From Isotricha intestinalis (lineage: Eukaryota > Ciliophora > Litostomatea > Vestibuliferida > Isotrichidae): a DNA stretch of 37,005 bases. The stretch is from the NCBI GenBank assembly GCA_023807065.1, contig JAJJLU010000495.1:1-37005 (forward strand), written 5' to 3'. The translations under genes and the position numbers were made by a program. Shown piece after piece: positions 1 through 37,005 of this stretch (its first letter is position 1; every line of letters starts with the position of its first letter). Below the pieces are notes generated by a model, which saw only the letters and a list, made by a program, of their open reading frames with translations, searched no databases and was not told where the DNA came from.

Positions 1-31
1 AATCCCCAATCCCCAATCCCCAATCCCCAAT
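1..31. repeat. Telomere, (CCCCAAT)n
   Basis: Four complete CCCCAAT units preceded by AAT form the extreme left edge, and unique AT-rich sequence begins at 32. The C-rich strand reads inward, as expected for the left end of a linear chromosome. The unit is 7 bases (ATTGGGG on the other strand). It differs from the CCCCAA of Tetrahymena and the CCCCAAAA of hypotrich ciliates. The array is short, as in assembled macronuclear chromosome ends. Confidence 0.93.
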
Positions 32-594
32 ATATACGGTAACTCTTTTTATTTTTCTATATTATTTTAGTTATTTATATAATTATTATTTTTAATTATA
101 ATTTAAATTTCCAACAATTTTATCCTTTATTATAGTTCTCTTTCCATAAAAAACATTATCAAAAACTATATTCTAAACTTTTTAATATACAAATATGTAA
201 ATTTTTTCCAAAAATACCTTTACTTGCATTTTTTAGGTTAACTCCATAAAGATTATTGGTAAAAGTTGTTTTTCTTTTTCAAACTGAGTCTAAAAGAATA
301 ATGTTATTTTCACTCTATTAATTATATCAAAATTTTTAATGAAAATTTTTATTTATCATTAAAAATATATTTTATTGAATGCTTTATATTAATTTAACTA
401 TTTTTCTTTTTTTACATTTTTGTTTAAATTTTACTTAATTATTTTCTGAATAATACTATGTTTATGTTAAAAAAGAAAATTCTGGATTAAAAAGTGAAGG
501 AAAAAATATGAAGAATGAGTGTAAATAATTTGAAAGAAATATATCAATTAAGTGATTAAATTAGTTATTATATTTAATTTTTAAAAACTTTTTT
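32..594. other. Subtelomeric gene-free stretch
   Basis: AT-rich sequence between the telomere and the 3' end of the TBC gene. I see no open frame of useful length, no RNA gene and no repeat beyond homopolymer runs. It presumably carries the 3' UTR and terminator of the gene ending at 595. Confidence 0.6.
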
Positions 595-2104
595 TTAATT
601 TTTATCATTTTTTTCTTCTTCAATATTATATCCTTTAATTTCTTTATCAGATATAATTTTCCCATTAATCATTTTTAAAACTTTATTTCTTGCAGTTTCA
701 AAATCAACAGATTTTTCTAATTTTTTATAAAAATCACTTTTAGCTTCTTCTTTTTCTTTAACAGATTTATCAATATTATTAGAAATAGCTTTATCTTCTA
801 ATAACATAAAAGCAGTATCAATTAATTTTTTATTTTCACAAATATGTTTTTGTCTTTCAATTAATAAACCTAATTCATTACTAGAAAAAAATTCATCAAT
901 ATTATTTTCTTTTTCATTTGGATATGTCATTGTTTTTTCATAATAATAATTGTCTATTACATAAGGTATTTTTTCATTTTTTAAAATTAATATTTCTATT
1001 ATATCTTTATTTGACATTTCATAAATACAAGAAGGCCATTTTAAATTGCATTCTTTTATTTGATCTTTAAAACTTATTTTATGAATTGAATTTTTTCTCT
1101 TTTTATTATTTAAAGAACCATCACTAATTAAACTATCAATTACACTTTTATGTAAAATATTTCTATAATTATTTAATTCACTTTCATTAATTTGAAATTT
1201 TCTCTTTGATAAAAAATATAATAATAAATCAGAATTTTTAATAAGAAAAGGTTGATTATTTAAAGAAGAATAAATAGTTTCAAAATCTTTAGATTTAAAT
1301 ATATATTTTTTAATTGAAGCAAAAATGCCTAATACACCTTTAAATAAAGTAATATTGCCTTCTAAGAAAAAAAAATCAAAAAAATTATAAATCAAAGGAA
1401 TAGATAAAGTTTGAGTGAAAATAGATAATAACCATTTATGAATAAAATTATTAACATTTAAATCAAAATTAGTGATCTTAAAAAATTGATCTAAATCAGG
1501 AATATATTTTTCCAGATAAATACAAATTAATTTAGTATCAATGATGACACCAGCTAATTCAGAATAATAATTTAAAGGTAATAAATATTCAATTATTTGT
1601 GTAAAAATCCAAAAAGCTTTTTCTTCATTTTCAATAATCATTAATATTCTTGCAACAATAAAATTCATTCCTTGACAATAACCAACAGTAGAATTTCTAA
1701 CAGAATAACAAATTAATATATTTTTTAATTTTTCTTGAAAATCATCTTTCATACATATTGGATCTTCTGGATAAGTTCTTTTTAAATCTAAATCAATTTG
1801 AATTTCAAATGGACATGGTATTTTTTTTATATATTCTTTTAATAAAATATAATATTTTGGATTATTTGATAATTCTCTTAATGCACCTGAACCAATCATC
1901 CATAACTTTACTATTTTAATTTATATTAATTTTTACTTTTCTTCTATTTTCTATTGAAGGTTCTTTCTTTGATAATAATGTCTTTAAATTTTCTATTTCT
2001 TGATTTGAAAAGGAATATTTATTTTTTATATTTAATAATTTTGAACCGTAATTTTCCCATGTGATTTTATTTATATTTATTTTGGAATTTATCTCATCTT
2101 CCAT
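595..2104 (-). CDS. TBC-domain Rab GTPase-activating protein (spliced)
   Basis: Two exons, 2104..1937 and 1905..595, joined across a 31-base intron, give about 492 residues. Unspliced, the frame stops six codons into the intron, and the downstream frame would lack the start of the domain. Splicing restores a continuous RRKLWMIGSGALR stretch, the usual first helix of TBC domains. Both catalytic fingers are visible: the arginine finger in IDLDLKRTYP and the glutamine finger in TVGYCQGMNF. It should therefore be an active GAP that stimulates GTP hydrolysis by a Rab protein in membrane traffic. The C-terminal third is charged and Lys/Glu-rich. Stop is TAA. It is the last gene before the telomere, transcribed toward it. 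The particular Rab substrate cannot be told from sequence. Confidence 0.9.
1906..1936 (-). other. 31-base spliceosomal intron
   Basis: On the minus strand it starts GTAAAAATT and ends GTAAAG. An earlier in-line TAG five bases before the chosen end would give a TAA stop as the next codon, so the AAAG acceptor is the one that keeps the TBC frame open. Both flanks carry the family-conserved protein sequence, which supports the boundaries. Confidence 0.82.
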
Positions 2105-2186
2105 TTAGAATAATATTATAATTAAATATAATATAATAATTTAAAATAATTCTTATATATTTTTTTAATAAAAAATAAATAATTTA

Positions 2187-2684
2187 TTAATCGGTTTCTT
2201 CACCACTACTATAATATTCATATTCACCGTCTTTATTTAATTTCATATGTTTATTCATTTCAATATTATTATCACTTTCTAATTTTCCTGTTTTTTTATA
2301 ATTTTCTTTGATTGATTCATATAATAAATCATTTAATTCTTTTATTTTTTCATTTTTAGGATCTTGAGCTAAAATTAATCTACATATTGCAAGTGATTTA
2401 ACGTCATCTTTAGCATCTAAATTATTCATTAATTCAAGATATAAATATGCATCTACTTTTTGATTTGTTAATATTGAGGAATGTTGAAGTAGTTTAAAAT
2501 CTATTTTTAAAAGATCTTTTTTATCTATTATATTATTTGATGATGTTGATATTGTTTCTGAAATCTTTGAATTTGAAGAATTATTAATTTTTGAATTTTG
2601 GGTGCTTTTTTTTTCTGGAATATTTTTCGCATTTGATAAAGGTTTTTTACTTGAAGAAGAAGTTTTCGATGAATTTTTATTCAT
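2187..2684 (-). CDS. ERICH2-like small protein
   Basis: 165 residues. The first 55 are Ser/Lys/Asn-rich and probably disordered. A compact helical region at about 65-125 contains AYLYLELMNNLDAKDD, then CRLILAQDPKNEKIKEL. That pattern (acidic spacer, C-x-x-IL, then P-x-N) resembles the C-terminal helical domain of the glutamate-rich protein 2 (ERICH2) family, which is widespread in ciliated eukaryotes and has no settled function. The tail is acidic (EYYSSGEETD). The start codon lies 53 bases from the oppositely oriented start at 2738, so the two genes probably share a promoter. The ERICH2 link is from memory of the family pattern; a generic TPR-like helical pair is the alternative. Confidence 0.6.
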   Translation of the reverse strand: MNKNSSKTSSSSKKPLSNAKNIPEKKSTQNSKINNSSNSKISETISTSSNNIIDKKDLLKIDFKLLQHSSILTNQKVDAYLYLELMNNLDAKDDVKSLAICRLILAQDPKNEKIKELNDLLYESIKENYKKTGKLESDNNIEMNKHMKLNKDGEYEYYSSGEETD

Positions 2685-2737
2685 TTAAAAAAATATTTTT
2701 TATTTAATTTATAATTTAAAGAAAAATTTAAAAAAAA
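2685..2737. promoter_or_regulatory. 53-base divergent intergenic region (shared promoter)
   Basis: Only 53 bases, nearly all A and T, separate two start codons pointing away from each other. Both 5' UTRs and both promoters must fit here or overlap the neighbouring coding sequence. Confidence 0.6.
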
Positions 2738-3259
2738 ATGTTTCATAAAATAATAAATTTCTCCATAATAATATCATTAATAAAAATCACTCAAACTCAA
2801 GATTATTGTAGTCAATTTACAGATAAAGCATCATGTTTATCAGCAAATCCTGTTGAATCAAGTAAACTTCCCTTATATCAAGGTAGATGTTGTTTTAAAG
2901 AAGTTTCATGTATTTATATAGAAAAACCAATAATATCATTAATAGATTATAATGGTTATTCATGTGGAACACAAATTGAAAAATGTTATTATACTCAATT
3001 AAATAATATTTTTGATAAATATACTTGTAATTCAATTCCTGTTGAAAAACCTTATAAATGCTGTTATATTAAATTTGATTATCATGCTTCTTGTTTTCCT
3101 GTTGATATAAGTAATAAAAAAATATTTAAATTATTGGAAAATCATTTAAAACCTTATTATGGATTTTTTGAACCTGGAAAAATAGAAATTTATTGTTTAT
3201 CAAATTATATTATGTTAAAATATATATTTTTAGTTTTTATTTTATTTATTTTTCTTTAA
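2738..3259 (+). CDS. Secreted or GPI-anchored 12-cysteine protein
   Basis: 173 residues. A hydrophobic N-terminal signal peptide (about 1-20) is followed by a cysteine-rich body with 12 cysteines, including two CC pairs (RCC and KCC), consistent with six disulfides. It ends with a strongly hydrophobic run of about 18 residues reaching the C-terminus with no charged tail. That is the classic layout of a GPI-anchor signal; a very short tail-anchored TM segment is the alternative. It is therefore probably a surface or secreted protein. I do not recognise the family. The stop is TAA directly after the hydrophobic tail. Confidence 0.85.
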   Translation: MFHKIINFSIIISLIKITQTQDYCSQFTDKASCLSANPVESSKLPLYQGRCCFKEVSCIYIEKPIISLIDYNGYSCGTQIEKCYYTQLNNIFDKYTCNSIPVEKPYKCCYIKFDYHASCFPVDISNKKIFKLLENHLKPYYGFFEPGKIEIYCLSNYIMLKYIFLVFILFIFL

Positions 3260-3317
3260 ATAATATTAAATCAAATTTTTTCGTTTAATTATTTTATGAT
3301 TAAAATATAATTTAAAA

Positions 3318-3710
3318 ATGAGTGAAAATGATGATGAAATTTTAAATGAAACAATAAAAGGAATTGAAGATTATTTTTTTGGAACTGAAGGTGAATGTGG
3401 AGAAAAATTATTTATTGATTTTGCTAAAGACAATAAACAAAAATTTTTAGATGCTAAATTAACTTCTTCGACAGAAAATAAATTGGAATTTTATACTGAT
3501 TTATATCAAACCTTTCAAGGAATTTATGAAAATAAATTAGAAGAATTGGTTAATAAATTTAATATGAATAGTGAACAATTTTATAATGGCTTATCTAGAA
3601 GATGTGATGAAGGAGATCAAGAAGTTATTTTATTTGTTGATATAATTAATGAAATAATTAATTATAATTCATTTATTGAAATGATGGCAAATTTAATAAA
3701 TAAAGTTTAA
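3318..3710 (+). CDS. BART-domain protein (ARL2BP-like)
   Basis: 130 residues that are essentially one BART domain, the all-helical fold of ARL2BP and CFAP36. The family pattern is clear: GIEDYFF near the start, FIDFAKDN in the second helix, ENKLEFYTDLYQTF matching the ENKL-x-YT segment of ARL2BP, then the LEELV...FNMNSEQF helix and the terminal helices. In the family this fold binds GTP-loaded ARL2 or ARL3, which handle tubulin folding and lipidated ciliary cargo. The protein is slightly shorter than human ARL2BP because it lacks the C-terminal tail. It lies 58 bases downstream of the preceding same-strand gene. Confidence 0.82.
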   Translation: MSENDDEILNETIKGIEDYFFGTEGECGEKLFIDFAKDNKQKFLDAKLTSSTENKLEFYTDLYQTFQGIYENKLEELVNKFNMNSEQFYNGLSRRCDEGDQEVILFVDIINEIINYNSFIEMMANLINKV

Positions 3711-4236
3711 TAAATATAGTTAAAAAAATCGATTATTTTTTGTTAATGTTTTTTTGACAAAAACAATATACTTATTTTTAATTTATTTAATATATATAAT
3801 AATTTTTTTCTAAACAGTATTTCTTAAAAATTTAAATATAATTTAGGAGGTTTTGATTATTCATTTTAATCTTTTCACTTTTAATAAATCTTTATATTTT
3901 TAATTGATTTAAAAGTGTAATTACTCATTTTAAATTAATTTAATATTTCTGAAATATATGGTTTTTGAATGTTATTATTATTCCTAAATTTTTTTTATTA
4001 CCTTTAATTTAAAAATTAACTTACTATTTTTATTATTCATAATCTTCTCAAAACAATTAAATATTATTTTAATTCAATCTAAGATAAAAAATGATGATTA
4101 TCTTTTAAAGTTTATTCATCATATTAAAAATATATATCACTAAACTAAATAATTAAAATTTAACCCAATATAATAAAAAACTAAACCAAATAAACTAAAA
4201 AAATTAAAAATCAAAAAAAACTTAAAAAAAAAATTT
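3711..4236. other. Convergent intergenic region
   Basis: 526 AT-rich bases between two convergent genes (3' ends at 3710 and 4237). Nothing RNA-like or repetitive is visible. On the minus strand, 4220..4140 is an open hydrophobic stretch that could be a second exon of the DHHC gene if an intron at 4257..4221 is real (see findings). The rest shows no coding signal. Confidence 0.5.
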
Positions 4237-4920
4237 TTATTTATTATGATTACTAACATAAACAGTCATCATCATTATACTGAAGAAAAAATACCCAAAA
4301 AGGAGAAAAGTAAATCCAATCATTATATAAAATAAATAAAGATTTCCTCTTCCAACACATTTAGTAGTCCAAGGACAATGATGATCATAACCTTCAACAC
4401 AGCAACCACAATCATAACAATGATAAGTATATTTTTTAATATTAATCCATAAATTACATTGACTACATTTCTTGTAATTTCCTTTATGAGGATGATTAGC
4501 GTAATATTCATATTTTTTTTTTGGTAATCCAGGATTTATTATTGAAGTTATTAAATATAATAATAATTGAAGTGTACTTATTATTATTCCAAATATTTTA
4601 ATTATTAAATATGAGTTTTCCCATATTAAATATAAAATAAATATGTTAAAGCATATATTTAACGAAAATAATAATATAAAATATAATATATCAGGTCCTA
4701 TTGCAAATATTGGTTCATTGTCTTTGTAACAAAAAGTATAATATTTACCATATATTAATTTTTCTTCGTTTTGTATTTCAGGAATGTTGATTTCTAATTC
4801 CTCTTCATTCTTTTTTTTTTCTTCTTTTAATTCATTTATTGAATTTATTCTTGTTTTTTGATCTGATATTTGAGATGAAGATCTTATATTTAATTTTATT
4901 GATTCTTCTTCATTTGACAT
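4237..4920 (-). CDS. DHHC-type protein S-acyltransferase
   Basis: 227 residues. The N-terminal 60 residues are cytosolic and charged. Two TM segments follow (about 78-105 and 110-130), then a cysteine-rich domain with CSQC, YHCYDCGCC and the catalytic DHHCPW motif followed by KCVGRGN, and a third TM run (about 194-220). The enzyme transfers palmitate from its DHHC cysteine to substrate cysteines at Golgi, ER or plasma membrane. Most family members have four TM segments plus a TTxE motif after the last. Here the frame stops after TM3, so either it is unusually short or the true C-terminus lies beyond an unrecognised small intron. The catalytic core is complete. Possible local substrates with terminal cysteines are encoded nearby, but no link is shown. 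Confidence 0.9.
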   Translation of the reverse strand: MSNEEESIKLNIRSSSQISDQKTRINSINELKEEKKKNEEELEINIPEIQNEEKLIYGKYYTFCYKDNEPIFAIGPDILYFILLFSLNICFNIFILYLIWENSYLIIKIFGIIISTLQLLLYLITSIINPGLPKKKYEYYANHPHKGNYKKCSQCNLWINIKKYTYHCYDCGCCVEGYDHHCPWTTKCVGRGNLYLFYIMIGFTFLLFGYFFFSIMMMTVYVSNHNK

Positions 4921-4978
4921 TTTTTAGTTTTTTTTTAAAATATACAAAATTTTTTGGAAATTATTTTTTAATATATAT
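4921..4978. promoter_or_regulatory. 58-base divergent intergenic region (shared promoter)
   Basis: 58 bases of T- and A-tracts ending in an AT alternation immediately before the ATG at 4979. It is the only space between two diverging start codons, so it probably acts as a bidirectional promoter. Confidence 0.55.
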
Positions 4979-6439
4979 ATGGATACTATAATAAGTAAAA
5001 ATCCAACAATAAATAATTTTCTTGTTAAATATGAGAAAAAAGATTGGAATTCAGTTTTAATAAAATTATGTTTAATTGCTATAGAATATTTAAAAGATGA
5101 ATCAATAAAAAAGAATTTTTATACTTTTGAAATTTTAGATGAAATATTAAATGATTTAAGAAATATGAATTATAAAAGGCCAAAACCAGAAATTATAAAT
5201 CAAAAATCAAATATTCCAATTTTAACACCAACTCAAGAAAAAATAATTAATAAAATGAATAATTTAAAAATGACTTTAAAAGAACCTTTACCTCAAGTAG
5301 ATAAAAATAAACCTTATTTTCCTCCTAAAAATTCCGTTAAATTTCTTAATAAATTTCCTTACAATAGTCAAAATAATTTAAAAAATAATACATATAGTCA
5401 AAATTATAATAATACTTTACAATCTAAAACTAAAAGTAATATTTTAACTGATAGTGATTTTTCAGAAAAAAAAAAACAAATGTTTAAAAGTAAGATTGAA
5501 AATGAAAAAGTTAATGATAAAATTGATACAAATGGTAATAAAGTTGAATTTAAGAATTTTAACAATAAAATAGATTTTAATAATAACTATGACAAAAAGA
5601 AAGAGTTAGAGAGTAAAAAACCATATATTAATAATGAATTTGTAATTAATGAACTTAAAAATATTAATAACATTCCATCTGAAAATATGAATAATAGTAA
5701 TCAAGAATATAAACCATTATATAAAAAAGATGAAATCAATCATGAAAAACCTATAAAAAATTTAATTAACAATAACACTAATGAAGATTTAAATAATAAA
5801 ATCAATACTACTCAAAATTATAATAATTTAAATAATAATGTAAACCCTAATAACCAATATTTTAATCAAAGTTATAAATCTTATAATCAAATTTCAAATA
5901 ATTATAATAATCAAAAAATAAATACAAATTATAAGAATTCACTCTATAATCAAAATGATGGAAACTATATTATTCCAAATATGGGTGGCATAGATCCAAA
6001 TAACAATAATCAATTTTCAAATTCAAATAATATAAATATTAATAATAATCAAAATTTAAATTCAAATAATATAAATGCTAATAATAATCAATTTTCAAAT
6101 TCAAATAATATAAATATTAATAATAATCAATATTCAAATTCAAATAATATAAATATTAACAATAATCAATATTCAAATTCAAATAATATAGAACTAAATA
6201 ATAATAACCAAAAGTCAAATAATATAAATAAGAATAATAATAATCAATGCCTTACGCAAACTACCCCCAATTTTAATGCTACAAATATAATTGAGGATTT
6301 TCATTTAAGACAAGCAAAATATGACGAATATCCTTATTTGAATTATGAATATAATTTAATGAATTTAAATAGATATAATCAATGTGGAGATAAACCAAAA
6401 ACATATGAAATTCAACAACCTTATTCACTTAATAAATAA
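4979..6439 (+). CDS. Asparagine-rich protein of unknown function
   Basis: 486 residues. Residues 1-60 look folded and helical (LVKYEKKDWNSVLIKL, then an amphipathic helix ending EILNDLRN). The middle, about 90-430, is low-complexity and very rich in Asn, Lys and Ser, with a 13-residue tandem repeat. The last 55 residues regain normal composition (FHLRQAKYDEYPYLNYEYNL), suggesting a conserved C-terminal peptide. An organised N-terminus plus organised tail around a floppy Asn-rich linker is common in ciliate proteins. I do not recognise either end. The low-complexity part could form assemblies, but that is speculation. Confidence 0.8.
   Translation: MDTIISKNPTINNFLVKYEKKDWNSVLIKLCLIAIEYLKDESIKKNFYTFEILDEILNDLRNMNYKRPKPEIINQKSNIPILTPTQEKIINKMNNLKMTLKEPLPQVDKNKPYFPPKNSVKFLNKFPYNSQNNLKNNTYSQNYNNTLQSKTKSNILTDSDFSEKKKQMFKSKIENEKVNDKIDTNGNKVEFKNFNNKIDFNNNYDKKKELESKKPYINNEFVINELKNINNIPSENMNNSNQEYKPLYKKDEINHEKPIKNLINNNTNEDLNNKINTTQNYNNLNNNVNPNNQYFNQSYKSYNQISNNYNNQKINTNYKNSLYNQNDGNYIIPNMGGIDPNNNNQFSNSNNININNNQNLNSNNINANNNQFSNSNNININNNQYSNSNNININNNQYSNSNNIELNNNNQKSNNINKNNNNQCLTQTTPNFNATNIIEDFHLRQAKYDEYPYLNYEYNLMNLNRYNQCGDKPKTYEIQQPYSLNK
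6011..6205 (+). repeat. 39-base in-frame tandem repeat, five copies
   Basis: Five consecutive units each encode 13 residues of the type QxSNSNNININNN. Units differ at a few positions (QFS, QNL, QYS, QYS; one NIN is NAN, the last NIE). The repeat is an exact multiple of three, so copy-number changes keep the frame. Confidence 0.88.
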
Positions 6440-6648
6440 AAAAAAATTATTTATTTTTTGGAAAAAAATAAATTAATTATTTTATATTTTAATTTAAACT
6501 TTCCAATATTTAAAAACAATATTAGAATAATATCATTTAGGAAAAACTTTCTTTTAAATTAAATTTAAAGAAACAATTATGTAATACATTGGAAAAAACA
6601 TTATCAAAAAATTAAAAATATAATTTTCTAATAACTACATTTTAATTT

Positions 6649-7875
6649 TTAAAATAAATAACATTTCCCATCTTTTTCAATTTCTTTTTGATCTCTCCTA
6701 TCAATATTAGGAGTATTATTTAATATATCTCTTTTTTTAAAAATTTCATCAACATCATCAATTCCATCATCACCAAATAATAAAAGTTTTCCATTATAAG
6801 GATTATATTTTTTAACAACTTCATTAATAATTTCATATTTAAAAAGAATTTTATCATCTTCTAAAATTTTTTTACATTTATCACATATATTTCCATTAAT
6901 ATTATCACAATTACAATTTTCATCTATTTTCTTAATAAATATTTTAATATAATAATTATCTTGAACATGAGGTTTAATACTAAATTTATAAGGGTCTATT
7001 TCATGTTTAGTAAATTTTATTTCTTTATCATTTTTATTTAGAAAAGAAGTATTAAAAGCAACTCTACCAAATTTTTTTTTCTTTATTGTACACTTAGAAA
7101 ATAATTCAATTAAAATATCTCCTTTAATAATAATATCTAAAGGTATTTTATTAAAATTAATTTCTTTGTTTTCAGAATTATAAGCTCTTGAATTATTATC
7201 ACTAAATAAAATATTATTTCTTTCAGAAACAATCAAATTAGGAATATATTGTGTAATAGTTTCATAAGGAATACAAGAAACTTTAATAGAAGTTAATTTT
7301 CTAACATAAGGAAAAGAAAATTTAATTTGTTGATTAATTAATTGATAAAAATATTCAACATATCTTTTTTGAGAAGCATGAGTGACTCCAAAGCCTTTAT
7401 TAAATCTTTTTAAACTATAATAATCAAAAGCATCATTAATATTATTAAATCTTCCAGAAAATAATAAATAACAACAAATTAAAGTTCCAGTTCTTCCTTT
7501 TCCAGCGTTACAATTAACAACAATAATATGATTTTTATTTTCTAATAAATAATTATGAATAATATCAATTAATTCAAATAATAATTCTAAAGGAGGAGAA
7601 TGGTGATCTAACCAATCTGTTTTATGAATAACTTTATTAAATTTTTCTATGTTATATTCATATCCTGATAAATTTATTACTAAATAATTATTTGAATGCT
7701 TTTTATTTAAAAAATCTGCAACATCTGATAATTTATTTCTGTATAATGATGTGATTCCTGTTCCTGGAAAGGCCATTGCTATTATTCTTGGTGTTATATA
7801 TGTTAAATCTAAATTGAATGTATCGTCTATATAACGCTTTTTCTTACCACTTACTATTGTCCTTATATAATTCAT
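6649..7875 (-). CDS. PTEN-like phosphoinositide phosphatase with CaaX-like tail
   Basis: 408 residues colinear with PTEN. It has a basic PIP2-binding stretch (KKKRY at 11-15), FNLDLTYITPRIIAMAFP, an acid loop with Asp90 in DHHSPP, and the P-loop CNAGKGRTG with catalytic Cys122 and Arg128. The C2 domain follows from about residue 190. PTEN removes the 3-phosphate of PIP3 at the membrane. Three oddities are visible. The His before the catalytic Cys is Asn121. The Lys after it in PTEN is Asn123. The C2 region carries a C-x-C...C-x-x-C cluster at 321-334. The protein ends in CYLF, which fits a CaaX prenylation box. Phosphatase fold and homology are secure; substrate preference may be altered by the P-loop changes. 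Confidence 0.93.
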   Translation of the reverse strand: MNYIRTIVSGKKKRYIDDTFNLDLTYITPRIIAMAFPGTGITSLYRNKLSDVADFLNKKHSNNYLVINLSGYEYNIEKFNKVIHKTDWLDHHSPPLELLFELIDIIHNYLLENKNHIIVVNCNAGKGRTGTLICCYLLFSGRFNNINDAFDYYSLKRFNKGFGVTHASQKRYVEYFYQLINQQIKFSFPYVRKLTSIKVSCIPYETITQYIPNLIVSERNNILFSDNNSRAYNSENKEINFNKIPLDIIIKGDILIELFSKCTIKKKKFGRVAFNTSFLNKNDKEIKFTKHEIDPYKFSIKPHVQDNYYIKIFIKKIDENCNCDNINGNICDKCKKILEDDKILFKYEIINEVVKKYNPYNGKLLLFGDDGIDDVDEIFKKRDILNNTPNIDRRDQKEIEKDGKCYLF

Positions 7876-8116
7876 TTTTATTATTTATTTTTTTTTTTAC
7901 AGTTAATTTTTTTAGGTTTTGATTTTTTATATATTTTTTAATTTAATTCAATTAATAATAATTATTTGAAATGTTTTTTGTGATAAAATAAGATATATTA
8001 GTATTTAATAATTTTTTTCTTTAATTTGTTGATTAAATAATAATGACTAATTAATAGCCAGAATAATTGTTTAAATATATATCTTAAATTAATATTATTA
8101 TAATTAAATAAAAATA
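7876..8116. promoter_or_regulatory. Divergent intergenic region between PTEN-like and small CaaX gene
   Basis: 241 AT-rich bases separate the start codons of two diverging genes whose products both end in CaaX-like boxes. No specific element is recognisable beyond T-tracts and an AT-rich run just before 8117. Confidence 0.45.
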
Positions 8117-8521
8117 ATGGAGATCCTAAATTCAAAGAATATATCATTTAAATTAGATGAAAATATTAATGATTCAAATAATAAACAGTTGCTTTTAACA
8201 GACAATAAAAAAAGAACAACATATAAATTTATAAATAATTCTAATGATATTATGAGTACAAAAAATTCAATAAGAATGTCAAGACCTTCAATTCAATCTT
8301 TTGGTTTTGATAAAAATAAAAATATTCAAAATATTAATTTAAATCGAATAGATGCTTTTGGAAATAAAATTTCTAAAGGTGATAAAGATTATAAAGTAAG
8401 TTTTATTGATCAAATTTCTTCTGAAAAAATCGCAGAAGTTATTTTGATTAATACTTATCATAAAAAAACAATAAATGAAAATAAAGCATATATATGCTGT
8501 AATTCTTGTTTCATATTTTAA
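8117..8521 (+). CDS. Small basic protein with C-terminal Cys cluster and CaaX-like box
   Basis: 134 residues, not a family I can name. The N-terminal half is polar and probably disordered. The stretch RIDAFGNKISKGDKDYKVSFID followed by a V-x-x-I-N-x-Y segment looks conserved and folded. The C-terminus reads AYICCNSCFIF, giving cysteines 127, 128 and 131 and a final CFIF that fits CaaX. Prenylation at Cys131 with palmitoylation at the CC pair would make it a membrane-tethered peripheral protein, as in Ras-type double lipidation. It diverges from the PTEN-like gene. The function is unknown; the lipid prediction is inference from the terminal residues. Confidence 0.75.
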   Translation: MEILNSKNISFKLDENINDSNNKQLLLTDNKKRTTYKFINNSNDIMSTKNSIRMSRPSIQSFGFDKNKNIQNINLNRIDAFGNKISKGDKDYKVSFIDQISSEKIAEVILINTYHKKTINENKAYICCNSCFIF

Positions 8522-8741
8522 ATTACAAACTATTTTAATTATTTTAGTATGGCTATAATTTTAAAGATATATATATATGAAAGTTACTTTAAAAATTTGA
8601 TGTAAATTAATATGAAACTTTGAAAAAATAATTTAATTTATTTACCTTAAAATTTATCATAATAAATAAAAATAAAAGTTTATATTTTTGTTTTATATTT
8701 AATAATTCATGATAATTAAAAAAATATTATTTAATATTAAA

Positions 8742-11540
8742 TTAATTGTTTGTTGAATAATTAAATTTAAAAACATAAAATGTTTTTTGTTCAACATTAA
8801 TTAAAGAAAATCCATCTAATATATTTAATTTTAATTTATTTTCAATGTCAATTAGACAATATTTTTTTTTCTTGTTTAGAAAAGCTATAAAATTAATTGA
8901 ATTTTTTTTATTAAAAAGGAATAAATATTTTTCTGCTGGAAAAGGTATAGACTCATCTTCATAAAAATCATATGATGAAATTAAAACAATATCCTTAATT
9001 TCTCCAATTATTTTTTCTAAATTTTTTAAATATTTTCCCATAATTTCATTTTTTTTTAAAAATTTATTTTGTTCATTTGATATATTCTTTATAAATAAAT
9101 TATATATTTTTTTATATTCTTCATTTATCTTTTTTTCATTTTGAAATATTGTTTTTTTTTGAAGAAATAATTTATTTTTTAAATCTTTCATAGGTTCATT
9201 TATTATTATTTCAGGAAACATAAAATTTAAGTTTTTATCTAAATTTGAATAATCATTTGTAATAAATTGTTTAATTTCTTTTTCATTTTTATTGTAAAAT
9301 TTTTTTTCTTCTGGATTAAAAAAAATATATTCGATTCCAAATTTTTTACAATGTGAAATTAAACTATAACAAAAAGGACCATCAATTTTATCATTTTTAT
9401 TGTAATACGCAATAACTACATAATGCCATTCTTCTATATCAATTCCTAATAATTGCTTAGAACCTAATAAGATTTTATTATAATAATCTTTTTTAATTAA
9501 ATTTTTTTTTATTTTTAATATTGCTTCTCCATGAGAATCTTTTGAATAGAATTTTATTTGAAATCCTAAAAATATTTTTTTTTTGTCTTTAAATAATGCT
9601 CCTATATCAATACATTCTCCTTTTCCTTTTTCTTGCTCTAATATTAAATTATTATTTTCATAACCTGAAATTAATTCCATTTTTTTCTTTTTATTCTGTA
9701 ATAAAGAAAGATTATCTTTTTTATAATCATCAATTGTTTTTAAATTTAAATTAATTGGAATAATATATTCATCTTTATTACATTTATTGTAATTATTATT
9801 CGTATCCATATCTTCTTCATAATTTATTTCATTTATTAAATTAATATTATTATTATTTGTCTTTTTAAGAAAAAGTTTTTTAATAATTTGGTTTAAATCA
9901 TCATTAATAATATAATCCATATTTATTATTGATTTAAAAGTTAATTTTTCATTGCAATCTACATTTAATTTTAAAATTTGATTTTCTATTGCAAGTTTTG
10001 CATAATATTCAAAATAAGCCCACTTTATTTTTCCGTAGAAAATATCATTTTGTTTGATTTTTTGATTTTCAAAGAAGTTTTCTGAATCTAAAATTGAAAT
10101 AATTTTTCTTAGAATATTTTTTAAATATAAAAACACATATTTTATTTGAAAATATTCTTCATGTAATTCTAAGATAAAATATTTTAATGGAATAAAATCT
10201 AATGTTCCATTGTTGTAATCGATTTTTTCTTCAATTATTGAAGACAAATAAAGTAAATAATTTGCAATATTTGATTTTGTGAAATTATTAGAATAAAATT
10301 CTAAAATTTTTTTTGAAATATGTTCATTAATATTTTTAATTTCTTTATTTAATATTTCTTCACTTTTACTTTCTCTAAATAAATATTTATATTTTGGTAA
10401 AAACCCAAATAATTTAAATAAATCATTATAATTATCATTTGTTTCTTCGATATTATATAAATTTTTAAAGTAAAAATAATAATTTTGATTTTCAACATTA
10501 TATTCTGGATTTCCTTTAAATTTTTTAAGAGTTTTTATTATTTCTGACTGAATATCCTTATGATTAATTGAAGAACTAATAATAATTTTTATTTTTGTAT
10601 TTTGAATATTATTTTTAATTCCTTCAAAAATAGGAATATCAATATTTTCTAATTTAAATTGATCGAAAATTAATATCAAAGGTAAATTATTGATTTTATG
10701 AAAATTAAATATTTCTTCAATAATTTCCCATGCATTTTTATCTTGACATTTTTTTAATAATTCAATAAAATTATTTTTTAAAAATTCTTTATTTTGAAAA
10801 GCCAAATTAATACATTCAGAAATAATAATATTAAATGATTCAATAGGTTCATTCTTTAATTTTTTTAAAACTTTTAAATTTAAATAAATACAATTTAATA
10901 TTGTTTTAGAAAATTTTAACAATGAAGTTGACTTTCCAATTGAAGTTGGTCCAGAAAATTTAAAAAAATGTAATGAATTAATTATTAATAATTTATAAAA
11001 ATATTTATTGAGATTATTTCTTTCTTCACTTTCAATATAATCAAATATTTTATTTTCATCTATTTTATTATTATATTTAAAATATATATAAAAATTTGGA
11101 GTTAATTCTTTTGGAGTAAATTTTTCTTTTAAAGTTATACAATTTTGAATAAAGGATTTATATTTTTTTTCTTCTTCATATATTTTTATTGAGTCATTTT
11201 CAATGTATAAAAAAATATTTTGATAATTTAATCTATAATTTATTTTATTATCTTTAAATTTTATATATGGATTTTTAAGGTCTTTAATTATTTCATCTAT
11301 TTGAATTGAAGAAAAAATTTCATATTCATTTTCTGAATTTTGAATTTGAACAATTAACTTTACTTTTTTATTTGAAAATAAAATCAAATTATCACCTTGT
11401 AAAACAAAAAAATTATTTTGTTTTATAACTAAATATTCACCTAATATACCTATATTTTTTATTAAAACATTTTCATAAATTTCCTCATAAGAAAATATTT
11501 TATTTCCTAATTCAAGTGATAAATTAATGTTAGATTTCAT
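8742..11540 (-). CDS. P-loop NTPase with possible C-terminal PD-(D/E)xK-type nuclease (Crinkler-like)
   Basis: 932 residues in one uninterrupted frame. Residues 1-150 are a beta-rich unassigned header. A Walker A motif GPTSIGKST lies at 197-205. A hydrophobic strand ending in DQ at 293-294 serves as Walker B (LPLILIFDQF), and a following strand IIISSSIN at about 319-325 fits a sensor. A helical region (about 400-560) and a short disordered linker follow. Near 640-745 there is an alternating alpha/beta section with Asp645 in CIDIGAL, then FLGFQIKFYSKDSH (Q661-x-K663), then a hydrophobic strand EEWHYVVIAYYN. D...QxK is a recognised variant of the restriction-endonuclease fold active site. NTPase followed by such a nuclease is the architecture of Crinkler/RHS-type proteins. 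The NTPase is clear; the nuclease and family assignments are inference. Confidence 0.7.
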   Translation of the reverse strand: MKSNINLSLELGNKIFSYEEIYENVLIKNIGILGEYLVIKQNNFFVLQGDNLILFSNKKVKLIVQIQNSENEYEIFSSIQIDEIIKDLKNPYIKFKDNKINYRLNYQNIFLYIENDSIKIYEEEKKYKSFIQNCITLKEKFTPKELTPNFYIYFKYNNKIDENKIFDYIESEERNNLNKYFYKLLIINSLHFFKFSGPTSIGKSTSLLKFSKTILNCIYLNLKVLKKLKNEPIESFNIIISECINLAFQNKEFLKNNFIELLKKCQDKNAWEIIEEIFNFHKINNLPLILIFDQFKLENIDIPIFEGIKNNIQNTKIKIIISSSINHKDIQSEIIKTLKKFKGNPEYNVENQNYYFYFKNLYNIEETNDNYNDLFKLFGFLPKYKYLFRESKSEEILNKEIKNINEHISKKILEFYSNNFTKSNIANYLLYLSSIIEEKIDYNNGTLDFIPLKYFILELHEEYFQIKYVFLYLKNILRKIISILDSENFFENQKIKQNDIFYGKIKWAYFEYYAKLAIENQILKLNVDCNEKLTFKSIINMDYIINDDLNQIIKKLFLKKTNNNNINLINEINYEEDMDTNNNYNKCNKDEYIIPINLNLKTIDDYKKDNLSLLQNKKKKMELISGYENNNLILEQEKGKGECIDIGALFKDKKKIFLGFQIKFYSKDSHGEAILKIKKNLIKKDYYNKILLGSKQLLGIDIEEWHYVVIAYYNKNDKIDGPFCYSLISHCKKFGIEYIFFNPEEKKFYNKNEKEIKQFITNDYSNLDKNLNFMFPEIIINEPMKDLKNKLFLQKKTIFQNEKKINEEYKKIYNLFIKNISNEQNKFLKKNEIMGKYLKNLEKIIGEIKDIVLISSYDFYEDESIPFPAEKYLFLFNKKNSINFIAFLNKKKKYCLIDIENKLKLNILDGFSLINVEQKTFYVFKFNYSTNN

Positions 11541-11943
11541 TTTTTTAATTATTTTATCATTGCCAATTATTTTAAATATTATAAATTTAATTAATATTTT
11601 TTAATTTATCAAATTTAAAGTAAATTTTCCAAAAGAATTCAAGATATTAATTTAATGATTTGTCTATTATGAACAATATATTAAATAGTAAAAGACTAAC
11701 TAAATAGAATAATTTGAATTGGAATATAATTTAAAAAGAATTCAAAATAAATAAGTAGATAATAATATTGTTAAGCAGTTACTAAAGTTTTTAAATATAT
11801 TTTTTAATTATAGTATATTTTTAATTAAAAACTTAATATAATTTAATCATTGAAATATATTTTAAAAATAATAAAAATCTTTTATTTATTTCACCTAAAT
11901 ATATTTTTTAATGAATAAAAATATTTTTCAAAAAATATAAAAA
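11541..11943. promoter_or_regulatory. Divergent intergenic region, 403 bases
   Basis: AT-rich spacer between the starts of the NTPase gene (minus) and the receptor-RING gene (plus). No open frame, RNA fold or repeat was seen. It is the longest clean divergent spacer among the confident genes of the left half. Confidence 0.5.
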
Positions 11944-12993
11944 ATGAAATATTTATTCCCAAAATATAATAAGAATTTAATCTTAACACTTTTATTAATA
12001 ACAAATATAAAAACAACTTCAGTTAAAAATAGTATTAAATCTTTATCAGAAAAAAAAGATGTGGAAAATATAAAAGAATTCAAATCTCAAAATAATAAAA
12101 TAAATTTATTAAAAAAAGAAGAAGAAGAAGATGAATGCACTATTAAAAATTGTTTAAAATGTTCAGAAAAAGGAGAATGTATAGTGTGTAACGAAAATTT
12201 TATTTTAGAAAAGAAAAGATGTTATTCAACTCAATGTTCAATTTTTGGTTTTTGTAAATTTTGTGATGAATATGATTGTTTATCATGTTTAAAAGGATAT
12301 CAATTACAATATGGAACATGTGATACTCTTGATAAAGAAGCTAAAAAAAAGAGAATAATATATATTTCAATAATATCAGGTTTAATAACAATAATAATAA
12401 TAGCAATAATAATATTTTGTATTTTTAGAAAGAAAAAAAATAAAAATAATAATTATATTTCTGATAAAATTATTACAAAAAAACATCCTAAAACAGGAAA
12501 TTATTTAATAGTTCATCCAATAAAAGATGATTCAATTCACAATAATAGTATAGTAAATAATAATAATAATGTAAGTTCAATTGATAAAACTTCATATTCA
12601 TCATCATTAAATATTGATAAAACTCAAGAAAAAAAATGTATATTATGTCATAAAAAAAATATTTTCTCTTTCTCTGATTGTGGTTGTTCTTTATGTTATG
12701 ATCATTATATTTTTATAAAAGATAATAATGAAATTATTTGTCCTCTTCATAAAATTCCTTTGAAAAAATCTTTTTTTATTCAATTAGAAAAAAAAAGTTC
12801 TTTAAAAGGAAATGCTATTGAACAATTAGGACAAACTATTTGTCCATTATGTAAAATTTATCCTGCTGTTCAATCGTTTAATTGTGGTTGTAATATGAAA
12901 TTATGTACTAAATGTTTTAATGATAATGTTTTTGTTTTTAAATATAATCAATGCCCTGGGTGTGGAAAACCTTATAATCCAAAGGAGAAATAA
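11944..12993 (+). CDS. Type I membrane protein with Cys-rich ectodomain and two cytosolic RING-like modules
   Basis: 349 residues. A signal peptide (about 1-25) is followed by an acidic linker and a cysteine-rich ectodomain at 65-126 with C-x-x-C spacings like those of furin-like or EGF-like modules. A single TM helix lies at about 138-162 with a basic stop-transfer run RKKKNK. The cytosolic part holds two zinc-binding modules: C232-x-x-C, C-G-C-S-L-C, CPLH (about 231-268), and CPLCK, C-G-C-x-x-x-L-C-x-x-C, CPGC (about 300-340). Both resemble cross-brace RING fingers, so the protein may be a membrane E3 ubiquitin ligase coupling an external signal to ubiquitin transfer. A Ser/Asn-rich linker separates TM and RINGs. 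E3 activity is inferred from the cysteine pattern only. Confidence 0.85.
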   Translation: MKYLFPKYNKNLILTLLLITNIKTTSVKNSIKSLSEKKDVENIKEFKSQNNKINLLKKEEEEDECTIKNCLKCSEKGECIVCNENFILEKKRCYSTQCSIFGFCKFCDEYDCLSCLKGYQLQYGTCDTLDKEAKKKRIIYISIISGLITIIIIAIIIFCIFRKKKNKNNNYISDKIITKKHPKTGNYLIVHPIKDDSIHNNSIVNNNNNVSSIDKTSYSSSLNIDKTQEKKCILCHKKNIFSFSDCGCSLCYDHYIFIKDNNEIICPLHKIPLKKSFFIQLEKKSSLKGNAIEQLGQTICPLCKIYPAVQSFNCGCNMKLCTKCFNDNVFVFKYNQCPGCGKPYNPKEK

Positions 12994-13192
12994 ATATATT
13001 TTTTTGTTGTATTATATTTAATTTATAAGAGTATTTATAAATTTATTTTTTTATTTAATTTTTATAAAATGAAAAAAATAAATTTGTGGTTTTTTTCTTT
13101 TTTATTTATTTATTTACTAAATTATCATTATTCTTATAATTATTTTTTCTTTGTAATTTATTATTTATAAAACTTTAATAATAATATTGTTT

Positions 13193-15967
13193 TTAATTGT
13201 ATTTTTCATTTAAATAATTTTTTACATCAAAAAAGGAAAATCTATCTTTTTCGTTTAATTGAAGCATATTTAAAATTAAATTAATTAAATTTGAAGAATA
13301 ATATTTTTTCAAAGTTCTAGTAACAATGTTCGAAATAATATTCATATTGAATATATTTCTAATATCATTTAAAATTTTTAAATTTAAAGTTAAAGCATAA
13401 AGAATGCAAAAAGCAAGTGAAAAAACATCACTTTTATAAGCATTATGTATAACATCTTTTTGATTAATTTTTAATCCATTATAAAGAATAGGACTCATAT
13501 AAAGTTCACTTCCTCTTAAAGTACATTCTTGAGAAGTATCATTTAAACTTTTTGCTTCTCCAAAATCAGCAATTTTAAATATATTTTTTTCAAATAATAA
13601 TATATTTTGAGGCTTTATATCTCTATGAGCTATTCCTTCTTTTTCTAAATATAAACATGCATCTGTAATTTGATTTAATATATTTATTATTTCTTTTTCT
13701 GAATATAATAATTGTTTCTTTTGCCTCATTTTTATTTCATTATTCCAATCTGAAATAGCTAATTCCATTAATATATATATTGAATATGTTGTTATATCTA
13801 AAGCTTTATATTGTACTTTTATTATTTTCATTATATTTGGATGAGGTTTAGAATAAAATAATTCTATTTCATTTTGATATTGTTTTACTTCAAATATATC
13901 ATGACAAATAATTTTTTTTAAAGCATATTTACTTTTATCATAAGAATTTTGAACTAAATATATTTTACCAAAAGAACCTTCACCAATTGGATTTAAATAT
14001 ATATAATCATCTATATTAAATTCAGGAATTTTTCCTTCTTTAATAATTGAATTTATTTTTTCAGGACTTGTTAAAATATTATTTAAATTAGAAGGAGTAA
14101 AACTTGCTATTGATGTTAATTCTCCTATTGAGGATAAAGAATCTTTTTTTTCAAAACTAGTTTCAATTTGAAGATTTTTTTTTTTATTATTATTTTCAAA
14201 ATTATCTAATATATTTATTTTATCATCTGATTTTCTACTAGTTGAATTAATTGAATCTTTTTCATTAATTATATTTATTGATGATTGAGAACTTTCATCT
14301 TCATTTAATGATTTTGAATTTGTTTTTTTATGTTTAATTTTTTCAAAATTATCAGATAAATTTATATTTAATTTTTTTATCTTATTTGATGTTTGATTGC
14401 TATTTCCTGAAAGAGAACCTTCATTTGTTGAATATATATTTGGAGTTTCAATTGAATTTTCTGATATATTTTTATCATTTTGAGATAATAATAAATTATT
14501 ATAACTAAATTTCCTTTCTTCTTTATTTGAACTTCTATTTCTTTCTTCAATTAAATCAAGAAGAGTTTTATATTGTTTTTTTTTACGTTTATTTTCATTA
14601 TTTTCAGTAATTAAATTATTAAGTTTATCATAAGAAGAAATATTTCTGATCCCTTCAAATTTGCTTAAATTATTTTTAGAAAAATGAAGACTGGAAGAAG
14701 TATTCAATCTTTCATTATATTTAAATTGATTCATATTATCATTATCATCATCATCATAATTATTATATCTTCCATTTTTTTCATTATTAAAATTCCCTTC
14801 ATCCTCAATTAAATATTCTTTCTTCTTAAATAATTTTCCCCAAACACTTTTATAATTTCTAAATCTTTTATGACATAAAGGACAAATCCAAATAAATATA
14901 TCAATAAAATTCATAGCCCTACATTTAGAACAAACATTAATTTCTTGTCTGTTTAAAATTCCTTTATATAATTCACCTTTACAACTTTCTTTATGATAAA
15001 ATATTAATTCTTCAGGATTCACTTTACAACAAGGTAATTCATTAGGATAAGATGGTTCTTTAAATAAAAGAGCTTTTTTAATTGCTCTTTTTATCATATA
15101 TATTTCCAAAGGATTATATATTTTAATATCACTTTTAAAATCTTTTTTACAAAAAACACAATTCCAAATCATATTTTCTGGTTTTGCTTTAAAATTACAT
15201 TTTTTATTTAAACAAATTAAATATTTCTCAGTTAAATCATAATATAATATATTTTGACATTTTATACATTTCATTGTTTCATTTATCATCCTTCCACAAT
15301 GATATTTTTCCCATGTAGCAGGTAAAATATTTTCATTAGTTTCTTCTGGTAAAATACAAGAAAAATATTCTACTTTACAATAATAACATAATAATGAAAT
15401 AGAATCAGGCTTATAACATTGTTTACATTTTGTACAAATAATATATAATATATTATTATTTATATCCTTTATTTCAATTAATTTTGCTTTTTCTGTTTCA
15501 CAAGGATGGTAGGCTTCATTATTTGTATGAATACAATGTTTTCTAAAATGACTTAAATAATTATATTTATTAGGATATTTCATATAATTTTGCCATTCTT
15601 TTTTTAATATTTTATAATTTTTATCATATTCTTCTTCTAATTTTTCAAAACCGGTTTGTTGATATTCTTTTATTTGTTGATTTTCTAATGGTTTGTTTTG
15701 GTAAATTTCTGATAAAATTAAATCTACTTCTTTTATTATGCTTTTTAAAAATCGACGTTTTGATTCTATTAAAATATCTTGGAAATTTTCATAAAATTCT
15801 TTCATCACTGTTTCTATAACTTTTTCTTGTTCTGTTTTCTTTAAATTTATCGGAACTTTTCTAACATATTTTTTCACTTTTTTTTCAAGAGGAGATGATT
15901 CGTTTTTTATTATATTATTTAATGAATTTGAATTGGAAATATCTTTTTTTGAAAATGAAGTTATCAT
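13193..15967 (-). CDS. Ser/Thr protein kinase with N-terminal zinc-knuckle array
   Basis: 924 residues. A coiled-coil-like helix occupies about 45-140. A cysteine array at 178-365 has repeated C-x-x-C pairs (178/181/184, 194/197, 234/237, 270/273, 346/349, 362/365 and others), enough for roughly four to six zinc sites. A Ser/Asn-rich linker covers about 390-650, and a C-terminal kinase domain covers 653-924. Kinase motifs: glycine loop GEGSFG at 662-667, catalytic Lys684, Glu700, HRD 781-783, Asn788, DFG 801-803, and SELYMSP in place of the usual APE. All catalytic residues are present, so it should be active. The linker is rich in possible phosphorylation sites. I do not recognise the Cys-rich domain as a named family; zinc binding is inferred from spacing. 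Confidence 0.88.
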   Translation of the reverse strand: MITSFSKKDISNSNSLNNIIKNESSPLEKKVKKYVRKVPINLKKTEQEKVIETVMKEFYENFQDILIESKRRFLKSIIKEVDLILSEIYQNKPLENQQIKEYQQTGFEKLEEEYDKNYKILKKEWQNYMKYPNKYNYLSHFRKHCIHTNNEAYHPCETEKAKLIEIKDINNNILYIICTKCKQCYKPDSISLLCYYCKVEYFSCILPEETNENILPATWEKYHCGRMINETMKCIKCQNILYYDLTEKYLICLNKKCNFKAKPENMIWNCVFCKKDFKSDIKIYNPLEIYMIKRAIKKALLFKEPSYPNELPCCKVNPEELIFYHKESCKGELYKGILNRQEINVCSKCRAMNFIDIFIWICPLCHKRFRNYKSVWGKLFKKKEYLIEDEGNFNNEKNGRYNNYDDDDNDNMNQFKYNERLNTSSSLHFSKNNLSKFEGIRNISSYDKLNNLITENNENKRKKKQYKTLLDLIEERNRSSNKEERKFSYNNLLLSQNDKNISENSIETPNIYSTNEGSLSGNSNQTSNKIKKLNINLSDNFEKIKHKKTNSKSLNEDESSQSSINIINEKDSINSTSRKSDDKINILDNFENNNKKKNLQIETSFEKKDSLSSIGELTSIASFTPSNLNNILTSPEKINSIIKEGKIPEFNIDDYIYLNPIGEGSFGKIYLVQNSYDKSKYALKKIICHDIFEVKQYQNEIELFYSKPHPNIMKIIKVQYKALDITTYSIYILMELAISDWNNEIKMRQKKQLLYSEKEIINILNQITDACLYLEKEGIAHRDIKPQNILLFEKNIFKIADFGEAKSLNDTSQECTLRGSELYMSPILYNGLKINQKDVIHNAYKSDVFSLAFCILYALTLNLKILNDIRNIFNMNIISNIVTRTLKKYYSSNLINLILNMLQLNEKDRFSFFDVKNYLNEKYN

Positions 15968-16085
15968 TTTTTTAATTTCTAAAAGAATAATTATGAAATT
16001 ATTTATATAAAAATAAATTTTAAAAATAAATATATTTTATTCCTTTAAAATGTGTCATAAATAATAAAAATAATAATTATAAATA
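15968..16085. promoter_or_regulatory. 118-base divergent intergenic region
   Basis: AT-rich spacer between the diverging starts of the zinc-array kinase and the two-TM protein. It probably holds both promoters. No specific site is recognisable. Confidence 0.45.
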
Positions 16086-18143
16086 ATGAAAGAGAAAGTT
16101 GAATTAATAATAAAAAAATTCGATTATATAGGGAAAACATTTAATTTTCGTTATAAATCATATGAAAATTATAGAAGCTTAACTGGTGGAATATTCTTTA
16201 TATTTTTCTTAATTTTAACATTAATATTCTCATTTATAAATTTGAATGATTTAATTCGTAGACAAAATAAATCAATAAATAACTTCAATACAATTATATC
16301 TCCAACTGATACTTTAAATTTTTTAAACCATTCTTTTTCTCTTGGTTTTTCAGTGTCTTGTAATAAATATGATGAATCAAAAAATACTCCTTTGTCAGAA
16401 TTATTTGGATTTGATTTTGTATATGTTACAAGATTAAAAGATGAAAATTCAGTAAAAACACGAATTAATTTACACCCATGCAATTATTCTGATTTTAATG
16501 CTGATTATATTCAATTATCAGAAATAAATAAATTTATTAATTCTGGTTATTATTGTCCTGATAATTTAAATCATAATGTAACTGGAATTTTTGAAGATAA
16601 TTTTTTTTCTTACTATGAAGTAACTATTTATACAAAAAAAACAGATAATTTTGATATATATTATCAATTATTAAGTAATTATGATTGTAAAGCACATTAT
16701 CTTTTATCTTCTATTGCTTTTGATTTATCAAATTACTCTCATCCTTTGAAATATTTTTTAACAGATACTTTCATTCAAATAAATCCTTTAGCTTATATAA
16801 AAAGAAATGTATTTTTTAAAATAAATGAATTTCAATCATCTAATAATTTAATTGCTTTAAAATATAATAAAAAATATCTTATGGATTATTCAAAATTTGA
16901 TGAATATTTATTATATAAACCAAAAGAAAGATTTGAAAATCAAGTTTATGATTTTGAATCTTTAATTTCAATATATTTTAGAGCAGATAATGAAAGAAGT
17001 TCAATATCAAGAAAATATAAAACTTTACTAGAATATTCTTCAGAAGTTTTTACTGGATTGTCGGTAATATATATTATAATATTTCTCTTTGTTTCAATAG
17101 TAAATAATTTTTATGCTAATCATTCTATTATGAAAGAATTTTTCCAATTCAAAAAAACTGAAAAAAGAAGCAATGATATTTTTCCTATATTAAAACAAAA
17201 ATTTAGTGAATCTAGAATTCAGAGATTAAGTAAAATGTCAAAAATTGCTGAATTTGGAAATTTTGGACCTGGAGAATTAGAAGAACGTTCTCTTTTTGTT
17301 AAAATAAAAGCTAATAAAAAAAATTCGACTGGTTTAAATCAATTTCAAATCTCTCCTTTTTTCTCATCTAATGAAAATATTAATAATTATAATACTAAAG
17401 ATAATAATAAAGATAATAATAAAGATATTATTAAAGATAATAATAAAGATATTAATAATAATAATACTCTTAATAGTAATAATGATTATAGTGTTAATAG
17501 TAATATTAAATTAAATTCAAAAGGAAATCAAAAAAAATTTGGTTCTACTCATTCTTCTTTTGCTTCAATTAATCACATAAGAATAAAAAATAATTTAATA
17601 AATAATGAAAAAGAAAAAGACAATTTTCCTTTATCAAATAAAGATATTCATTCTTGTTATTCCCCTTCAAAAATAATAAGAGCTTATACAAAAAAAAAAA
17701 ATATTAAAAAGGAAAAAAAAATAAAATTAGATTATTCAATAATAGAAATTATAATATCCATTTTTTGTCCTTTATGTTCAAATTCTCAATTAGAAATAAA
17801 AAATAAATTATTAGAAAAAGCAAAATATAAATTATTCTCTGGATTAGATATTTTAACTTATTTAAGAAATTTACAAAGAACAGAATATTTAAATTTTATT
17901 TTATTAGAACCATATCAAAATATTCTTTTAGGTTATATGACAAAACCTTCTATTTCTTTAGATTATCAATTTGATGTTTTTGAACATTTAAAATTAAAGT
18001 ATAATCCTGATTTTAATGGAAAAGACATTGAAGAATTTTTAAAAAGTTATCATTTATTATCTGAAATTAAAAATAAAACTACTATTGATACTAGACTATA
18101 TAATATTGTTAATATTGAATTGGAAAATTTATGTGTTGAATGA
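16086..18143 (+). CDS. Two-TM membrane protein with large ectodomain (ciliate-type family)
   Basis: 685 residues. A short cytosolic start contains KKFDYIGKTFNFRYKSYENY, then TM1 at about 34-53 just after LTGG. An extracellular or lumenal domain (54-320) has four cysteines (92, 132, 157, 201) and several N-glycosylation sequons. TM2 lies at about 321-343. The C-terminal cytosolic region carries a low-complexity insert with a four-residue repeat and a folded tail. The opening pattern FDYxGxxxxF...S.TGG before TM1 resembles a large family of uncharacterised ciliate transmembrane proteins. The two-TM topology with cytosolic ends recalls P2X or ENaC-type channels, but no signature of either is seen. 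It ends in TGA, one of two genes here to do so. Confidence 0.85.
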   Translation: MKEKVELIIKKFDYIGKTFNFRYKSYENYRSLTGGIFFIFFLILTLIFSFINLNDLIRRQNKSINNFNTIISPTDTLNFLNHSFSLGFSVSCNKYDESKNTPLSELFGFDFVYVTRLKDENSVKTRINLHPCNYSDFNADYIQLSEINKFINSGYYCPDNLNHNVTGIFEDNFFSYYEVTIYTKKTDNFDIYYQLLSNYDCKAHYLLSSIAFDLSNYSHPLKYFLTDTFIQINPLAYIKRNVFFKINEFQSSNNLIALKYNKKYLMDYSKFDEYLLYKPKERFENQVYDFESLISIYFRADNERSSISRKYKTLLEYSSEVFTGLSVIYIIIFLFVSIVNNFYANHSIMKEFFQFKKTEKRSNDIFPILKQKFSESRIQRLSKMSKIAEFGNFGPGELEERSLFVKIKANKKNSTGLNQFQISPFFSSNENINNYNTKDNNKDNNKDIIKDNNKDINNNNTLNSNNDYSVNSNIKLNSKGNQKKFGSTHSSFASINHIRIKNNLINNEKEKDNFPLSNKDIHSCYSPSKIIRAYTKKKNIKKEKKIKLDYSIIEIIISIFCPLCSNSQLEIKNKLLEKAKYKLFSGLDILTYLRNLQRTEYLNFILLEPYQNILLGYMTKPSISLDYQFDVFEHLKLKYNPDFNGKDIEEFLKSYHLLSEIKNKTTIDTRLYNIVNIELENLCVE
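17397..17456 (+). repeat. 12-base in-frame tandem repeat
   Basis: Five units of the AAAGATAATAAT type encode Lys-Asp-Asn-Asn with two Ile-containing variants, inside the cytosolic linker of the two-TM protein. It is frame-preserving. Confidence 0.8.
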
Positions 18144-18336
18144 TTATTTGTTGATTGTGTATATATTTTATTTTTTTTAAAAAGAATATAAAATTTACAA
18201 TTTATTGTATTTTAAAATATTTTATAATTTTTATGAAATTTTAATTCTATTAAGTTAATTTTATAATATTTTTTTATTTTTATTTTGTTGAATAGGATTT
18301 TCAGTAACGACATTTAAATATTGATTTAATAATATT

Positions 18337-19539
18337 TTATTCAAAAAATAACATATCATCTTCATCTTTATTTTCGTTATTTTCATCTACAAAAACAATC
18401 ATTTTCATTTCTAGTATTTGGGCATATTCTATTAAATCTTTAGATAATTCAATATAGTTATCTTGTTTAACCCAAAATTTAAAATTTGTTTCATTATCTT
18501 CAACACAATTATCATAAATATTATTCAAATTAAAAATATTCTGATAAACTTTCATTTCAAATAAAGGAAAAGAATCAGAAACCTCTTTAAATATATTTAA
18601 ATTATCTTTATTAATATTAATGAACTCTAATTTAACATGATAAATTCCTTCTTCCTTTTTTCCCTTTAATCTTGTTAAAGCAATTCCTATTTCATTATTA
18701 ATAACAAAAATACTTATTTCAAAAGTTACTCCATAAATCGTAAATTTTTTTCTTAATAATTCTGTATTTTCAGTATAATTCTCAGAATTAATTTCAAAAG
18801 TTATATTTTCTCCTTTATATTCTGGTTGAATTAAACTTGGATATTTTTTTAATATATTTAATTTTAATAACTCTTTTTCATTATATATTGTTATTTGATT
18901 TATTGATATTTCTTCTCCTTTAGATATATTATCATAATATTTTTCTATTAATTCCTTTTTATTTGAATTGATTATTTCTTCTATTTTTTTATTTTTTTCT
19001 ATGTAAAATCTTATTTTTTTCATTAAATCTTTTCTATAAGAAATTAAATCATTATATGTTTGTTTAATATTATTTAAAAATTTTTCTTTTATATTATCTA
19101 TTAATTTAATTTGTTCTTCTTTATAAATTTCAAGTTGATTTAATTTCTCTTCAACAATTAATAAATTTTTTTCCAAATCTTCAGAAATAAATCGGTTTTG
19201 TCTTTCAATTTCTTGTTTTAAATTTTTAATAACATTATCATAATTATCTTTATTTTGATTAACAATTTTTGAAATATCTTCAATTAAATGAACTCTTATA
19301 TTTTTTTCCTTTGAAATTAATCCTCTACAAAAAGGGCAAGTTTGATTTTTTTCAGCACAGATCTATCAAATAAATAATATATAATAAAATTTATTTCTAA
19401 AATATACATCATAACATTTTTTACAAATTAATATGTTACAAGAAGGACATAAAGCACTTGTTTCAATTGTACAAAAGCAAATTGGACATTGAATTAATAT
19501 TTTAATTGAATTAAATAATTGAGAATAATTATCTTCCAT
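18337..19539 (-). CDS. RING / coiled-coil / MATH-like protein (spliced, TRIM37/TRAF-like)
   Basis: Exon 1 is 19539..19408 (44 codons) and exon 2 is 19362..18337, giving 385 residues. Without splicing, the frame meets TGA TAG and the RING is cut in two. Spliced, the N-terminus forms a complete RING finger: CPICF, CPSC, CKKC and CPFC, with CYD-ICAE across the junction. Helical coiled-coil sequence follows to about residue 190. A beta-rich C-terminal part includes LLRKKFTIYGVTFEISIFV and VKLEFINI, resembling a MATH domain. RING plus coiled coil plus MATH is the plan of TRAF and TRIM37 E3 ligases, which bind substrate through MATH. The RING is secure; the MATH call is a pattern judgement. Confidence 0.82.
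19363..19407 (-). other. 45-base spliceosomal intron inside the RING domain
   Basis: The minus strand reads GTATATTTTAG at the donor side and ends TTTGATAG. Its length is a multiple of three, but it holds in-frame TGA and TAG, so an unspliced transcript would terminate. Removal joins CKKCYD to ICAEKNQTCPFC and completes the RING. Confidence 0.85.
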
Positions 19540-19577
19540 TTTATAAAAAAATAAAAAATCGTTTTTTAAATTATTAT

Positions 19578-21074
19578 TTATTTAGTTTTTATATAAACAT
19601 AACATGAAAATTTTTCATTTCCAGTTGAATTCATTTGAAAATTTCCAATTTTTACAAAATGAGTTAGACCACTTTTTTTGGTTTGATGTTCATTACTATA
19701 CCAAGCTAAAACTTTCCAATTAGTTTTATTTAATATTTTTGATATTTTTTTTCTACAAGCATCGCCCATTAATTTATTATATGAATATATATGTGTAAAA
19801 TGTTCTGAATTTGGTATTTTATCTATATTATTTTTATCAAATACATTTTCATCAAAAAATTTATATGAATCATATTTTGTTGCATCTTTACACAGAAAAC
19901 TACATAAATTATAAAAATTTGGATTAAAGTTTACACATGAAAATTTATTTAAGATATGATGTAAAAAAGATTCTTTTTCATTTTTTTCACTTTTTTCTTC
20001 TTTTTTTTCTTCTATTATTCTCTTTTTTGTTATTTTTGTTATGTTATTTATAAATAACATTAAATCTAATATATATTTATTTTCTAAATCAGAACAATGA
20101 TTTATTACTTCATATATTGGAATATATGATGTATTATTTTCTAATAAATCAGAATATAAATTATGGATTAGTATTTTACTGAAATTATTTGTTAATTTTT
20201 GATTTGATATTATTGTAATTCTTGTTATGTCTAAAAATTGTTTTCCAAATTTTATATTTAATTCATCTGGACATAAAATAGAAATACATTCATTAAAATC
20301 TTTTTCTTTATTATTAAATAATATATTATAATCAATAATATTATCAATTGAATAAATATAATTTAAATTTTGTAATTTTTTAATTTTTAATATATATTCA
20401 TTAAACCAATCAAACCTAAATTTAATTAATTTATTATTATTAAAAGAAAAATCCAAAACAATTTTTTTATTTAAAATCTTCTTATTTCCAATACAATTAA
20501 AACAAATATTATTATTAAAAAAATTAAAATAATTCTCATTATTACAATTATTACCGTTATGAATATTATCACAATTATTAAACTCATCATCAAATAATTC
20601 TTTTTGTTGATTGTCACAATTTAAATTAAAAAAATCTTTGTCACTTAAAAATTCATAATAAAAATCTTTACAAAACTCAACTCTAGCGGGAACAACTTCA
20701 ATACCTTGGCTTTTACATCCAATTTGAAAAGCACAATGATATATCGGTTTACCAAATCCACTTCCAATGTCTAAAAAATAACTATCTTTATTTATATTAT
20801 AACTATCATATTTTAATTTTTTTTTATTTATTTTCATATCTTCAATTATTTCATCAATATTAGAAAATAAATTATATAATTGAGTCATTGATGATAATGA
20901 TATTTCACCATATCCTATTTGAGTTGTTTTTATATTAAAAAATTTTTCTTCTTCATCGAATTTTTTTGTTCTTTTTCCTGTAATATGATTTCTATGTGAC
21001 CATAAAAGATTTGATGATTTATTTATTTGTTTATATAATTTTCGAAGATAAGTTTTAAATAATGAGTTGTCCAT
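19578..21074 (-). CDS. DOT1-like SAM-dependent methyltransferase
   Basis: 498 residues. Residues 52-66 (QIGYGEISLSSMTQL) match the YGE motif that precedes the SAM pocket of DOT1. Motif I is FLDIGSGFGKP at 101-110, and the acidic residue after the next strand is Glu126 in QGIEVVPAR. Near the C-terminus, THIYSYNKLMGDACRKKISKIL (from 427) fits the later strand-helix of the Rossmann fold. DOT1 enzymes methylate Lys79 of histone H3 and are the non-SET lysine methyltransferases. A long Asn-rich insertion of roughly 200 residues separates the two halves, and the DOT1 NNF substrate motif is replaced by HIYSYN. The methyltransferase fold is firm; histone specificity is uncertain. Confidence 0.8.
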   Translation of the reverse strand: MDNSLFKTYLRKLYKQINKSSNLLWSHRNHITGKRTKKFDEEEKFFNIKTTQIGYGEISLSSMTQLYNLFSNIDEIIEDMKINKKKLKYDSYNINKDSYFLDIGSGFGKPIYHCAFQIGCKSQGIEVVPARVEFCKDFYYEFLSDKDFFNLNCDNQQKELFDDEFNNCDNIHNGNNCNNENYFNFFNNNICFNCIGNKKILNKKIVLDFSFNNNKLIKFRFDWFNEYILKIKKLQNLNYIYSIDNIIDYNILFNNKEKDFNECISILCPDELNIKFGKQFLDITRITIISNQKLTNNFSKILIHNLYSDLLENNTSYIPIYEVINHCSDLENKYILDLMLFINNITKITKKRIIEEKKEEKSEKNEKESFLHHILNKFSCVNFNPNFYNLCSFLCKDATKYDSYKFFDENVFDKNNIDKIPNSEHFTHIYSYNKLMGDACRKKISKILNKTNWKVLAWYSNEHQTKKSGLTHFVKIGNFQMNSTGNEKFSCYVYIKTK

Positions 21075-21260
21075 TTATTTTAATATATTATATTTATAAT
21101 TATTTAATATATGAAATTTTTTATTGTTTTATTAGAATAATATTTTATAAATGAAGAAATTAGGTTATTTTTTTATTATTTTTTTTAAATATTATTTTTT
21201 ATTTTTTTTTATTGATTTTTTATTGTTTTTAATATTTATTTATTAATTATTTTTTTCACA

Positions 21261-24200
21261 TTATTTTTTCTTAATATTTATTATGTTTATATCATTGTTA
21301 TTATTATTTATTATTTGACTTAAATTTAATTCAGGAAATAAATCATTAATCTCAGGATGTTCATTAGCGAAATTAATTTGATTAATCAAAAACATTTTTT
21401 TAATTTTTCCATTAACTTCTTTTTCATATAAATTATTTATCTCTCTTAATGAATTACTTTTACTATTAAATTTACATAAATTTAAAACATCACAAAATTC
21501 TTCAACAGACTTAAATTCTTTATCTTCATATTTAAAATCTTTTAAAATTTCTATTAAATATTCTTCTTCTAAAGGAGAACCTTCTTTTACATTTCTTTTA
21601 TTTTTTTTGTTTTTAGTTTTTTTACTAAATTTAGAAAATTTAGAAGAAGAACTTTTTTTTGATTTTCCGCTTCTAATACTTCCTGAATCAGAAACATTAT
21701 CTTCTTCATTTTCATTTTTATTTATATCTATTATAAAAAGTTCAGGATGTTCTTTTTTTAATTGTTGAACAATTTCTAATCTTGTTGATTTTTCTTTGAA
21801 AAAATTATAATTTTTTTGTAAATTATTATATAATAAATCATAAGTTAAATTTAAATCATCATATAATTTTTTTAATAATTCTGATGAATTTGAAGAATAT
21901 TTTTCATTATCTTTAATTATTCTCATTAAATTTATTGTACTGAAATATGCATTTGTATACATTTTATTTGATATCATTCCTTCTATTAATTTAATTGAAA
22001 TATTAGAAAATTCTTCAGGAGTAAATTTTTCCCATTGTTTATTATTTATTAAATATAAGTAAATTTTATCTAATTCTTGATTTAATTTTTTCAATTTGCA
22101 ATCATTAGTTAAATTCAATATAATATTATATAAATCGGATTCTAATTTAATATCATTATTATTAGTAATTAATAAACTAATAACTTCATTTACTTTTCCT
22201 AAAGTTAAATAACATTTAATTGCTTTATTGTAATTTCTACTTCTAACAAAGCAAATAGAAGCTTTTAAATAATTTTTTTCACTTTCATAATAATCTCCTT
22301 TTGCTTCATAAATTTGAGAGTATAATATTTCATTAATAGGTTGATTAAACAAAGATAAACCTAAATCAAATAATTTATTATTTTTAATCAATTCCAAACA
22401 TTTATTAAAATATTTATCACCTCCTTTACTTAATTCAATTAAAGCATCAGAATAAAATTTTTGATCTAAATTAATTTGATATTTCATTAATATAGGATCT
22501 TCCTTTTTAATTTCTTCTAATTTATTTAAATAAGATAAATATTCTTTTGGATCCTTTTGAGTATGTTTAGCACACATAATGACTAATTCAAAATCATAAG
22601 TTTTTAAAGCAAAATCAAATAATGTATTTGCATTAACAATCCAACATAAAAATTCAAGTGCTTTATCTGCTTTTTTATCCCCTTCAATTTTTAACTTTTG
22701 AACTAATTTCAATGAATCTAAATATAAGGGAGGATTTTGTTTTATTAATGTTATTAAAATTGATGTTATATAATCATCATTTTTTTTTTCTTGAAGTATT
22801 TTTCTTATTTCTGTACAGATTTTATTTACTTTTTCATTATCATTTCCCTTTTTTTTGTCATTGAATAAAATCTGGTATTCTTCACATTTTTCGTTATTTA
22901 AACTATTTATAAATAAATTTATATATTCTGGTTTATTCACTTTTTCAATGAAAATACTTAAATTTTGCATAAAGAAAATTGGATTTAAATCATAAATAAA
23001 ATTTAAATTAATTTTATTTTTTCTACATAAAGAAAAAGCTTCATCATATACTTTATTTAAAACTAATTTTTTTATTTGATCTAATATAATTAATCTAGGA
23101 GATATTGTTTCTAAATTACCTCTTGGCATTTGTAAAATAACTTTAATATTACTACAAGTAACAATTGAGCTTCCTCTTTCTAATGTTCTCATATTAAAAT
23201 CTTTATAATTTAAATTTTGATTATATAAATTCGCATTTAATTTATCTTTTAAATTATCTATGTTTAAATCAATAAAATGAAGAGTTGAATAAGGACTTGA
23301 ACTCATTTGAGTAAATAAAATAAAATGTTTAAATATAATATATGAATTTATATCATTTGCTAATAAATTTCCATTTTGGTAAAAGTGATTATTATGAGTT
23401 AAATAAAATATTATTTCTTTTTTTTTATATGATAAAGTTGATGAGATGTATAATATTCTTTCATTTTTATTATTATGTGTAATATTTAAAATTGTATCAT
23501 AATTAAATTTTGATAATTCTAAGGTATTAACATCAAAATTTAAATAAGTAAATATATATTCATTTGTATTTGTTTCAATTGCAGTATAATAAAAGAATAT
23601 TTTATCTTCTTCTAAATTTGAATTTTCTTTTTTTAATTGGAAGTCTTCTAATAAATCTAATCCTATTTTTGGTTTTTTTTCTTCCTCTTTTTTCTCTTCA
23701 TTTAATGTAGTATTTTTTGATAAAATATTATTTTCATCAAAATATTCTTTTTCATAACTTTCATCAAATTTAACACTATTAAATATTATTCCTGTATTAT
23801 AACCTTGTAATTTACATTCTTGAATAAAAATACTTTTTTCTTCTTTAAATTTTTCTATTGATTTATTTTCATTATAATTAATAGAATAACCAATAAATAT
23901 TAAATTTTCATTTTCAATTTCTCCTTCTATTATAGTATTAATAATAATAACACCTATATTTTTTTTATACAAAGGAACAAAAATACATTTTTTAATCGTT
24001 TCAATATTTAAATCATAATCAAAAGTTAAAGAAATAAATAAATCAAATTTTCGAATTTCACTTTTATAAACATTAATAACTTTATTATTTAAAGAAAAGA
24101 AAAAGTTTTTGAACCAAAAATTTTTCTTTCCTATATTTGAATCAATATTAATAAGAGATAAAGGAGGAGGAATATTAATTAATCCTAAAGGCGTATATCT

Positions 24201-25403
24201 AATAAAAGTATTATTATTAACAACACAAATTTCTCCATTATTATTTGTAAAATTATTTCCATAATAAAGTGATGAAGTATATTCCCATTCAAAGTTTAAA
24301 ATTTCAAAGTTTTTATTATCATATAATATAAATATTTGATTACTAACAAAATCAGAAAATTTAGAATTGATAATTTTTTCTGTTTTACAAATTTCATATT
24401 TTAAGGTCCATTCATAATTTGATCTATGATAAATTTGAATATAATACTTATTATCAACTTCAAAAATATAAAGAATCATTGGGCTATCAAAATTCCAATT
24501 TAAAACAATTGGATTAATATCTTTATCTTTACAATTATTATTTAAAAGAATTTTAAATTCCCCATGAACTAAGCAATTTTTTTCAGAAAATATTATTTTC
24601 TTATTTAATTTATCATAAAAAGCAATAAGACTACCAGAAGGCATAAAAGCAATTAAATTACATAAATAATTTAATGGACTTTCAGCTACACTAAAAACAA
24701 TTTTATTATCTGCTCGTGAAGGCCCTTTAATTATATTTAATTTGTTATCTCTCACCAAACATTTATATCCATTATTTATTTTATATATTACTCCAAATAA
24801 ATCACCATTTGATTTAAAAGATATTTTGGCTTCTTCACATATATTGTTATCTTTTGATATATCACTTAAATCTCCATCATCTAAATTACTTTCATTTATT
24901 TTTGAAAGAGAATCATATGATAATATTATTAATTTAAAATTAGATAATACTAATACTATTATTTCTTGATTTGGAGAATTTTCCATTGATATTATTTTAA
25001 TGTTTGGTTCTTCTATTATTTTTTTGATTTGAGAATTATATGAATTTATATTTATTGTTATTAATTCACCTGTTTTTAAACATATTATTATACTTTCTAT
25101 TTCTGATTTATATATTAAATAAATAAAAGGATTTTGTTTATTATCTATTTCTGACATTATATTCATTAATAAATCTGAATTATTTGATAATGTTTCTTCT
25201 AATTCTATTTCTTTTTCTAATTTTGATTTTGAATGTGATTTATAAGAAAAAATATATATTTTCATATCTGTACATATTAATATTAAATAATTGTTTATTT
25301 CATCAAAGACTGATATTATTATCTTTGTATTTTTATCTTTTAAAGAATTTGATATTAAAGACAAATTTTCATTATGAATTTGGTTTAGAATTAAATTCCT
25401 CAT
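21261..25403 (-). CDS. ELP1: Elongator complex subunit ELP1 (IKI3/IKAP)
   Basis: 1380 residues, close to human (1332) and yeast (1349) ELP1. It begins MRNL like animal ELP1. The N-terminal half is beta-propeller sequence and the second half is helical TPR-like repeats. Near the C-terminus a Ser/Lys-rich basic stretch (about 1235-1272, the tRNA-binding region of the family) leads into KEGSPLEEEYL, nearly identical to the diagnostic segment of ELP1. ELP1 is the dimeric scaffold of Elongator, which adds 5-carboxymethyl groups to wobble uridines of cytosolic tRNAs. It is the largest gene in the window and has no introns. Acidic and Asn-rich inserts account for the extra length. Confidence 0.95.
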   Translation of the reverse strand: MRNLILNQIHNENLSLISNSLKDKNTKIIISVFDEINNYLILICTDMKIYIFSYKSHSKSKLEKEIELEETLSNNSDLLMNIMSEIDNKQNPFIYLIYKSEIESIIICLKTGELITININSYNSQIKKIIEEPNIKIISMENSPNQEIIVLVLSNFKLIILSYDSLSKINESNLDDGDLSDISKDNNICEEAKISFKSNGDLFGVIYKINNGYKCLVRDNKLNIIKGPSRADNKIVFSVAESPLNYLCNLIAFMPSGSLIAFYDKLNKKIIFSEKNCLVHGEFKILLNNNCKDKDINPIVLNWNFDSPMILYIFEVDNKYYIQIYHRSNYEWTLKYEICKTEKIINSKFSDFVSNQIFILYDNKNFEILNFEWEYTSSLYYGNNFTNNNGEICVVNNNTFIRYTPLGLINIPPPLSLINIDSNIGKKNFWFKNFFFSLNNKVINVYKSEIRKFDLFISLTFDYDLNIETIKKCIFVPLYKKNIGVIIINTIIEGEIENENLIFIGYSINYNENKSIEKFKEEKSIFIQECKLQGYNTGIIFNSVKFDESYEKEYFDENNILSKNTTLNEEKKEEEKKPKIGLDLLEDFQLKKENSNLEEDKIFFYYTAIETNTNEYIFTYLNFDVNTLELSKFNYDTILNITHNNKNERILYISSTLSYKKKEIIFYLTHNNHFYQNGNLLANDINSYIIFKHFILFTQMSSSPYSTLHFIDLNIDNLKDKLNANLYNQNLNYKDFNMRTLERGSSIVTCSNIKVILQMPRGNLETISPRLIILDQIKKLVLNKVYDEAFSLCRKNKINLNFIYDLNPIFFMQNLSIFIEKVNKPEYINLFINSLNNEKCEEYQILFNDKKKGNDNEKVNKICTEIRKILQEKKNDDYITSILITLIKQNPPLYLDSLKLVQKLKIEGDKKADKALEFLCWIVNANTLFDFALKTYDFELVIMCAKHTQKDPKEYLSYLNKLEEIKKEDPILMKYQINLDQKFYSDALIELSKGGDKYFNKCLELIKNNKLFDLGLSLFNQPINEILYSQIYEAKGDYYESEKNYLKASICFVRSRNYNKAIKCYLTLGKVNEVISLLITNNNDIKLESDLYNIILNLTNDCKLKKLNQELDKIYLYLINNKQWEKFTPEEFSNISIKLIEGMISNKMYTNAYFSTINLMRIIKDNEKYSSNSSELLKKLYDDLNLTYDLLYNNLQKNYNFFKEKSTRLEIVQQLKKEHPELFIIDINKNENEEDNVSDSGSIRSGKSKKSSSSKFSKFSKKTKNKKNKRNVKEGSPLEEEYLIEILKDFKYEDKEFKSVEEFCDVLNLCKFNSKSNSLREINNLYEKEVNGKIKKMFLINQINFANEHPEINDLFPELNLSQIINNNNNDINIINIKKK

Positions 25404-25814
25404 TAAAATATAATATTAATTATTATTTAAATGATAAATTCATTTAATTAATTTTTGAACAAATAAATCTTTTAGAGAATAATTTTTTTAACTTATTTAA
25501 AATGATAATTATTTAAAATAGAAATTTAAAAAAACATTCCTAAAATATAAATAAAAAAAACAATATCAAAAGTATTTTTTGATTATTTTTCAATATTCTC
25601 CAAAAAGCTTTAATTAAACTAATTTCAATATCAATGTTATCATTTTTTTATTGAATGTTAAAATTATATCATTTATAGTATTTTCATGGTTAAATAATTA
25701 ACATGAATAAAATCAATATCTTTAGTCTTTTTTCCCCTTTCAAAAATATGAATAAATAATTAAATTGAGAATGAAGAATAATTTTTAATTTGTAATTTCT
25801 CAATGTAATTTTTT

Positions 25815-27257
25815 TAGTTTAACTTAGTAAAATTTCAAAATCATCAGTTAAATTTTAAGCAATGAAGTATAATCATCAAATTCATTTTCATTACACTCTT
25901 TTCCTACAATATATTTGTTGTCTTTTTCTTTAATTAAATGAAAAGGTTTATCTTCAATAATTTCATTTAAATTTTTATTTATAAATTAGATTGTCATAAA
26001 TATAATAAACTATCATTGTGTGGTTTGTAAAATTTATCTTCAATTTCATTTGGAAATTAAAAACTTTGAAAATCTAATTTTTTGAATTTTCTATTGAATA
26101 AATAACCAAGAATGAGTAATTAAATCATTTTTTTATAGATTGAATTTTTTATTCATAGTATGTGTATCTATTCTTATTCATAACATAAATCTCTAAAAGG
26201 ATTTCTTTTTTTATATTAATATATTTTAATTGAATTATTCTTTTATTAAAGTTGGTTTTTATATTTTTTATTATTCTTAACATATTTTGTTTTTTTTCCT
26301 TTTTTAACTACTTATTTGGTATATTTTATTAATCTTTTTATATTTGATAATATTATATCATTACTTGTTGTTCTTAATTTGTTTGATAAATTTAATAATT
26401 CATTTAAATTAGTAAATAATTCAAAATTATGATTACAGTCATATACCAAATTTGAGATAAATAAACTTTCTTTTAAATGATTGAAAGCTTTATAATTTTT
26501 CATCTAATTATTTATCAATTAAAAAAATTATTTTTTATTATATCACAGAAATATTATAAATAATATCAATATTATATAATATAAACCTTGTTTCTGATTA
26601 AAAATTTTTTTTCCTTTTATTAAATTATATATTAAAGGAAAGTGTATCTCATTATGAAATGTATTATATCAATATATAAAAACTATATATCTGAAAAATA
26701 AAGCAAAGAGTCTATTTTTTATCCTGTTTATTTTTAAATAAAGAAATATTTGTTTCTTCATTTTTAATTATTGAAATGAAATATCGAATGTTATATATTT
26801 TATTAAATTAAGACAATAAATTTAATAGGAAATGTAGTTAAATATTTTCTTAAATGATTATCATTTTTTTTTAATAATAATATTATATTTCTCACCGTTA
26901 AATCATTATAATCTAAATTCTTAAAGGTTTTTCTTATAAAGGAAATATAGAATAATTGGATTATAAAAAACAATGAATATATTAATTTTCAAACAAGATG
27001 ATTTCATAAAATGTAATTGATAATTAAAAAATCAATAATTTCCTTCATTTTCAAAAAGAAAAATAACATTAATAATTTTAAATGAATAAAAATAAAAACT
27101 AAACAAATAAAACAAATAGATTTCATTAAATTATAATTAATATAGTTTTTCATAAAAGATATTAATGTTTGATAAGTGAAAATACTTCTTCTTCAAAAAA
27201 AATATTAAAATAATAATTTATATTGTTTCTATCTAAATTTATAAATATCCTTTGGTT
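25815..27257 (-). pseudogene. Decayed coding remnants in a 2-kb gene-free block
   Basis: Between 25404 and 27400 no intact gene of normal size exists. The minus strand holds a series of protein-like open runs broken by stops and frame changes: 27257..27162, 26988..26803 (61 codons), 26807..26712, 26503..26312 (63 codons from ATG), and 25985..25848 (45 codons, e.g. EDKPFHLIKEKDNKYIVGKE), the last preceded by PNEIEDKFYKPHND in a shifted frame. The residues are balanced and charged rather than the Ile/Lys/Asn/Phe noise of AT-rich spacer, and all are on one strand. The best reading is one or more old genes under mutation. No family is recognisable. Chance open runs of this length are possible in such AT-rich DNA, so confidence is moderate. 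Confidence 0.5.
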
Positions 27258-27400
27258 TTACCTAAAATTGTTTATAAATCTTTAATATTTTTTATATAAT
27301 TTAAATCTTCAAATTTTTAAATTGTTCTAAAATAGTTGAAAATTATTTGACAGACATTTTACTATAAATATTTATAAAAAATAAAATATTAATTAATTAT

Positions 27401-27979
27401 TCAATCTTTAAAAATTTTAAAATCTTTATCTTCATAATTAACTTTAGTATATTTATCTTTTTCTTTATTTAATTCAAAATCCTGATCACTTAAACTTATT
27501 TTAAAACAATAAATAGTCCAATTTAAATAAATTAAAAAAGAAATTGAAACTAGTTCAAAAAAAAACATAGCTAAGTGAACTTGATAATCTTCAGGTTTTG
27601 GATAAGATAAACTTAAAAGAAAATATAATCCAACACAAATACAACTATAACTTATTATAATTTGAAATATTTTCAAAGAAATTGTGACATAACTATAATT
27701 TAAATATATTATACTTGCCAAAAGATAAATTGATGATATTAAATATAATATACTTTTGAAAAATGAAAATAACATAAATGAAAAAAACATTTGATAAATA
27801 CCTTCTATGAAATTGATTATTGCAAAAAGAAATAAAAAAAAAATTGTTATTTTTATACCATTTTTTAAATCAAAACATATAAAAAATAAAGATGAAATTT
27901 TTTTAGGATGGAAAAAATAAATAAATGGCTCTTTTAGTTTTTTATTATCATTTTCATTAAATGTTTCTTTTTCTTTCAT
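27401..27979 (-). CDS. Four-TM membrane protein of unknown function
   Basis: 192 residues starting from the first ATG at 27979; the frame is open two codons further upstream but only to a TTG. Charged N-terminal 40 residues are followed by four hydrophobic segments (about 43-65, 70-95, 100-128, 133-158 in this numbering), then a short charged cytosolic tail ending FKIFKD. It ends in TGA. The topology suggests both ends are cytosolic. I recognise no family. It sits alone inside a decayed, gene-poor region, so it could be a survivor or a recent arrival. Expression is unproven. Confidence 0.65.
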   Translation of the reverse strand: MKEKETFNENDNKKLKEPFIYFFHPKKISSLFFICFDLKNGIKITIFFLFLFAIINFIEGIYQMFFSFMLFSFFKSILYLISSIYLLASIIYLNYSYVTISLKIFQIIISYSCICVGLYFLLSLSYPKPEDYQVHLAMFFFELVSISFLIYLNWTIYCFKISLSDQDFELNKEKDKYTKVNYEDKDFKIFKD

Positions 27980-28103
27980 TATCAATTTTTATTTAAAAAT
28001 TATCTAAAAATTAAAATATTTTAATTAAATAAATAATAAAAATTAAAAATAGTCATTAATACTATAATAAACTTCTAGAATAATAAATACATATAAATTA
28101 CTT

Positions 28104-28325
28104 CTATTTTTCTCCAAAATTATCTAATATATATTTTATTTCCTGAAAATTCAGAATTATTTTATTTCTAAATTTATTCAAAAAAAAATAATATTTTGTC
28201 TTTTTAAAGGTTAATGTTAAAAATTCATAAGAAAAAAAATGATTGAAAATATTGGTATTTTCTCTCATTATAATTTTTGGCTTCTTTTTTTTTTTGGAAA
28301 AAGAATATCCATTAATTTTGACCAT
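28104..28325 (-). pseudogene. Short open frame, probably a gene remnant
   Basis: 73 codons from ATG (starts MVKINGYSFS). The same frame continues upstream of the ATG through one TAA into another protein-like run (DQLSQNSSLTVVLMK), which suggests a larger gene broken by a stop rather than a true 73-residue protein. The composition is Lys/Phe/Ile-rich. No domain is recognised. Confidence 0.35.
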
Positions 28326-28700
28326 TTCCCCTTATTTCATCAAGACTACAGTAAGTGAGGAGTTTTGACTCAATTGATCATTAATTGTTAATCATTTCTT
28401 TTCTATCTTATCTTTTAATATTTTAATTAAAAACTTTTAAAATTCTATATTTAATAATTCAAATTTATATTTTCCGTCAAATTTTTTTTTAGAATTATAT
28501 TCATATTATGATATTTAAAAACTTAAACAACTTTTCTTTTTCTAATTTTTTGAAAAAATGAATAAATATTAAAAATATTTAATTAATTCCATATCCTTTT
28601 AATTGATTATAACCTGATCAAAGAAGAATATTTATTTGTTTTAAGAGGAAATTAAAAATTCAATATACTTTATTTTTTTATTTATTTTAATTAATTGTTT
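28326..28700. other. Gene-poor spacer with possible coding remnants
   Basis: No intact gene. On the minus strand near 28510-28640 a broken run including SGYNQLKGYGIN and, after a TAA, FFKKLEKEKLFKFL looks protein-like. Around 28340-28370 base composition is less AT-rich than its surroundings. No tRNA fold was found. Confidence 0.35.
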
Positions 28701-29111
28701 TTATTTACAAAAATCATTACATATGTCTTCTTCAAGATTACATAAATTGCCATTCACATTACATTTTTCTTCAAATTTTTTTTTCTCTTCTAAACATTCC
28801 TCACATGTTATTTTTTCTAATTTATCTTCTTCTTTTATTTTTTCATATTTATCTATTAAATCTTTTATTATTTTTCTAAATTCAACTGAATTATTTTTGA
28901 ATTCTTCAGTTAAATTCTCTAATTGATTTTTTTCTTCATCAGTTAAATTTTCTTTAAATTTATATTCTATTTCAACTTCATTAATTATTTTTTCTAATTG
29001 TTGAATAAACATTATCCCTTCTTTTATTTTATTATCTTCATCATTAATATCATCTTCACAAATTACAAAATATAATATAAATAAATAAAAAAATATTTTA
29101 AGAAGATTCAT
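28701..29111 (-). CDS. Small secreted acidic protein with C-terminal cysteine motif
   Basis: 136 residues. A clear signal peptide (MNLLKIFFYLFILYFVIC, cleavage near 18-19) precedes an acidic helical, coiled-coil-like body. The C-terminal 35 residues carry six cysteines (two in CEEC, then EKC, LC, IC and FC), likely three disulfides. Three N-glycosylation sequons lie in the helical part (two NLT, one NNS). It is therefore probably secreted or lumenal. No family is recognised. It diverges from the kelch gene with 60 bases between starts. Confidence 0.8.
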   Translation of the reverse strand: MNLLKIFFYLFILYFVICEDDINDEDNKIKEGIMFIQQLEKIINEVEIEYKFKENLTDEEKNQLENLTEEFKNNSVEFRKIIKDLIDKYEKIKEEDKLEKITCEECLEEKKKFEEKCNVNGNLCNLEEDICNDFCK

Positions 29112-29171
29112 TTTCTAATTAAAAAAAAAAGACATAATTTAAATATATAAATTTAAATTAAATTTTTAAAA
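29112..29171. promoter_or_regulatory. 60-base divergent intergenic region (shared promoter)
   Basis: 60 AT-rich bases, with an A-tract followed by TA-rich sequence, between two diverging start codons. Both promoters must lie here or inside coding sequence. Confidence 0.55.
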
Positions 29172-30872
29172 ATGACAAATTTACAAACATTAATCTGGAA
29201 AAAAATAGAAAAAACAGAAAATGACAATTTTTGGCCAAGTAATATAATAGGAGGATCTTTAGTATATGTAGATGATACGAAACAATATTTTTTAATAGGA
29301 GGAAATGATAAATTATATGATAATAATAGTACATTAAATGGGTTAAATAAATCTTTTCAAAATTCTGATAAAATAAATGTATATATATATGAATTACAAC
29401 CAATTAAAAAATGGATTAAGAAAGAAACAAAAGGTATTTCACCAAAAACAAGAATTTTTCATAGATGTATATATTTTTTTCCTTATATTTTCTTATTTGG
29501 TGGAATAGAATTAGGAACAAAAAAAGAAAATCAAAAAGATGATTTATATTCTCTTAATATAAAAACATTTGAATGGAAAAAATATTCTTTAAATAATAAA
29601 ATAGGAAATAGATCTGAATTTCAATGGGTAAAAATAGAATCATCTTTATCATTTATTTATGGTGGAAACTCATTAACAAATGATACTTTATATAATGATT
29701 TGTGGTTATTTAAATATAATAAAAATACTTTTTCTCAAAGTGAAAATAAGGAAAAGTTCTTTTTGAAAATAAATCAAAAAGGAGAAATTCCGGGTAAATT
29801 AAAAGCATTTTCAATGGAATATTGTGATGGAAATTTATATTTATTTGGAGGAATAGATGACAAAGGATATAATAATAACAATTTATATAAATTTAATCTT
29901 TTAACTCAATCTTGGGATAATTTAAGATTAAAAGGAAATCCTCCTTCTGAAAGATGTTATCATGAAATGAGTTTAATCAATGAAGAAAATATATTAATTT
30001 ATGGTGGTATAAAGGGAAATTTGAAAGATATAAAAAATTTATATAATGATGTGTATATAATTAATTTAAAAGATTTATATTGGATTAGTACTATTATAGG
30101 TGGAATTGCTCCTAATCAAACTTATGCTTTTTCTCTTTGTTGTAATTATGGATGTAAAAGTAATGATGAAGAAGGTTCTTCTTATGAAATATTTATTTTA
30201 GGAGGTAAAGAAGAAAATTATGATATTTCATATTTAAAGATTTATTCTATTTCAGAAATTGATTCTAATTATAATTATTATTCTTCTATTAAAGATATTA
30301 ATTATAAAGATGAAGGAAATAAAGAAACTTTTCTTATTCAATCAGAAAAAAATATTGATGATTATAAAGAAAAAATTGCTGATTTAGAATTACTTTCTAG
30401 AAATAGAGAATTATTAAATGAGGAAATGAAAAAAGAAATTAATGAAATGAAAAAGAAATTATTAAAACAAAATAATAATTTAAATGAACAAATAATGAAT
30501 TTAGATGAGAAAATTAAAGAGCAAGAAATACAAAAAAATAAGATTAAAGATAATTATAACAATGATATTACAATGACAAATTTAAAAATAAAATTAAAAA
30601 CTATTATGGAAAAAAAAACAGAAAAAAATACAGAAATTTTTGCAAATACATGCGAATTTTTTATGAATTATTATGGAGTTGCTTCTAAAATATTATATAA
30701 TAATCAAGGAGAATTAAATAATTATATTCCCTATGTTGATTTAGAAAGTATGAAACAAAAATATAGTACAAAATTAGAAGATATTAAAACAAAATTACAA
30801 AAATTTAATAATCAAGAAGATGTCCTAGTTTTAGAATTAAATAAATATAAAAATAAGGATAATTTTAATTAA
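29172..30872 (+). CDS. Kelch-repeat protein with C-terminal coiled coil
   Basis: 566 residues. Residues 1-350 hold five to six kelch repeats recognised by the paired glycines plus downstream Tyr and Trp: FLIGGND, FLFGGIELG...EWKKY, FIYGGNS...DLWLF, YLFGGIDD...QSWDNL, LIYGGIKG...DLYWIS and FILGGKEE. They form a beta-propeller. From about 385 to the end the sequence is heptad-like Lys/Glu-rich coiled coil interrupted by a short hydrophobic section (about 475-510). Kelch plus coiled-coil proteins act as scaffolds at actin, cell-end or ciliary structures; the partner here is unknown. There is no BTB or F-box, so a role as a cullin adaptor is not indicated. Confidence 0.9.
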   Translation: MTNLQTLIWKKIEKTENDNFWPSNIIGGSLVYVDDTKQYFLIGGNDKLYDNNSTLNGLNKSFQNSDKINVYIYELQPIKKWIKKETKGISPKTRIFHRCIYFFPYIFLFGGIELGTKKENQKDDLYSLNIKTFEWKKYSLNNKIGNRSEFQWVKIESSLSFIYGGNSLTNDTLYNDLWLFKYNKNTFSQSENKEKFFLKINQKGEIPGKLKAFSMEYCDGNLYLFGGIDDKGYNNNNLYKFNLLTQSWDNLRLKGNPPSERCYHEMSLINEENILIYGGIKGNLKDIKNLYNDVYIINLKDLYWISTIIGGIAPNQTYAFSLCCNYGCKSNDEEGSSYEIFILGGKEENYDISYLKIYSISEIDSNYNYYSSIKDINYKDEGNKETFLIQSEKNIDDYKEKIADLELLSRNRELLNEEMKKEINEMKKKLLKQNNNLNEQIMNLDEKIKEQEIQKNKIKDNYNNDITMTNLKIKLKTIMEKKTEKNTEIFANTCEFFMNYYGVASKILYNNQGELNNYIPYVDLESMKQKYSTKLEDIKTKLQKFNNQEDVLVLELNKYKNKDNFN

Positions 30873-31327
30873 TGAATTTTTTAATATAAACAATAGTTTT
30901 AATTTTCTTATTTTCAGTTATCTTTAATTGATATTACAATTAATAAAAACCTTCCAAATCTTTTGAATTTAAATTGATTTTTTATTAAAATCAAAACATT
31001 CTGATAATACCTTTTTTCAACTATTCATTAAATTTTGTTCTTGGAAAAAATCATTTTTTTTCTCCTTCATTTAAACTATTTTTTTTTATTTTAATAATGC
31101 ATTTCTCGTTTAATTAGAACAGGTAAATTCTTTAATAAAACTTATTTTTTCATAAACCGATAAAATGTATTTTTGAAAATCTTTTGTTTAATTTATATTA
31201 TTTCTAATTTTCTGTTAAATCAATTCATTATTGTTGATTTAAAAAAAATTTAAAAACTATCATTAATAATTTAATTTTGAAAGAAAATAAAAAATTATGT
31301 AAAATAAATATATAATAATAGAAATTC
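30873..31327. other. Convergent intergenic region, 455 bases
   Basis: AT-rich spacer between two convergent genes. A few broken short runs on the minus strand (e.g. KNLPVLIKREMHY then TAA) could be remnants, but none is convincing. No RNA gene or repeat was seen. Confidence 0.45.
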
Positions 31328-33118
31328 CTAACTTCCTTTGCATTGTCCACATTTAAAAGCATTAAATAAAGAATCAATAAAACTTTCTTTAGGTTCTTCT
31401 TTTTTTTTTTTATTTTTTTCTTTTTTTTCTTCTTGTATTCTTTGAGCTTTTTCAACTAAATCAATAGTTCTTAAAATTTTTTGTGTAGATTCTTTATAAT
31501 TAGTTCCTTCATATAATAAATCTCTAGGAAGAAAATTCATATTTAACATTTTACTTGGATCATTTTTTCTTTTAATATCACCTCTTGTATTATTTAAATC
31601 TTTTAAAAAATTAAATTCATCTCCTTCATGTAAATCTTTAATTTCATTTTGTACTTCATTATATATTTCTTCTTTTTTTTTGTTTGAATATTTTTTTTTT
31701 TCTTTATCATTATTTTTGTTTTTGTTGTTTTTTTTCTTTTCTGCCATTTTAAATATTTTTTCTAATTCAAGATCTTGCTTTTCATCTAATATTCCTGTAC
31801 TAATTGAAACTTCTTCATCATTTATATCATTTTTTTTACTTCTTTTTACATATTGTTTTAAATCTCTTTTTTCATCATTTATTATTTTGTTTTGCTCATT
31901 TTCTTCAATTTCTTTTTCTTTTATTTTTAAATTTTTTGATATTATGTTTTTATCTTTTTTTTCTTTTGGTTTTGATTCTTCTTCACTATCATCACTAAAT
32001 GGTAAAAAATTATCTTTTTTTTCTTTTTTGATTTTTTTTTTTTTATCATCATTGTTATTACTAATATAATTATTATTATTCTGAAAATTATAATTATCAG
32101 AATTAATTTTATTTTTTTCATCATTTATTTCAAATTCTTTCCCCCAATCAATTTTCTTATTTTCTTTTTCATTTTCCTTTTCATAAAGTTCAGGAAAATA
32201 AACTTTTTCAAATTTCTTAACCCAAGGATGTTTAAAAATATCATTTATTTTAATTCTTTTATCTTTCTCAGCTAACAATAATTTCATTAAATCAATACAA
32301 TCTTTACTTATTTTTTTATGGATTTCAAATTTCATATTAGTAATATTATCAAAAATTTCTTTCATAACATCCTTACAATTATTATTGGCTCTAAAAGGAG
32401 AATAACCATGAATCATTTCATATAATAAAACTCCAAGAGACCATATATCAATTCCATAATCATATAATTCATCATTTACAATTTCAGGAGCCATATATTC
32501 ATATGTTCCACAAAAAGTTTGTCTTTCACCTTTACTTATATCAACACACCAACCAAAATCACATAATTTAATATTTTTCTTTTCATCTATTAAAATATTT
32601 TCTGGCTTAATATCTCTATGAGCTAAACCATTATAATGAAGAAATTGAATTGCTGATGCAACTTGAATAAAATATTTGAAAGATTCATTTTCAGATAATC
32701 CATGATGTTTTTGAATAAGAGAAAATAAAGTTCCATTTGGAATATAATCCATTATCATATTATATTCTCTATCATCTTCTACAGTTGAATATAATTTGAC
32801 TATATATGGATGTGTTATTCTTATGTGAATTGATATTTCTCTTTTTATTATTTCAAGTGATGCTCCACTTTCTATTACATTTTTTTTGTTTATTTGCTTT
32901 AATGCATATAATTTATTGTCTTTTTTATTTTTTATTAAGAATATTTCACCAAATGCTCCTTTACCTATTGATTTATTCTGGAATGAAGAATCTTTTATTA
33001 TTGTGAAATCAGATAATGGATAATTTTTGTTTTCAATTTGTGCATTGTATTTAAATTCACCTTTTACTAAAAAGGGAGAAGTTAAATTATTGGTGTTTAA
33101 TTTTTGTTTATTTGACAT
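31328..33118 (-). CDS. Aurora-like Ser/Thr protein kinase with long charged tail
   Basis: 596 residues with the kinase domain at about 45-301: glycine loop GKGAFG 52-57, Lys74, Glu94, HRD 167-169, DFG 187-189 followed by Trp190, activation loop RQTFCGTYEYMAPE with Thr201. The DFGW signature and the T-loop pattern are those of Aurora kinases, which run mitosis and in several protists also flagellar or ciliary length. The PKA-type CGTYEYMAPE wording leaves a wider AGC/Aurora-like placement open. The 295-residue tail is Lys/Glu/Asn-rich with conserved-looking ends (FNFLKDLNNTRGD, NFLPRDLLYEGTNY) and finishes CGQCKGS. The tail is longer than in animal Auroras. It ends in TAG, the only such stop among the confident genes. 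Confidence 0.87.
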   Translation of the reverse strand: MSNKQKLNTNNLTSPFLVKGEFKYNAQIENKNYPLSDFTIIKDSSFQNKSIGKGAFGEIFLIKNKKDNKLYALKQINKKNVIESGASLEIIKREISIHIRITHPYIVKLYSTVEDDREYNMIMDYIPNGTLFSLIQKHHGLSENESFKYFIQVASAIQFLHYNGLAHRDIKPENILIDEKKNIKLCDFGWCVDISKGERQTFCGTYEYMAPEIVNDELYDYGIDIWSLGVLLYEMIHGYSPFRANNNCKDVMKEIFDNITNMKFEIHKKISKDCIDLMKLLLAEKDKRIKINDIFKHPWVKKFEKVYFPELYEKENEKENKKIDWGKEFEINDEKNKINSDNYNFQNNNNYISNNNDDKKKKIKKEKKDNFLPFSDDSEEESKPKEKKDKNIISKNLKIKEKEIEENEQNKIINDEKRDLKQYVKRSKKNDINDEEVSISTGILDEKQDLELEKIFKMAEKKKNNKNKNNDKEKKKYSNKKKEEIYNEVQNEIKDLHEGDEFNFLKDLNNTRGDIKRKNDPSKMLNMNFLPRDLLYEGTNYKESTQKILRTIDLVEKAQRIQEEKKEKNKKKKEEPKESFIDSLFNAFKCGQCKGS

Positions 33119-33636
33119 TTTTTTATGAAATTTCTTATTTATTTTTAATTAAAATTAGTTATTATTAAATTATTATAAGAAAAAGAAAAGAGAAATAAAG
33201 AAAAAAATGTCTAAAATCTATATCGATTGAATTAATTAACTTCTATAATATTTGAATTAATTTGATTCATCATAACTTTCAAAAATTCATTTTTAAATCT
33301 AAAAGACAAGATTTTCAAAAAAAAGCAAAAATTTCGTTTGTTTTCGATTTAAAGATTTTTTTGGAGAAAAAAATATATGTTTTGTATATGCCTAAAAATA
33401 TATATGAAGAAGATAATATATTTTTAAACAATTGTATAATAAACTTCTAATGTTCATTTTATAAAGTTACTACTTTAGTGTTGTTTAATAATTTTCACTA
33501 TTTTTGTTTATCAAAAATTTACTTATTATTATATATATTAATAAAAATGAATTATATAATTTTTAAATTTTGGTAATTTTAATTATATGTATTTAATCAT
33601 TTTAGAAATTTATTTTTTCAAAATTCATTTTAATAA
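33119..33636. promoter_or_regulatory. Divergent intergenic region, 518 bases
   Basis: Spacer between the starts of the Aurora-like kinase and the EED gene. An open run on the plus strand at 33262-33450 lacks an ATG until its last third (MPKNIYEEDN) and has no recognisable domain, so I do not call it a gene. Otherwise plain AT-rich sequence. Confidence 0.45.
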
Positions 33637-34878
33637 ATGGAAATTACTACAATAAATGAAAGAACATTAGATTATTGTAAAAATTTAGAATTAAAAGATA
33701 TGTTCCCAAAATCATTAGGATATAAAAATATAGATAATGATATAGATTTTAATATTAATAACACAGAAAATATTCCAGAAAACCCAAAACAAAAATATAC
33801 AATGAGTCCAAATAAACAATGTTTATATTCATTTCAAAATCCAATAAAAGCAATAACTTCATTAAACAACATATTATGTATAGGTTCAGGAGAAAATTTA
33901 TTTATATATAATATAGAAGATTCAAAGAAAATAGAATATATATCAAATTTCACAATTAAAGAACATAAAGTAAATACTATATCATTAACATCAATAAATT
34001 TATATATAGACGGATATGAAGAACCAATAAATCATGTAATATGTGCAATTGGAAATTCATCTCCTGTAATATATTTAGTAGATGCTTTAGGTAATATTGT
34101 AATATCAAAAAATCAATTAATAGGTCATAGAAATGAAGTATATGATTTAAAAACTCACCCTCTCAAACCAGAAATTTTACTTTCATGTTCAAAAGATTGC
34201 ACAATTAGAATTTGGAATATAATAACTTCAAGTCAATTAGTTTTATTTGGTGGAAAAGAAAGTAATTTAAGCGATGTTTTATCAATAGATTGGCATCTTT
34301 CAGGTGATAGATTTGTTTCAGGTGGAATTGATAATTCTGTAAAAATATATATTATAAATGATAAAATTAAACAAATAATTGAAGAAGATAAAACTAATAA
34401 ATGGAATAAGAAAACTTTAATTAAAAGTAAACCTTATTTTTCATGTGATACTATTCATGGAAATTATATAGATTGTGTAAGATTTAATGGTAATTTTATT
34501 ATTTCAAAATCAGTTGATGGTGTTATTAAAGAATGGTTACCTACTATAAGGGATGATGGGAATTATTATTTTTTAATTAATACTTATATTTTTGAAACAA
34601 GTCAATTTATTATTGGAATTCAATTTTGTTTTTTTCAAGAAAATAATTTACTTTTTGTTGGAAATGAGAAAGGAAAAGGATTTATGTTTGAAATTAATGA
34701 ATGTCAAAATACTAATAACAATGATAATTATTTTTTTACAAATAAACCTAATTCAGAATGTCAAATTGTTAAAGATAATATTTTATTAAGAGTTTGTGAA
34801 TATAATGATATGAATAAATGCATTTTTTTTGGAGGAGAAAATGGTTCTCTATATGTGACTTCTGTTGAATCTTTATAA
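33637..34878 (+). CDS. EED: Polycomb PRC2 subunit EED/ESC (WD40)
   Basis: 413 residues forming a WD40 propeller that tracks EED closely: GHRNEVYDLKTHP, LLSCSKDCTIRIWN, LVLFGGKES, VLSIDWHLSGDRFVSGGID, then IHGNYIDCVRFNGNFIISKS and IKEWLP. The last two match the EED-specific HRNYVDCVRW...ILSKS...W-x-P segment, which distinguishes it from generic WD40 proteins. EED is the H3K27me3-reading subunit of Polycomb repressive complex 2 and allosterically stimulates the SET enzyme E(z). In ciliates, PRC2-type complexes deposit H3K27 and H3K9 methylation that guides transposon silencing and DNA elimination in the developing macronucleus. The N-terminal 60 residues are an Asn-rich extension. A 30-40-residue Asn-rich loop lies near residue 360. 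Confidence 0.93.
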   Translation: MEITTINERTLDYCKNLELKDMFPKSLGYKNIDNDIDFNINNTENIPENPKQKYTMSPNKQCLYSFQNPIKAITSLNNILCIGSGENLFIYNIEDSKKIEYISNFTIKEHKVNTISLTSINLYIDGYEEPINHVICAIGNSSPVIYLVDALGNIVISKNQLIGHRNEVYDLKTHPLKPEILLSCSKDCTIRIWNIITSSQLVLFGGKESNLSDVLSIDWHLSGDRFVSGGIDNSVKIYIINDKIKQIIEEDKTNKWNKKTLIKSKPYFSCDTIHGNYIDCVRFNGNFIISKSVDGVIKEWLPTIRDDGNYYFLINTYIFETSQFIIGIQFCFFQENNLLFVGNEKGKGFMFEINECQNTNNNDNYFFTNKPNSECQIVKDNILLRVCEYNDMNKCIFFGGENGSLYVTSVESL

Positions 34879-34975
34879 TTTTTATTTTTTTAAAATGAAT
34901 TATAAATAAGTAAATTAATTAAAATTGAGATTTAAAAAAAGATAAAATAAAAATTAAAATAAAGAAAAATTAGTT

Positions 34976-36712
34976 TTAATTTTTACTGGGGGAAAAATTT
35001 TGAGAAGTACCAGAACTTGAACTAGAACTAGAACTACTTTTACTTATTTGACTACTTTTTTCTTCTTCTTTAACAGAAGGTGGAGAAATTTTATCAAAAA
35101 CACCAATAATATTATTAATTTTTTCTTCCATAGTTGCAACGTTATTTTCTACATAATCTAAATAATTCATTAATTCATCAAAATCATTAAAAGAAGCACA
35201 AGTTTCTAAATAATAATCTTTTGCAATTTTATATTTTTCCAAAAATAAAGCCATATTTTTTTGATAAGATTCAATTTTACTATTTGCTTTCCCTCTTTTA
35301 AGTTTTTTTAATATTTTAATATATCTCATAACCATCATTAATTCAGCTTCATTTTTTCCTTCAATAGAAATAGCCTTTTCTAAAATTTGGAAAATGGTAA
35401 ATTCATTATTTTCTAAAAGTAAACAATTAGAAACAGAAGAAACAGCTAAAGCTACAAGAAAAGTACCAAATAAACAACTAATAAGAACAAAAATTCTTCC
35501 AAATTCAGTAGTTGGTGCTAAATCACCATAACCAACTGTTGTCATTGTAATAAATATACACCATAAATCATTGTAAAAATGACCAAATTCTACACCTGAT
35601 ACTTCATCGGTGTATCTTTCAAAAATTCTTAAGTTATATGAGCATAAAAATAAGAAAATTAAAAATAATATTAAATCTATTGATAATGGATGAAGTAACA
35701 TTGTACTTTTAAAAGGAAATCCTAATGATATTTCTAAACCATATATTTTAAATGCTCTAAATGCTCTTTGATTATAATAATTTGATGTTGCTAAATAATA
35801 TTTTACTACAAACCAAAGACGAATTAAACAAAAAGCAGTAAATATTGAATTTAATGGAACATTATAATTCATATCAAATTTTTCTGAATGAAAATGACAA
35901 TTTATTCCATATGTCATTGGCATTGGAGCTAAAAAGAATATAATTATATTCCATAAAAAACTAAAGAATTTTTTTTTTGATTCAATTATTATTTTATAAT
36001 TCTTGACATTATGATTATTAACTAATTGATAAAAAATAACTTCATCAAGATAAATCGAAATCCATAAAAAAATACTACAAATAAAAGAAAGATAAGAACA
36101 AAATTTTCCAGTTTTTCTAGATGCATCAATATATTTTTTGCTCAAAGCATAATAATCTCTAAGATCATCTTTAATATCATAAACATGTAAATAATGAAGA
36201 GAATCTTCTTCTGCCCTAATAACTGTATTTTCATATTCTACTATACTACTTATAACAGATATAATTGAAAGTATTAATTGAATTTTACAATTAAAAACAT
36301 AAACTGTATGATAAAAATCTTGAATGTGAGATGGTTTTTTATTTCCTTTTTCTTTTTTTTCCTCTGTTTTTTTTTCATCTGAATTTTTCCTTAATAATAA
36401 ATTTGTTCTTTCTCCTAATTTAAATTCCTTTTTATCTATTAAATTTCCTATTGAATTTGCTAATGAATCTAAAGCTTTTGCATCCTCTCCTTCTGTATTT
36501 ATTCTTTTTTTTATTCCATTTCCTTCTTTTGATTTTGGAATATCAAATTCTAATTTTTTCTTTTTACCATTAATATCTTTTGACATCGATATTCCTAATG
36601 TTTCTATAGGAGTTTTATCATTTATTTCTGAATAGTCTGATTCATTTACTATTATACTTGCTGTGTGAATGGAGCTTAATTTTTTATTTGGGTGACGAAC
36701 ATTATTTTCCAT
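34976..36712 (-). CDS. SK-type (small-conductance Ca2+-activated) potassium channel
   Basis: 578 residues. A cytosolic N-terminus (about 1-130) precedes six TM segments: S1 near 135-160, S2 near 195-220, S3 near 250-270, S4 near 290-310, S5 near 350-372, S6 near 405-430. The selectivity filter is TTVGYGDLAP. The S5 end NLRIFERYTD matches the SK hallmark around CERYHD, and S4 has few charges, as expected for voltage-independent SK channels. After S6 comes a helical stretch (about 437-545) where SK channels bind calmodulin. The tail is a Ser tract (codons near 35000-35060). It should pass K+ on Ca2+ rise, affecting membrane potential and ciliary beating. Calmodulin binding is inferred by position. 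Confidence 0.88.
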   Translation of the reverse strand: MENNVRHPNKKLSSIHTASIIVNESDYSEINDKTPIETLGISMSKDINGKKKKLEFDIPKSKEGNGIKKRINTEGEDAKALDSLANSIGNLIDKKEFKLGERTNLLLRKNSDEKKTEEKKEKGNKKPSHIQDFYHTVYVFNCKIQLILSIISVISSIVEYENTVIRAEEDSLHYLHVYDIKDDLRDYYALSKKYIDASRKTGKFCSYLSFICSIFLWISIYLDEVIFYQLVNNHNVKNYKIIIESKKKFFSFLWNIIIFFLAPMPMTYGINCHFHSEKFDMNYNVPLNSIFTAFCLIRLWFVVKYYLATSNYYNQRAFRAFKIYGLEISLGFPFKSTMLLHPLSIDLILFLIFLFLCSYNLRIFERYTDEVSGVEFGHFYNDLWCIFITMTTVGYGDLAPTTEFGRIFVLISCLFGTFLVALAVSSVSNCLLLENNEFTIFQILEKAISIEGKNEAELMMVMRYIKILKKLKRGKANSKIESYQKNMALFLEKYKIAKDYYLETCASFNDFDELMNYLDYVENNVATMEEKINNIIGVFDKISPPSVKEEEKSSQISKSSSSSSSSSGTSQNFSPSKN

Positions 36713-37005
36713 GTTTTTATTTTTTATTTATTAGTGGAATAAATATCATTAATGGTTTAATCTGAATCAATATAAATTTTTAATTTTTATAAATAGTATC
36801 AAAACAATTTTTTTATAATTGAAAAAAATTTGATAATATATATATTAGATTGGTAAATTTTTAAAGACTAATTTTTATATAAAATATTTATCTTATTAAT
36901 AATTATTGCATAAAATAGACCCTATTCCTCTTGTTCATATACGGGATTTTTTTCCATCATTTTTTGAAAAAAACTAAATAGGACATGAACCAGATAGTAG
37001 AATTA
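36713..37005. other. Upstream region of the K+ channel gene and right window edge
   Basis: AT-rich promoter side of the channel gene to about 36910. From 36915 to the edge composition is less AT-rich. ATG at 36985 opens seven codons to the window edge (MNQIVEL), and on the minus strand a 12-codon run MMEKNPVYEQEE lies near 36925-36960. Either could be part of a gene beyond the window, but neither can be supported. No telomere appears at this edge, so the chromosome continues. Confidence 0.4.

Follow-up and report, generated by a model that had tools for sequence, protein, structure and literature searches.

A predicted STAND-like P-loop NTPase joined to a PD-(D/E)xK-type nuclease in a divergent gene family of the ciliate Isotricha intestinalis

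The window, by which we mean the whole analysed stretch of 37,005 nucleotides, begins with a telomere, and 8.7 kb from this contig end a 932-aa ORF lies on the reverse strand. The ORF reads from ATG to TAA over 932 codons without an internal stop, so the copy is intact, as the preliminary description had claimed. With the base frequencies of the window and independent bases, the chance of 932 open codons is approximately 10^-39, which ruled out a chance ORF. The features of the locus are as follows:

1..31, + strand: contig-end telomere (CCCCAAT)n, 8.7 kb away from the gene (sequence)
8742..11540, - strand: whole gene, with header, P-loop NTPase, winged/helical region, PD-(D/E)xK nuclease and C-terminal domain (ORF, AlphaFold2)
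11397..11519, - strand: first header module, residues 8-48, strand-strand-helix-strand-strand, poorly conserved (AlphaFold2 secondary structure)
11175..11387, - strand: second header module, residues 52-122, in the beta-grasp (ubiquitin/PB1) order strand-strand-helix-strand-strand-helix-strand (AlphaFold2)
10461..11078, - strand: STAND-like P-loop NTPase core, residues 155-360 (predicted structure and structural search)
10929..10952, - strand: Walker A GPTSIGKS, residues 197-204 (sequence, A2 alignment)
10659..10664, - strand: Walker B D293-Q294 (sequence, A2 alignment)
10083..10460, - strand: winged-helix-like helical region with a beta hairpin (394-485), residues 361-486, most of it covered by the 2qen alignment (AlphaFold2)
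9984..10037, - strand: first nuclease helix, carrying E511, residues 502-519 (conservation, predicted structure)
9306..9656, - strand: nuclease core with Q636, D645 and Q661-x-K663, residues 629-745 (conservation, structure search)
9552..9560, - strand: Q661-I662-K663 on the third core strand (sequence, A2 alignment)
8745..9215, - strand: C-terminal helices and beta-rich domain, residues 776-932, poorly conserved (AlphaFold2, column conservation)

In the 57.3-Mb assembly of 2153 contigs, three tandem telomere units occurred 725 times in forward and 636 times in reverse orientation, and the reversed control gave 0; the listed forward places were all within the first 72 bases of contigs, and the reverse ones were at high coordinates. 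The locus had been described as part of a macronuclear chromosome of a gut ciliate; the litostomatean ciliate contig and its telomere are established, while the words macronuclear and gut are presumptions. A Pfam scan of the 19 other ORFs of the window assigned families to 10 of them (TBC, DHHC, PTEN-like phosphatase, two protein kinases, DOT1-like, ELP1, kelch, WD40 and ion channel) and none to the remaining 9, among which was the nearest ORF (8117-8521). The DOT1-like histone methyltransferase domain (19578-21074, - strand, E 1.4e-7) adjoins the ELP1 homologue. Imperfect AT-rich inverted repeats of 33 nt (82%) and 41 nt (73%) lie around the gene (8683-8744 with 11520-11552 and 11800-11840), which are 2 of the 23 such pairs in the whole stretch and may mean nothing.

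The motifs listed in the preliminary description were all found at the places it gave, namely Walker A GPTSIGKST (197-205), the DQ-type Walker B D293-Q294, ISSSIN (321-326), D645, Q661-x-K663 and SKDSH (666-670), and we recognised two further active-site candidates, E511, which lies in the helix before the core, and Q636, which lies on its first strand. The active-site set of PD-(D/E)xK nucleases consists of a helix Glu, an Asp at the start of strand 2 and (D/E/Q)xK on strand 3, and E511, D645 and Q661-x-K663 correspond, as judged from the sequence, to this residue set. An E...D...ExK set is given for PD-(D/E)xK nucleases in PMC11342252. The alpha-beta-beta-beta-alpha-beta core of the superfamily, which was to be looked for in residues 600-750, was present in the predicted structure of the nuclease. 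Likewise, the model combined a predicted STAND-like P-loop NTPase fold with Walker A and Walker B, the features of that class. The claim that an NTPase is fused to an REase-fold nuclease was thus borne out by the predicted structure and by structural matches of both modules, and the model places a P-loop NTPase and a predicted PD-(D/E)xK-type nuclease in one polypeptide.

The alignment with archaeal 2qen (P. abyssi paby2304), which we take to be a STAND-like ATPase, covered the full 350-residue chain at 14% identity, but that chain has no room for a header or a nuclease. Structural matches of the nuclease included 8dgc (Avs3), 9nxx (LmuA) and XisH, a factor that controls fdxN-element excision. 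The best viral structural matches were A0A481YSG6 of Marseillevirus LCMAC102 and A0A481Z7E7 of Pithovirus LCPAC104 (E 2-3 x 10^-4, prob 1.00). Among the whole-model Foldseek matches were ubiquitin-like 1wx8 (rank 25, E 0.04, prob 0.96) and PB1 2bkf (rank 44, E 0.07, prob 1.00, TMt 0.57, 3.1 A), both placed on the header by topology since the Foldseek output gives no aligned range, and the model thus suggested a beta-grasp-like N-terminal header. The header sequence search gave no meaningful match, and EFHC2 matched by sequence at residues 98-157 with E 0.013. STAND-like NTPases carry a GxP-like motif within the winged-helix part. In residues 361-486 here, F378 (42/47) and P382 (38/47) were frequent, but the Gly position was variable (G379 in 17/47).

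The conservation of the active sites was counted in the A2 alignment of 47 sequences, in which partial rows are gapped and counts are over the rows with any residue at the position. In the NTPase, G202, K203 and D293 were present in 46/46 and Q294 in 45/46; in the nuclease, E511 was present in 47/47, D645 in 45/45, and Q661 and K663 in 44/45 each, and position 636 was Gln in 44 and Glu in 1. The exceptions were K294 in P0011, E636 in P0042, K661 in P0030 and S663 in P0048. When the most distant members were taken in, in a broader 40-row alignment of class A, E511 was kept in 39/40, D645 in 39/39, and Q661 and K663 in 37/39, with departures at nuclease residues in P0030, P0079 and P0080, the last two at several positions. 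All 35 sequences of class B had the equivalent E, D, Q and K of QxK and Walker lysine, and 34 had the first-strand Q. The near invariance of D645, Q661 and K663 among relatives and paralogues, on which the nuclease proposal had been staked, therefore held in all three alignments. The SKDSH element did not share in it, as S666 was found in only 8/47 and H670 in only 9/47 members of A2, and we rejected this variable stretch as part of the active site. Most NTPases of the STAND-like class have an acid at the Walker B position that is Q294 here.

In class A, columns with at least 70% identity accounted for 24-27% in the cores of NTPase and nuclease, 15% in the winged region, and 2-4% in the header, the C-terminus and the insert at 540-628; a sequence scan found a basic stretch at residues 607-620. 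Profile comparison of class A with class B gave a probability of 100 for the NTPase, 96.5 for the nuclease, 13.8 for the header (E 0.002) and 5.0 for the C-terminus (E 0.008), against 0.5 or less for unlike parts.

Three protein searches, each of which scored only the approximately 8000 candidates with most shared words, returned 10, 40 and 39 rows and 80 distinct relatives in all (P0002-P0081). P0002 has the same length as the gene product (P0001) with 7 differences (99% identity) and is the same gene. On the paralogue count the gene is not a lone copy: three protein searches of the assembly agreed on at least five family loci, on contigs C295 (which holds the window), C2024, C736, C2105 and C1087, and a fourth with a distant query found C1087 only. 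Identity among the copies in the assembly was 29-36%, and none were near-identical. A tree of 78 rows was built by a quick method, in which 8 of the 81 proteins (duplicates, fragments) were omitted and the five copies of the assembly were added, and the placement of five rows on very long branches is unsure. Because the assembly copies, on five contigs, fall in five separate places of this tree, the sequences indicate an old and divergent family rather than a recent burst in the genome. C295 paired with P0003 (support 99), P0007 is 98.9% identical to C2024 and may belong to the same species or to a sister species, and C2105 grouped with P0011, P0014 and P0076. The last 90 bases at the 3' end of contig C2105 (L011) look G+C-richer and bacterial-like compared with the remainder, and a chimeric or contaminated assembly is possible there. 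Scans with one or two short peptide patterns, which give weak negatives, found relatives neither in viral contigs nor in contigs of prokaryote genomes.

According to the protein collection listings for 41 of the 47 sequences in the P0002-P0048 set (6 omitted, mostly partial), 36/41 homologues are on contigs that extend no more than 600 bases past the ORF (median 299), as if they were carried by gene-sized macronuclear chromosomes.

Profile libraries gave little for this family. For P0001, Pfam returned only PhoU below the cut-off (E 0.67), NCBIfam had no match, and PADLOC, in which P0001 was the sole member scanned, had none either. The 47 members gave scattered weak Pfam matches (AAA_22 in 5, AAA_14 in 2, the best being AAA_18 in 1 with 1.3e-4) and eight single weak NCBIfam matches, and neither RHSP (PF07999) nor Crinkler was among the 22 Pfam families that any member hit at E up to 0.15. 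An RHSP profile search of the genome gave 0 matches, and its control likewise matched nowhere. Profile search of PDB sequences yielded weak Walker-type and other matches only (E 0.11 or worse). Among the best 50 structural matches in each of the NTPase and nuclease searches no CR protein was recognised, which excludes nothing, and literature searches listed no paper that by its title or abstract deals with Crinkler or RHS in ciliates or Tetrahymena.

Among the closest known layouts is that of Crinkler-RHS (CR) proteins, which PMC5289972 describes as NTPase, HTH and REase in one chain and whose best-known examples are effectors of crop pathogens and the RHS proteins of trypanosomes; there the REase is proposed as the active part and the NTPase as regulator, with descent from proteins acting on invasive DNA. 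In the present protein the parts follow the same order, from the header and the P-loop NTPase through a winged-helix-like region to the PD-(D/E)xK nuclease, and its header may be beta-grasp-like; PMC6131194 reports CRN headers as beta-grasp/ubiquitin-like. However, it differs from CR proteins in the missing RHSP/Crinkler Pfam match (47 members, E up to 0.15), the missing LFLAK motif, the QxK site with a first-strand Gln, the extra C-terminal domain and the ciliate host. The LxLFLAK motif was found in 0/81 proteins, some of them fragments, when the first 150 residues were searched, and we rejected an oomycete-type CRN on this ground. Tribolium Medea1, which PMC11342252 gives as CR-NTPase8 plus CR-REase7, also has an NTPase fused to an REase, and its nuclease, like those of CR-REase7 and Wolbachia CifB, shares with ours the order helix Glu, first-strand residue, Asp and x-x-Lys (PMC11342252). 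In contrast to CR-REase7, there is no His three positions past the active-site Glu here (0/47 at position 514 and 0/45 at position 664, the wording of the paper fitting either Glu), and the first-strand Glu is replaced by Gln in 44/45, so the CR-REase7/Medea1 type was rejected for lack of the His at both candidate positions. Thus, of the Crinkler/RHS-like assignment proposed earlier, the fused layout in CR order stood, and membership by sequence was not supported.

Avs and Lamassu systems couple an NTPase switch to a PD-(D/E)xK nuclease, as does the layout of this gene, whereas the nuclease of Avs3 (8dgc) is N-terminal (listed range 2-193 of 2028). By analogy, the protein would work like a CR or STAND-nuclease protein, and we would class it as a new form, from ciliates, of a known NTPase-nuclease layout, in a conserved family that joins a predicted ATP-driven switch to a predicted DNA-cutting enzyme. 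We favour, with a probability of roughly 0.55, a DNase that is switched by NTP inside the cell and belongs to the Crinkler-RHS / STAND-nuclease kind, and intracellular conflict is our leading guess for its role. The header and the variable C-terminal domain would sense or bind a target, which may be protein or DNA; nucleotide binding would lead to a shape change or oligomerisation that releases the nuclease, and the freed nuclease would cut DNA. Because Walker B is DQ, hydrolysis would perhaps be slow, which would suit a switch better than a motor. The protein probably acts within the cell or its nucleus, in conflict with DNA that is invading or mobile.

A domesticated nuclease that serves in repair or, while the macronucleus develops, cuts germline DNA for elimination or chromosome fragmentation would account for the almost general conservation of the catalytic residues, for XisH among the nuclease matches and for two ortholog groups that persist elsewhere (C295 with P0003-P0005 at 55-56% identity, and C2105 with its three partners at 60-63%), to which the pair of P0007 and C2024 adds little. 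But the family is large and divergent, with a variable header and C-terminus, beyond what is usual for a core developmental enzyme, and Pfam recognised no rearrangement or transposon gene among the 19 other ORFs of the window, so we consider this role unlikely. The same absence of a transposon gene weakens a selfish toxin-like element that kills cells or progeny without it, like Medea1 or mobile CR elements. Such an element could explain five copies in five tree places on five contigs, and the inverted repeats, few as they are among those of the stretch, flank the ORF; the reported make-up of Medea1 is a precedent (PMC11342252). However, the REase7 His is missing in 47/47 after the helix Glu and equally after Q661, and no copies are near-identical, which makes this reading quite improbable.

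Delivery into other cells within the gut as a secreted effector, like oomycete CRNs, would suit the general layout of many CRNs and the beta-grasp-like header, yet it has no known recipient, the LFLAK-like motif is absent from the first 150 residues of the 81 proteins, some of which are fragments, and a hydropathy scan of the 932-aa protein found no hydrophobic segment; we regard it as very improbable. This hydropathy result favours a factor that stays inside the cell over a secreted one.

A large, catalytically intact family of CR layout in commensal ciliates would support NTPase-nuclease fusions as primarily intracellular conflict factors. Ciliates probably possess a diverse range of these nuclease switches of their own. 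They withstand and control programmed DNA cutting on a massive scale, and therefore this family is directly testable as a defence or DNA-processing system. A broader and more doubtful proposal, which we offer tentatively, is that litostome gut ciliates have their own diversified immune switches, each a single protein made up of a beta-grasp header, a STAND-like NTPase and a PD-(D/E)xK nuclease, which would act as NLR/Avs-like sensors degrading invading DNA and would often sit on gene-sized chromosomes copied or lost independently.

In the C736 paralogue (L003 1-1920 / L008 1-1920), a telomeric repeat interrupts the coding frame before the nuclease strands, and the end sequence has short partial matches in the assembly and no second full one. 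This truncation may mark a chromosome breakage site within the gene, or a dead copy.
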